The translations under genes and the position numbers were made by a program. DNA of 64,000 nt from Thermotoga caldifontis AZM44c09. Lineage in GTDB: Bacteria > Thermotogota > Thermotogae > Thermotogales > DSM-5069. The notes beneath the pieces are model-generated. The model made no database searches. It worked only from the letters and a program-made list of their open reading frames with translations, and was not told the DNA's origin. Positions within the stretch are counted from its first letter, which is position 1, and every line of letters begins with the position of its first letter. Positions 1-64,000 of this stretch are shown here, piece after piece. The DNA lies in the NCBI RefSeq assembly GCF_000828655.1, contig NZ_AP014509.1:930001-994000 (forward strand), written 5' to 3'.

Positions 1-642
1 ACGAGTGGATTCACCTGGCTCAAAGCTTCAGGCATCTCCTCACCAAAAGATTGGGAAGGAAAGACGTACGGTGCGTGGGGTACGGAGATCGAGGAAGCCA
101 TGCTGAGAACGATCGCCAGAAAGTACGGTGTCGACTGGTCGAAGATCAAGATGCAGACTGTTGGACAGCTCGACTTCGTGACGGGTTTGAGGCAGAGAGT
201 CTTCGACTTTCAGTGGGTCTTCTATGGCTGGGAAGTGATAGCAGCGAAACTCGCGGGACTGGATGTGGAATTTTTAGCCTTGAAAGACATAGACGAAGTT
301 TTCGATTACTACACGCCCGTCCTCATCACCAGCGAGAAGTTGATCCAGCAATCGCCCGAGCTGGTGAGAAAGTTTTTGAGAGCGGTGAGCAGGGGTTACG
401 CTTACGCGAAAAACAACCCTGAAGAGTCCGCAAGGATACTGCTCAAGTACGCACCGGAGCTGGATGAGAAACTGGTCATCGAGTCTCAGAAATATCTGTC
501 TACGAAGTACTGGGAAGATTCACCGAAGTGGGGCTGGCAGGATGAAAAAGTGTGGAGGAGGTTCTACGAGTGGATGAGAGAAAACAACCTGGTGCCAGAG
601 ATTCAGATAGAAAAAGCGTTCACGAACGAATTTTTGCCCTGA
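1..642 (+). CDS. thiY: ABC transporter substrate-binding protein, ThiY/NMT1-like (5' truncated by window)
   Basis: The frame is open from base 1 and stops at 640-642, so 213 C-terminal residues are visible and the start lies upstream. The sequence looks like the NMT1/THI5 family of periplasmic binding proteins, which capture pyrimidine precursors of thiamine such as formylaminopyrimidine. The C-terminus has the pattern W-G-W-Q-x-E-x-V-W, then F-Y-E-W-M, then A-F-T-N-E-F-L-P, which I associate with ThiY. The next gene is its ATPase; a permease (ThiX) is not in view and may lie upstream. The family is fairly secure. The substrate is inferred from the C-terminal pattern and could be another NMT1 ligand such as a sulfonate or riboflavin. 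Confidence 0.75.
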   Translation, partial: TSGFTWLKASGISSPKDWEGKTYGAWGTEIEEAMLRTIARKYGVDWSKIKMQTVGQLDFVTGLRQRVFDFQWVFYGWEVIAAKLAGLDVEFLALKDIDEVFDYYTPVLITSEKLIQQSPELVRKFLRAVSRGYAYAKNNPEESARILLKYAPELDEKLVIESQKYLSTKYWEDSPKWGWQDEKVWRRFYEWMRENNLVPEIQIEKAFTNEFLP

Positions 643-644
643 AG

Positions 645-1376
645 GTGAAAGATCTCAGAGTATCGTACGATGAACTTCTGGTCATAGACGGTGTGGATCT
701 GCAGGTCGAGTACGGCGAGACTGTGGCCGTGCTCGGCCCTTCTGGATGCGGTAAAACTACCTTGCTGAAGGCCCTTTTGAATCTCGTACCCTACAGTGGT
801 GAAGTGGTTCTGAACGTCGACAAGGTTGGTTACATGCCCCAGCGCGACACGCTGTTCGAATGGATGAACTGCCTCGACAACGTTGCCCTGCCACTTTTTC
901 TGAACGGTACGAACAGGCAGCAGGCCAGAAGAATGGCGATGGAATATTTGAAAAAAGTCCAGCTCGAGGAGTGGGCCCTGAGATCGGTTCACGAGCTTTC
1001 AGGTGGTATGAGGCAAAGAGTTTCACTCGCGCGCGCACTGGTCACGGGGGCGAAGTTCTTGCTGATGGATGAACCTTTCAGCTCCGTCGACGCCCAGACG
1101 CGGAGAAGTCTGCAGCTGCTTTTTTCCGACCTGGTGGTTAGAGAGGGTATCACCGTGCTGCTGGTGACGCACAGCGTGGAAGAAGCCGTCTTTCTCGCAG
1201 ACAGAGTCGTGTTGCTCTCTCAAAGGCCCGCGAAGGTAAGGAAGATCTTCAATGTGGAACTGAAAAAACCGAGGACCATAGAGGTCCTCGCCGATCCTTT
1301 CTATCAGGAGTTGGTTTCACGCATCTACCAGGAGATTTTCTCAAGCCCGGTTCGATCTTCCCAAAAACAGCTCTAA
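645..1376 (+). CDS. ABC transporter ATP-binding protein (nitrate/sulfonate/thiamine-precursor type, ThiZ-like)
   Basis: About 243 residues of a cytoplasmic ABC ATPase that powers import with the preceding binding protein. Visible motifs: Walker A G-P-S-G-C-G-K-T-T, Q-loop M-P-Q-R-D, signature L-S-G-G-M-R-Q-R, Walker B L-L-M-D-E-P-F and the H-loop T-H-S-V-E-E-A. A GTG at 645 is chosen because it lies 3 nt after the stop of the preceding gene; a CTG at 639 is possible, and the in-frame ATG at 552 would put an unrelated extension inside the upstream gene. The last 36 bp overlap the 3' end of the convergent RND gene. The substrate follows from the neighbour only. Confidence 0.85.
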   Translation: MKDLRVSYDELLVIDGVDLQVEYGETVAVLGPSGCGKTTLLKALLNLVPYSGEVVLNVDKVGYMPQRDTLFEWMNCLDNVALPLFLNGTNRQQARRMAMEYLKKVQLEEWALRSVHELSGGMRQRVSLARALVTGAKFLLMDEPFSSVDAQTRRSLQLLFSDLVVREGITVLLVTHSVEEAVFLADRVVLLSQRPAKVRKIFNVELKKPRTIEVLADPFYQELVSRIYQEIFSSPVRSSQKQL

Positions 1377-4352
1377 AAGCATCGGGACGACGAACAGTGT
1401 GAAGAGTGTCGTCACGCTCAGGCCGAACACGATCGTCCACGCGATGGGCGATTCGAGTTCCGATCCTTCGGCTCTGCTCAGAGCGACTGGTATCAGTGCG
1501 AGGATCGTGGTGAGGCTGGTCATCAAGATGGGTCTGAGCCTGAGCGAAGCCGCTTCTGTCAGAATGGATCTGAACGATGCTTCTTTAGAGCTTCTCATTC
1601 TCTGGAGTACGAAGCTCGCCATGACGATCGCGTTGTTCACAACGGTGCCAACGAGCGTCAGAGTCCCAACGAGCACGGGTAAGTTCAATTCGTAATTGAA
1701 GATGAGCATCACGAGAGCCAGCGCGATCAGAACCACTGGGACGGATGTGAATATGACCAGAGGAACTGTGAGGGATTCAAACTGCGCCGCCAAGAGCATG
1801 TAGACGAGTATCGCGGCGACCACGATGATCGTTCTGAACTCTGAGAAAAGCGTGTCCATCGAATTCTTCTGTCCTGAAAGCTCGTGATCGACCTTCAATC
1901 CCAGTTCGCTCACAGTTTCTTCCACGATCTTCGTCAATCTCGAAACGGGCAAATCCGTCTTCGTCACGTCGACGTAGACCACGCGTTCGCCGTCCAGGTG
2001 TGAGATGGACATCAAAGTCTCTCTCTTTCCAACGTTCGCTACCAGCTCGAGTGGCACGTGTTGACCCATAGTGCTTTTGAACGTTACGTTCTCTACATCT
2101 TGAACTGTTCTGATCTGCGATGTTGTGACGTAAACTGGCAGGTTACCTTCCTGAGTCGAAACGACGCCGATGGCCTGTCCCACGGTACGTCTCTGAAATT
2201 CCATCAGTATCTGACCTGGCAGCAAGCTGGAAAAGATCGACCTGTTTCGATCTATCTGCACCAGCATCGTTTCCAGAGTGGCTTTGCCACGGATTGCGAT
2301 CTGTCCAACGTTTTTCTGTTTCAGCGCCTCACTCAATCTCTCGGCTTCGCTCAGCAAGTCGTTGATATCTTTCCCTTTGAGCACGACGGTCAAAGGATAT
2401 CCGAACAACTCAGACATGATGTCGGATTCACCAACGCTCAGAGTGGCATCTTCAAGTTCCAGTTTCGAAAGTTCTTCCAGCAACAGCTGCTTGTTCTTCA
2501 CGTATTCGGACCTTTTACCTCTGAACCAGACGTACAGTGTGGCTTTGTCCTCACTCGCTCCTCCAACGATCTGTGACAGTTCACTCGTCACACCCACTTC
2601 GCAATAGACGCTCTCGATGCCGAACTTCTCCTTTTTGTCCAGAATGAACTTCTCCAATCTGGAAGCGGTCTGAGATGTTTTCTCGTAACCGGCCTGTTCT
2701 TTCATCTTCAGCGTGATCGTGAGCGTGTTCGACTCGAACTTGGGGGTGAAACTTCTGGGTTTGTTCAACACGATGAAGACGCTGATGATCAGCGAGAGAA
2801 GGACAATCGCGAGCACGAGATATTTCTTATCGAGCGATTTTTCCAGAGCTTTTCTGTAACTGTCTCTGAACCTTTCATAGACTCCGATCCTTTTCGACAT
2901 TATCCATCTGGAACCTGCGGGTACGAGCACACTGGCCACCGCGAGCGAGGCTCCGAGCGAGAGAGAAAGCGTGGCGGCGAAGTACTTGAACATCGTGGCA
3001 GCGAAGCTCTCCGTGAAGAGGAGCGGTACGAAGACTATAACTGTCGTTGCGGTTGAAGCGAAGATCGCACCGAAAACTTCCCTCGTTCCCACGGCGGCGG
3101 CATCCAGATAGTCGAGTCCTTCACTCTTGTGTCTGAAGATGTTTTCGAACACCACGATCGCGTTGTCGACGAGCATGCCCACCGCCATCGTGAGACCACC
3201 GAGCGTCAAAAGATCGAAGTTCAATCTGAAGAAATACATGAGCACGATGGCAACGACGAGCGAAACGGGAATACTGAAAGACACTATCATCGTGCTGAAG
3301 ACGTTCGGCACGAACAGTGCGACCACTAACGATGCACACAGCAAACCTAAAAGAAGGTTCTTCAGCAGGTTGTCCACGGCCCTCTGCGTGTAGAGAGATT
3401 GATCGATCAAGGGTGTGTAGCTGATACCGAGTTCCTTCAGAAGCTTCTTGACCTGTCTCACACTCTCCACGGTGTTCGCACCGGATCTTTTCCTGATCGC
3501 CACAACGTTCGTCGCACGCCCGTTGACCCTGACCAATCCCCTGACCTCTTCCTCAACGATCTCGATCGAAGCGACCTGCCCCAGCCTGATCGGCACCAAA
3601 AGTTTTGGAAGCTGGCCGTTCATGAGTCCCTGGTAGGTGAGTCCCCTGAATCCAACGACTGCGTTCTTCAGATCATCCAAACTTTTGAAACGTGCGTCCA
3701 CCGTGATGGGATAAACGTTACCGTTCTCGTCTTTCACCTGACCCATGGGATAGATCGCGTTGCCTGAAAGGAACATCTCCATGAGTGAGAGATCCAGGCC
3801 GAACTGTTCCACTTTCTCTGGATCGAGCCTCACGACAACACGTTTGTTCGGTCTACCGAGAACTTCGACCCCCGCCACGTCTGGCAGTCTCTTTATCCGA
3901 TCGATGAAACTGTCGACATCGTGTTCCGTCGAGAACACGAACACGGGCAGCAGCGAGGGATCGAACTCCACAACGGAAGGTTTCACTCCTTCTGGAAGGT
4001 TCGCCTGCGCGAGGCTCAGATACCTTTCGAGCCGGGACGAGGCGGAGAGCACATCCACGCCCCACTCGTACTCTATGAGGATGAAGGATAGACCGGGTTG
4101 AGAAACGGAAGTGAACCTCTTCACACCAGGAACTGTGGCGATGATGCGTTCCAGCGGTTCGGTGACGAGCTGTTCGACTTCTTCGGTGCCCGCACCCATG
4201 TACGTGGCGAAAACGGCAGCGTAGGGATATTCGATGTTCGGAATCAGTTCGAGTTGAAGCTTTCGGAGGGCTATCACACCGAGAGAAGCGATGGCAACGA
4301 GGAGCATGAACACCGCAACAGGTCTTCTTGCAGCCTGCCTTGCCACGTTCAT
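1341..4352 (-). CDS. RND family efflux transporter (HAE1/AcrB-like)
   Basis: 1003 residues with the layout of a full-length inner-membrane RND pump: TM1 near the N-terminus (V-A-V-F-M-L-L-V-A-I-A-S), a large periplasmic loop, TM2-6, a second loop and TM8-12. The proton-relay region reads V-G-M-L-V-D-N-A-I-V-V-F-E-N, with D396 matching an essential Asp of AcrB; AcrB has D-D where this has D-N. The ATG at 4352 has GGAGGTG about 10 nt upstream. It is last in a minus-strand run after the racemase gene. No membrane-fusion protein or outer-membrane channel is adjacent, so partners must be elsewhere. Substrate unknown. The 3' end overlaps the convergent ABC ATPase by 36 bp. Confidence 0.9.
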   Translation of the reverse strand: MNVARQAARRPVAVFMLLVAIASLGVIALRKLQLELIPNIEYPYAAVFATYMGAGTEEVEQLVTEPLERIIATVPGVKRFTSVSQPGLSFILIEYEWGVDVLSASSRLERYLSLAQANLPEGVKPSVVEFDPSLLPVFVFSTEHDVDSFIDRIKRLPDVAGVEVLGRPNKRVVVRLDPEKVEQFGLDLSLMEMFLSGNAIYPMGQVKDENGNVYPITVDARFKSLDDLKNAVVGFRGLTYQGLMNGQLPKLLVPIRLGQVASIEIVEEEVRGLVRVNGRATNVVAIRKRSGANTVESVRQVKKLLKELGISYTPLIDQSLYTQRAVDNLLKNLLLGLLCASLVVALFVPNVFSTMIVSFSIPVSLVVAIVLMYFFRLNFDLLTLGGLTMAVGMLVDNAIVVFENIFRHKSEGLDYLDAAAVGTREVFGAIFASTATTVIVFVPLLFTESFAATMFKYFAATLSLSLGASLAVASVLVPAGSRWIMSKRIGVYERFRDSYRKALEKSLDKKYLVLAIVLLSLIISVFIVLNKPRSFTPKFESNTLTITLKMKEQAGYEKTSQTASRLEKFILDKKEKFGIESVYCEVGVTSELSQIVGGASEDKATLYVWFRGKRSEYVKNKQLLLEELSKLELEDATLSVGESDIMSELFGYPLTVVLKGKDINDLLSEAERLSEALKQKNVGQIAIRGKATLETMLVQIDRNRSIFSSLLPGQILMEFQRRTVGQAIGVVSTQEGNLPVYVTTSQIRTVQDVENVTFKSTMGQHVPLELVANVGKRETLMSISHLDGERVVYVDVTKTDLPVSRLTKIVEETVSELGLKVDHELSGQKNSMDTLFSEFRTIIVVAAILVYMLLAAQFESLTVPLVIFTSVPVVLIALALVMLIFNYELNLPVLVGTLTLVGTVVNNAIVMASFVLQRMRSSKEASFRSILTEAASLRLRPILMTSLTTILALIPVALSRAEGSELESPIAWTIVFGLSVTTLFTLFVVPMLLELFLGRSNRA

Positions 4353-4374
4353 TTTTGATGTTCACCTCCGAACT

Positions 4375-5052
4375 CTATTTCAACCTCCCACCGCACATCT
4401 CCACGATCATCCTCGCCCACAGCTCGTTCAGATCGATCAGCTTCACCCTCTCACTGCACGCAACCACGGGAAGCTCGGTGCACGCCAAAAGTACGTACCC
4501 ATCGAGGTGTGGTTCAACCTCTTCGAGCCAGATCCGTTTTGCCTGTTGCAGCTTTCCAGCCTTCACTGAATAGATCACGTTCATCACGGAATCCTGCACG
4601 GAAGGATCTGGAACCTTCAGATCGAACCCTAATTCTTTCGCTGCCCTCTGGTACACTCCGCTCGCGATCAGCCCCTTGGTCCCCGTGAGCCATGCGCCTT
4701 TGATTCCAATCTCCATCAATTTCTCCAGCGCCAGCTTTGGAAGGTTCAGGATCGGGATGTCGACCTGCGCCTGGACCTTCTCCAGGAAGGCGTGCGCGGT
4801 GTTGCACACGAAGAGTGCGAAGTCCGCACCGGCTTTCTGCAGCCTTCTGACCGAGTCGACCAGATAGGGCGTGGGATCTTCCCCGTTGTGCAGCAGTGAG
4901 GTGGTCCTGTCCGGGACCTGGGTGTTGAAGTCGACGATCATGCGTATGTGGTCCTGATCCTTCTCCGCGTAGGTTGATTCGACGACTTTCTTCAAAAAAT
5001 CAACCGTTGAGAGTGAGCCCATCCCGCCGACGATGCCTGCGACCTTTTTCAT
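4375..5052 (-). CDS. Aspartate/glutamate racemase family protein
   Basis: 225 residues starting G-I-V-G-G-M-G, a hallmark of PLP-independent Asp/Glu racemases. Both catalytic cysteines are recognisable: F-V-C-N-T-A-H in the first half and L-L-A-C-T-E-L-P in the second. The family interconverts D- and L-aspartate or glutamate, often to supply D-amino acids for peptidoglycan. The ATG at 5052 is preferred over one at 5073 because GGGGGTG lies 5 nt upstream. It overlaps the stop of the preceding hydrolase gene as ATGA, indicating translational coupling. The family includes broad-specificity amino-acid and hydantoin racemases, so the substrate is not settled. Confidence 0.85.
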   Translation of the reverse strand: MKKVAGIVGGMGSLSTVDFLKKVVESTYAEKDQDHIRMIVDFNTQVPDRTTSLLHNGEDPTPYLVDSVRRLQKAGADFALFVCNTAHAFLEKVQAQVDIPILNLPKLALEKLMEIGIKGAWLTGTKGLIASGVYQRAAKELGFDLKVPDPSVQDSVMNVIYSVKAGKLQQAKRIWLEEVEPHLDGYVLLACTELPVVACSERVKLIDLNELWARMIVEMCGGRLK

Positions 5053-6281
5053 CTGTACACCCCCGGTGTACACACGCTCAGCGTTAGACCTTCGATCTCG
5101 AGCACGATCTCTGCGTAGTACGCGACGTGTCTGTTCGCAGGTGGTTCGACCGAAATCGAGTATACACCTTCTTCTGGTAGAACAGGAAATCTGAGCCAGA
5201 GGGATTTTCTGAAGTCGGTCGTGTCAGAAACGGCCCTGTGCAGATAGACCTGCCGGATCGCGGGATCCTGTTTCACAACGATCTTTCCATCAGAAATTTC
5301 GAAATCAACCCTCGGAAGGGCGTTCTTCAATGCAAGCTTGAAGAAAGAAGAAGCGTTGTCGACGACGTACGGAATGTTCTTTATGCCGTGTGGATTGTTC
5401 GGCACGTACAGAAGATAATTCTGTCCGGGAAGGTCGAAGAAGTACAGCATGCTCGAATAGATGGTCCAGTACTCGTCGTTCGTGGCGTTCACGATGTACT
5501 TTGGCATTCTCAGCTGGTCCTTGTAGCTGTAAGGGTCGACCATCTTCAAAAGCTTCTGCCCGATCTCCGTGTGGACGTACCGTGGCAGATCCCTTTCGAC
5601 GTACGGCGAGATGCTCTTGCTGTAATCACCGTACATCTGCAGTTGCTGCGCGAGCTGTTTCGCGAAGTTGAGGTTGTCGAACACGATCGGTGCTATGGCG
5701 AAGACCCTCTCGTCCACAACGGCCGTCAGCCAGGTGGTCCATCCCCGCTTCGACGCACCGGTCAGCAAGAATCTCTCGACGTTCAACATTTCCTGAACCA
5801 TGTCCATCGCGGCAACTGCCGATGTGGTCATGGGGAAGAGTAGAGGCCAGGTTGGATCGTTCGTCTCGGCGTACTGAACGAAGGTGTGTGCTATGAGATC
5901 GTCTTCTCTGAGCCCGAAGATGGGCTGGTTCGGCACGTCGCCGAGCACCACGAAGGGCGCACCGAATTTTTCTGCGATCCACAGATAATCTTCGACTTCC
6001 TGAGTCCTGGTCGGATCGAAGTCCCCGGTGATGTACAGCACGGCGACATTTTCGAATTCGACCGTGGGAGGCACCACTATCAAGACATCGTGCTTCCATT
6101 CGAACTCGCGCCACGTTTGGCTCTTCAAAAGCACATGAATGAGCTTGAAACCACTCTCTGTGGTTTTTTCTGACACGATACTGTAATCTACTTCCTTATG
6201 TGTGCGAACATAATCGAACAATTCCTGGCACATAGCGATCGATGTCAGTACCACAAGTAACAACACAAAGATTTTTTTCAT
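5049..6281 (-). CDS. PhoPQ-activated pathogenicity-related (PqaA-type) exported alpha/beta hydrolase
   Basis: 410 residues with an N-terminal signal peptide (M-K-K-I-F-V-L-L-L-V-V-L, then small residues and a possible site near residue 19). The sequence resembles the PhoPQ-regulated protein family: nucleophile elbow G-A-S-K-R-G-W (S177), followed by a region beginning D-E-R-V-F-A-I-A-P, and a late N-P-H-G that may supply the catalytic His. These proteins have an alpha/beta-hydrolase fold; their substrate is generally unknown. Start ATG 6281 has GGGGGTGAT upstream. It is coupled to the racemase by a 4-nt overlap, so the two are probably co-expressed. The family name does not imply pathogenicity here. 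Confidence 0.85.
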   Translation of the reverse strand: MKKIFVLLLVVLTSIAMCQELFDYVRTHKEVDYSIVSEKTTESGFKLIHVLLKSQTWREFEWKHDVLIVVPPTVEFENVAVLYITGDFDPTRTQEVEDYLWIAEKFGAPFVVLGDVPNQPIFGLREDDLIAHTFVQYAETNDPTWPLLFPMTTSAVAAMDMVQEMLNVERFLLTGASKRGWTTWLTAVVDERVFAIAPIVFDNLNFAKQLAQQLQMYGDYSKSISPYVERDLPRYVHTEIGQKLLKMVDPYSYKDQLRMPKYIVNATNDEYWTIYSSMLYFFDLPGQNYLLYVPNNPHGIKNIPYVVDNASSFFKLALKNALPRVDFEISDGKIVVKQDPAIRQVYLHRAVSDTTDFRKSLWLRFPVLPEEGVYSISVEPPANRHVAYYAEIVLEIEGLTLSVCTPGVYR

Positions 6282-6362
6282 ACAATCACCCCCAGCACGA
6301 TTATACAGCTGCCATGGTTACAGAAGGGTTCAAAACGATGGTGGAACGATCGGGAAAGATTT

Positions 6363-7277
6363 TCACATCTTGAAAGAGAACATCGTCGCCACGGCGGCGG
6401 GCAAAAACTGCTCGAAGCTCTGTTCCGTCGCGAGGTACGTCAGCGTGATCGCGACGTCATCGAACACGGCGTGCGCCTGGAGCGCCTTGAGAACAGTTCC
6501 AGATTGGGCGAAGGTGAAGATTCTCCAGAAAAACTCGTTCCCCTCGACCAGATTCTGCCCGGAGGACAGCGATCGATAGCCGTTCAGTTTTTCGAGGGTG
6601 TTCTTCTCTACAAACTCTGCGTACTCGGTGACTTTCATTCTCCTTGGAAGTTTTTCCTGAACGATCTGGATGTACCCTGCTTTTTTATCCTGCAGCGCTA
6701 CGAACGAACCGATCTCCCCTTCTTCGCTCTGTGCGGGTTCGAACGGTTGATGAACGTTCATTCTGTAGCCGTATTTCTCGCTCACGTAGTTGAACCACAC
6801 AGGTCCCTTCAGACTGCACACCGTCAACAACGCAGGTACCAGATACCTGTGAAATTCTTCTTCGGGTGCGAAGTAGCTCAGCACGTACGCCTTGCCGCTG
6901 CGGAGGAAGATCAACTGAAAAGATTGAACGACTCTGTCTGTTTCTATGGAGAACCATCTGAAGAGGCAGTTCAGATTCGCAATTCTCATCGCGCCGAAGC
7001 TTCTTTCTTTCATGAAATCTTGCCTGGTCGCGAGGAACACCTGCTCCAGCGTGATGGTGGGAGCGATTTCGAACGAAACGATCTGGATCGTGCTCGAAGC
7101 ACCGGCAACTCTGAACAGACCGATCTCACCTGGTCTCATCGGCTGAACGGCGTAAAAAGGTTCGTACACACTCAGTGCCAGATCCATCGCGGGAGAAATG
7201 TAAAGCGTCTGTGCGAAGAGAGCTGTCACCATAAAGGCAGAGAAAAGTGCAATCTGTTTCGTTGAAATCACCCCCAC
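6363..7277 (-). CDS. Exported protein of unknown function with a duplicated PsbP/DcrB-like domain
   Basis: 304 residues, not recognised by name. It has a signal peptide ending in A-L-F-A-Q. Two similar halves follow: P-F-Y-A-V-Q-P...G-E-I-G-L-F...I-Q-I-V (about residues 39-150) and P-F-E-P-A...G-E-I-G-S-F...I-Q-I-V (about 177-304), each ending in a similar stretch of the kind E-x-x-F...L-x-P-A...S-x-K. The segment order is reminiscent of PsbP/DcrB-like domains, but this is only an impression. The start is uncertain: GTG 7277 is the only common start that keeps the whole signal peptide, yet the SD-like GGGGGTGAT lies inside the first codons. It is first of a possible minus-strand unit with the PqaA-type hydrolase 81 bp downstream. 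Confidence 0.75.
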   Translation of the reverse strand: MGVISTKQIALFSAFMVTALFAQTLYISPAMDLALSVYEPFYAVQPMRPGEIGLFRVAGASSTIQIVSFEIAPTITLEQVFLATRQDFMKERSFGAMRIANLNCLFRWFSIETDRVVQSFQLIFLRSGKAYVLSYFAPEEEFHRYLVPALLTVCSLKGPVWFNYVSEKYGYRMNVHQPFEPAQSEEGEIGSFVALQDKKAGYIQIVQEKLPRRMKVTEYAEFVEKNTLEKLNGYRSLSSGQNLVEGNEFFWRIFTFAQSGTVLKALQAHAVFDDVAITLTYLATEQSFEQFLPAAVATMFSFKM

Positions 7278-7355
7278 GAGTTAAGTTTAGCACTTTCTGT
7301 GCTGAAGCCGAATGAAACTTCTTTTTTGGAACTATCTCTTTACGGAACGAAGAGT

Positions 7356-7384
7356 TTGCATTTTTTGATGGGGCGTTGTATGAT
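7356..7384 (+). promoter_or_regulatory. Sigma-A type promoter of the prepilin gene
   Basis: TTGCAT (7356-7361), a 17-bp spacer and TATGAT (7379-7384). The prepilin ATG is about 32 bp beyond the -10 box and is preceded by GGAGGTGA. Confidence 0.75.
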
Positions 7385-7415
7385 AAAATAAAAGCGCAGG
7401 CGGAGGTGAAGGTGT

Positions 7416-7856
7416 ATGAAGAAACTCAGAGGTATGTCGAGAGGTTTCACACTGATTGAACTTTTGATCGTTCTGGCAGTGATCGCAGCGTTGCTGTCGA
7501 TTGTGACACCGACGGCGTGGAATGCTGTCAGGCGAGCGAACGCAGCACGTGTGGCTGCCACGATGAGGAACATAAAAACCGCTGTTGAGAGCTACGTATA
7601 TGTCGAAAGAAAAGACCCCACCGAACTCAATAATAATATCCAGAAACTGGTGGACACTGGCTATCTCAGCTCTAGTCCTACAGACTTCAACCTTACAGTT
7701 GTAAGTCAAAGCTGGGATCAAACAGGTACCGCGACAGTTACGATAAGTTATACAGGTAGCCTTGATCTTGATGATGTACAAAAGTTTCTCCCAGAGGCTA
7801 CTAAAAGCTCAGACAATAAGCCAGCGCTTGTTTTTAAGGTCTTCAAGTACTGGTGA
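7416..7856 (+). CDS. Prepilin-type N-terminal methylation domain protein (type IV pilin/pseudopilin)
   Basis: 146 residues starting M-K-K-L-R-G-M-S-R-G-F-T-L-I-E-L-L. The G|F-T-L-I-E site for prepilin peptidase (G at 11, F at 12, E5 of the mature protein) and the following hydrophobic helix are plain. The remainder is a short, polar, Ser/Thr-rich globular part typical of pseudopilins or minor pilins. It should be cleaved and assembled at the cytoplasmic membrane. It stands alone between a consensus promoter and a hairpin terminator, with no other pilus assembly genes in the window, so whether it serves a pilus, DNA uptake or secretion cannot be told. GGAGGTGA sits 7 nt before the ATG. Confidence 0.9.
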   Translation: MKKLRGMSRGFTLIELLIVLAVIAALLSIVTPTAWNAVRRANAARVAATMRNIKTAVESYVYVERKDPTELNNNIQKLVDTGYLSSSPTDFNLTVVSQSWDQTGTATVTISYTGSLDLDDVQKFLPEATKSSDNKPALVFKVFKYW

Positions 7857-7878
7857 CACTCTCCTAAAATTTGATCTA

Positions 7879-7905
7879 AGCCAGCCCTTGTGGCTGGCTC
7901 AGTTT
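7879..7905 (+). terminator. Rho-independent terminator after the prepilin gene
   Basis: Perfect 8-bp stem AGCCAGCC / GGCTGGCT with a 5-nt loop, followed by CAG and five T. The stem touches the stop codon of the convergent panD (7899-7901). On the minus strand no good T-tract follows, so its role for panD is doubtful. Confidence 0.8.
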
Positions 7906-8252
7906 TTCAGTTCCTTTATTCGGTTTCCATCTCCAAGTATCGCTACCCTGGGGCCGGCGTATTCATCTTCGTTGAACAGACCGAAGCTCATGATGATGAT
8001 CTTATCTCCAACTTCCACCAACCTTGCGGCGGCTCCATTCAAAGCTATCACACCGCTGTTCGGTTTTCCTTTTATCACGTAGGTTTCGAACCTCGCACCG
8101 TTGTTCACATCCGCCACCAAGACGAGTTCGTTCTCTTTCAGATCCACCGCTTTCATGAGCTCTTCATCTATTTCTATACTTCCTTCGTACTCCAAGTTCT
8201 TTTCTGTCACCGTGGCCATGTGGAGCTTCGATTTCAACATGAACCGCATCAT
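7899..8252 (-). CDS. panD: Aspartate 1-decarboxylase (pyruvoyl enzyme)
   Basis: 117 residues. PanD makes beta-alanine from L-aspartate for pantothenate and CoA. It is translated as a proenzyme that cleaves itself at G24-S25; here the text around it is Y-E-G-S-I-E-I-D with G24 and S25 in exactly the expected places. R54 and Y58 of the active site are also present (G-A-R-F-E-T-Y). The ATG at 8252 is chosen over upstream 8273 because GGAGGTG precedes it by 6 nt and the length then matches the family. No other pan genes are nearby. It is divergent from the patatin gene with only 45 bp between the starts. Confidence 0.95.
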
Positions 8253-8275
8253 CGTGAACACCTCCAATCTCAAAT

Positions 8276-8281
8276 TATAAT
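8276..8281 (+). promoter_or_regulatory. Candidate -10 box for the patatin gene
   Basis: Perfect TATAAT 16 bp upstream of the ATG at 8298. No convincing -35 hexamer is seen at the right distance. A start site near 8288 would give a very short leader, which favours the ATG at 8298 over the one at 8280. Confidence 0.4.
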
Positions 8282-8297
8282 GTTGCTGGGTGGGAGC

Positions 8298-9530
8298 ATG
8301 AACGCGTTTCTGGCAGCCGCGACGAGCGTGGCGTTGGTGCTTTCCGGTGGGGGCGCGCGTGGGGCTTATCAGATAGGTGTATGGAAAGCGTTACGTGAGC
8401 TGAACATAGACATCGTTGCCGTTTACGGAACCTCCGTGGGAGCGATCAACGGTGCTCTCATCGCCTACGGTGATTACGACTTCGCCGAAAGGGCCTGGCT
8501 CGAGGTGGACTTCGAAGATGTGATGAACGTTCCTGAAGAGATGAAAAAGATCCTGACAGGAGGACTTTTCGAGGTCAACATCTTTAAAGCCTTTGAGGTC
8601 GCGAGGGATTTGATCCAGAGTGGAGGTATAGACATCGGTCCGTTGAGGGAAAAATTGAAAACCCTGCTGCCGGAAGATAGGATAAGGAATTCGAAAGTTC
8701 ACTACGGCCTCGTGACTTACTGCATCAGCGATTTGAAACCCTACACGCTCTACATAGAAGATATCCCTGAAGGCCTGCTCGCCGACTACATACTCTCCAG
8801 CGCCAACTTTCCTCTGTTCAAAAGAGAGGAGATCTCTGGAAAGCTCTTCATCGACGGTGGTATCTACAGCAACGTCCCGGTGCGCATGGCGGTTGAGAAA
8901 GGCTGGGAGAACATACTCGTTGTGGACATAGGCACGATCGGGCTGACGGACATACTGGATTATCTGAGAGTTTTCCGTGATCGGAACCGCATCGGATACA
9001 TCAGGCCGAGGGAACATTTCGGGAACGTGATGAACTTCGACAGAGAAGTGATCAGGAAATACTTCATCGAAGGCTATCTCGACACGCTCGCCTATTTTGG
9101 AAAACTGCACGGTGAATACTACTACCTTTCGAGCGACGAGGACGTTTTGAAGCAGATGTATACGAAGCTCAGCGTCGAAGAGAGAGACATCGCGGCAGCC
9201 TTGCTCGGCATCAAAGTTCCCACCCATCTGCCCGCAGAGCAACAGTACGAATCTTTCATACTTCCCCGTCTGAGGCTCGAGGCTCTGGCGTTCTTCGAAG
9301 ATTCCAAGAAGGTGTCCCTCAGATTGCTCGAAAATCTGGCGAAGATTTTGAAAGTAGAGAGGCTGAGAATTTACACCCCATTCGAACTCCTGGAGGCCAT
9401 TGTCCACAGCGCTGAGCCGGAAGATCTTTTGAGCAGACTGGCAGTGCAGGTGAGATACCGGAAGGTTCTGGACTTCGTACTGCTTCTGTATAAGAGCTAC
9501 ACGAAGAAGCCGATACAATGGGAAAAATGA
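8298..9530 (+). CDS. Patatin-like phospholipase
   Basis: 410 residues. The patatin core is intact: oxyanion motif G-G-G-A-R-G, nucleophile elbow G-T-S-V-G and the D-G-G of the Ser-Asp dyad in [12 protein letters not shown]. The family hydrolyses acyl esters of (phospho)lipids, mostly at the cytoplasmic face of the membrane. The C-terminal 180 residues are a charged helical extension of unknown role. ATG 8298 is preferred to ATG 8280 because GGGTGGGAG lies just before it and a -10 box overlaps 8280; the frame is open much further upstream, antisense to panD, but that extension is not coding. It is a single-gene unit. Confidence 0.9.
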
Positions 9531-9606
9531 TACACGAATCGTGGCGATTTAAAAAATCTTTTGCACCTGTCTTTGACGTTCTATTTCGGGTCTGACGTTC
9601 CGATTT

Positions 9607-10023
9607 TCAAACGGCGGATTCCTCGAACAGCGTGCCCGTGCCGCTTTCCCGCTTGACGAGTTTGTAGGCCAGCTTCGCCACCGCACCCGCGGTGTGCACT
9701 TTCAAATCCTTCTTTTCTTCTTCACAGAATTTGTCTATGTCCTCCAGGCGTTTCTTCACCGCTTCGGGGTCTGCCTTCAGAATATTCTTGACCGTGGCGC
9801 TGGAGGTACCCAGATACTGCGCTATGAACTCGTCGCTCTTCGCGTACTCCTGTTTCAGGACAACGGCGATGCACGCACGCGCGAGCGATGCCAGCCAGGT
9901 CAGGTTCCTGTGCTGGGCGAGTTTGTTGAGACCCCCGAGCAACTCGATCGATTTGAACAGGACCTTCGTGGCCATCTGTTCGATCTGTTTTTCTAAATCT
10001 GCAGGTTTTGGTTCTAAGATCAT
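9607..10023 (-). CDS. Small helical partner of the KaiC-like ATPase (KaiC-associated regulatory-type protein)
   Basis: 138 residues, predicted cytoplasmic and mostly alpha-helical. A central segment D-E-F-I-A-Q-Y-L-G-T-S-S-A-T-V-K-N-I-L-K reads like a helix-turn-helix. I recall similar small proteins encoded next to KaiC-like ATPases in Thermotogota and archaea, but cannot verify this here. The ATG at 10023 has GGAGGTGAG 4 nt upstream and starts 5 nt after the stop of the ATPase gene, so the two are translationally linked. The role is probably regulatory or as an adaptor for that ATPase. Confidence 0.65.
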   Translation of the reverse strand: MILEPKPADLEKQIEQMATKVLFKSIELLGGLNKLAQHRNLTWLASLARACIAVVLKQEYAKSDEFIAQYLGTSSATVKNILKADPEAVKKRLEDIDKFCEEEKKDLKVHTAGAVAKLAYKLVKRESGTGTLFEESAV

Positions 10024-10028
10024 GCTTC

Positions 10029-10910
10029 TCACCTCCCACCGAGCGGATTGGTGATCCTCACGAGACCTGTTTCCGTGATTTCCATGATGTAGGTCCGGGT
10101 ATCGTGACCCGAAAGCCTGCATCCATCGATTCTGAAGAGTCTAACGATGTCTCCAACCGGTTTTCCATATACTTTTGACTTGTAAGGACTGTCCACAAGT
10201 TCCTTCGCAAGAACGAAACAACCGTCCACAATGTGGCTCACCGCGTATCCTCCAGCGGCCTCGGCGGTGAGTTCTTCGTGTCCGCTTCGCTTTTGTGAAA
10301 CGAACAATGCTGTCTGGTACCATTTCTTCATGAAGTTGAACAATCGGCGCACGATCGTGCGTGCGGCAACTTCTCTGTTCTCATAAAGTCCGGTGACGGA
10401 ATCTATGACCACGAACCTCACCTTGTATTCCTTTATAACGTGCGCGAGCGTTGTGAGCAGATCTGGGATGTTCTCCCTCAAGGTCGCGTGGGAAGCCGCA
10501 TCGATCAAGATTATGTTCTTCTCGATCTTACCAGGATCGTAACCCATCGCGGCGGCGCGTACCTCAAGCCCCCTCGCCACGAAAACTGCTGGGGATTCAA
10601 CTGTTATGAACGCCACCCTTTCACCACGCACCGCCTGGGCAACTGCAAACTGTTCTACGAGGAGCGATTTTCCAGTGTCCGAAACCCCTGTGACGTTGAT
10701 GACGGCGTAAGCCGGAATTCCCCCGAGCGGTTTCTTGACAGGCTTCCCGTCCTTAACCTCCACCGTGAAGAACAGCTCGTCCAGACCTTCGACCCCAGTT
10801 GGAATACCGACGATCTTTGGACTCTGTTTCACCGCTTCGTCCATCACGATGATGCTTTCTTCAACTATCCTTGGTTCGGCCTGGGATTCGTAGCCTTCGT
10901 ACCGTTCCAT
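10029..10910 (-). CDS. KaiC-like RecA-superfamily ATPase (single domain)
   Basis: 293 residues. Walker A is G-V-S-D-T-G-K-S (75-82) and Walker B V-V-I-D (D170). One KaiC domain is present, not the two of circadian KaiC, so it belongs to the broad KaiC-like class found in archaea and thermophiles and thought to act in signalling. Around residues 103-106 the text is T-V-E-S, where KaiC proteins usually have a paired E-E, so the catalytic glutamate region is altered. Start ATG 10910 has AGGAGTG 7 nt upstream. It is followed at once by a small partner gene. Target unknown; some such ATPases influence motility or transcription. Confidence 0.85.
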   Translation of the reverse strand: MERYEGYESQAEPRIVEESIIVMDEAVKQSPKIVGIPTGVEGLDELFFTVEVKDGKPVKKPLGGIPAYAVINVTGVSDTGKSLLVEQFAVAQAVRGERVAFITVESPAVFVARGLEVRAAAMGYDPGKIEKNIILIDAASHATLRENIPDLLTTLAHVIKEYKVRFVVIDSVTGLYENREVAARTIVRRLFNFMKKWYQTALFVSQKRSGHEELTAEAAGGYAVSHIVDGCFVLAKELVDSPYKSKVYGKPVGDIVRLFRIDGCRLSGHDTRTYIMEITETGLVRITNPLGGR

Positions 10911-10942
10911 CGTTCACACTCCTAAAATTTAATTTTACCAAT

Positions 10943-10970
10943 AAAAAAAGCGCCGGCTTGGAGCCGGCGC
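10943..10970 (-). terminator. Rho-independent terminator after the Spy-like gene
   Basis: GCGCCGGC / GCCGGCGC, an 8-bp perfect stem with a 5-nt loop. Seven A on the plus strand (10943-10949) make a T7 tract on the minus strand. It ends the gene at 10989-11567 and separates it from the KaiC-like pair. Confidence 0.9.
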
Positions 10971-10988
10971 CTTCCTGGGGGTGGGGAC

Positions 10989-11567
10989 TCACTTGATGTA
11001 TTCTTCGAGCGCGTCGATGAACTCTTCGTCCAGGAACGCTGGTCCTCTGAATCCGTCAAACTTCCAGCCAAACCTCGGATCACCGTATTTCACGATCCTT
11101 CTGAGTCTGTAAGTTTGCATCAGCTGTTGTAGCTGTTCAACCCTGATGGTTTGTTCGAGCCTTTCACGCAGCTGCTGCATGATCTCCGCACGTTTTTGAT
11201 TGAGTTCTCTGACCTTGTTCCTGAACTCGTAGACTGTCATGTTCTTGGACTGATCGTAAAGATCTTTGTATTCCTTTTCGAGTGCTTCGAGCTTTGCCTT
11301 GGCTTCCTCGATCGCGTCGAGCATCTGCTGGGCCTGCTCCTTGGTGAGGTTCATGTCTTTGAACATCTCTTCGTAAGTGAGTTGCTGTCTCGCTTGGTAT
11401 CTCGGTGCCGGTGCTACTGGCTCCTTCCAAGCCGGAGCGAACCTCTGCATCTGCGGAGCAGGTACGAACCTATTCACCTGTGGAACGTTTCCGAACCTTC
11501 CTGCTGCAAAACTCACCGCTGCTGCCAAAATCACCAGTGCCACTGTCAGTGCTAAGAACCTTTTCAC
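10989..11567 (-). CDS. Exported coiled-coil protein, Spy/CpxP-like
   Basis: 192 residues from GTG 11567, which has GGAGGTGG 6 nt upstream and opens with a clean signal peptide (M-K-R-F-L-A-L-T-V-A-L-V-I-L...S-F-A-A-G). A second start, ATG 11600, also has a good SD (GGGAGGA) and would add 11 residues in frame. The mature part has a Pro/Arg-rich N-terminal stretch, then a long charged helix with an L-T-K-E-Q motif (the LTxxQ hallmark of Spy/CpxP) and K/E/Q-rich heptads. Spy-type proteins are periplasmic chaperones. The similarity is in composition and motif only. A strong terminator follows. Confidence 0.7.
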   Translation of the reverse strand: MKRFLALTVALVILAAAVSFAAGRFGNVPQVNRFVPAPQMQRFAPAWKEPVAPAPRYQARQQLTYEEMFKDMNLTKEQAQQMLDAIEEAKAKLEALEKEYKDLYDQSKNMTVYEFRNKVRELNQKRAEIMQQLRERLEQTIRVEQLQQLMQTYRLRRIVKYGDPRFGWKFDGFRGPAFLDEEFIDALEEYIK

Positions 11568-11706
11568 CTCAACCACCTCCTGTGGTTTTTTCGTTTCCAT
11601 TTCTATTGTCCTCCCATGAAAGATTTTTGTTCTGGTTTTTAAGAAAACTCTAATTTTTCATCCTGAACAGGTTCGCCCTTAGAATCTTTTTCGGGAGGGT
11701 GCACGC

Positions 11707-13329
11707 GTGGATGGGCAGCAGGTTCTCGACACGGTGAGGTTCATCAGTCAGTTCCACAGGGCGAGGGGTAGTGATGAGTACAGCCTTTTGGAGGAGAGAT
11801 TGAAGGAGCTCTTGATCTCTTGGGGGATAGAGGAGAGCCAGATCGAGGTGTTCGAATATCCCACAGGTGGCATCAAATACGGTAACTTCGATTCGACGAT
11901 GGTGTGGAACATCAGAGATGCGGAACTGTGGCTCGAAAATCCTCGGACTTTCCTCAGCAGTTTCAGATCCTGCAAAACTTCGGTGCTGTTCGGGAGTAAT
12001 CCGACCGGTGGCTGGAAAACCTTAGAGCTCGTCGATGAAAGTTACACAGGGGATCTGTCGGACAAAGCCGTGCTCGTGCAGATGAACCCGTCGAAGGCGT
12101 TCAAGCAGTTCGTCGAGGAACGCAACGCAAAATGTTTGCTCGTTTACTTCATGAGGGCTCAGGATGAATCGATCGGTAGAACGCCGAACCAGATGCCAGA
12201 TACGACGAACTATCTCGCATTGCCACACACGCTGAAGGCCAGTCAGCACGGAGCCTTCGGTTTTTCTCTCACTTACAGACAGTACCAGTTTTTGAAGAAC
12301 TTTGCGAACAAAGGTTTCAAGGTGAGACTCTTCGTGGACAGCGAGCTGAAGGTCGGTACGATGAAGGTTCTCAGGATACGCTTTACTGGTTCTCTTAACA
12401 AGAAGATCGGTATCGTGGCGCATCTGTGTCATCCGAGTCCGGGTGCGAACGACAACGCCTCCGGTGCCGCGCTGGCCCTGCACCTCTGCAGAGAGCTCAG
12501 GGAAAAATCTCTAACGTTCGGGGTGGACGTGGTACTGTTGCCAGAGTTCTACGGCAGTATTCCGTACGCAGCCCAGCACAACGATTACGAGTTCGTGATC
12601 AATTTAGACATGGTTGGAGAGGACCAGCAGAAAACAGGTTCGACCCTGCTGCTTCACGAAACACCACCGCTTCTGAACACGTTCTACGATGAGCTTTTGT
12701 ACGATTCGATGCTGTTGTTCGCACCGTCGAGCTCCGATTCCTTCACCAGGAGGTTCTACCGCAGCACGTTCAAATCCGGTTCGGACCACTCGGTCTTCGA
12801 AAATTACTCTGTGCCTTCTCCCTTCCTCGGTCAATGGCCAGACAGGTACTACCACACGAGCGACGACACACCGGACAAGTGCGATCCAACGATGTTCGAA
12901 TGGGTTGGAAAAGCGGTTCTGAGAACTTTAGAACTGGCGCACGCAGTGCCAGAGTACGTAATCGAACACGCCTACGGAAGATTGAACGGTTTCCTGAAAA
13001 AGGTGGATGGAAAGTTTGGCGCCGACATCGTTGCGAACGTGGTGAAAAGGGCTCACGGTGAGAGAATTGAACCCTTGAAGGCGAAAGTTCGCATAACTCC
13101 GTCGACCGAAGGGCCACTGGGTTACGAGTGGTTCGACAAAGCGGGGGAGCTCTCGGAGAAGAGAGAGATCGTGAACCTTGGAGAACTGATACAGCTCTGT
13201 GCACGGTACCTTCGGGACTACGACGCGACGATAACCTTCGCCTCGACTTATTTGAACGTAGACGCAAAGACGACTCAGGATGTGATCGACGTACTTCTGA
13301 AGAACGACTTTTTGAAGCGTGTCAGCTGA
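11707..13329 (+). CDS. M28-type zinc aminopeptidase with DUF4910-like organisation
   Basis: 540 residues. Metal-ligand motifs of the M28 type occur in order: H-L-C-H-P, G-A-N-D-N-A-S-G, the acidic L-P-E-F-Y-G, N-L-D-M-V-G-E-D, and Y-Y-H-T-S-D-D-T-P-D. A PA-like insert of about 150 residues precedes the catalytic core and a winged-helix-like tail follows it. The enzyme should release N-terminal residues from peptides; no signal peptide is seen, so it is probably cytoplasmic. The start is GTG 11707, with GGAGGGTG upstream. Its stop lies inside an 8-bp palindrome shared with the stop of the convergent pflX. Confidence 0.85.
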   Translation: MDGQQVLDTVRFISQFHRARGSDEYSLLEERLKELLISWGIEESQIEVFEYPTGGIKYGNFDSTMVWNIRDAELWLENPRTFLSSFRSCKTSVLFGSNPTGGWKTLELVDESYTGDLSDKAVLVQMNPSKAFKQFVEERNAKCLLVYFMRAQDESIGRTPNQMPDTTNYLALPHTLKASQHGAFGFSLTYRQYQFLKNFANKGFKVRLFVDSELKVGTMKVLRIRFTGSLNKKIGIVAHLCHPSPGANDNASGAALALHLCRELREKSLTFGVDVVLLPEFYGSIPYAAQHNDYEFVINLDMVGEDQQKTGSTLLLHETPPLLNTFYDELLYDSMLLFAPSSSDSFTRRFYRSTFKSGSDHSVFENYSVPSPFLGQWPDRYYHTSDDTPDKCDPTMFEWVGKAVLRTLELAHAVPEYVIEHAYGRLNGFLKKVDGKFGADIVANVVKRAHGERIEPLKAKVRITPSTEGPLGYEWFDKAGELSEKREIVNLGELIQLCARYLRDYDATITFASTYLNVDAKTTQDVIDVLLKNDFLKRVS

Positions 13330-14197
13330 CGATTTTCAGCCCGAGAGATCTGGCTTTGTTGACCACTTTCACGAGCTCTTCACGAGCGATGCGCCTGCCC
13401 AGCTCGGGATATTCCCGTGCCCTGTAGGCGGGGTAGTACTGCGCCATGATGTTCACGGGAATGTCTGTGGAGACGGATGCGATCAGTTCGAGCACCCTTT
13501 CGCTTGAAGATACATCGTTCGGCATGACTAAATGTCTCACGAAGACGCCGCGAACGGCTATTCCGTTTTCTATCCTGAGCGGTCCAACCTGCCTGTACAT
13601 TTCTTCGAGCGCGCTTCTGGCGACGCTGGTGTAATTCGACACTCGCGAATATTTGAATGCTTTCTCGTCGTCTCCGTACTTGAAATCGGGCATGTATATG
13701 TCCACGATGCCGTCGAGAAGTCTCAGTGTCTCGACGGACTCATAGCCACCACAGTTGTACACGATGGGAATCTTCAAGCCCTCTTTCCAGGCTTTAGACA
13801 AAGCTTCGACGATCATGGGAACCTGGTGCGTCGGGCTCACCAAATTGATGTTGTGACAGCCCATCCTCTGGAGCCTGAGCATGATCTTTGAGAGATCTTC
13901 AACGTCTATTTCTTCCCCCACACCCATCTGGCTTATCTCCCAGTTCTGACAGAAGACGCAGTTGAGGTTGCAGTTGGTGAAGAATATCGTTCCAGACCCG
14001 CCAAGCCCCACAAGAAAGCTTTCCTCACCGAAGTGCGGTCCGAAACTCGAAACGAGAGGCCTGGCGTTCGTCTTACAGGCACCGTTCTTCGAAACGGACC
14101 TGTTCACACCACAGCTTCTCGGACAAAGGTTGCAGTTCTGCAGAATCCTGTAAAGTTTTTCTATCCTCTCCTTCAGTTCGGCTTCACTCAACCTCAT
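13322..14197 (-). CDS. pflX: Radical SAM protein, PflX-type (putative pyruvate formate-lyase activating enzyme homologue)
   Basis: 291 residues. The N-terminal C-x2-C-P-R-x-C-G-V-N-R cysteine cluster and the radical SAM motif C-N-L-N-C-V-F-C (CX3CX2C) are characteristic of PflX-like proteins, whose glycyl-radical or other target is not established. No glycyl radical enzyme gene is adjacent. The ATG at 14197 overlaps the stop of the preceding hydrolase gene as ATGA; the longer frame to 14362 lies inside that gene and is rejected. Last in a three-gene minus-strand unit. Its stop overlaps the M28 peptidase stop within TCAGCTGA. Confidence 0.85.
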   Translation of the reverse strand: MRLSEAELKERIEKLYRILQNCNLCPRSCGVNRSVSKNGACKTNARPLVSSFGPHFGEESFLVGLGGSGTIFFTNCNLNCVFCQNWEISQMGVGEEIDVEDLSKIMLRLQRMGCHNINLVSPTHQVPMIVEALSKAWKEGLKIPIVYNCGGYESVETLRLLDGIVDIYMPDFKYGDDEKAFKYSRVSNYTSVARSALEEMYRQVGPLRIENGIAVRGVFVRHLVMPNDVSSSERVLELIASVSTDIPVNIMAQYYPAYRAREYPELGRRIAREELVKVVNKARSLGLKIVS

Positions 14198-15204
14198 TTC
14201 TTCTCTTCGAGTTCTACCCTCCTGAGCAGCTCGAGCTGTTTTCGAAGTTCTCTGACGCCCATACTCCTGAGGACGAACCTGCACACGGCGTACTCGAAAG
14301 GTAGCCACGTGACGTGGCCAGACGGTATGATGTAACGTTTTGGTCTTCCGAGCGCTTCCCACAGGAGCTTTCTGCTCCTCTTGGGCAAGGCCCTATCGAA
14401 GAGCGCCTCGACGAAGATTATCCTGTCTCTCTTCACGAATTTGGCGTAGGCGAGCGGATCGAGCTTCAAGTAGGGATGAATGTCCGAACGTTGCATCTGC
14501 TCCACGGTTTCGAACTGCGATAGTTTCCTGATATCTTCGTCGAACATCTTCAAAAAGCTCTCCTTCTGCCCAACACCGTACGGAGCTTCCCTGAGGAGCT
14601 TTTCGTTCCTTCTGAAGAAGGCCAGCGTAGGAGAGTACCACAGCAACGTGGCCATCTCACCGCCCACGGTCATCAGGATCGTTCTTTCGAAATCGTCGCT
14701 CACCGCGTTGAGCAACACCGCGACCATGCCCCCAAGGCAGAAGCCGAACAGGTGAGTTTTTGCAAGCCAGAGACCTTCTTGCTTCATCCAGTCTACGACG
14801 CTCAGCACGTCGACGACGGATTGTTCCCAGAACCTTACGGCGCGCTCAACGTTCGTATCGAAGAAATCTTTTCCACTGGTAGAACCGTGCGCAACGCGCG
14901 TGAAGTTGCCCGGCAGTATGGGCATCAGCACGCGAACGCCCGCGTTGGCAAGGTGAGTCGCCATCCAGAGCAAGAACGGCACGTTCGTCGAACCGAGGCC
15001 GTGCAGGACGAAGAGATTTCCCAGCACGTTCTCCTTCGGTTCAAACAGGAAAGTTTCAACGATCTCCGTACCCTTCACAGGCCTTTCGTACAGCGTGTGG
15101 AATTTCAGCAGGGCCGCTCTGAACTTTTTCGCTTTGAATATGTAGCCCAGCGTGAACTCTATGGGCTTCTTTCGATATTCAAAGGATACGTTCAACCTGA
15201 CCAC
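14194..15204 (-). CDS. Alpha/beta hydrolase, dienelactone-hydrolase-like with Cys nucleophile elbow
   Basis: 336 residues. The elbow is G-F-C-L-G-G, so the nucleophile position holds Cys as in dienelactone hydrolases. The oxyanion strand is F-V-L-H-G-L-G. A late D (E-A-L-F-D-R-A) and H (S-G-H-V-T) complete a likely triad. No signal peptide. The start is GTG 15204 or TTG 15195; the latter is better spaced from AGAAGGTGG. It overlaps the upstream esterase by 17-26 bp and pflX by 4 nt, so all three are probably translated from one mRNA. Substrate unknown; members of this broad group act on carboxylic esters. Confidence 0.8.
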   Translation of the reverse strand: MVRLNVSFEYRKKPIEFTLGYIFKAKKFRAALLKFHTLYERPVKGTEIVETFLFEPKENVLGNLFVLHGLGSTNVPFLLWMATHLANAGVRVLMPILPGNFTRVAHGSTSGKDFFDTNVERAVRFWEQSVVDVLSVVDWMKQEGLWLAKTHLFGFCLGGMVAVLLNAVSDDFERTILMTVGGEMATLLWYSPTLAFFRRNEKLLREAPYGVGQKESFLKMFDEDIRKLSQFETVEQMQRSDIHPYLKLDPLAYAKFVKRDRIIFVEALFDRALPKRSRKLLWEALGRPKRYIIPSGHVTWLPFEYAVCRFVLRSMGVRELRKQLELLRRVELEEKK

Positions 15205-16120
15205 CTTCTGAGAGAAATTCTACCGTTTTCTCCAGAATTCGTCTGGTTTCGTCGTCTCTCAGGACGAATTCAAAACCGTGGTCGGCTTTGTGGTGCGTCA
15301 ACAAAACAACACGACAACCGAGCCGTTTGAGCTTCCTGTACATTTTGACTGACGACTGGTACGGAACGACGGAATCCTTCTTACCGTGGACCAGCAGGAC
15401 CGGTGGCATGAGTTCGTGTACAACGTTGATGGGAGAATATTTTTGAAGCACGTCACTCGATATGAGGGGAAATCTTTTCAGCGTGGCGATCAGCGCGATC
15501 CTGGCGAACAGCGAGGACGATTCGAGGATGTCTTTCAGATCGCACGGAGCGTAGTAAGCAACCACATTTTTGACAGACCTGTACATCCTCGCCGCGGTGA
15601 GCAGTGCCAGATGTCCCCCGGCAGACAGTCCCATGAGCGAAATGGGTAGGTCGGCAAGGTTTAGCTTCGATCTGTTTTCGTCGAGAAAAACGATCGCTCG
15701 ACTCAGTTCCTCGATCAGCTGGTCTATCTTGGCTCTGTACCCGCGAGAATAGTCGATCGTCGCGACGATGAATCCCTTCGAAACGAGGAACCTGTACCAA
15801 GAAAGGTTGTTGGGTTGTCTTCTATAGCCACTTATCCAGCCACCACCGTGGGCGAAGAGAACGATCCCTCTCGGTTCGGTGCGGGGATAGAACACATCGA
15901 TCCAGAGGTTCTTCATGTACTGGAAGGTTTTCACCCGTGACCAGGGTTTCTTCTCGATTTCGAACGGCAACTTTCCAAACACCGCCCGGCGAATGTACGG
16001 AAGGTTGAACAGCGCGACGACGATGAGAAACAACATGAAACTCAAAGAGGCGCTTATCAGAAGCAGCGCCAGTTTGAGCAGAATCTTTACACGGTTCAGA
16101 AGTTTCTCTTTTCCTTTCAC
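15179..16120 (-). CDS. Membrane-anchored HSL-type esterase (alpha/beta hydrolase)
   Basis: 313 residues. One transmembrane helix near the N-terminus (about residues 10-37, L-L-K-L-A-L-L-L-I-S-A-S) suggests a membrane anchor. The catalytic domain has the hormone-sensitive-lipase oxyanion motif H-G-G-G-W, the nucleophile elbow G-L-S-A-G, an acid in G-K-K-D-S-V-V-P and a His in A-D-H-G-F-E. It should hydrolyse short to medium carboxylic esters. GTG 16120 is selected since GGAGG precedes it by 6 nt; the longer TTG 16144 option lacks an SD. First gene of a unit with the second hydrolase and pflX. The 122 bp upstream of it hold nothing recognised. Confidence 0.85.
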   Translation of the reverse strand: MKGKEKLLNRVKILLKLALLLISASLSFMLFLIVVALFNLPYIRRAVFGKLPFEIEKKPWSRVKTFQYMKNLWIDVFYPRTEPRGIVLFAHGGGWISGYRRQPNNLSWYRFLVSKGFIVATIDYSRGYRAKIDQLIEELSRAIVFLDENRSKLNLADLPISLMGLSAGGHLALLTAARMYRSVKNVVAYYAPCDLKDILESSSLFARIALIATLKRFPLISSDVLQKYSPINVVHELMPPVLLVHGKKDSVVPYQSSVKMYRKLKRLGCRVVLLTHHKADHGFEFVLRDDETRRILEKTVEFLSEGGQVERIL

Positions 16121-16242
16121 ATCCTGCCTCCTGAAAGACAGCAACGTTGAACTTCGAAGTGCGATCGTTGTGGATCTTGCTCGTTGCTAAGGTCGATCAC
16201 AACCACGTGCAGTTTTTCATCTCAAGCTTTCACACGACGTTT

Positions 16243-16758
16243 TCATCTCTTTCGGAAATCCACCAGTTCGGCCACGTAGCCCTGATCCGGCAACTCGAAT
16301 TTGAGTATCAGATCTATTTCCTTTGACGCCACCCAGCTGAAGAGTTTTTGATCGTTCGAATAGAAACTGAAGCGCCTTCCTGTGTACTTGCCCACTTTTT
16401 CGTCCTTCTCGTAGACGATCTTCATACCATAGAAGTTCAGCGTCGATGGTCTGTCCAGATCCACCATCTGCAAAAACTGCAAAAAAGCTGGATTGTACGC
16501 GTAGCTCAGCATCGTGTAGATGTACGGTAAAGCGAAGGCCTCGTAATCGAACTCGTCCTCAACGGTGAACTTGACGCTGTAGGTGACTTCGTAACCTCCC
16601 TGCTTTAACTTGTCGAACTGCAGCAACACGGTGGCCGTTCTTTCGTCTACGGAGACTCTGTAGGTGATGGATTGGTAGTTCAGGAAGTTCACCTGCGTTT
16701 CGTAAGCTAAAGCAACAACGGTGAGTAGCAGTGCTGAAAGCACCACAAATTTCTTCAT
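16243..16758 (-). CDS. Exported hypothetical protein
   Basis: 171 residues, not recognised. It begins with a signal peptide (M-K-K-F-V-V-L-S-A-L-L-L-T-V-V-A-L-A-Y) and continues with alternating hydrophobic/polar stretches suggesting a beta-rich extracytoplasmic domain. ATG 16758 has GAGGGGG upstream; an in-frame ATG 16791 would place 11 extra residues before the signal peptide and is less likely. No cysteine for a lipobox. A single gene between the esterase unit and the divergent chemoreceptor. Confidence 0.65.
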   Translation of the reverse strand: MKKFVVLSALLLTVVALAYETQVNFLNYQSITYRVSVDERTATVLLQFDKLKQGGYEVTYSVKFTVEDEFDYEAFALPYIYTMLSYAYNPAFLQFLQMVDLDRPSTLNFYGMKIVYEKDEKVGKYTGRRFSFYSNDQKLFSWVASKEIDLILKFELPDQGYVAELVDFRKR

Positions 16759-16938
16759 GCCTATCGCCCCCTCGGTAGTGTAGTCCATCACATTTTACCA
16801 CGCCGCGATCGCACAACGGTAGAAAAAAAAATAATAAAGCAATATGATCGTTAAAAAGTTTGATGGTTCGGAGGTGAAAGGTTTTCCATGCAATATGATT
16901 TGAAAGCATTTTTTACCGGTAAAACACAATTTTAATTG

Positions 16939-16967
16939 TTAACAGAGCTCTGTGCAAAACATATAAT
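16939..16967 (+). promoter_or_regulatory. Sigma-A type promoter of the chemoreceptor gene
   Basis: TTAACA (16939-16944), a 17-bp spacer and a perfect TATAAT (16962-16967), 58 bp before the ATG. Nothing resembling a sigma-28 flagellar promoter was noticed. Confidence 0.8.
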
Positions 16968-17024
16968 CTTGAAAGATCAAAACTTGAATAAAACTTTGCA
17001 CTTCGATCGAAGGAGGCATGCAAA

Positions 17025-19028
17025 ATGAAATCTCTGAGAGCCAAGATGCTACTGTTGATACTGCTACCTGTGGTTGCAGGTCTGATCGTGGCAGGATTGG
17101 TGAGCTATTTGCTCAGCAACTCTACGGTCACAGACTACGTAGAAGAAAGCAGCTCCGAGATAGCCAGTAAAGCTTCAGGCATCGTGGACGAATGGCTCTA
17201 CGGAGTGATCAAGGAAGTAGAGTGGCTTGCGGGAACTAACGCCGTCATGAACGCTCTCAAGTCGGGCGACTGGAAAGATCTGATGGAGAACTATCTACCA
17301 CCACGCTTGAAAAATAAACCGTACATCGAAATGGCGTTCATAGCGTATCCGGACGGTAGCGCTCCGACGACGGCTGGAAGTGTCGCTAACGTCGCGGACA
17401 GAGAATACTTCAACAAGATCATGAAGCAGAATTACTCTGTGGTTGTCAGCGATGCGCTCGTGTCAAAGGCCACCGGGAAGAACATCTTCGTGATCGCCAC
17501 CGTGGTGAAGGACAGTTCGGGAAAAACCCTGGGTTTGTTCGGTGCCACTGTGCTGCTCGATACGATAAGCAAGATCGCATCCGGGATCAAGGTTGGTAAG
17601 AGTGGTTACGGCTGGGTGATCGATTCGAAGGGGCAGATCGTGGCGCACCCGAATTCAGATTATTTGATGAAACTGAACGTTCTGGACGCCTCGAAACAAG
17701 GTTTCAAAGGTCTCGAAGACGTTGCCAAGAAAGCCCTCGCCAAGGAATCTGGATTTGGAAAGATCACCAACCCCAAAGGCGAAATTGAGTACGTTTTCTA
17801 CGCACCGCTGCATTATGCGGAGGGTTGGTCTTTCCTCGTGAGCGTGCCAGAAAAGCAGATCCTTTCGACGGTCAAAGGTTTGACGATTCCAATAATCATC
17901 ATCTTCATCGTTCTTGCGGCGATCATGGCGGCTTTAATACTGTACACGAGTACCTCGATTTCCAAACCCATCAAGACTCTTGCGGGAAGGGCGCTCGAGT
18001 TTGGCAAAGGAGACCTCACGGTCAGGTTCGAAGCGAAAGGCAGAGACGAAGTTGCACAGATGGCCCAGGCACTCAACCAGATGGCAGACACCTTGAGAGA
18101 GTCTGTGAAGATCATAAACGAATCTTCCACGCAGGTCCACGATTCTGCACAGAATCTTGCAAGCACTGCACAGGAACTGAGCGCCTCATCAGAAGAGCTT
18201 GCATCGCAGATGGAAGAAGTCAACAGATCTGTCCAGAACGCGTCCGCTTCGATAGAAGAAGTCACAAGCGGCATAGAAGAAGTTGCAGCCAGTGCACAGA
18301 ACGTATCCAAAGCTGCCCAGATGCTTTCTGAAAGATCCAGCCAGGTGAACGCTGCTGCGAAGGAAGGAGAGAAGGCCATAAAGAACATAGTGGAGATGAT
18401 AAGACAAGCGAAAGACAAAGTGGAACAGACGGCCGTAGTGGTGAGCGAGCTGAGCCAGCAGGCCAAGAACATAGGTCAGATACTTCAGACGATCAACTCG
18501 ATAGCAGAGCAGACGAACCTTTTGGCGTTGAACGCGGCGATAGAGGCAGCGAGGGCGGGAGAAGCAGGCAGAGGTTTTGCGGTGGTTGCGGACGAGATAA
18601 GGAAGCTTGCAGAAGAGAGCAAGAGAGCGACGGACCGGATAGGACAGATACTGAGTCAGATAAGTCAGGGTGCGATGAAGGCGGATGGGGCGACGAAAGA
18701 AGTTGTGGGAGTGGTTGAGGGGATAAGCAAAGATGCAGAAGGGGTGGAGGGTCAGTTCAGGAAGATAGCGGAGCAGATAGACGGTATGGTGAGTCAGATA
18801 GAGAGCCTGGCGGCGAGTGCAGAGGAACAGAGTGCGGCGGCTGAAGAGATGAGCAGTGCGATGGACACAGCGACGAAGTCGATCAGCACGATAGCACACC
18901 AGATAGAAGAAATGACGAAGGCGGTGAAAGAGCAGGCGAACGCGAGCCAGGGTGTGAGCAGTCTGTCTGAAGAGATGTCTTCGATCGCGGAGAGTTTGGT
19001 AGAGCAGGTGAGAAAGTTCAAAATCTGA
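17025..19028 (+). CDS. Methyl-accepting chemotaxis protein (dCache-type sensor)
   Basis: 667 residues: TM1 (about 8-30), an extracytoplasmic double-Cache-like sensor (about 35-285; note the region Y-P-D-G-S and [12 protein letters not shown]), TM2 (about 288-310), HAMP, then a long coiled-coil signalling domain. The hairpin tip that contacts CheA/CheW reads [18 protein letters not shown]-rich methylation helices flank it. The ligand is unknown; dCache domains often bind amino acids. GGAGG lies before the ATG. Ile codon use changes abruptly from mainly ATC to mainly ATA near 18,110, at the sensor-to-signalling transition. The window also has cheB at 48895-49932. Confidence 0.95.
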
Positions 19029-19046
19029 GAACACTCTGGAAAGAAG

Positions 19047-19070
19047 ATGGGCCCCTTCGGGCCCATTTTT
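19047..19070 (+). terminator. Rho-independent terminator after the chemoreceptor gene
   Basis: ATGGGCCC / GGGCCCAT, 8-bp stem with a CTTC tetraloop, followed by a T tract. It starts 18 bp after the stop codon. Confidence 0.9.
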
Positions 19071-19097
19071 CTTCACCAAGCTGTTGACCGCAACGGT

Positions 19098-19262
19098 TCA
19101 CATACCCAGATACGCCTTCTTCACCAGATCGCTCTCGAGTAGCTCTTTCCCTGTACCGTGTGCGACGATCCTTCCTGTCTGGAGCACGTAACCTCTGCTG
19201 GCTATCTCCAGGGCTTCCTGAACCTTCTGTTCCACCAGGAGTACCGCGACGCTTTTTTTCAT
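19098..19262 (-). pseudogene. livF: Remnant of livF (branched-chain amino acid ABC transporter ATP-binding protein), C-terminal fragment
   Basis: The minus strand encodes a 54-residue stretch starting M-K-K-S-V-A-V-L-L-V-E-Q, then A-L-E-I-A-S-R-G-Y-V-L, T-G-R-I, G-T-G-K-E-L-L and V-K-K-A-Y-L-G with a normal stop at 19098-19100. This is the conserved C-terminal tail of LivF, from just after Walker B to the end. Upstream in frame the sequence loses all similarity at about 19263 and meets a stop at 19320-19322; Walker A, signature and Walker B are absent. I read it as the end of a deleted livF. The rest of the 334-bp gap between the chemoreceptor and VanZ genes shows nothing else besides the terminator. 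Confidence 0.8.
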
Positions 19263-19362
19263 CCGGCCAAGTTTGAAGCAGGGAAGAAACAGAGCATGTC
19301 GTGACGAGTCATCAACACTTCATTTGAGAATGGCAGAATAGGATTGAAGGGAGCGAGGAACG

Positions 19363-19902
19363 GTGAGCAAATGGACTTCAGTACTGACATGCGTTTTGCT
19401 TTTCTGGATCGTCGTCGTTTTCTATTTCGGTACCAGAAACGCGATCGTTTCTTCTAAGCAAGCTCGCTGGGCCTACACCGTTTTGAAAAAGATCGACCAG
19501 ATGCTGGACTTTTCACAGACGGAGCTTTTCACGAAGATCAGGAATGGCTTGAACAGGCTCTGGTTCGGCAACAAGAAGATGCCATCGATCGAGCTCGTTC
19601 GGAAATCTGCACATTTTGGTCTGTACATGATACTCGGGATCGTGGCTTTTTGGTTCGCGCTGGTGTATTCTCGAAGCTTGTTGATCGCAACGCTCATGGG
19701 TGTTTCGCTGGCTGCGCTCGTGGCAAGTCTGGACGAATATTTTCAACAGTTCAGAGGGAGAGGCGCTTCACTCAACGATGTCGTGATCGACATCTCAGGT
19801 GCACTGACAGGAACGATCCTCTGCTTGGTCGTCTTCGGTGTTGTGAAATCGCTAAGGACATTGTCGAAGAGAAGGATGGAATCGATCAACGGAAAAATCT
19901 AA
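19363..19902 (+). CDS. VanZ-like family membrane protein
   Basis: 179 residues with a leading transmembrane helix (V-L-T-C-V-L-L-F-W-I-V-V-V-F) and two to three more. The VanZ hallmarks are present: V-R-K-S-A-H-F-G-L-Y, then D-E-Y-F-Q-Q-F and R-G-A-S-L-N-D-V-V-I-D-I-S-G. Function in this family is mostly unknown; VanZ itself gives low-level teicoplanin resistance. The start is GTG 19363 with GAGGAA upstream. It lies between the livF remnant and a convergent MMPL gene. Confidence 0.85.
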   Translation: MSKWTSVLTCVLLFWIVVVFYFGTRNAIVSSKQARWAYTVLKKIDQMLDFSQTELFTKIRNGLNRLWFGNKKMPSIELVRKSAHFGLYMILGIVAFWFALVYSRSLLIATLMGVSLAALVASLDEYFQQFRGRGASLNDVVIDISGALTGTILCLVVFGVVKSLRTLSKRRMESINGKI

Positions 19903-19944
19903 GATGGAGACCGATCAGAACGTTCGTCGCTTCAGCATGAACGA

Positions 19945-21918
19945 TCATCGAGTTTTGATGTTCTGTGATAGCAACGACGGGAGCAACAGCAAACTGTACA
20001 TCGCAGCGAGCAACATACCAACGAATATGAGCGTTGCTATGTGCACGTGAACCTTCATGGGTGAAAGGAACAACACAGAGAATCCCAGAGCAACGCCGAA
20101 CGCGTTAGCAACGATGGGTTTTCGTGTGAGCATGTAGGCTTCCACCACGGATTTGTGTTTCAGATACGCACAACCGAAGTGTATCGCATAATCGATACCC
20201 GCACCGAGCACTATGTTCATGAGGCATGCGCTGATGGCGTTCAGAGGAATTCTGAACAATCCCATCGCCCCGTAGAGACTCAACAGCGTCATCGCGATGG
20301 GTAAACACGCGACGAGGCCGAGTTTGAAATTTCTGAGCGTGAAACCCATCATGAGCGCGATGGCAAGCAGCGCAAAAACTAAACTGGTACGCAGATTCTC
20401 TATGACGAATTCGTTCATTTCCATGTACTTGAAGTCTTCACCAGAGAGTTTGATCGACTTTATCGAACCTTCAGCGAGAGAAGACGCGATCGTTTCGATC
20501 CGCCTGTACGTTTTACTATCGACACGCTTTGGAAAGGCCAGCATGAGTGCGGAATTGTTCTTCCGGTCAAAAAGGATGCCTTCAGGCAGGATCGCCAGAA
20601 CGAGATTTCTGAGAGGTTGTGGTAGCAGCTCGTACAGATCCAGCAGTGAGAAAGTCCTTTCGCAGTGATCCTTCAGACTGTCTCTCACCATCTTCAGCGA
20701 TTCGAGGCCTTCTCGACTCTGCACGTCCACGTTGAGATCGATCTTCAAGAATATGGGAACCTTTATGCCCGCAATCGCTTCGATTACCCTGGCACCTTTC
20801 ATGACCTTGGAGCCGGATCTGAAGAAAATCAACGAATGGAACTCTGCCTCCACCCTTCCAGCGAAGGTGCAGAAGAAGATGAATAGACCAAGAAAGATGA
20901 GGATGTTCATCCACCTGTTCCTCAACGTTCCACTGATCGTGGTCGTTCGTGGCGATCTTCTGATGTCCAGCAAAGTGACTGTGGGTGGTAGAAAAACGAA
21001 TGTAGTCGCTCCTGCCGTCGCAACACCGAGTGCACCGCTGAAGCCCAGTTCTCTCATCACAGGCGAGCTCGTCAGACCGAGGCTCAAAAACCCTACAACC
21101 GTTGTTAGGACCGTCATCAGTAAAGCGAAGAAGGTTTCACGGAAAGAGATGTAGGCCCTTTCGAACCTGTTGGGGTCTGTCAAGCTCAAGTACCTGTTGA
21201 CGTAGTGCAGCGCTGCGGAGCTCCCCATTATCAGCGTGATGAAGGGCATCAGGACGTTTTCCATCGTCACGGGTTTGTCGATCGCGGCGTAGAAGCCGAG
21301 CAGATAAACCGTGGCGAGTACGCTCGGAAGGAACGCGAGTACCGCAGCCCAGAAGTTCTTCAGAGTGAAGTAGAACACGAAAAACATGATCAGCAACGCT
21401 ACCGGGGTAAGATAGGAAAGGATCATCTTCACGTAATCCATGGCCATCGCACCGATGTAGGATATTCCAAAGACCAAACCGCCTTTCGGTGCGATGGTTT
21501 TGTAGATCCTTCGGGAAGTATCTTCAGGACTCTTCGAGATGAACACAACCAGCAGTGCGTAATCTTTTCCCTCAAACTGGCCGATCAGTCTCAACCTCTG
21601 AGCCAGTGCGGTGTTGTTGGCCATGGTGAGTGGAAATTCGAACGGATTGATCACCATCAGAACTCCGTCGAGGTTTCGAAGGTTCTGAACCGTGTCGAGA
21701 ACTTCTTCACGGGTTCTGTAAGGTACGGCGACGATGGCCACGTCCCTGAGATAAAAGGTTCTCGATATTTCTCTTTCCGCAGCGACGTATCGCGATTCTC
21801 TGGAAACCTGTGACTTGAAATAAGCCCTCACCTTCAGCTTCGGAAGTTGTGAGGCTGAAAGAATACCCAGAATGAGCATCAAACTCAGCGCGAGCCAGGG
21901 TTTCTTTATCCAGGCCAT
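19945..21918 (-). CDS. MMPL/RND superfamily transporter
   Basis: 657 residues with two repeats, each of one N-terminal TM helix, a periplasmic domain and a cluster of about five TM helices (first cluster about 190-340, second about 515-655). The second half carries the G-A-G-I-D-Y-A-I-H-F-G signature of the MMPL/hopanoid-type RND branch (G-x-x-x-D-Y); the equivalent in the first half is degenerate (I-M-G-S-S-A-A-L-H-Y). Such proteins export lipids or hydrophobic compounds. ATG 21918 is chosen because GGAGAAAGGTG immediately precedes it; the frame from 21984 lies over the divergent TatD leader. Confidence 0.85.
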   Translation of the reverse strand: MAWIKKPWLALSLMLILGILSASQLPKLKVRAYFKSQVSRESRYVAAEREISRTFYLRDVAIVAVPYRTREEVLDTVQNLRNLDGVLMVINPFEFPLTMANNTALAQRLRLIGQFEGKDYALLVVFISKSPEDTSRRIYKTIAPKGGLVFGISYIGAMAMDYVKMILSYLTPVALLIMFFVFYFTLKNFWAAVLAFLPSVLATVYLLGFYAAIDKPVTMENVLMPFITLIMGSSAALHYVNRYLSLTDPNRFERAYISFRETFFALLMTVLTTVVGFLSLGLTSSPVMRELGFSGALGVATAGATTFVFLPPTVTLLDIRRSPRTTTISGTLRNRWMNILIFLGLFIFFCTFAGRVEAEFHSLIFFRSGSKVMKGARVIEAIAGIKVPIFLKIDLNVDVQSREGLESLKMVRDSLKDHCERTFSLLDLYELLPQPLRNLVLAILPEGILFDRKNNSALMLAFPKRVDSKTYRRIETIASSLAEGSIKSIKLSGEDFKYMEMNEFVIENLRTSLVFALLAIALMMGFTLRNFKLGLVACLPIAMTLLSLYGAMGLFRIPLNAISACLMNIVLGAGIDYAIHFGCAYLKHKSVVEAYMLTRKPIVANAFGVALGFSVLFLSPMKVHVHIATLIFVGMLLAAMYSLLLLPSLLSQNIKTR

Positions 21919-21967
21919 GCACCTTTCTCCTGATACAATTCTAACTGTGAAAGGAGGTTTCAAAGCC

Positions 21968-22735
21968 GTGAGACTAATAGACACACACGCGCACCTTCAT
22001 TTTCACCAGTTCGAGAAGGATCTGGATCAGATCATCAAGAAGCTCGATTCGCACAAATTCGCCTTCGTCGTCAACGTGGGTATAGATGTTGAAGACTCGA
22101 AAAAAGCCATAGCCTTGAGTGAAAAATACGAAAAACTCTATTGCTCCATAGGGATCCATCCCCACGAAGCTTCGGGTGCTCCGGAAGATTTCCTTCACAC
22201 TTTCGAGGAATTGCTGAAAAACGAAAAGGTCGTCGCGATCGGAGAGTGTGGTCTGGATTATTACAGGATGCTTTCTCCGAAAGAGTTACAGCGCGAGGTC
22301 TTCGAGAAGCAGTTGAAGTTCGCAAAAGATGTGGACATGCCTGTAATAGTTCACATCAGGGACGCTTACGATGAAGCTTACGAAATTCTCAGCAAGGTTG
22401 GACTGCCAACGAGCGGTGGTGTCGTACATGCCTTCTCCGCTGATGAGGAATGGGCGTTGAAGTTCGTTGAACTCGGCATGTATATAGGTATCGGTGGTCC
22501 GGTCACCTATCCGAACAACCACACGCTCAGACGCGTTGTGAGGGTGGTGGGAATCGAAAACATCCTGATTGAGACCGACTGTCCTTACCTGGCTCCGCAA
22601 CCAGTGAGGGGCAGGAGGAACGAACCGATCTACGTGAGGTTTGTCGTTGAAGAAATAGCGAAGATTTTGGACATGGACATAGAAGACGCGGTGGAGACCA
22701 TCGTGAAGAACGCGGAAGAACTCTTCAAGCCTTGA
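21968..22735 (+). CDS. tatD: TatD family metal-dependent hydrolase (3'-5' DNase)
   Basis: 255 residues. Amidohydrolase-fold ligands: D-T-H-A-H-L near the N-terminus, G-E-C-G-L-D-Y-Y in the middle, V-H-I-R-D, V-H-A-F-S and the late E-T-D-C-P-Y-L-A-P. TatD enzymes are Mg-dependent exonucleases acting on single-stranded or damaged DNA. GTG 21968 is chosen since AAAGGAGG precedes it by about 8 nt and the length then matches the family; upstream in-frame ATGs fall within the divergent MMPL gene. It overlaps the convergent MFS gene by 11 bp. Confidence 0.9.
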   Translation: MRLIDTHAHLHFHQFEKDLDQIIKKLDSHKFAFVVNVGIDVEDSKKAIALSEKYEKLYCSIGIHPHEASGAPEDFLHTFEELLKNEKVVAIGECGLDYYRMLSPKELQREVFEKQLKFAKDVDMPVIVHIRDAYDEAYEILSKVGLPTSGGVVHAFSADEEWALKFVELGMYIGIGGPVTYPNNHTLRRVVRVVGIENILIETDCPYLAPQPVRGRRNEPIYVRFVVEEIAKILDMDIEDAVETIVKNAEELFKP

Positions 22736-23918
22736 CTTTCTCAACGTGTCTGCGATACCATCTCATCGCCGGTATCGCGCTGATCAGACTCGCTGTGAAG
22801 ATGAGTGAAGATGTTAAAAACACCCACCTGTGGCCGAGCTTCCCTGCGATCTGAGTTGAAAGCACAGGTATGAAAGTTCTGCTCAAGATGTTGAGTCCCT
22901 GGAAGAAACCTTCCCACCTGCCGAGCTCCCTCGGTGAAAGGCTCATCTTTATGTGCTCCTTGGCTGGAAACCACAGTATGTACCCAAGACCCATGACCGT
23001 GTGCGAAATGAAAAACACGTACACGTTCGGCACGAACCAGGCGACGAACACGAGGATGATCAAAACAGAACTAACGACGAGATTCCTGACCGAACTGGAA
23101 TTGAGCCTTTTCTTCCACAGGTACGACACAACCACAGAGATCGAAAAGATCATCTCGAACAGGAAGGGGGAAGAGCTGTCCAACTTGAAGTGGTCCATGA
23201 GGTAATAAGAGATGATCAGAAAGCTCGAGAAGCTGAACGACAGATACGCCAGGTACTGATGGAGCATCATGGAAATGAACGCCCCATTCGTGTTTCCAGC
23301 GAGAACGTGACTTTCGTGCAGGCTCGAACCAGTTTCAACGTGTGCCAGCACCTTCACTAAAGAGAATGCGTAGAACAGATTCGCAACGAATATGGAACCG
23401 AAGATGAAGGTGAGGAATCTCAGATCTTTCATCTGTCTCGCCAGAACGAAGACGAGTAGGAAGTAAACCACGGCCTTGGTGAACTCGGTGACCAAGAATT
23501 GCATCGAATAGATCTCTTCGCGCTGCTTCGGTGAGAACAGTGCCCTTTCGTACATGACCTGGCAAGGATAGAAAACGTCCGTGACACCGAGCAAGAGTTG
23601 AGCGACCACGAACGCGTAGACATTCCTCGTGAAGATGAAGGACAAACTCCCTATGGCGAAGAAAGTTCTTGCGATCGCGTAACCGTAGTTCACGCTGATC
23701 GTCTCGAACTTCTTTCCCAAGAAGTACGTGAGGATGGCCTGAAAAACGTAAACAGCACTGAAGAGCCATCCGATATCTTCTATCGAGATGTTGAGCAATC
23801 TTCCAAGAGTTGGAGCGGCAATGATAGCTGAAAAAGAAAAACCGCTCAGAGAATAAAAGAGCAGATACCGTTTCACCTGCTTTGGCAAGTTCTTCCACAT
23901 GAGCCTCGCCCGTTTCAT
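22725..23918 (-). CDS. Major facilitator superfamily transporter
   Basis: 397 residues and about 12 hydrophobic helices in two groups with a central loop near residues 190-215. Only a weak remnant of the MFS loop 2-3 motif is seen, so the substrate cannot be called. The start is uncertain: ATG 23918 has no clear SD, while ATG 23900 is preceded by GAGG. A longer frame to 23990 runs toward the tRNA-Asn promoter and is rejected. The 3' end overlaps tatD by 11 bp. Confidence 0.8.
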   Translation of the reverse strand: MKRARLMWKNLPKQVKRYLLFYSLSGFSFSAIIAAPTLGRLLNISIEDIGWLFSAVYVFQAILTYFLGKKFETISVNYGYAIARTFFAIGSLSFIFTRNVYAFVVAQLLLGVTDVFYPCQVMYERALFSPKQREEIYSMQFLVTEFTKAVVYFLLVFVLARQMKDLRFLTFIFGSIFVANLFYAFSLVKVLAHVETGSSLHESHVLAGNTNGAFISMMLHQYLAYLSFSFSSFLIISYYLMDHFKLDSSSPFLFEMIFSISVVVSYLWKKRLNSSSVRNLVVSSVLIILVFVAWFVPNVYVFFISHTVMGLGYILWFPAKEHIKMSLSPRELGRWEGFFQGLNILSRTFIPVLSTQIAGKLGHRWVFLTSSLIFTASLISAIPAMRWYRRHVEKVKA

Positions 23919-23947
23919 CGTTAATTCAAGAGTAAACAAATCTACAC

Positions 23948-23975
23948 TTGAAATGGGATGAGCCTTTGATAGAAT
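23948..23975 (+). promoter_or_regulatory. Promoter of tRNA-Asn
   Basis: TTGAAA (23948-23953), a 16-bp spacer and TAGAAT (23970-23975), 20 bp before the mature 5' end. Confidence 0.7.
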
Positions 23976-23995
23976 AATTAGCGAAAACAATTCGC

Positions 23996-24071
23996 TCCGG
24001 CGTAGCTCAACCGGCAGAGCGGGTGGCTGTTAACCACTAGGTTGCAGGTTCGAGTCCTGCCGCCGGAGCCA
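23996..24071 (+). tRNA. tRNA-Asn (GTT)
   Basis: 76 nt with an encoded CCA. Acceptor stem TCCGGCG / CGCCGGA, discriminator G; D-arm with GTAGCTCAACCGGCAGAGC; anticodon loop C-T-GTT-A-A on a 5-bp stem; T-loop GGTTCGAGTCC. Anticodon GTT at 24029-24031 reads AAC/AAU. Confidence 0.97.
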
Positions 24072-24103
24072 GGGTTGAAATCGGTTTTTCAATCTTGCTG
24101 ATG

Positions 24104-24135
24104 GCGGGTCGAACGCGACCCGCACTTTTGTTTTC
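24104..24135 (+). terminator. Terminator after tRNA-Asn
   Basis: GCGGGTCG / CGACCCGC 8-bp stem, AACG loop, then a T-rich tail (ACTTTTGTTTT). It lies 33 bp past the tRNA. Confidence 0.8.
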
Positions 24136-24151
24136 AAGACGTACGGGCATG

Positions 24152-24175
24152 AAAAACCGCTCCGTACGGAGCGGT
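24152..24175 (-). terminator. Terminator after tRNA-Glu
   Basis: ACCGCTCC / GGAGCGGT with a GTAC loop. Five A on the plus strand give a T5 tract on the minus strand. It lies 15 bp beyond the tRNA-Glu CCA end. Confidence 0.8.
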
Positions 24176-24189
24176 CCTACTTTTCATTC

Positions 24190-24265
24190 TGGCGCCCCCA
24201 AGGGGATTCGAACCCCTGCTTCTGGCTTGAAAGGCCAGTGTCCTAGGCCGCTAGACGATGGGGGC
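24190..24265 (-). tRNA. tRNA-Glu (TTC)
   Basis: 76 nt with encoded CCA. Acceptor GCCCCCA / TGGGGGC, discriminator G; anticodon stem ACTGG / CCAGA region with loop containing TTC; T-arm GGGGTTCGAATCCCC. In organisms using GatCAB this tRNA is charged by GluRS, whose gene begins to appear at the right end of the window. Confidence 0.95.
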
Positions 24266-24275
24266 AACCAAGGTT

Positions 24276-24304
24276 ATCTTACAACAACTCTTTCAAATGG
24301 TCAA
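24276..24304 (-). promoter_or_regulatory. Promoter of tRNA-Glu
   Basis: On the minus strand: TTGACC (24304-24299), 17-bp spacer, TAAGAT (24281-24276), ending 10 bp before the tRNA 5' end. Confidence 0.75.
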
Positions 24305-24315
24305 GTGTCGTTTTT

Positions 24316-24338
24316 AGAAAAGGCGGCAACCGCCGCCT
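24316..24338 (-). terminator. Terminator after tRNA-Pro (GGG)
   Basis: AGGCGGC / GCCGCCT 7-bp stem with a 4-nt loop followed on the minus strand by TTTTC. The stem abuts the CCA end of the tRNA, so it may fold only after 3' release or may act as a processing signal. Confidence 0.6.
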
Positions 24339-24415
24339 GGTCGGGGCGACTGGACTTGAACCAGCGACCTCTTGCGCCCCATGCAAGCGCGCTAGCCAAC
24401 CTGCGCCACGCCCCG
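24338..24415 (-). tRNA. tRNA-Pro (GGG)
   Basis: 78 nt with encoded CCA. Acceptor CGGGGCG / CGCCCCG with the C1-G72 pair and A73 typical of tRNA-Pro. Anticodon stem CTTGC / GCAAG, loop A-T-GGG-G-C. T-arm CTGGTTCAAGTCCAG. The CAT visible nearby is not the anticodon, because no proper loop can be drawn around it. Confidence 0.95.
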
Positions 24416-24423
24416 CATTATCC

Positions 24424-24452
24424 ATTCTACCACGATCCTCTTTTTTGTGCAA
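24424..24452 (-). promoter_or_regulatory. Promoter of tRNA-Pro (GGG)
   Basis: Minus strand: TTGCAC (24452-24447), 17-bp spacer, TAGAAT (24429-24424) preceded by TGG, which resembles an extended -10. The box ends 8 bp before the tRNA. It is divergent from the promoter of tRNA-Pro (CGG). Confidence 0.8.
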
Positions 24453-24473
24453 GCGGTTTTGACTTTCTGACAG

Positions 24474-24502
24474 TTGTCAAGGTCCTCCGTGTGTGGTATC
24501 AT
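24474..24502 (+). promoter_or_regulatory. Promoter of tRNA-Pro (CGG)
   Basis: TTGTCA (24474-24479), 17-bp spacer, TATCAT (24497-24502), 11 bp before the tRNA. Confidence 0.75.
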
Positions 24503-24513
24503 TTTTATTGGCT

Positions 24514-24590
24514 CAGGGGGTAGTTCAGTTGGCCAGAACGCCGGAATCGGGGTCCGGAGGTCGAGGGTTCAAGTCCCTCCCCCCTGACCA
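24514..24590 (+). tRNA. tRNA-Pro (CGG)
   Basis: 77 nt with encoded CCA. Acceptor CAGGGGG / CCCCCTG with C1-G72 and A73; anticodon stem CCGGA / TCCGG, loop A-T-CGG-GG; T-arm GAGGGTTCAAGTCCCTC. A run of six T follows directly and could end transcription. Its last 22 nt are antisense to the 3' end of meaB. Confidence 0.95.
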
Positions 24591-25447
24591 TTTTTTAAGC
24601 GTTCGCACATCGATCTGAGTGCCGCTTCCACGCCTTCGTAGGGATCTTCCAGATCTGCGAGCGAAAGATACTTCTGCAGAGTCCTCCTCGCAAGATTTTC
24701 TGCGTGGTGCTTCATCCTCTGCCTTCTCAGTTCTTTCAGCTTCCCAGTTTCTACGAGTTTCTCCCAGAGCGTTGTTATTTTGTTCACCAGTTCTTCGATT
24801 CCATGCGCGTTCAGAGCGGAGGTCTTCACCACGCTCGAAACGTCCCGACCAGCGAACGTGAGGAAACTCACCAATTGGTCATACAGAGAATCGCTTCCCA
24901 CCAGATCCGCTTTGTTCACCACGTATATGTCTGCGATCTCCATGATGCCGGCCTTCAGAAGCTGCATCTCGTCCCCGAAACCCGGTGACAGGACCAGCAC
25001 CACCACATCGGCCACGTACCGCACTTCGACCTCGGCCTGCCCAACTCCCACGGTTTCCACCAGAACGTAATCGAAACCGACAGATTCGAGCAACTCCACA
25101 ACATCGTAGATGCTTTCGTTCAAACCACCCAAGGCTCCGCGTGACGCCATACTGCGTATGAAAACACCGTCGTCCAGAAAATGTTTCTTCATTCTTACCC
25201 TGTCACCCAGAAAAGCTCCTTGGCTGAACGGACTCGAAGGATCAACTGCGACGACTGCGACCGTTTTTCCTGAGGATCTGAGTTTTGCGATCACTTGATC
25301 TATCAGCGTGCTTTTACCGACTCCGGGGCTACCCGTGAAACCGATCACCGGGGCCGTTCTTCTGGGCAGACTGGTCAATATTTCCCTCGCCTTCTCGGGC
25401 GTGTTCTCCAGCAAGGTTATGAGTCTGGCGATGTTTTTATGATCCAT
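24569..25447 (-). CDS. meaB: Methylmalonyl-CoA mutase-associated GTPase (MeaB/ArgK)
   Basis: 292 residues. G1 motif G-S-P-G-V-G-K-S-T (39-47), then [15 protein letters not shown], and N-K-A-D for guanine binding. MeaB is a G-protein chaperone that protects and reloads adenosylcobalamin in methylmalonyl-CoA mutase. It overlaps the B12-binding subunit gene by 11 bp and is last in the operon. Its final residues (N-G-Q-G-G-G-T) and stop are read from the complement of the 3' part of tRNA-Pro (CGG), so the tail is dictated by tRNA sequence and probably not functional. Confidence 0.95.
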
Positions 25448-25850
25448 TTGCGCTCGTCACTCCTTCCAGAACTTCTTTGACCTCCTGAACGATTTTCGAC
25501 AGCGGTGTTCCGGGTCCGAACACACGACACACACCTATCTCGAGCAGCTTTGGCACATCGTCCGGAGGGATGATGCCACCGACGAAGACCGGTACATGTC
25601 CTATGCCTTCTTTTTTCATCAGATCGATGACTTTCTTCGACAGTTGCAGATGCGCCCCTGACAGGATCGAAAGTCCTATCAGATCGACGTCTTCCTGAAT
25701 GGCAGTTTTCACGATCTGTTCGGGCGTTTGCCTCAAACCTGTGTATATGACCTCAAAACCTGCATCGCGCAGGGCGTGAGCCACCACCTTTGCCCCGCGG
25801 TCGTGCCCATCCAGGCCGGGTTTTGCGATCAATATCCTGTATTTCTTCAT
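25437..25850 (-). CDS. mcmA2: Methylmalonyl-CoA mutase, B12-binding (small) subunit
   Basis: 137 residues forming a free-standing cobalamin-binding domain. D-G-H-D-R-G is the DxHxxG motif whose His replaces the lower axial ligand of B12; G-L-S-I-L-S-G and V-G-G-I-I-P-P-D-D complete the signature. In this organism the mutase is split, as in archaea and Metallosphaera-type enzymes, so this subunit must pair with the catalytic one encoded 13 bp upstream. ATG 25850, 3' overlap with meaB. Confidence 0.95.
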
Positions 25851-25863
25851 TCAGATCACCCCC

Positions 25864-27543
25864 TCAGATCGCGGTACTCTCGGTGTATTCGCCGTAGACT
25901 TCTCTCAGCACATCGCTTATCTCACCGAGTGTCGCGTAGCATTTCACCGCTTCGAACACGTATGGAACGATGTTTCTACCTTCCTGTGCGGCCTGCTTCA
26001 ACTCTTTCAAGGCGTTCGCCACAGCCTTGTTATCTCGTTCTCTCTTCAACCGCCTCAGCGCTTCTTTCTGTTTCTCCTCGAGTGTGGGGTCAACTTTCAG
26101 GATGTTCTCTATGGGTTTTTCTTCACTGACCTGGAACGCGTTCACACCAACGACGATCTGTTCACCTTTCTCTATGGCGAGCTGTTGTTCGTACGCGCTC
26201 TTGTGGATCTCCTTCTGAACGTAACCGAGCTCTATCGCGCGGACCATGCCACCCAGAGAGTCGATCTTTTCCAGATATTCCCAGACTTTCTCTTCGATCT
26301 GGTTCGTCAGCGCCTCGATCGCGAAAGAACCTGCCAGAGGATCGACGATGTCCGCAACACCGGACTCGTACGCGATGATCTGCTGGGTTCTCAGGGCAAC
26401 CTGAACGGACTGTTCCGTCGGGAGGCCGAGCGCTTCATCGTACGAATTGGTGTGCAAAGACTGAGTGCCTCCGAGTACCGCGGCGAGCGCCTGTATCGCC
26501 ACACGAACGATGTTGTTCAGCGGTTGCTGCGCAGTGAGGGTGGAACCGGCTGTCTGAGTGTGGAACCTCAGCCTCAGCGCTTCCGGGTTGCTGACGTTGA
26601 AACGTTCCTTCATGATCTTTGCCCAGATGCGCCTTGCGGCTCTGAACTTCGCGATTTCCTCCAGGAAGTTGTTGTGCGCGGCAAAGAAGAAAGAGAGCTG
26701 TCTTCCAAACACGTTCGGGTCCAGCCCCGCCTTGATGGCCGCTTCCACGTACGCGATCGCATCACCGAACGTGAACGCGAGCTCCTGAACGGCGTTGGCG
26801 CCCGCTTCCCTTATGTGGTAACCGCTGATGCTTATCGTGTTCCACTTGGGCATGTGCTTGGCGCAGAATTCGAAGATGTCTGTGACTATCTTCATCGATG
26901 GTTCGGGTGGGAATATGTAAGTACCCCTGGCGATGTATTCTTTCAGGATGTCGTTCTGTATCGTGCCCCTGAGCTCCTCGAGTTTCGCACCCTGTTTCTG
27001 CGCCGTCACGGCGTACATGCTCAGCAGTATGACAGCGGTGGAGTTTATGGTCATCGACGTGCTCACATCTTTCAATGGAATTCCATCGAAGAGGATTTCT
27101 ATGTCCCGCAGAGAATCAACCGCGACTCCCACGCGCCCGACTTCACCTTCGGCCAGGGGATGGTCGGAGTCGTAACCGATCTGCGTTGGCAGATCGAACG
27201 CCACGGAGAGACCCGTCTGACCCTGCTGGAGCAGGTACTTGAAACGCCTGTTGGTTTCTTCAGCGGTACCGAAGCCGGCGTACTGTCTCATCGTCCACAG
27301 TCTGCCACGGTACATCGTTCTCTGGACTCCGCGCGTGTAGGGATACTCTCCGGGCATGTTGAGATCTCTCAGATAATCCATTTCTGCCACATCGAGAGGA
27401 GTGTAGCATCTCTTGAACTCGTAGCCGGAGCTCGACAGGAACTTTTCCTTTCTCTCAGGGAACTTCTTCAGATCGTTCTCCAACTGTGCCTGCCACTGCT
27501 GGAAAGCTTCCTCGATTCTTTTGAGTTGTTCTTTATCGTACAT
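25864..27543 (-). CDS. mcmA1: Methylmalonyl-CoA mutase, catalytic (large) subunit
   Basis: 559 residues. Features of the acyl-CoA mutase TIM barrel: [46 protein letters not shown] and [16 protein letters not shown]. The Y-P-Y-T-R-G and H-T-Q-T-A-G texts fit methylmalonyl-CoA mutase. It interconverts (R)-methylmalonyl-CoA and succinyl-CoA with adenosylcobalamin. The epimerase gene is not in the window. Isobutyryl- or ethylmalonyl-CoA mutases are close relatives, so substrate assignment rests on motif memory. It overlaps the upstream radical SAM gene by 11 bp. Confidence 0.92.
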
Positions 27544-28342
27544 CCTTCGCCACCCCCGTCTTCAAAAGTTTTACCAATGTGAACGAACAACAACCTTTGA
27601 AATCTGGTTGAACTCTGAACACTGGTTTCACCATCACGCGCACGAAATCTCTCACTGATTCCTGCAAGAGTCGTCTGTATTCACCACGAGGTTGCATGCA
27701 ACCGAGTGCGACGAGATCGAATTTTTCAGACGCATATTCGAATATTTTCCTCACCTCAGACAGATCTGGTGGTGAGGCATTGGAGAATCTGGTATTCTGC
27801 GTCGGGACGAACACGTTCAGAACGACGGCGTTGAAAAATCCTGACAGCGTTTCCAGTGCGTCGTACTCGTGCGTGATGCGACCTTCGTGGATTCCGACCG
27901 TCACGTGTGGGATCGCCGGAACGTTGGTCTGTACGATGGCGTTCAAAAGTTGCAGCGGTGGGACAGAAAACCCGTAGACTTCCCGCATGATCTTCGAATC
28001 GGCGAAGAAGTCGAAGCTCACGACGTCCGCCAGACCTTCGAGTTCTCTCAAAGGTGAAAGTGGAAAACCGACGTGAAAGTTGTAAGAAAGGCCGTATCTT
28101 CTTTTGAGTTCCCACAGTGTGTGCAGATGTTCTCTGAACGGTACGAGCAGATCCTTTTCCAGCCCACCACTTATGAGAAAACTTTTGTATCCTTCCTGAG
28201 CGAACTTTTCCATCTCCTGCAAAGTTTTCATGTGGAGAAGGTAGTGTCCACCGCAGTGTGCACAGTTCATTTTACACGTATGGTTGGTCAGAGAAACGGG
28301 GATCGTCCCGCTCGGATCGACGAAGATCAAACCGATCACCAA
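27533..28342 (-). CDS. Radical SAM protein of unknown function, first gene of the mutase operon
   Basis: Up to 269 residues. Radical SAM cluster C-K-M-N-C-A-H-C (CX3CX2C) near the N-terminus, followed by G-G-H-Y-L and the S-G-G-L motif for SAM binding; it recalls the uncharacterised biotin-synthase-like group. The start is unclear: the frame opens at TTG 28342, but a strong extended -10 box at 28356-28348 would put the transcript start near 28341, so GTG 28339 or TTG 28330 may be the real start. The C-terminal Cys pair (G-C-C-S-F) and C-M-Q-P could bind a second cofactor. The 11-bp overlap with mcmA1 ties it to B12 mutase biology; function unknown. Confidence 0.8.
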
Positions 28343-28347
28343 AACAA

Positions 28348-28382
28348 ATCATACCATCTTGTCCCGCACTTCGTGGTATGAT
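28348..28382. promoter_or_regulatory. Symmetrical divergent extended -10 promoters
   Basis: TGGTATGAT occurs on the plus strand at 28374-28382 and as its exact complement at 28348-28356, a 9-bp perfect inverted repeat with a 17-bp centre. Each arm is a TGn-TATGAT extended -10 box pointing away from the other: right to dppA, left to the mutase operon. No good -35 hexamers are seen. The repeat could also be an operator or a hairpin. Confidence 0.6.
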
Positions 28383-28412
28383 TCGAGAAGGTAGAGGGTG
28401 AGGAGGGATCGC

Positions 28413-29255
28413 ATGAAGGTCTATATATCTGTTGACATGGAAGGGCTCGCGGGCATCGCGACGTGGGGGGAAGTCGATACCAGCAAGAGGGAAGCTTCCG
28501 AGGTGTTGTACGAACATTTGACAGCGTTGCTGCAGGGTTTGTTCTCCGCAAAGGTTCACGTCGAACATGTGCTGATCTCTGACGCACACGGTTCGGGCAC
28601 GGCCATACCCTACAGGATATGTGAAGACTTCGACAGGGTCAGTTTGGTGCACGGTCCGATCAGGAAAGATTACATGATGAGCGGGTTGGATTCATCGTAC
28701 GACAGGGTCATCTTCCTCGGATACCATGCGGGCATCGGTACGAAGCACGGCATCATGGACCACACCTATTCGAGTTCTCTGATACACAACATCTGGATCA
28801 ACAATAAGAGGATGAACGAAGCGCTCATAAACGCAGCCTTTGCGGCCCATCATGGGGTACCTGTTTGCCTCGTTGTGGGAGACGAAGCGCTCGGTGAAGA
28901 ACTGAAGAACGAGTTCAACGGTAGATGGCTCTTCGTGTCCACCAAGACGGGGCTGGGGCGTTACGCGGCGATCATGAAACCGAAGAAGCAGCTGTTTGAA
29001 GAGATCAAGAGTGCGGCGGCGCAAGCCCTCGAGATTCCCAGAAACGAACTGCCGCTCTTCAAATTCGAAAGGCCCGTGGAGTTGAAGATAGAGCTGAAAG
29101 ATACAGTGTACGCAGACCTCGCCGAGCTGATACCAGGCGTGGAGAGGATCGATGGTCGCACGGTGAGGTTCGTTCACGACGATTACTCCGTGGTCTTCAA
29201 TGCCATCATGGCCATAGTTTATGTGGCGATGGCTGCGAGGGACTGGAGGTCGTGA
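28413..29255 (+). CDS. dppA: M55-family D-aminopeptidase (DppA-like)
   Basis: 280 residues. The N-terminal S-V-D-M-E-G supplies zinc ligands D8 and E10; H59 (D-A-H-G), H105 (G-Y-H-A-G) and H117 (H-T-Y-S-S) follow the DppA pattern of metal and catalytic histidines. Family members release D-amino acids such as D-Ala from peptides. ATG 28413 has GGTGAGGAGGG upstream. It is first of a three-gene unit with ptb and an NtrC-like protein. Cytoplasmic by absence of a signal peptide. Confidence 0.9.
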   Translation: MKVYISVDMEGLAGIATWGEVDTSKREASEVLYEHLTALLQGLFSAKVHVEHVLISDAHGSGTAIPYRICEDFDRVSLVHGPIRKDYMMSGLDSSYDRVIFLGYHAGIGTKHGIMDHTYSSSLIHNIWINNKRMNEALINAAFAAHHGVPVCLVVGDEALGEELKNEFNGRWLFVSTKTGLGRYAAIMKPKKQLFEEIKSAAAQALEIPRNELPLFKFERPVELKIELKDTVYADLAELIPGVERIDGRTVRFVHDDYSVVFNAIMAIVYVAMAARDWRS

Positions 29256-29258
29256 GCC

Positions 29259-30158
29259 ATGATCAGATCTCTTCGCGAGCTACTCGAAAAGGCGAAACAG
29301 GCTGGCAGGAAGAATCTCGTCGTTGTTGGTGCTGAAGATGCAGAAGCCGTGGAAGCTACACTGATGGCGAAAAAGGAGGGACTGGTGGGGCGAATCTTTC
29401 TCGTTGGAAATGCTCAGAAATTGAAAAGTTATGAGAACCTCAGCGATGTTGAGGTTGTGGACGGCTCCGACGAGGTGGACGCGAGCGAGAAAGGAGTGAA
29501 GCTCGTTTCTTCGAAGAAAGCAGACGTTCTGGTCAAAGGACTCGTGAAAACTTCGGTCCTTCTCAAAGCTGTCTTGAACAAGGAATGGGGTCTCAGGGGT
29601 TCAGGCCTTCTGACGCACATCGTGGCGGTGGAAGTTCCCGCCCTCGACAGGGTTGTGTTCATATCTGATGGGGGCATCGTCATAAGACCGTCGCTGGAAG
29701 AAAAGGTGAAACTTATTAACAACGCGGTTGAGGTGATGCGCAAGCTCGGTTACGAAACGCCGAAGGTTGCCTTGATATGTGCCGTTGAGACGGTGAATCC
29801 GGCCATGTCTGAGACTATGGAAGCAGCCATCCTCGCGAAGATGAACCAGCGCGGTGAGATCAAGAACTGCATAGTGGACGGACCGCTGGGGCTGGACAAC
29901 GCTCTGGACTCGAGGGCGGCTGAGGTCAAGGGTGTGAAGAGTCCTGTCGCGGGATGCGCGGATCTTCTGATCGTACCAGACATCCATTCTGGTAACTTTC
30001 TTGGGAAATCGGCGATTTACTTCGCGGGTGGTAAGATCGCCGGGATGGTCATCGGTTCGAAGGCACCCATAGTGCTCGTTTCGAGGGCCGACACTGCGGA
30101 AAGCAAGTTGCTTTCGATAGCCATGGCGTGTGCCACGAGTGGAGGAATGGGTGAATGA
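29259..30158 (+). CDS. ptb: Phosphate butyryltransferase / phosphate acyltransferase
   Basis: 299 residues with the phosphotransacylase fold: V-K-G-L-V-K-T-S near residue 95, E-T-V-N-P-A-M-S-E-T, D-G-P-L-G-L-D-N-A and the C-terminal G-A/S-K-A-P-I-V-L-V-S-R-A-D. The D-G-P-L-A/G-L-D-N-A text points to Ptb rather than Pta. It exchanges an acyl-CoA with phosphate, linking CoA thioesters to acyl phosphates. No butyrate kinase gene is adjacent. It starts 3 nt after dppA and overlaps the next gene by 4 nt (ATGA). Confidence 0.9.
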   Translation: MIRSLRELLEKAKQAGRKNLVVVGAEDAEAVEATLMAKKEGLVGRIFLVGNAQKLKSYENLSDVEVVDGSDEVDASEKGVKLVSSKKADVLVKGLVKTSVLLKAVLNKEWGLRGSGLLTHIVAVEVPALDRVVFISDGGIVIRPSLEEKVKLINNAVEVMRKLGYETPKVALICAVETVNPAMSETMEAAILAKMNQRGEIKNCIVDGPLGLDNALDSRAAEVKGVKSPVAGCADLLIVPDIHSGNFLGKSAIYFAGGKIAGMVIGSKAPIVLVSRADTAESKLLSIAMACATSGGMGE

Positions 30159-31087
30159 TAAAGATACTTCTACCAGCGAACGTCCTCGGCAGTGTTGAAC
30201 TGTCATCCACCAAGGAAAAGCTGTTCATCGATGTCTACAACGATGGCGACTACGAAAAAAAGTTGCTTGAGGAATTCTGGGACATCGTGATGGGCCCCAG
30301 GAAGTTTGACAGCTTTACCACGATCTTCGTGAGTTCCACCGATGCCGTGGCGTTGGCCATCAGGTACCTCGAGAGCAGGATAGAGCTGGAAGAGATGAAA
30401 AAACGGCACGAAGTGCTCTACAGTTACGCGGAACTGCAGGGACCCACCTGTCATCAGACTCTGAGAGAACTTCAAAAACTCAAATACAGTCCCGAACAGA
30501 TGATCGTTCTGGTTGCTGAAAAGGGAGTGCACCTGCTCGCGTATTTAGAGTACCTTTCGGCTGGTAGGTACTCTCAGGTTGAGGAAACCGTTTTTGAAGT
30601 GCACCTGGACGGGAAAATCAAAAGGGTCCTTTTCAGTGAACATCCACTGGAAGGTTTTTACAACTTCTGCATCCCACCCTTGAGGGAAAGGAAGAACGAT
30701 ATACCTTACATGGTGGACTGGATACTCTCTTCGATACATCAGAAACATAAATACCTGCCTGTGAACTTTCCCAGTGAGGAGATCATGGACCTGTTTCTGA
30801 AATACGACTGGCCGGGAAACACGGAAGAACTCATCAAGGTGGTTCACATGTGCTCCGCAGGTCTCGACGTGGTAAGTTATTTCGTCAGCTCGCTCCCGAA
30901 CGTGGAGAAGGAAGAAGTCAGGTTGGTTGACTACGTGAAAAAGATCGTTGAGACCGTCGAGAAGAGAACCATAAAGACCATGCTCGAAAAGTACAAGTGG
31001 AATCGCAAGAAAGTTGCGTCGGTTCTTGGCTTAAACTACAAGACTTTGTGTTACAAGATCAAGAAGTACGGTATCACGAGACACTGA
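30155..31087 (+). CDS. Degenerate NtrC-family (sigma54-activator-like) regulator with Fis-type HTH
   Basis: 310 residues. The second half looks like an enhancer-binding protein: I-P-P-L-R-E-R-K-N-D-I-P (from residue 173), Y-D-W-P-G-N-T-E-E-L (from 217) and a C-terminal Fis-like helix-turn-helix (about 265-307, R-K-K-V-A-S-V-L-G-L-N-Y-K-T-L). The first half, where the AAA+ Walker A (GESGTGKE) and sigma54-contact loop (GAFTGA) should be, has neither. It is therefore unlikely to hydrolyse ATP or to activate sigma54. It may act as a simple DNA-binding regulator of its own operon. Start ATG overlaps the ptb stop. Confidence 0.75.
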   Translation: MIKILLPANVLGSVELSSTKEKLFIDVYNDGDYEKKLLEEFWDIVMGPRKFDSFTTIFVSSTDAVALAIRYLESRIELEEMKKRHEVLYSYAELQGPTCHQTLRELQKLKYSPEQMIVLVAEKGVHLLAYLEYLSAGRYSQVEETVFEVHLDGKIKRVLFSEHPLEGFYNFCIPPLRERKNDIPYMVDWILSSIHQKHKYLPVNFPSEEIMDLFLKYDWPGNTEELIKVVHMCSAGLDVVSYFVSSLPNVEKEEVRLVDYVKKIVETVEKRTIKTMLEKYKWNRKKVASVLGLNYKTLCYKIKKYGITRH

Positions 31088-31118
31088 GGACACGCAGCCC
31101 CGCGGGGCTGCGCCCTCA
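31086..31118. other. GC-rich hairpin between convergent stop codons
   Basis: CGCAGCC / GGCTGCG stem extended by outer TGAGG / CCTCA pairs, filling the 28 bp between the two stops. No T tract follows on either strand, so it is not a classical intrinsic terminator; it may be a 3'-end barrier for both transcripts. Confidence 0.5.
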
Positions 31119-31865
31119 CGCTCCAAGCTTTTTCGAGATCTCCCTGGCGGTGTTCTTGACCTCTTCAGCGATCTTCGGAATGTTTTCCTCGTTCAAAGAA
31201 CTGGACGCGGCGGTGACGCTGATCGCACCGATGACTTTGCCCGTGTAATCGAAGATGGGTGCTCCGACACACTTGACTCCGTATTCGTTCTCCTCGTTGT
31301 CCACCGCGTAGCCTCTTTCTCTGACCAGGGATAGCTCTTGTTTGAGTCTTTCCGGATCGGTGATCGTGTTCGACGTGCACCTGATCAGCTGGGTGTGCTT
31401 GAGGTATTCTTCGAGTTCTTCTTCGCTCAGGAATGCCAGGATGGCTTTGCCGAAAGCGGTGGAGTACAGTCTCATCTTCATGCCGATCCTGGAAATCGTG
31501 GGGATCGTTCTGGCGCTCTCCACTTTGTCTATGTATACACCCTCAAAACCGTCTCTCAGTGCGAAATGAACGGTCATGTTCGTCTTTTCCATCAGTTCGA
31601 CGAGTAGCGGGTGAGCTATTTCACGAACTTCTATGTTCCTGAGCACCATGCTGCCGAGTTCGGCCAGCTTGTACGAAGCGAAGTAACGGTGCGTGTAAGG
31701 ATCTTTGAACACGTAACCACATTTCAGGAGCGTTTCAAGGTGTTTGAAAGCGGCGGGAGCCGTGATGTGCAAGAAATCGGCCACGTCGCGAACTCTCACG
31801 CCGCTCTTCCTCGAGACGACGAACTCAAGGATTTTCAGCGCTCTCTCCACCGAATAGATGGCCAT
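31116..31865 (-). CDS. IclR-family transcriptional regulator
   Basis: 249 residues: an N-terminal winged helix (A-L-K-I-L-E-F-V ... V-R-D-V-A-D-F-L-H-I-T-A-P-A-A-F-K-H-L-E-T-L) and a GAF-like IclR effector domain (G-M-K-M-R-L-Y-S-T-A-F-G-K-A-I-L-A-F, G-V-K-C-V-G-A-P-I-F, A-I-S-V-T-A). It follows the KDG kinase gene by 7 bp, with its SD (GAGGTGAAAATA) in that gap. By position it probably responds to a sugar-acid intermediate and controls kdgK, like KdgR. Confidence 0.9.
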   Translation of the reverse strand: MAIYSVERALKILEFVVSRKSGVRVRDVADFLHITAPAAFKHLETLLKCGYVFKDPYTHRYFASYKLAELGSMVLRNIEVREIAHPLLVELMEKTNMTVHFALRDGFEGVYIDKVESARTIPTISRIGMKMRLYSTAFGKAILAFLSEEELEEYLKHTQLIRCTSNTITDPERLKQELSLVRERGYAVDNEENEYGVKCVGAPIFDYTGKVIGAISVTAASSSLNEENIPKIAEEVKNTAREISKKLGA

Positions 31866-31872
31866 CCTATTT

Positions 31873-32895
31873 TCACCTCACAACCCTGCCGCTTCCAGCA
31901 CCTTTCATCAGGCTCTTCACTTCCTCGACGCTCACCTCGTTGAAATCTCCCATGATCGTGTGCTTGAGACAAGAAGCAGCGACGGCGAATTCCAGCATCT
32001 CCTGTGGTTTCATACCCGCAAGGCAACCGTAGATGATACCCGCCGCGAAAGAATCTCCGGCACCCACTCTGTCCACGATGTGTACAGTGTACTGTCTGGC
32101 ACTGTAGAAATCATCTCCATCGAGCAGTACGCCCGACCAGCCGTTCAAATTCGCAACCACACTTTCGCGCAGACTGATCGCGACTTTCTTGAAGCCGAAC
32201 CGTTCCTTCAACCTGCGACATACCTGTTCGTATCCCTTCAAACTCAGCTTACCCTCGACTACGTTGCTCTCATCAGCCTTGATGCCGAAGACTTTCTCTG
32301 CGTCCTCTTCGTTCGCGAACAGGACATCGACGTGCTTGACCAGCTCGGACATCACCGTTCGAGCCTTTTCTTCGCTCCAGAGTTTTGCCCTGTAATTCAG
32401 ATCGCACGAAACGGTTATACCTTTTTCCTTGGCTTTCCTGAGGGCATCGAGGCAGGCTCGAACCAAGTTTTCTCCAAGGGCGGGGGTTATACCTGTGAAG
32501 TGGAACCAGTTAGCCTTGTCGAAGATTCTGTCCCAGTCGTATTCTTCCGGTTTGGAGAGGGCGAAGGCCGAGTTCGCCCTGTCGTAGATGACCTTGGAAG
32601 GTCTCTGTGAATATCCCGTCTCGAGAAAGTATATTCCCAACCTGCCTTCTCCGAATATGATGTGTGATGTGTCCACACCGTACTGTTTCAGATGGCGCAC
32701 AACGGCGATTCCAAATTCGTTCTTCGGAAGCTTCGTGACGAAGGACGCTTCCACGCCGAAGTTCGCGAGCGATACAGCCACGTTGGCCTCGGCTCCCGCG
32801 TATGTAACGTCGAAGGTCCTGGCCTGAACGAACCTCAAAAAGTTTGGGGTTGCGAGCCTCATCATGATCTCACCGAACGTCACCACTCTCGACAT
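31873..32895 (-). CDS. kdgK: PfkB-family sugar kinase, probable 2-keto-3-deoxygluconate kinase
   Basis: 340 residues. PfkB signatures: N-terminal G-E-I-M-M-R-L with A-G-A-E-A-N-V-A-V-S-L-A, and the C-terminal D-R-V-G-A-G-D-S-F-A-A-G with the catalytic Asp. The N-terminal text is like known KDG kinases, which phosphorylate 2-keto-3-deoxygluconate in pectin/uronate degradation; other sugars cannot be excluded. ATG 32895 has GGAGGTG 5 nt upstream; a longer frame to 33168 runs antisense into mnmA and is rejected. Operon with the IclR gene. Confidence 0.85.
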   Translation of the reverse strand: MSRVVTFGEIMMRLATPNFLRFVQARTFDVTYAGAEANVAVSLANFGVEASFVTKLPKNEFGIAVVRHLKQYGVDTSHIIFGEGRLGIYFLETGYSQRPSKVIYDRANSAFALSKPEEYDWDRIFDKANWFHFTGITPALGENLVRACLDALRKAKEKGITVSCDLNYRAKLWSEEKARTVMSELVKHVDVLFANEEDAEKVFGIKADESNVVEGKLSLKGYEQVCRRLKERFGFKKVAISLRESVVANLNGWSGVLLDGDDFYSARQYTVHIVDRVGAGDSFAAGIIYGCLAGMKPQEMLEFAVAASCLKHTIMGDFNEVSVEEVKSLMKGAGSGRVVR

Positions 32896-32908
32896 GGACG
32901 CACCTCCA

Positions 32909-32942
32909 TAACTGATAGTTAATATGGAAAATCTTTGGTCAA
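32909..32942 (-). promoter_or_regulatory. Candidate promoter/operator of kdgK
   Basis: TAACTGATAGTTA (32909-32921) is a perfect 5-3-5 inverted repeat 13 bp upstream of the ATG, and TTGACC (32942-32937 on the minus strand) could be the -35. The -10 is poor and would fall inside the repeat, as expected for an operator that blocks polymerase. A binding site for the adjacent IclR protein is plausible but unproven. Confidence 0.4.
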
Positions 32943-32978
32943 CACCGTAACAGATTCTATCACATGGTTCCAGTTGTT

Positions 32979-33006
32979 TTGGACTGGAAATCGACTGAGG
33001 TAAAAT
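32979..33006 (+). promoter_or_regulatory. Promoter of the mnmA operon
   Basis: TTGGAC (32979-32984), 16-bp spacer, TAAAAT (33001-33006), 21 bp before the TTG start of mnmA. It could drive the whole plus-strand run to 48014. Confidence 0.6.
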
Positions 33007-33027
33007 GAAATTGGGAGGTAAGATGAA

Positions 33028-34077
33028 TTGAAGGTAGGAGTACTGCTGAGTGGTGGTGTGGACAGCGCGGTTGCGCTGTACAGTCTGCTCGAAGCCGGTC
33101 ACGAAGTGATCGCCTACCACATCAAAACTGTGCCGGACGAGTTCTATCTCTCTCGACAGATAAAGCACAAGGTGTGCTGTTCACCAGCCGACACTTTCGA
33201 TGCACAGTTGATAGCTAAACATTTCAATGTTCCTTTCAAGGTTCTTCACATTGAGGAGTTCTTTCGCCGAAATATAATCGACTATTACCTGAGCGAGTAC
33301 AGGAATGGAAGAACACCGAATCCATGTTATCTGTGCAACAGGCTGGTGAAGTTCGGACTCGTGATGGACCTGATTTTGAAGGACGGCGCCGATATGGTGG
33401 CGAGTGGGCATTATGCCAGGATCGTGGATGGAAAGCTCTACAGGGCGATCGACAGAGAGAAAGATCAGTCTTACTTTCTCGCTTCGATAGAGAGGGAAAG
33501 GCTTTCGAGGATAGTCTTTCCGAACGGTGATAAAACCAAAATGCAGGTGAGAGAGATCGCTTCCAGAGTGAAGATCCACGTTCATTCGAAAGAAGAATCC
33601 CAGGATCTGTGCTTCATACCCGACGGTGATCAGGAACGTTTCTTCAAAGAGCATGGAATAGAATTCGACGAAGGTCCCATCTACGATTCTTCCGGTAAGG
33701 AACTGGGCAAACATAAGGGTTTGATCCACTACACGATCGGGCAGAGAAAGCTTGGAATTTCCTTAGGTTCAAGAATGTACGTGATACGCATCGATGCGAA
33801 GAACAACGCAATAATCGTTGGAAAAGAAGAGGAAGTCTACCGGGACAGGTTCACGGTGACACACTTCAACCCTCTGGTGGATCTACCTGAGAGGTTCACA
33901 GCATCGGTGAAGGTGAGAAAGAACAGCGATGAAGTTGCGTGTTCGGTCAGCCAGAAAGATGGAGTGGTCGAGGTGAAGGCGGAAGAGCCCATTTTCGCCG
34001 TCACGCCAGGTCAGGTGGCGGTTTTCTACGATGGTGATCTCGTGCTCGGTGGCGGCATTATCGAAGAAGTTTTGTGA
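33028..34077 (+). CDS. mnmA: tRNA-specific 2-thiouridylase MnmA
   Basis: 349 residues. The PP-loop S-G-G-V-D-S (8-13) activates U34 of Lys/Glu/Gln tRNAs for sulfur insertion. Catalytic cysteines: C100 in N-P-C-Y-L-C-N and the later S-Q-D-L-C-F-I-P. C-terminal beta-barrel V-T-P-G-Q-V-A-V-F-Y-D-G is also typical. The start is TTG 33028, behind GGGAGGT; the nearby ATG 33023 is out of frame and meets TGA after two codons. First gene of an eleven-gene plus-strand series. Confidence 0.95.
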   Translation: MKVGVLLSGGVDSAVALYSLLEAGHEVIAYHIKTVPDEFYLSRQIKHKVCCSPADTFDAQLIAKHFNVPFKVLHIEEFFRRNIIDYYLSEYRNGRTPNPCYLCNRLVKFGLVMDLILKDGADMVASGHYARIVDGKLYRAIDREKDQSYFLASIERERLSRIVFPNGDKTKMQVREIASRVKIHVHSKEESQDLCFIPDGDQERFFKEHGIEFDEGPIYDSSGKELGKHKGLIHYTIGQRKLGISLGSRMYVIRIDAKNNAIIVGKEEEVYRDRFTVTHFNPLVDLPERFTASVKVRKNSDEVACSVSQKDGVVEVKAEEPIFAVTPGQVAVFYDGDLVLGGGIIEEVL

Positions 34078-34116
34078 TAAAATCTAAAGTTAAGAACACA
34101 AAAAGGAAGTGATGGT

Positions 34117-34824
34117 TTGCTTCCCCTGTACGATACGATACCAAGCAGGAGAAAACCTTATGTCGTTTACGCACTCGTAGGTCTCAACGTGGTGGTGTTC
34201 TTCTACCAGCTGTCGCTCTCCAGAATCGAACTCATCCAGTTCATGTACAACTTCGGTCTCGTACCGGCCAGATTCACTTCGGACCGGTGGAATACTATAT
34301 GGCAGATTCGCACCGGCTTGAGCCTGTACTCCAACAAATGGCTCACTCTCCTGACACACATGTTCCTGCACGGTGGCTGGTCACACTTGATCGGGAACAT
34401 GTGGTTTCTGGGATTGTTTGGGGACAACGTTGAGGACACGTTCGGGCATTTCAGGTTCCTGCTTTTCTATCTTTCCGGGGGTATACTCGCCAGCCTGGCA
34501 CACTTTTCGCTGAACTTGAGCTCTCAGGTGCCGATGGTCGGAGCATCGGGTGCGATATCGGCGGTGATGGGTGCCTACTTCGTGCTGTTTCCATATTCTC
34601 GCATCGTTTCGATCGTTCCGTTTTTCTTCTTTTTTATGCCTGCCCTCATCGCCGTCCCGGCGTTCACGTACCTGTTTTTCTGGTTCATTTTCCAGGTTCT
34701 CAGCGGATTGTTCGACAGCCCCACTGGTTCCGGTGTGGCGTACTGGGCACACATCGGTGGCTTCGTCGTGGGTATGATATACGGTTACGTCTACCGCGTT
34801 CGGAGGAGAAGATACTACTGGTGA
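34117..34824 (+). CDS. Rhomboid-family intramembrane serine protease
   Basis: 235 residues and six or seven TM helices. Catalytic Ser in G-A-S-G-A-I (G-x-S-G), catalytic His in A-H-I-G-G-F-V-V-G, and the loop-1 H-G-G-W-S-H-L-I-G-N-M (HxxxN) motif are all present. It should cleave transmembrane substrates within the cytoplasmic membrane. The start is TTG 34117 with GGAAGTGATGG upstream. It sits between mnmA (39-bp gap) and gatA (11 bp), with its stop just before the gatA SD. Confidence 0.9.
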   Translation: MLPLYDTIPSRRKPYVVYALVGLNVVVFFYQLSLSRIELIQFMYNFGLVPARFTSDRWNTIWQIRTGLSLYSNKWLTLLTHMFLHGGWSHLIGNMWFLGLFGDNVEDTFGHFRFLLFYLSGGILASLAHFSLNLSSQVPMVGASGAISAVMGAYFVLFPYSRIVSIVPFFFFFMPALIAVPAFTYLFFWFIFQVLSGLFDSPTGSGVAYWAHIGGFVVGMIYGYVYRVRRRRYYW

Positions 34825-34835
34825 GGAGGTTCGCC

Positions 34836-36248
34836 ATGTTTCAGAAGATGACGATCGAAGATTGTCTCGAAATCGAGAGGGACAATCTGGTGAAAGAATC
34901 TCTGCAGAGGATAGAAGAGATCGACCACGTTCTGAGAAGTTTCATCACGGTACTGAAAGCAGAACAGATCCAGCTCAAAGATGGTCCGTTCAGAGGGATC
35001 CCCGTGGCGGTGAAGGACAACATCGTCACGAAAGGTGTGAGGACCACGTGCGCTTCCAGGATTCTCGAAAACTACGTACCTCCCTACGATGCGACTGTCG
35101 TGAGGAGGCTCAAAGAAGCCGGGTTCGCTATCGTCGGGAAGACCAACCTGGACGAGTTCGCGATGGGTTCGAGTACGGAACGTTCCGCCTTCTTTGTGAC
35201 GCGTAACCCGTGGGACCTTTCCTGCGTGCCCGGTGGTAGCAGTGGAGGTTCAGCGGCGGCAGTCGCGAGCGGTGAGGTGGTGGCGGCGCTCGGCAGCGAC
35301 ACGGGTGGTTCCGTGAGGCAACCTGCGGCGTTCTGTGGCATCGTGGGTTTCAAACCTACCTACGGACTGGTCTCCAGGTACGGGCTGGTGGCGTTCGCCT
35401 CTTCGCTGGATCAGATAGGCCCGATGACCAAGAACGTTCGCGATGCCGCCATCCTGATGCAGATCATACATGGAAGAGATCCCATGGATTCGACGACCGT
35501 GGATGTGAAGATGGACTTTCTTTCACACATAGAAGAGGGGATAGAGAACTTCCGTTTCGCCGTTCCAGAAGAAGTTTACGAGTACGAGGGTCTGGACAGC
35601 GAGGTCGCAGAGAGGTTCGAAGAGTGTATAAGGCTCATCGAGAAACTCGGTGGGAGAGTGAGAAAGGTAAGAATTCCCACGTTGAAGTACGCTGTGGCAA
35701 CGTACTACGTGATCGCCCCGGCCGAGGCGAGTTCGAACCTCGCGAGGTACGACGGGGTGAAGTACGGATTGAGAGTCGAGAAAACGGGATTGAAGGAAAC
35801 TTACTCCACAACGAGGACTGTAGGATTTGGCGAAGAGGTCAGAAGGAGAATCGTGCTCGGCACGTTCACCCTGAGCGCGACTTACTACGAAGCCTATTTC
35901 AACAGGGCACAGAAGGTTCGAAAGCTCATCGCTAAGGATCTCAACACCACGTTCGATGAGTTCGACGCGATCCTGACACCCACATCCCCGATACCCGCTT
36001 TCAAGATCGGTTCCATCACCGATCCGCTCGCTTACTACTTGATGGACGTGTTCACAACGTTTGCGAATCTGGCGGGTGTACCTGCGCTGAGCCTGCCTTT
36101 CGGTTTTGCCCGGGGACTGCCAGTTGGAATTCAGATAGTTGGCAAGAGGTTCGACGATCCAAAAGTCTTGAGGATCGGCAGAGCGATCGAGAAGTCTTCC
36201 CCGTACAACGAGAACGGACGTTTCCCCATGCCGGTGGTGAGAGTATGA
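34836..36248 (+). CDS. gatA: Asp-tRNA(Asn)/Glu-tRNA(Gln) amidotransferase subunit A
   Basis: 470 residues. The amidase Ser-cisSer-Lys triad is readable: K60 in A-V-K-D-N, cis-Ser in P-G-G-S-S-G-G-S (135/136), nucleophile S159 in G-S-D-T-G-G-S-V-R. GatA releases ammonia from glutamine or asparagine for transamidation of mischarged tRNA on GatB. ATG 34836 follows GAGGAGGT; GTG 34821 in frame overlaps the rhomboid stop and is less likely. gatB follows with ATGA overlap. gatC is not found in the window. Confidence 0.95.
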
Positions 36249-37684
36249 GGTTCAGGACAGTTATCGGTTTGGAGATACACGTTCAGCTTTCGACCAGGAC
36301 GAAGGCGTTCTGCAGTTGTCCCGCGGACGTGTTCGATCTGCCTCCGAACACGGCTGTTTGTCCGGTGTGTACGGGACAGCCCGGGGCCCTACCCGTGGTG
36401 AACGAACAGATGGTGGATTACGCGATAAAGCTGGCACTGGCGCTCAACTGTCGGGTGAACGAGTATTCGAGGTTCGACCGGAAGAACTACTTCTATCCGG
36501 ATTTACCGAAGGGTTACCAGATAAGCCAGTATTTCTACCCACTCGCGGTGGGGGGCTATATGGACATAGATGTGGACGGAACGACGAAACGCGTGAGAAT
36601 AAGGAGGTTGCATCTGGAGGAGGACGCGGGCAAGCTCGTGCACGAGGGTGATTCGATAACTCAGGCGAGGTATTCTTTGGTGGACATGAACAGGTGCGGA
36701 GTGCCCCTCGTGGAGATAGTCACCGAACCCGATCTGTCTTCGCCGAAAGAGGCCCGCATCTTCACCGAGAAGCTGCGATCCATACTGAGGTATTTGAAGA
36801 TCAGCAGCGGTGATATGGAAAAGGGTGCTCTGAGGTGCGATGCCAACATCTCTGTCGTGGATCTGGAAAGGAACGTTTCGAGCAACAGGGTCGAGGTCAA
36901 AAACATGAACTCGTTCAGGTTCATTGAAAAGGCGCTGGAGTACGAAGAGCAGAGGATCATGGAAGCGCTCATGAGAGGTGAAAACGTTGAGAAAGAGACA
37001 CGTGGCTGGGATCTGGCGACGAAGACCACCGTGTCGATGAGAGGAAAGGAAGAAGAGAGCGATTATCGCTATTTCCCGGAGCCAGACATCCCCCCGATCG
37101 TTGTGAGCAAAGAGAGGATCGAGAGACTGAGGTCGTCCCTGCCGGAATTGCCTGACGAGAAAAAGTTGCGTTTCGTGCAGGTTTATGGCCTTCCCGAGTA
37201 CGACGCATCCGTACTCACGATGGACGAATTCGTCGCGGACTTTTTCGAATCGTGCGTGAAGTTGACCGGCAAACCCAAGGAGACCAGCAACTGGATCATG
37301 ACCGAGATGCTGAGGGAGATGAAGGAGCTCGAGAACGAAGAACTGAAGATAAAACCTGAGCACATAGCGGAACTCATAAAGATGGTGGATCAGGGAGAGA
37401 TCTCCATAAAGACGGCAAAGGAGATCTTCCCCGAGGTGTTCCGAACCGGTAAGATGCCCAGCCAGATCGTCGAGGAGAGAGGATTAAAACAATTGAGCGA
37501 CGAAAGCGTCATTTTCGACATCGCGAAGAAGGTCATAGACGAAAATCCACAGGTGGTGAGTCAATACAGATCTGGAAAGAAAAGCGTGCTTTCCTTCTTT
37601 GTTGGACAGGTGATGAAGCAAACCAGGGGAACTGCGAACCCGAAACTCGTGAACGAAGTGTTGAGGAGGTTGCTCGAAGAGTGA
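36245..37684 (+). CDS. gatB: Asp-tRNA(Asn)/Glu-tRNA(Gln) amidotransferase subunit B
   Basis: 479 residues. Begins [15 protein letters not shown]; zinc-site cysteines in F-C-S-C-P and C-P-V-C-T-G; the [15 protein letters not shown] segment; and the C-terminal YqeY-like tail for tRNA binding ending in N-P-K-L-V-N-E-V-L. GatB activates the tRNA-bound Glu or Asp. Its ATG overlaps the gatA stop and its stop overlaps the next start, so all three are coupled. Confidence 0.97.
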
Positions 37685-38439
37685 GACTGAAACTTTCGAT
37701 ACTGCTGATTTTTCTGGGCTCGATCCTCTTAGGAGTGGAGATGCTCTACGTCGATGGCCTGACACATTTCATCGATGTCGGTAACTTCCTGATCAGGGTC
37801 TCGGAAAACGATCTTCAGTTTGGAGCGATCTACCAGCATCAGAAGACTATCGTACGAAGGATAGGATTTTTGAGGATAAAAGAAGGAGAGGCGCAATTGA
37901 AAGCGGGTTTCACCGTGGGGAAGAACTGGTCTGCGATCGTCTCCTTCGACGTCGAACGTTACGGTCTGACCCCGGCGAACTACAGGTTGCTCTTCTGTCT
38001 CTCACCGGATGGATCTTACGCTTTCATAGACGCGACGCAAAAACTTTTCCTCGGAAACTACGCGGTGAACATTTCTTCGTTCGATGTCTTTGGGCCTGTA
38101 ACGATGGGGATGAGCAGGGTATATCTGAAGGTACAGAACCAAGAGATCGGCTTCTACGCGCTCGATCGTGGTGTTTTCGCAGGTTTTTACCCTTTAACGA
38201 GAGGACAAACGGGTGACGAAGGGCTCTTCATGGGTGTGGGATGGTACGAGGGATTTTCAGGCGCACTGGCAGCGAAGTTCAGGGTTCCGCTTGGAAAGTC
38301 TTCGCTGTTCTTTGACCTCGTTCTGGCGCTCGGACAGGAAAAGGCATCGGTCGGTATCAGGGGTGAATGGATTGGCGAAAGATTCAAGTTCGACACGTGT
38401 TTCATCGATGGAAAGTTTGTCTTCAGGGTTAGTTTCTGA
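37681..38439 (+). CDS. Exported hypothetical protein
   Basis: 252 residues, not recognised. The GTG start overlaps the gatB stop by 4 nt. It begins with a signal peptide ([14 protein letters not shown]) and then shows alternating strands rich in aromatic residues and Gly, suggesting a beta-structured envelope protein, perhaps a small outer-membrane barrel of the toga. It ends in F-V-F-R-V-S-F, an aromatic C-terminus like that of many outer-membrane barrels. Its placement in a run of translation genes gives no functional clue. Confidence 0.65.
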
Positions 38440-39541
38440 TGAAGTGGGTCTGTACGTGCACGTTCCTTTCTGCAAAAGCAGATGCAGCTATTGTGATTTT
38501 GTTTCTTACACAGACTTTTCGCTTGTGGATGAATACTTCAAAACCCTCTGGAGAGAGATCGAACTGTGGGCCAGGTTGTTGCCGAAAGTTTATGTTGGAA
38601 GCATGTACTTCGGAGGGGGCAGTCCGAGCGACGTTCCTTTCGAACTGCTCGAGAAAACGGTTGGTCTCATCGCGAAGCGTTTCCATCTGAAAAGCGATAT
38701 CGAATTCACGGTCGAAGTCAACCCGAACTGCGGCTTTCCAGTTGAAAAATTGAAACTGCTCGGCGTGAACAGGGTGAGTATCGGATTGCAGGCGGCCGAC
38801 GATTCGGTGCTTCACCGTGTCAGAAGGAGACATACAGTGAGTGATTTCTTCAGAGTTTTCGAAGTGGCAAAGAGTTTCGCCAGAGTGAACGTGGATTTCA
38901 TCGTTGGTTTGCCTGATGAGAGCGATCGAACCATAGATGAAGATGTCCGTGTGGTTGAAAGGCTGAAACCTGACCACGTTTCCATCTACCTGCTGGAGAC
39001 TCACGAACCAAGTTTGAACCAATCGCCCTGTGAGGAAGTCGAAGGTCGATACGAACGATTCGTCGAATCCGTACAGTCGATTGGTTATCTTAGATACGAG
39101 ATCTCCAATTTCGCCCTGAACGGAAACTTCTGCAGGCACAATTTGAAATACTGGCGGAACGAAGATTACATCGGTTTGGGAATAGCTGCAGGCGGGCATC
39201 TGGGCAGGATCAGGTACGTCAACACCTCGAAGATTGGCGAGTACGCTTCACGGATCTGGAAGGGAGAGTTCGCGTTCGAGTATTTTTCTGAGAACGACGA
39301 GCTTCAGGAATTGAAGGAGAGTCTCTTCATGGGTTTGAGACTGCGGGAAGGGGTGAGCGTCGAACGATTGAGAAGTCTCTATCCAGCGTTCGATCCTGAG
39401 GTTCTCTTTTCAGACCTCCTGGGTGAACTGTTGCGGCTCGAAGGAGGATTTCTCAGGCTCACCGAAAAGGGTTTCGATCTATCGGCTCGGGTGCTCGCCG
39501 ATGTTATAGATCGTATTTCTTCGACAGCCGTTGGGAGGTGA
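38408..39541 (+). CDS. hemW: HemW-like radical SAM protein (coproporphyrinogen III oxidase-like)
   Basis: 377 residues. Y-V-H-V-P-F-C-K-S-R-C-S-Y-C-D-F contains the radical SAM CX3CX2C in the HemW form, which ends in C-D-F rather than the C-x-C of HemN. Other marks: F-G-G-G-S-P-S, E-V-N-P-N, R-V-S-I-G-L-Q and C-R-H-N-L-K-Y-W. HemW is thought to handle haem insertion rather than decarboxylate coproporphyrinogen. ATG 38408 overlaps the previous gene by 32 bp; GTG 38444 is an alternative. Confidence 0.88.
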   Translation: MESLSSGLVSDEVGLYVHVPFCKSRCSYCDFVSYTDFSLVDEYFKTLWREIELWARLLPKVYVGSMYFGGGSPSDVPFELLEKTVGLIAKRFHLKSDIEFTVEVNPNCGFPVEKLKLLGVNRVSIGLQAADDSVLHRVRRRHTVSDFFRVFEVAKSFARVNVDFIVGLPDESDRTIDEDVRVVERLKPDHVSIYLLETHEPSLNQSPCEEVEGRYERFVESVQSIGYLRYEISNFALNGNFCRHNLKYWRNEDYIGLGIAAGGHLGRIRYVNTSKIGEYASRIWKGEFAFEYFSENDELQELKESLFMGLRLREGVSVERLRSLYPAFDPEVLFSDLLGELLRLEGGFLRLTEKGFDLSARVLADVIDRISSTAVGR

Positions 39542-39546
39542 TCGGG

Positions 39547-40128
39547 ATGGTCTTTGTGGAGAGTTTACAGAAGTACAACCTTCATTATCCTGCCAACGTT
39601 GCGCTGGTGTGCAGCATGTACGAGGAAAGGATCAACGTGATGGCTGCCGCATGGCATACACAGCTTTCTCACGATCCACCTCTCTATGGGGTCTCGATCT
39701 CGCCGAAGAGGTTGACGCACGATCTGATTCTGTCTTCGAAAGAGTTCACCGTGAACTTCATAAGGTACGATCAGAGCAGGCTGGCCGCCTTCGTCGGTAA
39801 GACTTCTGGTAGGGACATAGATAAGCTGAACGTCTTTGAAATAAACCTCACCAACGCAAGAAAGGTCAAAGTACCGGTGTTGGGCGATTGCTATGCGGCG
39901 TACGAGTGTAAGCTCGTCGATTTCAGGCGCACGGGTGATCACACCTTCTTCATAGGTCAGATCGTCGGAGTTCACTACGATCCGAACGCTTTCGGACAGA
40001 TTCTGACCGTTCAACCAACGCTGTATCTCGGTTCGGACCATTACGTGACGGTCGATTTCTCCACCAAACGAGTTCACGATGAAAAACAGGTGAAGGATTA
40101 TCTGTCAAGGTGGGTGCAGGGAGGATGA
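39547..40128 (+). CDS. Flavin reductase-like FMN-binding split-barrel protein
   Basis: 193 residues. The pattern P-A-N-V-A-L-V-C-S, N-V-M-A-A-A-W-H, S-I-S-P-K-R-L-T-H-D-L-I, and E-F-T-V-N-F matches the flavin-reductase-like family, which binds FMN and reduces it or uses it for small redox reactions. Partner or substrate unknown. ATG 39547 has GGGAGGTGA 6 nt upstream; GTG 39538 overlapping hemW is less likely. Its stop overlaps the nrnA start (ATGA). Confidence 0.85.
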   Translation: MVFVESLQKYNLHYPANVALVCSMYEERINVMAAAWHTQLSHDPPLYGVSISPKRLTHDLILSSKEFTVNFIRYDQSRLAAFVGKTSGRDIDKLNVFEINLTNARKVKVPVLGDCYAAYECKLVDFRRTGDHTFFIGQIVGVHYDPNAFGQILTVQPTLYLGSDHYVTVDFSTKRVHDEKQVKDYLSRWVQGG

Positions 40129-41105
40129 CGAAGTTCCTGTCTGTGGTATCGGAGCTCATGTCCAAAGACAACGTCCTCGTTCTGGGCCACGTGATGCCGG
40201 ATGGAGACGATATAAGCAGCGTGGCGTGCCTCGCCGAGGGATTGCGACGGCTCGGAAAAACTGCGAGAGCCGGCATAGACGACCAGATCGCCTGGTATTA
40301 CAAGCTCTTTTTCGCCGTTGATAAGATAGAGCCTTTCGAACAATTGCAGAATTTCAATCCAGATCTGATAGTCGTTGTGGATTGCTCTTCACCGGACAGG
40401 GTTGGGAGGTTTCAAGATCTTTTGAAAAGAGCAAAGCTGGTAGTGATAGACCACCACGAAACGAATTCACTGTTCGGAGACCTCAATCTGGTCGATGTTT
40501 CCAGCGCCTCAACGGCTCAGATAGTTTATAATATAAACAAAGCCATGGGGGTAAGTTACGATCCACCGCTCGCAACGACCAACTTGCTCGGCATCATGAC
40601 GGATACAGGTTTCTTCAAGTATTCCAACACCGATGGGAACGTCCTCAGGGCCGCGGCGGAACTCGTCGAGCTTGGTGCACAACCGTACTTCGTCGCATCG
40701 ACCATCCTTGAGAACAGAACGCTCGAACAGTTCAAGCTTCTGGAGCGAATGATCGAGCACATGAAGGTGGAAGATCGATTAGTTTATTCCTGGTTGAGCT
40801 ATGAAGATTACCTATCGCTGGGTTGTACGGAGGACGACAGTAGTGGCTTCGTATCGGAACTCAGATCCATGAAGGATATAGAGGTTGCGATTCTCTTCAC
40901 CGAATTTCCCAAGGGTGAAGTTCACGTGAGTTTCAGATCTAAGCACTGGTTGAACGTGAGCAAGATCGCCGCCGCTCTCGGTGGTGGGGGTCACGCACGA
41001 GCGGCAGGTTGTTCTTACAAGAACGTCGAGCTGGATAAGGTGATCGACGAGGTACTCGGACTGACTCGTGAAGCTCTTGCGGGGGGAATTCATGAGACTG
41101 GTTAG
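40125..41105 (+). CDS. nrnA: DHH-family nano-RNase / pAp phosphatase (NrnA-type)
   Basis: 326 residues: DHH domain with G-H-V-M-P-D-G-D-D, V-V-D-C-S-S, V-I-D-H-H-E-T-N (the DHH motif), and M-T-D-T-G; DHHA1 domain ending G-G-G-G-H-A-R-A-A-G. NrnA enzymes degrade 2-5-nt RNAs and pAp, and several clear pGpG, the product of c-di-GMP hydrolysis. The ATG overlaps the previous stop; the 3' end overlaps a diguanylate cyclase gene by 14 bp, an evocative pairing. Confidence 0.93.
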   Translation: MTKFLSVVSELMSKDNVLVLGHVMPDGDDISSVACLAEGLRRLGKTARAGIDDQIAWYYKLFFAVDKIEPFEQLQNFNPDLIVVVDCSSPDRVGRFQDLLKRAKLVVIDHHETNSLFGDLNLVDVSSASTAQIVYNINKAMGVSYDPPLATTNLLGIMTDTGFFKYSNTDGNVLRAAAELVELGAQPYFVASTILENRTLEQFKLLERMIEHMKVEDRLVYSWLSYEDYLSLGCTEDDSSGFVSELRSMKDIEVAILFTEFPKGEVHVSFRSKHWLNVSKIAAALGGGGHARAAGCSYKNVELDKVIDEVLGLTREALAGGIHETG

Positions 41106-44100
41106 GCTCTTGAGGCAGACTTACAGTGGGGATGAATTTCTGATCCTCGAACAGGATACTTACAAGAGGCTGAAGGTTGTGCTCAAAGAGGCGGTAGGCG
41201 ATAAAACAGAAGAGCTTGCAGATTTTCTCACGAAGCTGTCGCGTATGAAGCATCCCGCGATTGCACCGATCGAGGGTTTCGATTTCCGTTCCGAAACACC
41301 TCAGATTTTCTTCGCCTACTACGGTGGGGAAGATATCGATTTTCATGACCCACAAGAGGCCGAGCGGTTCGCCAGGTTCTTACTGAACCTGTTGAGAGAG
41401 CTCATACACCACGGAATAGTGATTCCAATCATCAGTCTGCAGGATTTTTTGAAAAAGGACGAAGATTTTTACATGATCGCCCCGTGTTGGCGCAATCCCA
41501 GAAAATTTCCCAAACAGGGAGTTTTCATCGCACCGGAATTTGTAAGATATGCTGAATCTTCCGTTGCTTCGACTGCCTACGTGTTTGGCAAGTTGATTCT
41601 CTCGCTTTCGAAAGATGAATCCATAAGGGATGCAGTGGGTAAGTTCACACAAGAAGAGCCATCGGAAAGAAAATTACACTTCGTGTTCACGGCGAACTCT
41701 TTGGGTGGACTGTCGGGACGTGTCAGGGTCAGACCCGTGGTTCTGGCGCGTCGTGAGGAAGCGGAGATCCTGAACCTGATTAAGAATCTCAAACCTAAGC
41801 TCAACACGATTCTGATCTACGGACCTCAGAGGAGTGGGAAGACCACCCTGTTGGGTCTGCTCGTCGACGATTTTCGTCGCATGAACATGCCCGCCGTCTG
41901 GGTGACGAGCGTCGAAACACTCGTGATGGATCTGGTTCAGCTGCTGGACAACGAAACTTACTCGAACTTGGATGAGACAACCAAGAATAACATATCGAGA
42001 CTCGTGTCGGCCGAAGAGCTTTCTTCCGACGAAGTGATTCTGACCGTTGCAAAGTTGCTGAGTAAGATGCGGCCCATCGTCTTCCTGGTTGATGATGCCC
42101 ACGAAATGAGTACGAGTGTGAAGATGTTGCTTAAACAGCTCAGTGAATACGTTTATCCTCAGGGTCACATTCTGCTTCTGAGTTCCATAAGGGACGAAAC
42201 GGACATACGCGTCGATTTCAGGGTACAAGTCAATCCTTTGAGTTTCGAAGAAACGTTGAAGTTGGTCAGCCAGTCGCTGGCGAGCGACGAGAAAAATATC
42301 CCACAGGAATTCGCTCGATGGCTGTACACCGTCACTCAAGGTTTGGCAGGAAAGATCACACAGGTGCTGAAGGTCTTGGCAAAGGAAAACAAGCTGAGTG
42401 TTTCAGAAGACCGTCTGCACGTGGATGAAACCTTTCTCACGAGCAACCTCAACGATGTGCTCGAGCTATCGGTGGAAAAGTACAGATCGACGAAGGCGGC
42501 TTTTCTCAGTCTGTGCGGAGAGAAATTCTCTCCCGTGGAAATTCAAGCCCTCTGCGAAGCGATCGATCTGGAGAAAGAAGAACTGGACCGTTCTCTGCGA
42601 AATCTGATGAACGACGGTCTGGTTTACTTCGAAAACGAAAGGTTCAGATTCACTCTACCCGAGCTCTGGCGAACGTTGTACGAGAGCGTTGAGCGATCGG
42701 TCCGCGACAGGATACACAGTTCCTTAGCTTTGAAAGCTCCAAGCTATGAAAAGAGAGCCTGGCACCTCAGGATGCTGGGCAAAGCCGTGTCCGCCGCGGC
42801 GATGTATCTGAGGGCTGCCAGGAAAGAGATCCACTCTTACGGAGACATTTCCGCCGCGCTGGACTACATTAACAAAGCTCAGGAAATTTTGAAAGACAGA
42901 ATCAGTTACGCACTGGTCAGTCTGAAGTTCAAAGCGCTCGGTATCAAGGGTGAGCCGAAGGGTTTGAAGCGATTCAGTGAGGAACTTGGAACTGTAGAAA
43001 AATTCTCGTTCTTCCGTTACGCCGCGCTCGTGGCGGCGGGCGAAGTGAACGAAGCCATGAAGCTCGAACAGGAAATAGATTTCAAAGGGAAAACGCCTTA
43101 CTCCGAGCTGCTCAAGCTCAGCTACAAGGTTCGCAGAATGCTCAGGGCAGGTCAGAAGATCGATCAGGAAACCATCAGAAAATTGTCGTTTCTGGTTGCA
43201 CAGCTGTCGAATTTGCCTCTGCACAACAGATTGAAGGCCAGCGCGCTGACGCTGATCGCCCGTGCACGAGGCGTTGAATCGATCCAGGCACTCGAGCTTC
43301 TGAACACGGCGAAGTTGCTCGCCGAAGAAGGGCGGTTCTACGATGTGCTCGCGGAAACGCTCCTACTCCTTGGCACCCGCCTGACTGCCGCCCCTGAAGC
43401 TCAGAGGCTCTTCGAGCAGGTGGTGGAGATCGCGAACAGGATCGGTTCTCACGATCTCATGATGGTTGCACTGAGCAACATGATGTGGACGAATCTGTAC
43501 AGAGGAGAAACGGAAAAGATGTTCGCAGTGATACACCAGCTCAGAGAACTTTCAAAAATGGTTGATAATGGTGCAACGGAGGCCTACACGTACTTCGTGG
43601 AAGCCCAGTATCACACGTACAACAAACAGCTCGAAGAAGCTCTGGAGGATCTTGAAAAAGAAAGATCCATAGAGAAACAGCTTGGGATAGAAGAACGCGG
43701 GTTGAGGGCGAAGGTTGCTGCCTACGCTCTGAACGGACGCTTGGAGGAAGCGAGGAAGCTGCTGAAAGAAAACATCGATAATCCAGCTTTGAACAATCCA
43801 ACGTTTGTCGAGTTCAGAGATCTGATACTCGCTGAGAGTGACGAGGATCTGTTGAAAGCCTGGAGAAGGTTCGTGAATAAGGATCATCCGTATTGGATGC
43901 AGGAAGCCTGCCAGGCGTTCGGTGCGAGGATTGCTCCGCTCGACAGGGATTCGTTCTTCAGATTCGCTGAAAGGCTGGAGAGATCTGACATAAAAGACGG
44001 AACGTTCCTCTCGCTTGCCCAGGTGCTTGAAGGCATGGCTTTAGCTTACAAAGCCCTCGGAGAAGAGTTGAAGGCTTTGAACTACGCGGAAAGGGCCGTC

Positions 44101-45147
44101 ACGATCTACAGAACCCACGGATTTGATTCTGCAGCCGGCTGGCTCGAGCAAAAGGTGGGCATGACCTCGGCGATAAGCAGGTTCGTGCGCTTGTTTGATA
44201 CCGCAAGGATAGACGAAGGAGACGTAAGATCGATGATGAAGGAGTTGAGGTCGCTGCTGAAGAGTTTCATCGATGCGCACGCCGTGGCACAGTACGCACT
44301 CGACACGCTCAAAGTTGCCGATTTTCAGGAAGATTTGAAGTCGATACTCGATTTTTTGCTCTCGAGGATGATGAACATCCTGCCCATCAACTCGGCGGCG
44401 CTGATGTTGGTGGATGGTTCAGGAAAGATCGTCGAATTTTCCGGCTTCAACGTGAGAGACATCCCGAACAAACTGATATCATCGTACGAACCATTCGAGG
44501 TTTACCACGTGGTCCAGCTCGAGCACAGTTACAAATTACACATGTACTTGGCGAACAAGTCCCTGTTCGTGAACAGGGCACAGGGTGAAAATCTGATGAA
44601 GATCGTTCTGAACCTTCAAGAGGTTGCGGAATACATTCTGAGGGACGCGATTTCCTACAAACGCAGCATCACAGATCCTCTGACGGGCCTCTACACCAGG
44701 TGGTACTTCCTCCACAGGCTACGCGAGGAGTTCGAAAGGGTCAAGAGGTACGGCAGTAGCTTTTCCGTCGTCATGGCGGACATAGACGATTTCAAGAGGA
44801 TAAACGACACCTATGGCCACAAGATCGGTGATGAAGTGCTCAAGTTCATCGCCTCTTTGATGAGGAGTCACACCCGTTCGACGGACATACTGGGTCGTTA
44901 CGGCGGAGAGGAATTCATAATGATATTGCCGAACACGGATAAAGAAAGTGCCGCGTTGGTTTGTGAAAAGATACTGCGCAACATGTCATCCATGAATCCG
45001 TTCGATTTCAAGGTAACCATGAGTTTCGGTGTGGCTGGTTATCCGGAGGACGATGTGTTTGAACCGGACGAACTCATCGTTCTGGCGGACAAAGCCATGT
45101 ACACATCTAAGGAAAGGGGTAAGGCCTGTGTCACCATCTACAGATGA
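41092..45147 (+). CDS. Giant diguanylate cyclase: pseudokinase - STAND-type ATPase - helical repeats - GAF-like - GGEEF
   Basis: 1351 residues, no TM helix. (1) Residues 1-210 follow a Ser/Thr kinase layout: a possible VAxK Lys (K32), a helix ending K-H-P-A-I, then L-I-H-H-G-I-V-I-P-I-I-S (104-115) where kinases have H-R-D, and I-A-P-E-F (146-150) as in the APE motif. HRD and DFG are missing, so it is likely a pseudokinase. (2) ATPase: Walker A G-P-Q-R-S-G-K-T-T (244-252), Walker B V-F-L-V-D-D-A-H-E (D334). (3) Alpha-helical repeats about 550-1080. (4) GAF-like about 1085-1185. (5) GGDEF: D-P-L-T-G-L-Y (1195-), metal Asp 1230, G-G-E-E-F 1271-1275, and inhibitory RxxD at 1262-1265. ATG 41092 follows GGGGGGA. 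Confidence 0.85.
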   Translation: MRLVRLLRQTYSGDEFLILEQDTYKRLKVVLKEAVGDKTEELADFLTKLSRMKHPAIAPIEGFDFRSETPQIFFAYYGGEDIDFHDPQEAERFARFLLNLLRELIHHGIVIPIISLQDFLKKDEDFYMIAPCWRNPRKFPKQGVFIAPEFVRYAESSVASTAYVFGKLILSLSKDESIRDAVGKFTQEEPSERKLHFVFTANSLGGLSGRVRVRPVVLARREEAEILNLIKNLKPKLNTILIYGPQRSGKTTLLGLLVDDFRRMNMPAVWVTSVETLVMDLVQLLDNETYSNLDETTKNNISRLVSAEELSSDEVILTVAKLLSKMRPIVFLVDDAHEMSTSVKMLLKQLSEYVYPQGHILLLSSIRDETDIRVDFRVQVNPLSFEETLKLVSQSLASDEKNIPQEFARWLYTVTQGLAGKITQVLKVLAKENKLSVSEDRLHVDETFLTSNLNDVLELSVEKYRSTKAAFLSLCGEKFSPVEIQALCEAIDLEKEELDRSLRNLMNDGLVYFENERFRFTLPELWRTLYESVERSVRDRIHSSLALKAPSYEKRAWHLRMLGKAVSAAAMYLRAARKEIHSYGDISAALDYINKAQEILKDRISYALVSLKFKALGIKGEPKGLKRFSEELGTVEKFSFFRYAALVAAGEVNEAMKLEQEIDFKGKTPYSELLKLSYKVRRMLRAGQKIDQETIRKLSFLVAQLSNLPLHNRLKASALTLIARARGVESIQALELLNTAKLLAEEGRFYDVLAETLLLLGTRLTAAPEAQRLFEQVVEIANRIGSHDLMMVALSNMMWTNLYRGETEKMFAVIHQLRELSKMVDNGATEAYTYFVEAQYHTYNKQLEEALEDLEKERSIEKQLGIEERGLRAKVAAYALNGRLEEARKLLKENIDNPALNNPTFVEFRDLILAESDEDLLKAWRRFVNKDHPYWMQEACQAFGARIAPLDRDSFFRFAERLERSDIKDGTFLSLAQVLEGMALAYKALGEELKALNYAERAVTIYRTHGFDSAAGWLEQKVGMTSAISRFVRLFDTARIDEGDVRSMMKELRSLLKSFIDAHAVAQYALDTLKVADFQEDLKSILDFLLSRMMNILPINSAALMLVDGSGKIVEFSGFNVRDIPNKLISSYEPFEVYHVVQLEHSYKLHMYLANKSLFVNRAQGENLMKIVLNLQEVAEYILRDAISYKRSITDPLTGLYTRWYFLHRLREEFERVKRYGSSFSVVMADIDDFKRINDTYGHKIGDEVLKFIASLMRSHTRSTDILGRYGGEEFIMILPNTDKESAALVCEKILRNMSSMNPFDFKVTMSFGVAGYPEDDVFEPDELIVLADKAMYTSKERGKACVTIYR

Positions 45148-47290
45148 ACTCAGAGGGTTGATTCTTTCTCTCTTCAAAGCCGACAGCAAGTACACCTTGA
45201 AAGCGATTTACAAGGCGCTCAAGGTGAAATCGAAAGCTGATAAACGCGCTGTAAGGGACGTTGTAAAGCAGCTTTTGGAGGAAGGTTTGCTCATTAGGGA
45301 TGGAAAAGGTTATTACCACTCTGCAGAATCAAGCAACCTCATCTCTGGAACGATCGAATTTTCAAGGAGAGGAAGCATAGCGTTCGTCACCACCGAGGAT
45401 GGAAAAGAGATCGCGGTACCGATCGAGTTTGCCTCGAGTGCGATACACGGTGACAGGGTACTGGTTGAAATCGTTGGCCGATGGCGAAACCTGCCGATGG
45501 GAAAAGTTGTACGCGTTCTGAAACGTGGCAAAGAGAGAATCGTGGGCGTTCTCGAACTGAGAAGGACCTTCGCTTTCATCGTTCCAGACGATCCGAAGAT
45601 CGTCTACGATTTCTACGTTCCTGTCGAGTGCATAGGTGGCGCGAGACCTGGCCAACGTGTCGTCGCCAAGATCATCAAATGGCCGAAGAGGGGAAGAAAT
45701 CCCGAGGCGTGTGTGGAAACTGTTTTGGGGAACGTGGACGATCCCAGAACGGATATACCTGCCGTGATGGCGAAGTACGACCTTTCGGACAGGTTCCCCG
45801 ACGAAGTGCTCGAGGAGTTGGAACAGTTACCGGACGATGTGACGGAAAGAGACGTCGAGGGCAGGATTGATCTGAGAGATGAGATCATCTTCACGATAGA
45901 CGGTGAAGATGCGAAGGATTTCGACGATGCGGTGTCGATAAAGAAACTTCCCAAAGGAAGGTACATGCTCGGTGTTCACATCGCCGACGTGTCTCATTAC
46001 GTGAAGGAAGGCTCGGCGCTCGACAGAGAAGCCTTTCGCAGAGGAACGAGCGTTTATCTTCTAGATACAGTTGTGCCCATGTTGCCTTTCAAGCTTTCGA
46101 ACAATCTGTGCAGCCTGATGGAAGGAAAGGATCGCCTCACCTTCACCGTAGAGATGATCATCGACAGCGAAGGACGGTTGCTGGATTTCAGCATTTCGCC
46201 GAGCGTCATAAACAGCAAGAAGAGACTGACCTACACGATCGTGAACAGACTGCTTGGGGGCGACGAATCGGTTGAGCGTGCTCTGGGAAGGGAGATTTCG
46301 AATGCCCTGAGAACGATGCACGAACTTTCCATGATCCTGAGACAGGCCCGGAAGGCTCGTGGCGCGATAACCGACATAGAAGGTGGAGAAGTTGAAGTTG
46401 TGATGAACGAAAAGGGTGAGGTTTTGGACATCGTGCCCAGGAAGAGGGGACCGGGAGAGATATTGATCGAAGAATTCATGATAAGGGCCAACGAAACGGT
46501 GGCGGAGATTTTCCACAACGCTGGTCTTCCTTTCGTTTACAGAGTTCACGAAGAACCGGATCCGGATACGATACTGCAGTTGAAAGAATACGTGGAAGCG
46601 CTCGGTGTGAAGCTGAAGTTTCCAAAGACGATCCATCCGAGCGTCCTTCAGAAAGTGCTCGAGCTGGTCAGAGATCACCCGCTGCGCTCCAGCGTGGAGA
46701 AACTGATGGTCAGATCCATGAAGCGTGCCATGTATTCACCAACCAACATCGGACACTTCGGATTGGCATCGTACGCGTACACGCATTTCACTTCTCCGAT
46801 CAGAAGGTATCCAGATCTGGTTGTCCACCGTTTGTTGAAGCTCTATTTGAGACAGGGTAACCGGTTCACTGAAAAACAGATCGAAGTCTATTCGGAGCTT
46901 TTACCGAAGATCGCCGAGCACTGCAGCAAGCGTGAGAGAATCGCGGATGAAGCCGAATGGGACCTGTTAGCGATGAAGAAGGTGGAGTACATAAGCAAAC
47001 ACATGGACGAGATCTTTGAAGCTGTCGTCACGAACGTCACACGCTTCGGTCTGTTCGTCGAGATACCTGAAAAACTGATCTCGGGCCTGGTGCACGTATC
47101 CACACTCGACGATTACTACATCTACGACGAAAGGAAGAACATACTCGTGGGAGAAAGAACTGGTAAGGTCTTCAAGATAGGCGACATGCTCAGAGTGAGA
47201 GTTTTGAGGGCGGACAAGATCACCGGGGAGATAGATTTTGAAGTGGTGGAGGAGAAAAAGAATGTGGATAAAGGAGATTCAAGGAACTGA
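45128..47290 (+). CDS. rnr: Ribonuclease R (RNB family 3'-5' exoribonuclease)
   Basis: 720 residues: N-terminal winged helix (about 1-60), cold-shock domains (R-R-G-S-I-A-F-V-T and P-I-E-F-A-S-S-A-I-H-G-D-R-V), RNB catalytic core with D-G-E-D-A-K-D-F-D-D-A-V-S (metal Asp residues) and F-T-S-P-I-R-R-Y-P-D-L-V-V-H-R, and a C-terminal S1 domain. RNase R degrades structured RNA. The GTG at 45128 is inside the end of the cyclase gene (20-bp overlap), with GGGGTAAGG upstream. The lipase gene overlaps its end. Confidence 0.95.
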   Translation: MSPSTDELRGLILSLFKADSKYTLKAIYKALKVKSKADKRAVRDVVKQLLEEGLLIRDGKGYYHSAESSNLISGTIEFSRRGSIAFVTTEDGKEIAVPIEFASSAIHGDRVLVEIVGRWRNLPMGKVVRVLKRGKERIVGVLELRRTFAFIVPDDPKIVYDFYVPVECIGGARPGQRVVAKIIKWPKRGRNPEACVETVLGNVDDPRTDIPAVMAKYDLSDRFPDEVLEELEQLPDDVTERDVEGRIDLRDEIIFTIDGEDAKDFDDAVSIKKLPKGRYMLGVHIADVSHYVKEGSALDREAFRRGTSVYLLDTVVPMLPFKLSNNLCSLMEGKDRLTFTVEMIIDSEGRLLDFSISPSVINSKKRLTYTIVNRLLGGDESVERALGREISNALRTMHELSMILRQARKARGAITDIEGGEVEVVMNEKGEVLDIVPRKRGPGEILIEEFMIRANETVAEIFHNAGLPFVYRVHEEPDPDTILQLKEYVEALGVKLKFPKTIHPSVLQKVLELVRDHPLRSSVEKLMVRSMKRAMYSPTNIGHFGLASYAYTHFTSPIRRYPDLVVHRLLKLYLRQGNRFTEKQIEVYSELLPKIAEHCSKRERIADEAEWDLLAMKKVEYISKHMDEIFEAVVTNVTRFGLFVEIPEKLISGLVHVSTLDDYYIYDERKNILVGERTGKVFKIGDMLRVRVLRADKITGEIDFEVVEEKKNVDKGDSRN

Positions 47291-48014
47291 AGGTCATGTG
47301 GTCGTTGTGCACGGCCTCGGTGAACATGCGAAGCGTTATCAGTGGCTCGTCGAGTTGCTCTCACCCAGATACGGTCTCACCCTGTTCGACCTGCCTGGTC
47401 ACGGAGAAAGCGAGGGGAAACGTGGCCATGCAGCTTTTTCACAGATATTCAGGATCATTGACGAATTGATTTCAAAACATCCTGACAGTTTTCTCATGGG
47501 TCACAGCCTCGGTGGCTTGATCGCCATCAGGTACGCGGAACTGAGGAACAACATCAAAGGCTTGATAGTCACTTCGCCCGCGCTTCACCTTCCAAACAGT
47601 AACTTTGCTCTGAGAGCGATCGCTTCGGTGTTTTCTTTACTGGCACCTGGCCTGAGCTTCGACAACAGCATAGATCCGAACGATCTTTCCACAAATCCAG
47701 ATGCGGTACAGAGATACGTGTCTGATCCGCTCGTGCACAGAAAAATCTCTGCAAAACTCGCCGCCGATCTTTTTAAACACAGCAGGCTGGCGATAGAAGA
47801 GGCTCACAGAATAAACGTACCATGTTTCGTTGCGGTGGGTAGTGAAGACAGAGTGACCCTTCCGAGTGGAGCCAAGGAATTCTTCGAGAGATTGAAGGTT
47901 GAAGACAGAGTTCTGAAGGTCTACGAGGGTGCGTACCACGAACTGTTCGAAGATACAAAAAACGCCGAGAAGTTCAAGATGGACCTTTTGAACTGGATCG
48001 ATTCACATCGCTGA
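47262..48014 (+). CDS. Alpha/beta hydrolase, monoacylglycerol lipase/lysophospholipase-like
   Basis: 250 residues. Oxyanion strand V-V-V-H-G-L-G-E-H-A-K-R-Y, nucleophile G-H-S-L-G-G, acid in V-G-S-E-D-R-V and His in G-A-Y-H-E-L-F-E-D are the marks of serine hydrolase_4 (Hydrolase_4) monoacylglycerol lipases. D-L-P-G-H-G-E-S-E-G is also typical. Probably cytoplasmic. ATG 47262, with GGAGGAG upstream, overlaps rnr by 29 bp. It is the last gene of the plus-strand series; its stop is only 3 bp from that of the convergent M23 gene, with no terminator between. Confidence 0.9.
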   Translation: MWIKEIQGTEGHVVVVHGLGEHAKRYQWLVELLSPRYGLTLFDLPGHGESEGKRGHAAFSQIFRIIDELISKHPDSFLMGHSLGGLIAIRYAELRNNIKGLIVTSPALHLPNSNFALRAIASVFSLLAPGLSFDNSIDPNDLSTNPDAVQRYVSDPLVHRKISAKLAADLFKHSRLAIEEAHRINVPCFVAVGSEDRVTLPSGAKEFFERLKVEDRVLKVYEGAYHELFEDTKNAEKFKMDLLNWIDSHR

Positions 48015-48017
48015 GTC

Positions 48018-48848
48018 TCATTCGCCACCCATACCTTCCGTGCTTTCCATCAGAACGTAAACCTTCGTTGAAGAAGGCAGGTATGCTAAAGGATTCACGG
48101 TTTCTCCTTTGTTCAGAGCTTCAATTTCAAAGTGCAGATGTGGCCCAGTACTCACTCCAGTGCTGCCAACGCGCCCTATCAACGTGCCTCTCTCAACCCT
48201 CTGACCGACGTACACGGTGATTTTCGACAGGTGTGCGTATCTGAAAATTTCTCTTGAGCCTTTCACTTCCACCAGTAGGCCGTAACCAGGTTTTTCACCT
48301 GCGAAGATGACGGTACCTGGTGCCGAGGCAAAAACCGGAGTACCCTCCGGTGCCGCGATGTCTATGCCGGAATGGAAGGACATCTGCTTGGTTATCGGAT
48401 GTCTTCTCCAGCCATAAGGAGAAGAGATCACACCGTAAGTGGGCCAGATGTAGCCTTTCTCCGTGTTGAACGCCTTACCTATCGATTTGACGGGGACGAA
48501 GATCTTTTGACCCACGACGATGTTGTCAGAGGTCAGATCGTTTGCTGCCTTCAGATCGGCCACGGATGTGAAGAACGATTTCGCTATGGAATAGAGCGTA
48601 TCACCTTTCTTTACGGTGTATATCAATCCTTCTGGTTGCGGTATCACCAATCTCTGACCGGGAGAAAGTCTGAGTGGATTCACATTGTTCCAATCCAGGA
48701 TGGTTGAAGGAGAGACTTTGAACTTTCGGGCGATGTCGTAGAGCGTATCACCTTGCTGCACAACGTAAGTTACAGTCAGATACCCCCCAACAGCGACGGC
48801 AAAGAGTGATATCAACAGCAAAAAACAAAGAGTTCTTCGCACACCCAT
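48018..48848 (-). CDS. LysM-repeat M23 metallopeptidase (murein endopeptidase)
   Basis: 276 residues: N-terminal signal/anchor (about 5-25), two LysM domains (Y-V-V-Q-Q-G-D-T-L-Y-D-I-A and Y-T-V-K-K-G-D-T-L-Y-S-I-A), then M23 with H-S-G-I-D-I-A and the H-L-H-F-E zinc motif. It should bind and cleave peptidoglycan cross-links outside the membrane. A late Y-A-H-L-S adds the catalytic His. The ATG at 48848 has an SD (GAGGGGAG) with no gap, whereas GTG 48842 has it 6 nt away, so the protein may start two codons later. Confidence 0.92.
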   Translation of the reverse strand: MGVRRTLCFLLLISLFAVAVGGYLTVTYVVQQGDTLYDIARKFKVSPSTILDWNNVNPLRLSPGQRLVIPQPEGLIYTVKKGDTLYSIAKSFFTSVADLKAANDLTSDNIVVGQKIFVPVKSIGKAFNTEKGYIWPTYGVISSPYGWRRHPITKQMSFHSGIDIAAPEGTPVFASAPGTVIFAGEKPGYGLLVEVKGSREIFRYAHLSKITVYVGQRVERGTLIGRVGSTGVSTGPHLHFEIEALNKGETVNPLAYLPSSTKVYVLMESTEGMGGE

Positions 48849-48873
48849 CTCCCCTCTGTTTTTTTACTCTCAT

Positions 48874-48903
48874 ATTATAGCAATTGACTGGGTTTCAAAC
48901 CAA
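48874..48903 (-). promoter_or_regulatory. Promoter of the LysM-M23 gene
   Basis: Minus strand: TTGGTT (48903-48898), 18-bp spacer and a perfect TATAAT (48879-48874) preceded by TGC, an extended -10. It overlaps the last codons of cheB, so the peptidase can be transcribed independently. Confidence 0.65.
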
Positions 48904-49932
48904 CTCGATCAGTTTTTCGGCTATCTTGTCAGCCGGTAGAACGTAATCGGCGTATCCTTCCTCGACAACCGCTTTCGGCATGCCGTAGACAACGCACGTG
49001 GACTCATGTTCGGCTATGACCTTTCCACCGTAATACTTTACCATGAACGCTCCTTTGGTTCCATCTCTACCCATACCTGTCAGTATCACTGCAATGGTGT
49101 TAGCTTTGTAGATCTCCGCAACTTTCATCAGTGTGAAATCCACAGCCGGCCTGACGTTGTTGATCTTTTCGGACTTGTCAAGGAACACCTGCACGTTTGA
49201 GTTGACCGTGCGAATACCCATGTGAAAATCACCCGGCGCGACGTAAACCGTACCTTTCTTAACGATTTCACCGTCCTCTGCTTCCTTGACCGCCAATTTG
49301 GATATCGAATTGAGTCTCGTCGCGAGAGACTTGGTGAACACGGGTGGCATGTGCTGCACCAAGAATACAGGAGCTGGAAAGTTCTCCGGCAGGGCTGGTA
49401 TTATCAGATCGAGCGATCTTGGCCCACCCGTTGAAGCGCCGATGACCACCGCTTTGTTGCCAAGAAAGGTTTTCTTCGGTGCCGTCAGGGCAGGTTTTGC
49501 GATCTGCCTTGCGAAGAGATTCTTAGGATCGACGAGCATCGCGTTCCTTATCTTTGTCAGCAAGGCGTCTGCAACTTCACGGAACGTCAGCGAGGTCGAA
49601 CCCGAAGGTTTGGTTAGAAAATCCACGGCACCTAAAGTCAACGCGGTAATCGTTATGTCGGCGCCCTCTTCAGTTAAACTGCTGACCATGATGACTCTGA
49701 CAGGGTATTTCTGCGCGATTCTTTTCAGCACCTCTATTCCATTCATCTTCGGCATCTCGACGTCCAGCGTGACGACGTCTGGTTTCTTCTCTTCTATGAC
49801 CTGAAGCGCCTCGAGGCCGTCTTTGGCAACACCGACCACCTGCATGTCAGGTTGAGAATCGATGATGTCCTTCAAGACCATTCTCATGAAGGCAGAATCA
49901 TCAACAACAACGACTCTTATCTTTTGCGCCAT
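48895..49932 (-). CDS. cheB: Chemotaxis response regulator / protein-glutamate methylesterase CheB
   Basis: 345 residues: receiver domain (D-D near residue 11, phospho-acceptor D57 in V-T-L-D-V-E-M-P) and a C-terminal methylesterase with the Ser-His-Asp triad in G-A-S-T-G-G-P, Q-H-M-P-P and G-M-G-R-D-G. It demethylates and deamidates chemoreceptors such as the one at 17025. ATG 49932 with GGAGG 12 nt upstream gives the normal length; the longer frame to 50079 overlaps dgkA. It overlaps dgkA by 16 bp. No other che genes are in view. Confidence 0.97.
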   Translation of the reverse strand: MAQKIRVVVVDDSAFMRMVLKDIIDSQPDMQVVGVAKDGLEALQVIEEKKPDVVTLDVEMPKMNGIEVLKRIAQKYPVRVIMVSSLTEEGADITITALTLGAVDFLTKPSGSTSLTFREVADALLTKIRNAMLVDPKNLFARQIAKPALTAPKKTFLGNKAVVIGASTGGPRSLDLIIPALPENFPAPVFLVQHMPPVFTKSLATRLNSISKLAVKEAEDGEIVKKGTVYVAPGDFHMGIRTVNSNVQVFLDKSEKINNVRPAVDFTLMKVAEIYKANTIAVILTGMGRDGTKGAFMVKYYGGKVIAEHESTCVVYGMPKAVVEEGYADYVLPADKIAEKLIELV

Positions 49933-50357
49933 AGGCTCGAAAACCTCCATATCAACGATGCGACAGGGAAGATCAAGACGAAGATCAACGCGATGAGTTT
50001 TCCAACCGAATGGTCCCAGTTGAACAGGGCTCTTCCCAGGACTATCACACCCACCACCACTGCAAAGAGAGAATACCACAGGACGATGCCGGCTGCCACA
50101 TCCTTCACAAACTTGATGGTTGGATTCGGCCTCGTTTCGTACAGATCCATGATCGATTCGACGAGCGTGTTGAGCAGCTCCATACCGATGACCGAGAAAA
50201 CCGCAAAGATGATCCAGAGCAGTTCGCTGGTTGTGAGTTTCAAGGTGTATGCGAGCACCATGACTGCGGAACCAATCACGAAGTGTATCCTCAAGTTCCG
50301 TTCTCTTTCGATCGCCTCGATGAACCCTTCGACCGCGTGGAGAAACGATGATAGCAC
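49917..50357 (-). CDS. dgkA: Diacylglycerol/undecaprenol kinase family membrane protein
   Basis: 146 residues with three TM helices. The conserved small-kinase texts are A-I-E-R-E-R-N-L-R-I-H and E-L-L-N-T-L-V-E-S-I-M-D-L. Gram-positive-type members phosphorylate undecaprenol to recycle the cell-wall lipid carrier. GTG 50357, one base after the korC stop, gives the usual N-terminus; the ATG at 50432 would create a 74-bp overlap with korC and a non-family extension. A C-terminal fourth helix (about 110-135) is present. Confidence 0.88.
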   Translation of the reverse strand: MLSSFLHAVEGFIEAIERERNLRIHFVIGSAVMVLAYTLKLTTSELLWIIFAVFSVIGMELLNTLVESIMDLYETRPNPTIKFVKDVAAGIVLWYSLFAVVVGVIVLGRALFNWDHSVGKLIALIFVLIFPVASLIWRFSSLWRKR

Positions 50358-50358
50358 T

Positions 50359-50961
50359 TCACTCAAAACCGAGGGTTCTGATTCTCTGTTCTGATCTGAT
50401 CCTGTACTCTTTCGTGGTAGATTCGTATCCATACCGGATCGCCTCGATGTTCATCTTAACGTACCTTTCAGAAACGCTCTCTTCAACGGCTTTGAGCAGC
50501 GATTCGATGTTCACCAGTCGTGTCGCCTTGACCAGCACCCCGAGGCCTATCATGTTCGCCACGATCGGAGTTTTGAATTTCTCTATGGCCATCCTTTCGA
50601 GTGGAAGCGCGATCACTTTCTTCGTCAGAGTGAGGATCTTCTGAGGTATGTTCTGCAGAAAGGTGTAGTCGAGCAACACGATACCGTTAACTCTGAGGAG
50701 TTTGTAGTAAGCCTTGACGACGTCAGGATGCATAAGATACATCACATCGAACTGGGTTGCTTCAGGGAAATCTATCCATTCATCGTCTATCAGCACATCG
50801 CAGTGGCTTATACCGCCACGCACCTGTGCACCGTAGAGCTGCGTCTGGACGACGTACTTGCCATCGAGCACGGCAGCCTGTGCGAGTATTCTTCCGGCAA
50901 GAACGCTTCCCTGTCCACCGCTGCCAGCGATTCTCACCGCGATGGGTTCAGATAGCGCCAT
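50359..50961 (-). CDS. korC: 2-oxoacid:ferredoxin oxidoreductase, gamma subunit
   Basis: 200 residues. G-S-G-G-Q-G-S-V-L-A-G at the N-terminus, Q-T-Q-L-Y-G-A-Q-V-R-G-G and D-V-M-Y-L-M are the marks of the gamma (KorC-like) subunit. With alpha and beta subunits it decarboxylates 2-oxoglutarate or another 2-oxoacid to the acyl-CoA while reducing ferredoxin. The beta gene lies 4 bp upstream. No alpha subunit or 4Fe-4S delta gene is adjacent. Confidence 0.92.
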   Translation of the reverse strand: MALSEPIAVRIAGSGGQGSVLAGRILAQAAVLDGKYVVQTQLYGAQVRGGISHCDVLIDDEWIDFPEATQFDVMYLMHPDVVKAYYKLLRVNGIVLLDYTFLQNIPQKILTLTKKVIALPLERMAIEKFKTPIVANMIGLGVLVKATRLVNIESLLKAVEESVSERYVKMNIEAIRYGYESTTKEYRIRSEQRIRTLGFE

Positions 50962-50965
50962 AGTT

Positions 50966-51784
50966 TCACTCCTTTCTCGCGGTTTCGATGATCTTTTTGT
51001 ACCTGTCCAGGAGAGTCGGTCTCTCTTCCACGTGAAATTCTCCGATGACTATCTTGTCTTTGAGTTCTTCCTGGCTCATATTTTTTGCTCTTTCCAGCGT
51101 GACGGAGTTCTTCTTGAAGTATTCGATCATCTGTGCCGCATCTCCGATTTTGTTGTAGCGGCCATAATAGGTGTGACAGTTCGTCACGGCCTCCACGACC
51201 GCGGTCCCGCGATGGCTCAGTGCGCGCTTTATGTACTGTACCAGCAGTGGATAATGGTACACCGTTGCCCTCGCCACGTAGGTAGCACCGGCAGCGATGG
51301 CCATTTTCACGGTGTCGAACGGTAGTTCTGTGTTCCCGAACGGGGTTGTGGACGCGATTTTCTCAACGGGTGTTGTGGGCGAAACCTGTCCACCCGTCAT
51401 TCCATAGATCATGTTGTTGAAGACGATGATCGTCAGGTCTATGTTCCTCCTGCAGGCGTGGATGAAGTGATTGCCCCCGATCGCGAGGATGTCTCCATCT
51501 CCTCCGAGTACAACGACGTGAAAATCGGGCTTTGCGAGCTTCACACCGGTTGCGAACGCTATCGCCCTTCCGTGCAGCGTGTGCAGTGTGTTGAAGTCTA
51601 TGTAACCGGTTGCGCGCGAAGAACACCCTATTCCGGAAACCGCAGCTATTCTGTCTTTACTCAATCCCAGCTCGTGGACCGCCTGAAGAAACGCTTTGAG
51701 CACGATACCGTTACCACAGCCCGGACACCATATGGTCGGCCACCTTTCGCTCCTCAAATACTCCTGCAGAGCCTCAACCTTCAA
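50966..51784 (-). CDS. korB: 2-oxoacid:ferredoxin oxidoreductase, beta (TPP-binding) subunit
   Basis: 272 residues. W-C-P-G-C-G-N-G (Fe-S Cys), G-I-G-C-S-S-R, the TPP-Mg motif G-G-D-G-D-I-L-A-I-G-G-N-H with F-N-N-M-I-Y-G-M-T-G-G-Q, matching KorB. A TTG at 51784 is chosen because GGAGGTG lies 6 nt before it; the frame opens at TTG 51799. It overlaps the dCMP deaminase by 11 bp. The gene for alpha, which completes the active site, is not in the window. Confidence 0.92.
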   Translation of the reverse strand: MKVEALQEYLRSERWPTIWCPGCGNGIVLKAFLQAVHELGLSKDRIAAVSGIGCSSRATGYIDFNTLHTLHGRAIAFATGVKLAKPDFHVVVLGGDGDILAIGGNHFIHACRRNIDLTIIVFNNMIYGMTGGQVSPTTPVEKIASTTPFGNTELPFDTVKMAIAAGATYVARATVYHYPLLVQYIKRALSHRGTAVVEAVTNCHTYYGRYNKIGDAAQMIEYFKKNSVTLERAKNMSQEELKDKIVIGEFHVEERPTLLDRYKKIIETARKE

Positions 51785-52304
51785 CTGGTTCACCTCCAAT
51801 CACTCTGTCAACAGCGATCCCACAGGTGCTGAAAAAGTAATCCGTCAAAGGATCGGGATAATCCTGCTCGTACACAACCCTCACGATACCCGCGTTGATG
51901 ATCAAACGCGCGCACACAGAACATGGTTTCGTCGTTACGTAGATCGTGGCACCCCGGGTGGATATTCCAAACTTCGCCGCCTGCATGAGAGCGTTCTGCT
52001 CTGCGTGCAGGCCGAAACAGATCTCCTGATTTTTTCCCGAAGCTATCGACAGTGCGTCTCGTATACAACCGATGGAATCACAATGTGGGAAGCCTGACGG
52101 TGGCTGGTTGTATCCTGTCGCCAAGATTCTGTTCTCTCGCACGATGAGTGCGCCAACCTTCCTGTGCAGGCAGGTGGAACGCTCGCTCACCATCCGGCTG
52201 ATGCGCATGAAGTAAACGTCCCAGGACACTCTGTTGTCGTGGGATTTTGAGAAGTTCAAGCTTTTAAGGTACTCTTCCAGTCGGGTCGTGAGATCCTGTT
52301 TCAT
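51774..52304 (-). CDS. dCMP deaminase family protein (ComEB-like)
   Basis: 176 residues. Zinc deaminase motifs: H-A-E-Q-N-A and P-C-S-V-C; the S-W-D-V-Y-F-M N-terminal text and G-Y-N-Q-P-P-S-G fit dCMP deaminases, which make dUMP for thymidylate synthesis. ATG 52304 has no SD but lies about 10 bp after TATTAT, so the mRNA may be leaderless; a GTG at 52229 would give the shorter, family-typical N-terminus. First of a set with korB, korC, dgkA and cheB. Confidence 0.88.
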   Translation of the reverse strand: MKQDLTTRLEEYLKSLNFSKSHDNRVSWDVYFMRISRMVSERSTCLHRKVGALIVRENRILATGYNQPPSGFPHCDSIGCIRDALSIASGKNQEICFGLHAEQNALMQAAKFGISTRGATIYVTTKPCSVCARLIINAGIVRVVYEQDYPDPLTDYFFSTCGIAVDRVIGGEPVEG

Positions 52305-52519
52305 ACCATTTAGAATAATACACCTTGTGGACTTCCAGAAAAAATTTGAACCCATGTTTCTCTGTCTCGGTCAATCATGTGCGCTGAACATGATAAACGT
52401 CAAAACGGGTCAAGTATTCAGGACAGTCAGGGAGGTTGCTCTTCACTGAGTCTAGGTAAATGGAAAAGTTGCAAACATTTCTTAAAGATGTTCTCACATC
52501 ACTTCCTGTCGGATGGTTT

Positions 52520-52557
52520 TATAATGACTACGTAACTTGACCGAGTGTGATTATAAT
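52520..52557 (+). promoter_or_regulatory. Upstream region of the XRE-cupin gene with two TATAAT boxes
   Basis: Perfect TATAAT at 52520-52525 and 52552-52557, 32 bp apart, with similar flanks (T-TATAAT-GACT and T-TATAAT-ACT). Neither has a good -35 at 16-18 bp. They may be tandem promoters or regulator half-sites. The rest of the 301-bp gap 52305-52605 shows no gene. Confidence 0.4.
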
Positions 52558-52605
52558 ACTTAACAGGTAAGAGAAGCAGCTTATTATGCATACCGGGGTG
52601 TTACC

Positions 52606-53139
52606 ATGAACATCGGTGAAAAGATCAGAAGGCTGAGGATGTCCAGAGGCTTGACGCAGGAAGAACTCGCGGTGCGAACCGATCTTTCAAGGAGTTTCAT
52701 ATCGCAGCTGGAGAGCAACAAAACGTCGTTGTCTCTGGACACGCTCGAAAAAATACTCAGGGCGCTGGGGACAGATCTGAAATCGTTCTTTTCCGACCAG
52801 GATGAGGAGAAGATCGTGTTCAAGAAAGAAGATAGGGTTCCACTTTACGATCAACCGGAGGGTGTTGCCGCCTATCTGTTGATGAGTGATGTGGAGACGA
52901 AAAAGGTGGATCCTGTGCTCGTCGTGCTTGGACCTGGGGCCCAAACAGAAGAAGAAGGTTACCACGAAGGAGACGAGTTCGGTTACGTTCTGCAGGGCAA
53001 AGTGGATCTCTGGTTGGACGGTGTAAGGTACAGGCTCTCACAGGGAGATTGCTTCTATTACAAGGCTGACAAGAAACACATGCTCAAGAATCCGAGCAAG
53101 AAGAAGGAGGCTGTGGTCCTCTGGATCGAAATAGACTGA
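52606..53139 (+). CDS. XRE-family HTH regulator with C-terminal cupin domain
   Basis: 177 residues: N-terminal HTH_3 ([16 protein letters not shown]...[11 protein letters not shown]), then a cupin barrel ([24 protein letters not shown]). This layout is shared with PuuR-type regulators that sense polyamines or other small ligands. It sits 16 bp upstream of speD, so it may control polyamine synthesis. ATG 52606 has GGGGTG upstream. Confidence 0.9.
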
Positions 53140-53155
53140 AGGGGAGGGATTAGAA

Positions 53156-53569
53156 ATGGAGAAAAGCCTGGGTAGGCACCTGATCGCAGAATTTTATGAA
53201 TGTGATCCTCGCGCAATCGACGACGTGGAATACGTCGAAGAAAAGATGAAGAACGCCGCGCTGATCGCTGGCGCGACGATCGTTGGTAGTTCGTTCCACC
53301 GGTTCCTCCCCTACGGAGTGAGCGGTGTGGTGGTTATCAGCGAGTCTCACCTGACGATCCACACGTGGCCAGAGTATGGTTATGCAGCGATCGATCTGTT
53401 CACGTGCGGCGATGACACAGACCCATGGAAGGCGTTCGAGTACCTGAAGCAGGTGTTCAAGGCGAAGAGGACCCAGGTATTCGAGCATCGCAGAGGAGAT
53501 TACAGGATGATCGGCATACCTTTCGAAGCCTCACACAAGGCCGTCAAAGGAGGAGTAAAACATGAATGA
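53156..53569 (+). CDS. speD: S-adenosylmethionine decarboxylase proenzyme
   Basis: 137 residues, the short prokaryotic pyruvoyl type. Autocleavage should fall at E63-S64 ([13 protein letters not shown]), with the processing His H69 and the proton-donor Cys C84, each shifted one place from my memory of the T. maritima enzyme. It provides decarboxylated AdoMet to the spermidine synthase encoded next, with which it overlaps by 8 bp. Confidence 0.97.
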
Positions 53570-54434
53570 AAAGCTGCTCGCCGGCAAGCATCTGTGGTAC
53601 TTCGAGTACTACACCGGTGGTGACGTCGGACTTTTCATGAAAATCTCACGGGTAGTTCACTCTGAGCAAACACCGATCCAGAGGATAGACATCTTCGACA
53701 ACCCGACGCTGGGCAGGGTGTTCGCTCTGGATGGCATCACGATGACCACAGACAGAGACGAATTCATGTACCACGAGATGCTCGCACACGTGCCCATGTT
53801 CACCCATCCGTGCCCGAAAGATGTGCTCATCATAGGCGGAGGGGACGGGGGCACGTTGAGGGAAGTTTTGAGGCATCCAGAGGTCGAACATGTGGTGCTG
53901 TGCGAGATCGACAGGCGAGTGGTGGAGGTTTCCAAGCAGTATCTGAAGACCGGAGAAGCGTTCAACAGCGATAAGGTAGAGCTCGTCTTCGAGAACGGTG
54001 CGGAATACATCAAGAAAGTGAAGAATCAATTCGATGTCATCATAATCGATTCGACCGACCCGACAGCGGGTGAGGGTGGCCATCTGTTCACTCAGGAATT
54101 TTACAAAGCATGCTTCGAGGCGCTGAAAGATGGAGGAATCATGAACGCAGAGGGAGAAAACGCCCTTTACGATTTCAGCTGGACGAAGATAGCGTACAGA
54201 AGGATCAAGAATGTTTTTCCAGTCGTCAGGGCGTACGCAGGTTTCATGACGACGTATCCGTCGGGTTTCTGGCTGTACATCTTCGCGTCGAAAGGACTGG
54301 ATCCGATAAAGGACTACAGGTTCGAGGCTGCGAAGGCCATGTCGGAGGAACTGAAGTACTACAACGAAGAGTTGCACAAAGCGTGTTTCGTACTTCCGAA
54401 CTTCGTCAGAAGGGCGTTAGAGGGAAGCCTGTGA
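53562..54434 (+). CDS. speE: Spermidine synthase (polyamine aminopropyltransferase)
   Basis: 290 residues. Conserved texts: [43 protein letters not shown] and Y-P-S-G-F-W. It transfers an aminopropyl group to putrescine or, as reported for some thermophiles, to agmatine or longer polyamines. SD AAGGAGG precedes the ATG. Overlaps prmA by 4 nt (GTGA). Confidence 0.97.
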
Positions 54435-55234
54435 AGAACAGAACAACGCTCGAATGGTTGTTGACGTGCCCCGACCCAGAGGGAATTGAGGAGTTCCTTC
54501 TGGGTCTTAATTTTTTGAATTTTGCGATCGAACTGGCAGAAGGAGGTTCCGTGCTCCGAGTCTACACCTTTGATGAAGACACGATCAGAAAGCTTCAGGA
54601 ACGGTTCGGCTGTGAGTTGCTACAGAAAAGACCTACCCGGGAACGCGATTGGTTCGTTTACTTAAAACTCAAACCTTTCGAGATCGTCCCGGGGGTCTGG
54701 ATAGATCCAACTCACAGGTTCAAGAAGGACGCGGTAGTGATCAAGATGAGACCCAGTGCCGCCTTCGGCACGGGAGACCATCCCACGACCAAGCTGGTGG
54801 CGCGTGTGATGTACAACTATCTGAAGAGCAAAGACCGTGTGCTCGATGTCGGTTGTGGTACTGGGATCCTCTCCATCATCGCTAAGAAGCTCGGTGCGAA
54901 AAAGGTCGTTGCCGTCGACAACGATCCGATCGCGATAGAAATAGCCCGGCGTTTTTCCCGACTCAACCGTGTCCAGATAGAGGTCAAGCTGTCCGATCTG
55001 CTTGAAAACGTCTCAGGAACGTTCGACGTCGTGGTTGCGAATTTGACGAGCAATTTGGTAATATCACTTTTAGGACAGATCGACAGGGTGATTCACCGTA
55101 GATCGACGATCATCGTGTCCGGTATTCCCAGCACCGATGCCGAAAGGATAAAGACCGTGGCCCAGGAGAACTTCCAGATCCTGGAGGAGGTTGAACTGGA
55201 AAATTGGAAAGCGTTCGCCATGAAGAAGTTTTGA
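54431..55234 (+). CDS. prmA: Ribosomal protein L11 methyltransferase
   Basis: 267 residues. Class I methyltransferase core: R-P-S-A-A-F-G-T-G-D-H-P-T-T, V-L-D-V-G-C-G-T-G-I-L-S-I, V-D-N-D-P-I-A and V-A-N-L-T, the PrmA pattern. It trimethylates ribosomal protein L11. The GTG start overlaps the speE stop (GTGA), while the frame to 54110 is antisense-like filler within speE. A short N-terminal domain is typical of thermophilic PrmA. Confidence 0.95.
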   Translation: MKNRTTLEWLLTCPDPEGIEEFLLGLNFLNFAIELAEGGSVLRVYTFDEDTIRKLQERFGCELLQKRPTRERDWFVYLKLKPFEIVPGVWIDPTHRFKKDAVVIKMRPSAAFGTGDHPTTKLVARVMYNYLKSKDRVLDVGCGTGILSIIAKKLGAKKVVAVDNDPIAIEIARRFSRLNRVQIEVKLSDLLENVSGTFDVVVANLTSNLVISLLGQIDRVIHRRSTIIVSGIPSTDAERIKTVAQENFQILEEVELENWKAFAMKKF

Positions 55235-55719
55235 TCCTTGAAAAGCAGTTGAAAAGGAAACCACTCGGTGTAAAGAGGATAGTGCTCAACTGTGAGCACG
55301 GTTTTCCTGTGGTCATAGAGAACACGTGCGAGATCAACGGAAAACCGTTTCCAACGCTTTTCTGGCTGGTGTGTCCAAGACTCTGTAGAGAAATATCGCG
55401 TCTGGAAGCGGTCGGCTGGATCGATAGATTCGAAGCGCTCATTCGTGAAGATCCGGAGTTCGAGAAAGCATACATCGAAGCGCACGCTCAGGTGAGGAAA
55501 CTGAGAGACATGAACATAGAAGATGAGAACCTGAGAAAAATTCTTTCCCGGCTCGGTACGGGTGGTATACGTAACCTGAAGAGTGTCAAGTGTCTGCATC
55601 TGCACGTTGCAGACTATCTCGCCGGCATAAAGAATCCCGTTGGGGAAAGAGTTTTCAAAATGATAGATCAACCCTTCTGTCGCAGTGACAGAATCATCTG
55701 TCGTGAACTTCGTTCGTAG
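55231..55719 (+). CDS. DUF501 family protein
   Basis: 162 residues, probably cytoplasmic. The text G-F-P-V-V-I-E-N-T, F-P-T-L-F-W-L-V-C-P, and G-T-G-G-I-R-N-L-K-S-V-K-C-L-H-L-H-V-A-D-Y-L-A-G-x-x-N-P-V-G matches my memory of DUF501, found near enolase or ppx genes elsewhere; its activity is unknown. The start is TTG 55231 overlapping the prmA stop (TTGA). C58/C62-type cysteines and the C-L-H-x-H motif might bind metal. Confidence 0.82.
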   Translation: MILEKQLKRKPLGVKRIVLNCEHGFPVVIENTCEINGKPFPTLFWLVCPRLCREISRLEAVGWIDRFEALIREDPEFEKAYIEAHAQVRKLRDMNIEDENLRKILSRLGTGGIRNLKSVKCLHLHVADYLAGIKNPVGERVFKMIDQPFCRSDRIICRELRS

Positions 55720-55746
55720 CACGCTGGTCAAAATAGGAGGAAGAGG

Positions 55747-56304
55747 ATGCGCGACGAAGAACTCATCGAGGGATTGAGACGCGGTGATGAGAAAGCCTTT
55801 AGGATTCTCTACAGAGAGTACGCGGGAAAGATCGGGTCCATAGCGAGATCTTACCTGGGTTCCGATGACGTCGACGATGTGGTACAGGATGTGATGTTGA
55901 GAATCTTTAAAAGTATAAGGAAGTTCAAGGGAGACTCAAAGCTTTCAACGTGGATATACAGGATAACCGTCAACGTGTGTAAGGATTATCTGGCGAAGTA
56001 CAAAAGAAGGAGCGAAATTCTGACAGACTTTGCGGAAGACGAGGAACATCCGACCCAGCATCCTGTTTCAGAGATCGATACGGAAGAATCGGTTGTGGGC
56101 GAACTGGAGTACGAGAGGATCGTCAACGCGCTCGAGAAACTATCACCTGAAGATAGATTGCTCATCAAATTGCGTGACGTGGACGGTTTGAGTTACGAGG
56201 AAATAAGCAGGATCGTCTCAAAACCGATCGGAAGTGTCAAAAGCAGTCTACACTACGCGAGGAAGAGATTGAAGAAGTTGCTGGAGGAGGCTCACAATGA
56301 GTGA
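55747..56304 (+). CDS. ECF-type RNA polymerase sigma factor
   Basis: 185 residues: region 2 (F-R-I-L-Y-R-E-Y...D-D-V-D-D-V-V-Q-D-V-M-L-R-I-F, L-S-T-W-I-Y-R-I-T-V-N) and region 4 (L-S-P-E-D-R-L-L-I-K-L-R-D-V-D-G-L-S-Y-E-E-I-S-R-I-V). It directs RNA polymerase to a stress regulon. An acidic linker between the regions is long. ATG 55747 has GGAGGAAGAGG. The next gene overlaps by 8 bp and is a likely anti-sigma factor. Confidence 0.93.
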   Translation: MRDEELIEGLRRGDEKAFRILYREYAGKIGSIARSYLGSDDVDDVVQDVMLRIFKSIRKFKGDSKLSTWIYRITVNVCKDYLAKYKRRSEILTDFAEDEEHPTQHPVSEIDTEESVVGELEYERIVNALEKLSPEDRLLIKLRDVDGLSYEEISRIVSKPIGSVKSSLHYARKRLKKLLEEAHNE

Positions 56305-56650
56305 GGAAAAGTTCAACGGTTTTCTTGACGGTGAGCTCGACGAGAAGGACCTCGATGAAGTAACGAAACGTGAAGTAGAAATGTACTCCGAAGCTTTGAA
56401 GGTCTTCCGAATGAGATGTGACTACAGGCCGAGTGCGAAACTCGAAGAAAAAATCATGAGGAGATTCGTCAGACCACGTAGAATACTGTGGGAGCTCGCA
56501 ATCGGTGTCGCTGCCGCTGCAGCTGTGTTCTACGTCGTCTTCAACGTGCCGCCGAAACGGAACGTCGAGCCGCTGGTGCAGGAAGCTAAAGTCGTATCCG
56601 AACTCTTCGATTATTTGAGCTTGGTCAAGCTGGTCGGGGATGGATTTTGA
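56297..56650 (+). CDS. Putative membrane anti-sigma factor
   Basis: 117 residues: a charged cytoplasmic N-terminal part (about 1-60) beginning with F-N-G-F-L-D-G-E-L as in many anti-sigma domains, one TM helix (about 64-82, L-A-I-G-V-A-A-A-A-A-V-F-Y-V-V-F) and a short external tail. The ZAS zinc motif HxxxCxxC is absent. It should hold the sigma factor at the membrane. Overlap with the sigma gene and an exported third gene support the call. Confidence 0.72.
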   Translation: MSEEKFNGFLDGELDEKDLDEVTKREVEMYSEALKVFRMRCDYRPSAKLEEKIMRRFVRPRRILWELAIGVAAAAAVFYVVFNVPPKRNVEPLVQEAKVVSELFDYLSLVKLVGDGF

Positions 56651-56672
56651 AAGTTCGGGAGAGTAAGCCTGG

Positions 56673-57491
56673 ATGAAGAGAACGCTGTTCTCGATTTTTG
56701 TAGTTGTTGTCGCGAGCTTTGCCCTCGCACAGTCTTTTATAGAGTTGTATCTGAACTCGTCCTATTTTGGCAGGAGGATTGTGGTCGAAAAGGGGCCCAC
56801 GAACAAGAGCCGGATCGAGATGGTCTACAGATGGCCCAACGATAAGATCGTTCATGTCCTTGATCCTGTGTTCCTCGTCTGGGCGAAGCACTCTGAATTG
56901 TTCATCATGGGACAGCCGAACAACTATCGGAATTCCCCACTGGAGATACTCGATCTGGAGGATCTTTTCATCAGGCAGCTGAAAGAGCGGGGGATAACGA
57001 AACTGGAGAAGCTGGGTAACAAGTACAAAGTCACCGTGGAATCGCCGTCTGGTCTGTTCACCGCGTTCATCAGTGAAACGGGACTGCCGGAGAAAATCAT
57101 CAGGGTTTTCAACAACGTAACAACGGAGCTGACCTACGAACACGTCGAGCCCCTGAAGGAAACCTTTGAACAGGTGGCGCAGCGCTACGGAATCAAATCT
57201 GCCGAGCAAACCATCAACCTCCCGAGCGAAATAAAGTTGATCCTGGGCAGTGTGAACTGGTACACGGTGTCGAGGTTGAACGTCGGAGAAGAACAGGTTC
57301 TCATGATCATCGCGAACCACAAGTCGGGTTCCGTCATAAAAATGGTCTGTTCCACCAGGGAAGTGACCGTCAACACGGAGCAGAACGAGCAGCTGCTCAG
57401 GATCAGGGGTGAAAATTATTACCTCTACGTCATAGCGCAGGATCAGTCAGTCCTGGAACAGGTGAAGGAACTCCTCACCAAGGAGAGATGA
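56673..57491 (+). CDS. Exported RseB/MucB-like or LolA-fold protein
   Basis: 272 residues. Signal peptide (R-T-L-F-S-I-F-V-V-V-V-A-S-F-A-L-A-Q). The mature part begins like a RseB/LolA-type sheet (R-I-V-V-E-K-G-P-T-N-K-S-R-I-E-M-V-Y), with a small C-terminal domain after about residue 180. In other bacteria RseB binds the anti-sigma factor and senses envelope damage; position after sigma and anti-sigma genes makes that a fair guess. It overlaps the next gene by 4 nt (ATGA). Confidence 0.6.
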   Translation: MKRTLFSIFVVVVASFALAQSFIELYLNSSYFGRRIVVEKGPTNKSRIEMVYRWPNDKIVHVLDPVFLVWAKHSELFIMGQPNNYRNSPLEILDLEDLFIRQLKERGITKLEKLGNKYKVTVESPSGLFTAFISETGLPEKIIRVFNNVTTELTYEHVEPLKETFEQVAQRYGIKSAEQTINLPSEIKLILGSVNWYTVSRLNVGEEQVLMIIANHKSGSVIKMVCSTREVTVNTEQNEQLLRIRGENYYLYVIAQDQSVLEQVKELLTKER

Positions 57492-59152
57492 ATCGATCGA
57501 GGATGCGCGCACTGATAATCGATGGTTACGTGGATGAACCTGCCGCACTGGGTGTGCCCCCATACGTTAGCCACTACGTTCGATACGCCGCAGGTATTTT
57601 AACGATGAAAAACTTTTCAGTTGACTATCTCACGATAGATCAACTGCGCGGTTTCACTGACCTTGAGATGTTGAAAGGTTACGAACTCGTTCTCATCGTT
57701 GGTGGCGTCGCTGTACCCGGAAAATACGTTGGTGGCGAGCCGATCAAGCCGTTCGAAGTCGAAAAGATCTTCAAAAGTTTGCCTCCTTCCTGTTTGCGTT
57801 TGCTGGCAGGACCTTACGCCCGCTTCCAAGCAGTCCGAGGCGGAACGTTCGCGACAACAAAGGTTCTGGGTGCCGATGCGTGTCTCGGACCAGACCTGGC
57901 GGTGGAACTGTACAATTTTCTGTTCAACGCTGAGCGACAGAAAAACGACTGGAGCCTGGTGAGGCAGGCGAGTGTGCTCGGCGCCGGTGTTATCAAGCAG
58001 CATCCGCGTTATCCTAACATCATCTGCGAGGTAGAGCTTTCCAGAGGTTGTGAGAGACGAACGCACTGCTCTTTCTGCATCGAACCCGTGTTCTATCCGA
58101 AGTTCACTTCCAGGCCTGTTGAAGATGTGGTCGAAGAAGTGGCAGAACTCTACAGGCAGGGCTGCAGGGCCTTCAGGTTCGGTCGATCGGCCAACGTTCT
58201 GGCGTACTGTTCTGAGAGGAATGCGGGCAGACCTGTTCCAGAGGTGTTCGAAGAGTTGTATCAAGGCGTAAGGAGCAGTTGTCCCGAACTGGAAGTCCTT
58301 CACCACGACAACGCGAACCCGATGTACATCGTACAGTACGAGAAAGAGTGCCGCAGAATACTTGAAACGATGGTCAAATACAACACACCTGCCGACGTGC
58401 TGTCTTTCGGTGTGGAGAGCTTCGACGTCAACGTGCTGAGAAAAAACAACATAGCGAACGAACCAGAAAAAATCCTGAGGGCGATCGAGATCGTCAACGA
58501 GATAGGTGCCACGAGGGTCGATGGCGTTCCGAAGCTGTTGCCCGGGCTGAATTTGCTCTACGGTTTGATCGGCGAAACAGAGCAGACTTACGAAGAGAAC
58601 CTGAAATGGCTCAGAAAGATTCTCGAACGGGGGCTGCTCGTGAGGAGGATAAACATCAGGCAGGTGATCGTCGAACCCGGAACACCGCTGTGGCGTTACG
58701 CGCAGATCAAGAAGCTGAAGGGGCCCGATCCAAGGCTTTACAAAGTTTACAAAGAGATCGTCCGGCGCGAGATAGACGTTCCCATGTTCAGACGGGTCGT
58801 TCCAGAAGGCAGCGTGCTCAGAAAGGTTTATCCTGAGTATCGTGAAGGCAGAATCACCTTCGCTCGCCAGCTGGGTACGTACCCCTTCCTGGTGGGCGTC
58901 GTTGGAAAGATAGAGAATCCAGTGGACGTGGTCATCGTGGACCACGGCCCGAGGTCTCTCACGGCACTGAAGTACCCTGTGAATCTGAACACGGCGAGTC
59001 ACGATGAACTCAAGCATCTGCCCGGGATCGGTGAGAAGAGGGCGAGCAGGATAATCCTTTCCCGTCCGATCCGAAGTTACGAGCATCTCAAAGAGATCCT
59101 GGAAGATGAACTAATCTTCGAGAGACTCCGGCGGATCGGTGTCGTGTTATGA
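57488..59152 (+). CDS. Radical SAM protein with C-terminal helix-hairpin-helix domain
   Basis: 554 residues: N-terminal cobalamin-binding-like Rossmann region (about 1-150), radical SAM core with R-G-C-E-R-R-T-H-C-S-F-C (C188, C194, C197; CX5CX2C in place of CX3CX2C), and a ComEA-like HhH (N-L-N-T-A-S-H-D-E-L...L-P-G-I-G-E-K-R-A-S-R-I) from about residue 499. The HhH suggests nucleic-acid contact. I recall a similar uncharacterised group in archaea and thermophiles. Coupled to the RseB-like gene. Confidence 0.85.
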   Translation: MNRSRMRALIIDGYVDEPAALGVPPYVSHYVRYAAGILTMKNFSVDYLTIDQLRGFTDLEMLKGYELVLIVGGVAVPGKYVGGEPIKPFEVEKIFKSLPPSCLRLLAGPYARFQAVRGGTFATTKVLGADACLGPDLAVELYNFLFNAERQKNDWSLVRQASVLGAGVIKQHPRYPNIICEVELSRGCERRTHCSFCIEPVFYPKFTSRPVEDVVEEVAELYRQGCRAFRFGRSANVLAYCSERNAGRPVPEVFEELYQGVRSSCPELEVLHHDNANPMYIVQYEKECRRILETMVKYNTPADVLSFGVESFDVNVLRKNNIANEPEKILRAIEIVNEIGATRVDGVPKLLPGLNLLYGLIGETEQTYEENLKWLRKILERGLLVRRINIRQVIVEPGTPLWRYAQIKKLKGPDPRLYKVYKEIVRREIDVPMFRRVVPEGSVLRKVYPEYREGRITFARQLGTYPFLVGVVGKIENPVDVVIVDHGPRSLTALKYPVNLNTASHDELKHLPGIGEKRASRIILSRPIRSYEHLKEILEDELIFERLRRIGVVL

Positions 59153-59177
59153 TGGGATTCTGAGGAGGGGACGGATC

Positions 59178-60443
59178 TTGAAATACGAAAGGATCAAAGG
59201 CACACAGGATGTGTTCGGCGAAGAGGTGAACTACTGGTACTTCATCGAGGAGAACGCTCGCATGGTTGCGAACCTTTATGGGTACGAGGAGATAAGGACC
59301 CCCATAATAGAGCCCACCGAACTCTTCGTGAGGAGCGTCGGAGAAGAAACAGACATCGTTCAGAAGGAGATGTACACGTTCACGGACAAGGGTGGTCGAA
59401 GCATCACGCTCAGACCCGAAGGCACGGCACCCACGGTTCGTGCGTTCATAGAGAATTCTCTGATCAACGAGGGACTGCCCCAGAGATTCTTCTACATAGG
59501 CCCGATGTTCCGTTACGAGAGACCCCAGGCGGGGCGCTTGAGACAGTTCCACCAGTTCGGTGTTGAACTCATCGGTTCAGCGCATCCGTCTGCAGATGTA
59601 GAAGTTCTGCTTGTTGCAAAACACTTCCTTGACAGGATTGGCGTTCGTGACTATGTGGTGCATTTGAATTCGATCGGCTGTCCCAGGTGCAGACCCACGT
59701 ACAGACAGAAGCTGAAAGAGTACTACGAGTCGCATTTCGACCAGCTTTGTGACGATTGCAAACGTCGCCTGAACACGAACGTGCTCAGGCTGCTCGACTG
59801 CAAGATCGATGCAGCTCTTGCCGAGGGAGCACCGAAATCGTTCGAGTTCCTCTGTGATGATTGTCGCGCGCACTACGAGGAGTTGAAACAGAGGCTCATC
59901 GATCTGAAGTTCGAATTCGTCGAGGATGGAACGCTCGTCAGGGGGTTGGACTATTACACGAGGACCGTCTTTGAAGTGAGGCACAGAGAACTCGGTGCCC
60001 AGAACACGATCCTGGCTGGGGGAAGGTACGACGGCCTGTTCGAAGAACTCGGGGGACAATCCACACCTGCGCTCGGTTTTGCCAGTGGTATAGAGAGGCT
60101 CATCCTCACGTTGAAGAACCAGGGTGTACAGGTTGCTCGGAAGGAAAAGTGCTCTGTGTACATCGCAACCTTGGGATTGAAAGCTTCGATCGAGGGGTTC
60201 AGGATCGCCGAAGAGCTGAGGAAAAAGGGTGTGTCGGTCGTCACGGATGTCAACGATAGAAAGCTCAACGCCCAGTTGAAGCACGCGAACAAACTGGGTG
60301 CCAAACTGGCTGTGATTCTCGGTGAAGACGAGCTGGCAAGATCGATCGCCCACGTGAAACTGCTCGAGAACTTCACTCAGGTGGAAGTCAGCCTCGATGT
60401 GGTGGTTGAATACGTGATCGAGTTGCTTCGTTCCCGCACCTGA
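59178..60443 (+). CDS. hisS: Histidyl-tRNA synthetase
   Basis: 421 residues of a class II synthetase. K-G-T-Q-D-V-F at the N-terminus, motif 2 F-R-Y-E-R-P-Q-A-G-R-L-R-Q-F-H-Q-F-G, His signature L-V-R-G-L-D-Y-Y-T-R-T-V-F-E and motif 3 A-L-G-F-A-S-G-I-E-R-L. TTG 59178, with GAGGAGGGG upstream, gives the standard length; the ATG at 59139 would be inside the end of the radical SAM gene. Followed by a hairpin terminator. Confidence 0.97.
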   Translation: MKYERIKGTQDVFGEEVNYWYFIEENARMVANLYGYEEIRTPIIEPTELFVRSVGEETDIVQKEMYTFTDKGGRSITLRPEGTAPTVRAFIENSLINEGLPQRFFYIGPMFRYERPQAGRLRQFHQFGVELIGSAHPSADVEVLLVAKHFLDRIGVRDYVVHLNSIGCPRCRPTYRQKLKEYYESHFDQLCDDCKRRLNTNVLRLLDCKIDAALAEGAPKSFEFLCDDCRAHYEELKQRLIDLKFEFVEDGTLVRGLDYYTRTVFEVRHRELGAQNTILAGGRYDGLFEELGGQSTPALGFASGIERLILTLKNQGVQVARKEKCSVYIATLGLKASIEGFRIAEELRKKGVSVVTDVNDRKLNAQLKHANKLGAKLAVILGEDELARSIAHVKLLENFTQVEVSLDVVVEYVIELLRSRT

Positions 60444-60476
60444 GACCCGGATTCACCTCACGTTGAAAAAACGATA

Positions 60477-60499
60477 GCCCCACGGTGGGGCCAATTTTT
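60477..60499 (+). terminator. Rho-independent terminator after hisS
   Basis: GCCCCA / TGGGGC stem with a CGG loop followed by CAA and five T. On the minus strand a T6 run lies 5 nt beyond the stem (60466-60471), so it may serve glyA as well. Confidence 0.75.
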
Positions 60500-60506
60500 G
60501 CGGGCA

Positions 60507-61781
60507 TCAGAAGCTTATCTTGTTGATGTAAAGAGGAAACTTTTCGCAGAGCTGTTTGACCTGCATCTGGACCTCGGTCTGAACCGCATCCGGTATCGTG
60601 CCTTCCTCGTCCGTTATGCTCGAAAGGACCCTGTATATGAGGCGTGCTATCTGTTTCATCTCGGCTTCTTTCATCCCCCTCGTGGTGACTGCCGGTGTGC
60701 CGATGCGTATACCGCTTGCCACGAAGGGTGGGCGCGTTTCGTTTGGAATGGTGTTCTTGTTCACAGTTATTCCACAGCTTTCAAGAGCCTTTTCTGCGGC
60801 CTTTCCCGTCACGTTCAGTGGAGTCAGATCGACCAGCATGAGGTGTGTATCCGTACCGTTTGAAACGATCCTCAAACCGAGTCTTGACAACTCCTCAGCG
60901 AGCGCTTTTGCGTTCGCCACGATCTGTTTCTGGTATTCCACGAACCCGGGACTGAGCGCTTCTTTGAAACACACGGCCTTCGCCGCGATCACGTGCATGA
61001 GAGGCCCGCCCTGAGTTCCGGGAAAGACCCACTTGTTGATCTGCTTGTAAAGCTCTGCGTCGTTCGTCAGTATCAGCCCTCCCCTCGGACCTCTGAGTGT
61101 TTTGTGCGTGGTGGAAGTCACGATGTGTGCGTATTCTGCAGGATTTGGGTACAATCCTGCCGCCACTAGACCTGCGAAGTGTGCCATGTCGACTATCAGG
61201 TAAGCCCCCACCTCGTCCGCGATCTCACGGAACTTCTTGAAATCTATGATCCGCGAATACGCGCTTCCGCCGGCCACGATGATCTTTGGCTTGTACTCGA
61301 GCGCGAGTTTCCTGACCGCATCGTAGTCTATCATTTCTGTTTTGGGATCCACTCCGTACTGAACCACCCTGAAGAATTTCCCGGAAAAGTTGACGTTCGC
61401 ACCGTGCGTCAAATGCCCTCCGTGTGACAGGCTCATGCCCATCAGCACGTCTCCGGGTTCTGCCACGGCGAGGTAAGCGGCCATGTTCGCCTGAGAGCCA
61501 GAGTGAGGTTGAACGTTGGCGTACTTGACTTTGAACAGCTGTTTGGCCCTCTCTCTGGCGAGCTCTTCTGCTTTGTCGACCCATTCGCAGCCTCCGTAAT
61601 AGCGCTTTCCAGGGTAACCTTCCGCGTACTTGTTCGTGAGCACGCTGCCCATGGCTTCCATCACGGCCGGTGAGACGAAGTTTTCGGACGCGATCAATTC
61701 CAAGCCGTATTCCTGTCTCTTCAATTCGTTCACGATCACTTCGTATATTTCAGGATCGACGAGCCTAACGTGTTCCCACAT
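60507..61781 (-). CDS. glyA: Serine hydroxymethyltransferase
   Basis: 424 residues, PLP enzyme. S-E-N-F-V-S-P-A-V near residue 33, G-G-H-L-T-H-G, and the PLP-Lys in [15 protein letters not shown]. It converts serine and tetrahydrofolate to glycine and methylene-THF. ATG 61781 has GGAGGT 6 nt upstream. It starts 3 bp after the cysS stop, so gltX-cysS-glyA form one minus-strand operon. Confidence 0.97.
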
Positions 61782-61784
61782 CTT

Positions 61785-63182
61785 TCATACCTCCTTCAGA
61801 AAAGAATACGTTGAACCTTCGCGTGTATCGCGCACTTCGACTCCGAGGTTCTTCAATCTATCCCTTATCGAGTCGGCAAGATCGTAAAGTTTTCGTTCCC
61901 GCAGTTCTTTGCGCACGTCTAAGATCAGTCGCACGAACGGATCCAGCTCTGTTTCCTCAGACTGCGCCCCGGCTTCGAACAAGCCAAGCACGGGACAGAA
62001 TTCTCTCCGCAACAAATGGTAAGCTTTCAGCGCTTTCTCCTCGTTCGCCTCGCTCATGAACTTGTTCAATTCTCCTACGAGCTCGAATATCTGTGCCACA
62101 GCCTTCGGAGTGTTGAAATCGTCGTCCAGCGCTTCGATGAACCTCTGTCTCTGCTCGCTCATCCACGCGTCGCTTCTGGGTACGGGAATGCTGGAAAACC
62201 TCGATTCAAAATTCCTGAAACTTTCCGCGATCCTTCTGGCGGCCTTCGCGCTCGCTTCGAGTGCCTCGACGGAGAAATCTATGGGGCTCCTGTAATGTTT
62301 CGACAGAAAGTAGAGTTTCAACCCGTCCGCTCCGAACTTTTTCAGGGCTTCCCTCAGGATGAATATGTTGCCTAAGGATTTGCTCATCTTGTCACCGGAA
62401 ACACGAACCAGAGCGTTGTGGAGCCAGTAGCGAACGAACGGTTTTCCCGTCAAGGCTTCACTCTGAGCCTTCTCGTTTTCGTGGTGCGGAAAGATGAGGT
62501 CCTCTCCACCCGCGTGGATGTCGAGTGTGGAACCGAGAAGTTTTGTGGACATGATGGTGCACTCTATGTGCCAGCCAGGTCTTCCCTTACCCCATGGGCT
62601 GTCCCAGGAAGGTTCGCCGGGTTTCGCCGCCTTCCAGAGTGCAAAGTCCAGAGGGAACCTTTTCTTCTCACTCACCTCGACGCGCGCGCCGGCGATCATT
62701 TCGTCCAAGCTCCTGTGTGAAAGTTCCCCGTATCTGGGAAAGCTTTTCACATCGAAATACACATCCCCGTCCACAACGTACGCGTGTCCTTTCCTTATCA
62801 ACTGCTCTATGGAGTTCACGATCTCCGGAACGAAGTCGGACGTCTTCGGAGCAAAGTTCGGAGCTCTGACACCGAGCGCGCTCGCGTCCCTCCAGTACTC
62901 CTGTATGAAGGTCTCCGCCACGTCTTTGAAATCGACGTTCCATTCATTTGCGCGGTTTATGATCTTGTCATCGATGTCCGTGAAGTTTTGAACCATGATC
63001 ACCCGATAGCCTCTGTATTCGAAATACCTCCTGAGTGCGTCGAAGACGATCATGGGCCTCGCATTACCCACGTGTATGAGTCCGTAGACTGTGGGCCCGC
63101 ACACGTACATTCGCACAACGTTGGGTTCGAGAGTTTCGAACTTTTCAAGGCGGCCACTCAACGTGTTTTTCAAGAACATCAT
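61785..63182 (-). CDS. cysS: Cysteinyl-tRNA synthetase
   Basis: 465 residues of a class I synthetase. Zinc/active-site Cys in Y-V-C-G-P-T-V-Y, the HIGH motif as H-V-G-N, the late zinc ligands G-W-H-I-E-C and F-P-H-H-E-N-E, and K-M-S-K-S. Two adjacent ATGs (63182, 63179) are possible; the first overlaps the gltX stop. Confidence 0.97.
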
Positions 63183-64000
63183 TCTACCCCCAGTGCCTTC
63201 TTGATTCTCAGCGCCGTTTCGGCCGGTCCGAGCAGAGTAACGATGTCCACCAGCTCGGGTCCTTCACTCTTACCTGTAAGGGCCTTTCTCAAATTCATGT
63301 AGAAATCCTTTGCGTTCAGCTTCGACGTTTTCACCACTTCGCGGAACACGTTGACCAGCTGCTCCTTAGTTAACTCGTTCTCCTGCTGCAACCTTGAGGC
63401 ACATTCCAGCAGACCTTTCCGTACGGGCTCATCCACTTGCAGAGAGACGTTGGGCCTGACGAAGAAGAAGTCAGCCAAGTCTGTGATCTCTTCGAGGGAA
63501 TGCATGCGATCTCTGACGCACAGGAAAACGTGCGTCAGCCACTCTTTGTTTCTGTAAGACCATCCTCTCGATTCGATGTACGGAATGAGTGTTTCCACGA
63601 TTTTCTCAGGTTCTACCTTTCTTATGTAGTACCCGTTCATCCATCTGAGTTTGCCGGGGTCGAATATGGCTGGGTTCTTGCTCACACGGTCAAGGGAGAA
63701 TTTCCTGATCATTTCCTCCACGGACATGATTTCTTGAGCATCGGGTGGGGACCAACCCAGGAGCGCAAGATAATTCACCAGCGCTTCCGGTAAGTACCCT
63801 CGGGCTCTGAACTCTTCCACGGACGTGGCACCGTGCCGTTTGCTGAGTTTCTTACCGTCTGGCCCGAGGATCATCGACACGTGTCCTATCTGTGGCGGTT
63901 CGACTCCAAACGCTTCGTAGATGGCGAGTTGCTTGACCGTGTTCGGCAGATGGTCGTCTCCCCTTATCACGTGCGTGATCCTCATGAGCATGTCGTCAAC
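63179..64000 (-). CDS. gltX: Glutamyl-tRNA synthetase (N-terminal part beyond the window)
   Basis: The visible 273 residues are the C-terminal half, open to the window end. G-D-D-H-L-P-N-T and the KMSKS-like K-L-S-K-R-H-G identify a class I GluRS; the C-terminal helical anticodon domain follows. Thermotogota often have two GluRS copies, one specialised for tRNA-Gln as the GatCAB substrate; which one this is cannot be told from this part. Its stop overlaps the cysS start. Confidence 0.95.

What the first reader, a model, noticed from the sequence alone, without database searches (positions are those of the whole stretch)
57488..59152. Radical SAM-HhH protein with CX5CX2C cluster, joined to the ECF stress unit
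The [4Fe-4S] Cys spacing is expanded (C188-x5-C194-x2-C197), with a C-terminal DNA/RNA-binding HhH. Its ATGA overlap with the RseB-like gene suggests it belongs to the sigma regulon or is co-expressed with it.
Basis: partly seen in the sequence, partly recalled or inferred. Interest (0 to 1): 0.5.

Follow-up and report, generated by a model that had tools for sequence, protein, structure and literature searches.

The report
Conserved radical-SAM enzyme with HhH tail
A heat-loving bacterium carries a well-conserved enzyme of unknown job that probably uses radical chemistry to alter RNA; it looks like an ordinary member of an unstudied family, but it is a possible maker of a ribosomal RNA modification whose enzyme and structure are still unknown.

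Summary
In detail: window 57488-59152 encodes a 554-aa radical SAM protein with C188-x5-C194-x2-C197 and a C-terminal helix-hairpin-helix. All three Cys are invariant in 57 homologues, but the spacing is no signature: 3, 5, 6 or 7 residues between the first two Cys, and the haloarchaeal homologue has canonical CX3CX2C. The HhH is absent in 7 of 57. N-terminal domain plus barrel resemble cobalamin-type radical SAM methylases and MiaB (low-confidence model). It is a core gene of its phylum (87 of 103 genomes). It sits behind the sigma unit in 16 of 16 Thermotogales loci but 0 of 35 others: lineage-specific synteny. 'RseB-like' found no support. Best reading: an RNA-modifying radical SAM enzyme. 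Boldest untested reading: it makes N-330, the unidentified cytidine at 16S position 1404 reported in Thermotoga maritima and Haloferax volcanii. In passing: B12-radical-SAM family TIGR04013 rings, of 14 control genomes, only in three for which hn6A is reported.

The parts
57488..59152 (+). radical SAM-HhH protein, 554 aa as listed (start possibly M6 at 57503)
57503..57928 (+). N-terminal alpha/beta (Rossmann-like) domain, residues about 6-147; conserved D12, E17, P18, GVPPY 22-26, R32, Y47, R54, G73, G108
58034..58612 (+). Radical_SAM barrel core, residues 183-375 (PF04055)
58049..58078 (+). C188-x5-C194-x2-C197, presumed [4Fe-4S]-SAM site; all three Cys invariant in 57 of 57
58775..58963 (+). 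conserved C-terminal region before the HhH, residues about 430-492 (R460, Y465, R489 invariant); TRAM/OB-like by eye only
   Evidence: TRAM not confirmed
58976..59098 (+). helix-hairpin-helix, residues 497-537 (HHH_3)
55747..56304 (+). ECF sigma factor (context)
56297..56650 (+). short protein with one hydrophobic stretch in the anti-sigma position (context; assignment by position)
56673..57491 (+).
59139..60443 (+). hisS, histidyl-tRNA synthetase ORF (context; downstream only in family f1)

Best explanation
It is a housekeeping radical SAM enzyme of Thermotogota that chemically alters a nucleobase in RNA. The three Cys bind a [4Fe-4S] cluster that cleaves SAM to a 5'-deoxyadenosyl radical (inferred from the superfamily); the N-terminal Rossmann-like domain, of the type in cobalamin-dependent radical SAM methylases and in MiaB, caps the barrel and may hold a second cofactor or be structural only (inferred); the C-terminal region and HhH hold the RNA (inferred). 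The conserved location behind the ECF sigma factor in Thermotogales is taken as operon packing, not function.
For: Radical_SAM over cut-off and three invariant Cys, 57 of 57. HhH over cut-off; HhH region present in 50 of 57. Profile match to a TIGR04013 set, HH probability 99.5, E 3.4e-22, and to Thermotogota methylthiotransferases, 98.3, E 2.1e-14. Fold: MgmA (9ccb) Z 14.6 over 307 residues at 4.4 A, MiaB with RNA (7mjy) 13.9, OxsB 13.7. Core gene with a vertical pattern: 87 of 103 phylum genomes at E<=1e-30; all 42 Thermotogota rows on one side of a branch at 99/90. A distant homologue in Streptomyces plasmids sits in a cassette with a nucleoside 2-deoxyribosyltransferase, a PfkB kinase, a P-loop kinase-like protein and MazG, i.e. 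nucleoside chemistry. In Natronorubrum the next gene encodes a TRAM-domain protein.
Against: No substrate is shown. The models are weak (mean pLDDT 49.8 for the whole, 46.3 for the C-terminus; two-sequence alignments). HhH commonly binds DNA (recalled), and 7 of 57 homologues lack it, so it is not needed for the reaction itself. TRAM not confirmed: HH E 0.51 against methylthiotransferase TRAMs, PF01938 in only 1 of 53 members at E 0.046. No conserved gene neighbour across orders points to RNA. The best-matching solved structure, MgmA, modifies a protein.
Confidence: 0.5

Rival explanations
1. It is a cobalamin-dependent C-methylase, acting on a protein (as MgmA does on methyl-coenzyme M reductase) or on a ribosome component, using the N-terminal domain for B12.
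For: Fold matches led by B12-type enzymes MgmA, OxsB, CysS, TokK; closest profile TIGR04013.
Against: PF02310 B12-binding is not among the 25 of 35 Pfam families shown for the 53 members at E<=1; the N-domain alone against the TIGR04013 N-domain gives only HH probability 12.3; MiaB and AprD4 score about as well as the B12 enzymes.
Confidence: 0.25
2. It makes hn6A in tRNA by methylating the threonyl methyl group of t6A37.
For: T. maritima tRNA contains hn6A, pathway unknown (PMC6313347 passage); origin of hydroxynorvaline unknown (PMC10702137 passages).
Against: A homologue occurs in a haloarchaeon, and the H. volcanii modification inventory has 0 occurrences of hn6A in its main text (PMC2584109). 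TIGR04013 fits the reported hn6A organisms better.
Confidence: 0.07
3. It acts on DNA, in repair or DNA modification, with the HhH as DNA-binding module.
For: The HhH region matches ComEA-type and rSAM_link_UDG profiles; HhH is commonly a DNA-binding module (recalled); the Streptomyces cassette (L093) has an HhH-GPD-like protein at E 0.0007, below cut-off.
Against: The HhH is a small common motif that also binds RNA or protein (recalled); HhH-GPD was not found by Pfam in the L095 counterpart; no DNA-repair neighbour was recognised among the neighbour clusters, though most neighbours were not annotated.
Confidence: 0.12

Closest known systems
COG1031, 'radical SAM superfamily enzyme with C-terminal helix-hairpin-helix' (name recalled, not from a call)
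   Same: same domain order as in the recalled name; probably the same family
   Different: no model of it in the libraries searched; function unassigned as far as recalled; no held paper contains 'COG1031'
MgmA, methyl-coenzyme M reductase glutamine methylase (PDB 9ccb)
   Same: N-terminal Rossmann-like domain plus barrel; Z 14.6, sequence match E 2.4e-8
   Different: protein substrate; shorter (450 aa), match does not reach the HhH
Methylthiotransferases MiaB/MtaB/RimO
   Same: radical SAM core, RNA substrate for MiaB; HH 98.3, Z 13.9
   Different: the three N-terminal cluster Cys are absent here: in residues 1-160 no Cys column exceeds 10 of 57; TRAM not confirmed
TIGR04013 (MJ_1487-type B12/radical SAM protein)
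   Same: closest profile, HH 99.5
   Different: a separate gene in this genome at G000:C1:507679-508785; this protein scores 45.5 against a cut-off of 251
HmdB (CX5CX2C radical SAM enzyme; recalled)
   Same: same Cys spacing
   Different: spacing only; not compared in any call, and spacing varies 3-7 within this family

Membership tests
Radical SAM superfamily | Radical_SAM domain over cut-off with three cluster Cys | tested here: met
   50.8 bits vs 29.5; Cys invariant 57 of 57
Radical SAM superfamily | [4Fe-4S] cluster and SAM cleavage | not testable with these tools
   needs purified protein
Helix-hairpin-helix proteins | HhH motif at the C-terminus | tested here: met
   PF12836 35.7 vs 27; region present in 50 of 57 homologues, 45 with a GxG-like hairpin
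Helix-hairpin-helix proteins | HhH fold in a model | tested here: inconclusive
   C-terminal model mean pLDDT 46.3
Cobalamin-dependent radical SAM methylases | N-terminal B12-binding domain | tested here: inconclusive
   fold matches but no PF02310 match shown and N-domain profile probability 12.3
Methylthiotransferases | three conserved N-terminal Cys for the auxiliary cluster (recalled feature) | tested here: not met
   in residues 1-160 no Cys column exceeds 10 of 57
Methylthiotransferases | TRAM domain | tested here: inconclusive
   HH E 0.51; 1 of 53 members at E 0.046
TIGR04013 | score over curated cut-off 251 bits | tested here: not met
   45.5 bits
COG1031 | match to the COG profile | not testable with these tools
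   profile not held
ECF sigma regulon member | sigma-dependent promoter or expression | not testable with these tools
   only synteny: 16 of 16 Thermotogales loci, 0 of 35 others
RseB (for the upstream gene) | match to an RseB family model or structure | tested here: inconclusive
   no RseB match in 17 members or PDB sequences; no fold made

The most novel reading that the evidence does not exclude
This family makes N-330, the cytidine derivative of unknown structure (Mr 330.117) at position 1404 of 16S rRNA, in the ribosomal decoding region. N-330 is reported in T. maritima and H. volcanii (PMC2584109); the enzyme family is core in Thermotogota and present in a haloarchaeon. The mass fits cytidine + C3H5NO2, an amino-acid-sized addition, and in P. 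abyssi the residue at this position was tentatively modelled as hm5C, i.e. with a C5 substituent (PMC7005279), as a radical C-C bond at C5 would leave.
Probability: 0.18. Interest if true: 0.78.

Novelty: new member of a known kind. Interest (0 to 1): 0.4.

Why it matters
As it stands this is a well-conserved orphan enzyme, worth annotating correctly: not a stress-regulon oddity. If the N-330 reading were true it would give the enzyme for a decoding-centre modification shared by Thermotoga and archaea whose structure and enzyme were unknown in the papers read, and it would be testable by one gene deletion in Haloferax plus mass spectrometry of 16S rRNA.

Tried and rejected
CX5CX2C as a signature: rejected, spacing varies 3-7. 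TRAM domain before the HhH: seen by eye and hinted by the HH alignment of full lengths, but region-only comparison gave E 0.51 and 0.4; left as unproven. 'RseB-like': no match. hn6A as the product: set aside in favour of TIGR04013. tsaD next door in family f9 (loci L058-L063, L072): tsaD and clpX run on the opposite strand to RS and were named from their sequence by eye, so not taken as evidence. Viral contigs: no relative found. PHROGs and PADLOC: no match for the window protein. Foldseek on the weak full model gave mostly unrelated barrels below the top rows. A promoter scan found one forward sigma-70-like site at 52560-52587 before the HTH gene, but 3 sites in all were found against 4.7 expected in shuffles, so it is no evidence; terminator-like sites on both strands follow hisS at 60475-60493.

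The N-330 reading has these points against it: presence of the gene in H. volcanii itself was not tested (one haloarchaeon only, from a plasmid record); PMC2584109 says N-330 is in 'many Bacteria', whereas only 11 of 287 sampled bacterial genomes outside Thermotogota had the gene at E<=1e-30; nine near-complete Thermotogota genomes (G035-G037, G047-G052) lack it.

Rows dropped: for conservation counts I used the window, L003, the loci L033-L083 and four plasmid rows (57 in all) and left out L004-L032 (further genome-search loci, many from genomes or genera already represented). Of the five plasmid hits I fetched four (H1, H2, H4, H5). In one search I picked the wrong ORF (ClpX-like) for L084; redone.

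Full report
What is there. The window lies in a 2.01-Mb genome as G000:C1:930001-994000; the nearest named relative of the protein is in a Pseudothermotoga MAG (L003, 80% identity). The ORF at 57488-59152 encodes 554 aa with C188-x5-C194-x2-C197, a Radical_SAM domain at 183-375 and an HhH at 497-537. No NCBIfam model reaches its cut-off for it; the best are TIGR04013 (45.5 of 251 bits) and methylthiotransferase models. The only other own-genome match is E 2.4e-5, so there is no close paralogue.

Distribution. In Thermotogota 95 of 103 genomes had a match at E<=1e-3, but several of those are only weak matches of the radical SAM domain; at E<=1e-30 it is 87 of 103, plus 11 of 287 sampled bacterial genomes outside the phylum (98 of 390 in all). 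Nine near-complete genomes of family f10 (G035, G036, G037, G047-G052) lack it. In PLSDB there are five records: a haloarchaeon, Natronorubrum bangense (40% identity, 95% coverage), and four Streptomyces plasmids (32-33%); the three Streptomyces rows that I aligned end before the HhH. A tree of 57 rows puts all 42 Thermotogota rows on one side of a branch with support 99/90, as expected for vertical descent.

Cys spacing and conserved residues. Among 57 homologues the number of residues between Cys1 and Cys2 is 5 in 38, 6 in 16, 7 in 2 (L079, L081) and 3 in one (Natronorubrum, RGCAYRCSFC). Thus the cluster loop varies in length and the haloarchaeal form is canonical. All three Cys are invariant, and so are G108, E181, G187, R209, E217, R230, G232, H272, D274, N275, G308, E310, V316, G353, N355, G359, L360, R387, N389, R391, R460, Y465 and R489. 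No other Cys column is broadly conserved (C180 in 29 of 57 is the next), which speaks against a methylthiotransferase-type auxiliary cluster. The HhH region is present in 50 of 57 and missing in L052, L053, L082, L083 and the three Streptomyces rows.

Fold. With only the window protein and L003 in the alignment, AlphaFold2 gave a weak model (mean pLDDT 49.8; N-terminal blocks up to 89). Even so, a structural re-alignment puts radical SAM enzymes with an N-terminal Rossmann-like domain well above the rest: MgmA 9ccb Z 14.6 (307 residues, 4.4 A), MiaB 7mjy 13.9, OxsB 5ul3 13.7, CysS 9n1d 13.0, TokK 12.9, AprD4 12.6, TsrM 11.5, then a drop to 7.9. Profile comparison agrees: TIGR04013 set HH 99.5, E 3.4e-22; methylthiotransferases 98.3, E 2.1e-14. 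The N-domains alone do not match significantly (probability 12.3 and 9.5). The C-terminal part alone gave pLDDT 46.3; a TRAM-like domain there is a visual impression that did not survive a direct test.

Gene context. In all 16 Thermotogales loci examined (families f1-f3, L033-L048) the gene follows an ECF sigma gene and the cluster of the 272-aa protein; the anti-sigma cluster was recognised in 12 of 16. In the 24 other Thermotogota loci (L049-L072) and the 11 loci outside the phylum (L073-L083) neither the sigma nor the 272-aa cluster was found. hisS follows only in family f1 (5 of 16). Junctions are tight (short overlaps or gaps), but tight junctions are normal: median gap 4 nt in this window, and a published median of 5 bp in T. 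maritima (PMC3636130, passage). The sigma gene is itself preceded by DUF501, prmA, speE, speD and an HTH-cupin gene on the same strand. So shared transcription is plausible, membership of a stress regulon is not shown, and the sigma link cannot tell what the enzyme does.

Likely function. I commit to an RNA-modifying radical SAM enzyme, probability about 0.5. Shown: domains, invariant cluster Cys, relationship to cobalamin-type and MiaB-type enzymes, core-gene status. Inferred: cluster, SAM cleavage, RNA as substrate, role of the HhH.

The boldest reading concerns N-330. PMC2584109 (passages only) states that a modified cytidine of unknown structure, Mr 330.117, lies at 16S position 1404 (E. 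coli numbering) in H. volcanii, that it is also found in T. maritima, and that its gene needed to be discovered. I recalled Guymon et al. 2007 for the T. maritima part; that paper is not held. Mass arithmetic gives cytidine + C3H5NO2 within 0.5 mDa; one other nitrogen-rule-compatible composition within 6 mDa contains sulfur. PMC7005279 (passages) models hm5C tentatively at this position in P. abyssi and notes the unknown modification in some archaea. The phyletic fit (Thermotogota plus a haloarchaeon) is the only link to this family; it is suggestive and weak. Ten literature searches, of which concern this position, showed no paper assigning an enzyme to N-330 in the listings seen; the library is open-access only.

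Side finding. TIGR04013 at E<=1e-60 rings in exactly T. maritima, M. jannaschii and M. acetivorans of 14 control genomes. hn6A or ms2hn6A is reported in M. jannaschii and M. acetivorans (PMC10702137 passages) and hn6A in T. maritima (PMC6313347 passage), pathway unknown. Methylation of the threonyl methyl group of t6A would give hn6A, and B12-radical-SAM enzymes do that kind of chemistry (recalled). No held paper contains the identifiers searched. Whether the other 11 control organisms lack hn6A was not checked.

Noticed in passing
G000:C1:507679-508785 (outside the window), L084: TIGR04013 B12/radical SAM protein; of 14 control genomes it rings at 1e-60 only in T. maritima, M. jannaschii and M. 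acetivorans, all three with hn6A or ms2hn6A reported: candidate t6A-to-hn6A C-methylase.
   Followed up: partly
L093:11986-17678, L095:11986-17640: Streptomyces plasmid cassette: distant homologue of this protein, Asp/Glu-racemase-like protein, unknown protein, PfkB kinase, nucleoside 2-deoxyribosyltransferase, P-loop kinase-like protein and MazG-like protein in the same order in both annotated loci; looks like a pathway for a modified nucleotide.
   Followed up: partly
56297-56650: The protein in the anti-sigma position ends in -DGF or -DGW in 13 of 13 aligned members (11 F, 2 W), a conserved extreme C-terminus that could be a protease recognition tail.
   Followed up: no
54473-54506: Terminator-like hairpin (15 pairs, T-rich tail) inside the 5' part of the prmA coding sequence; possibly an intragenic terminator.
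   Followed up: no
L092:8983-11236: In Natronorubrum bangense the homologue is followed by a TRAM-domain gene (PF01938 E 3.8e-17).
   Followed up: no
L058-L063, L072: In family f9 the gene stands divergent to a clpX-tsaD-like pair (named by eye from sequence).
   Followed up: no
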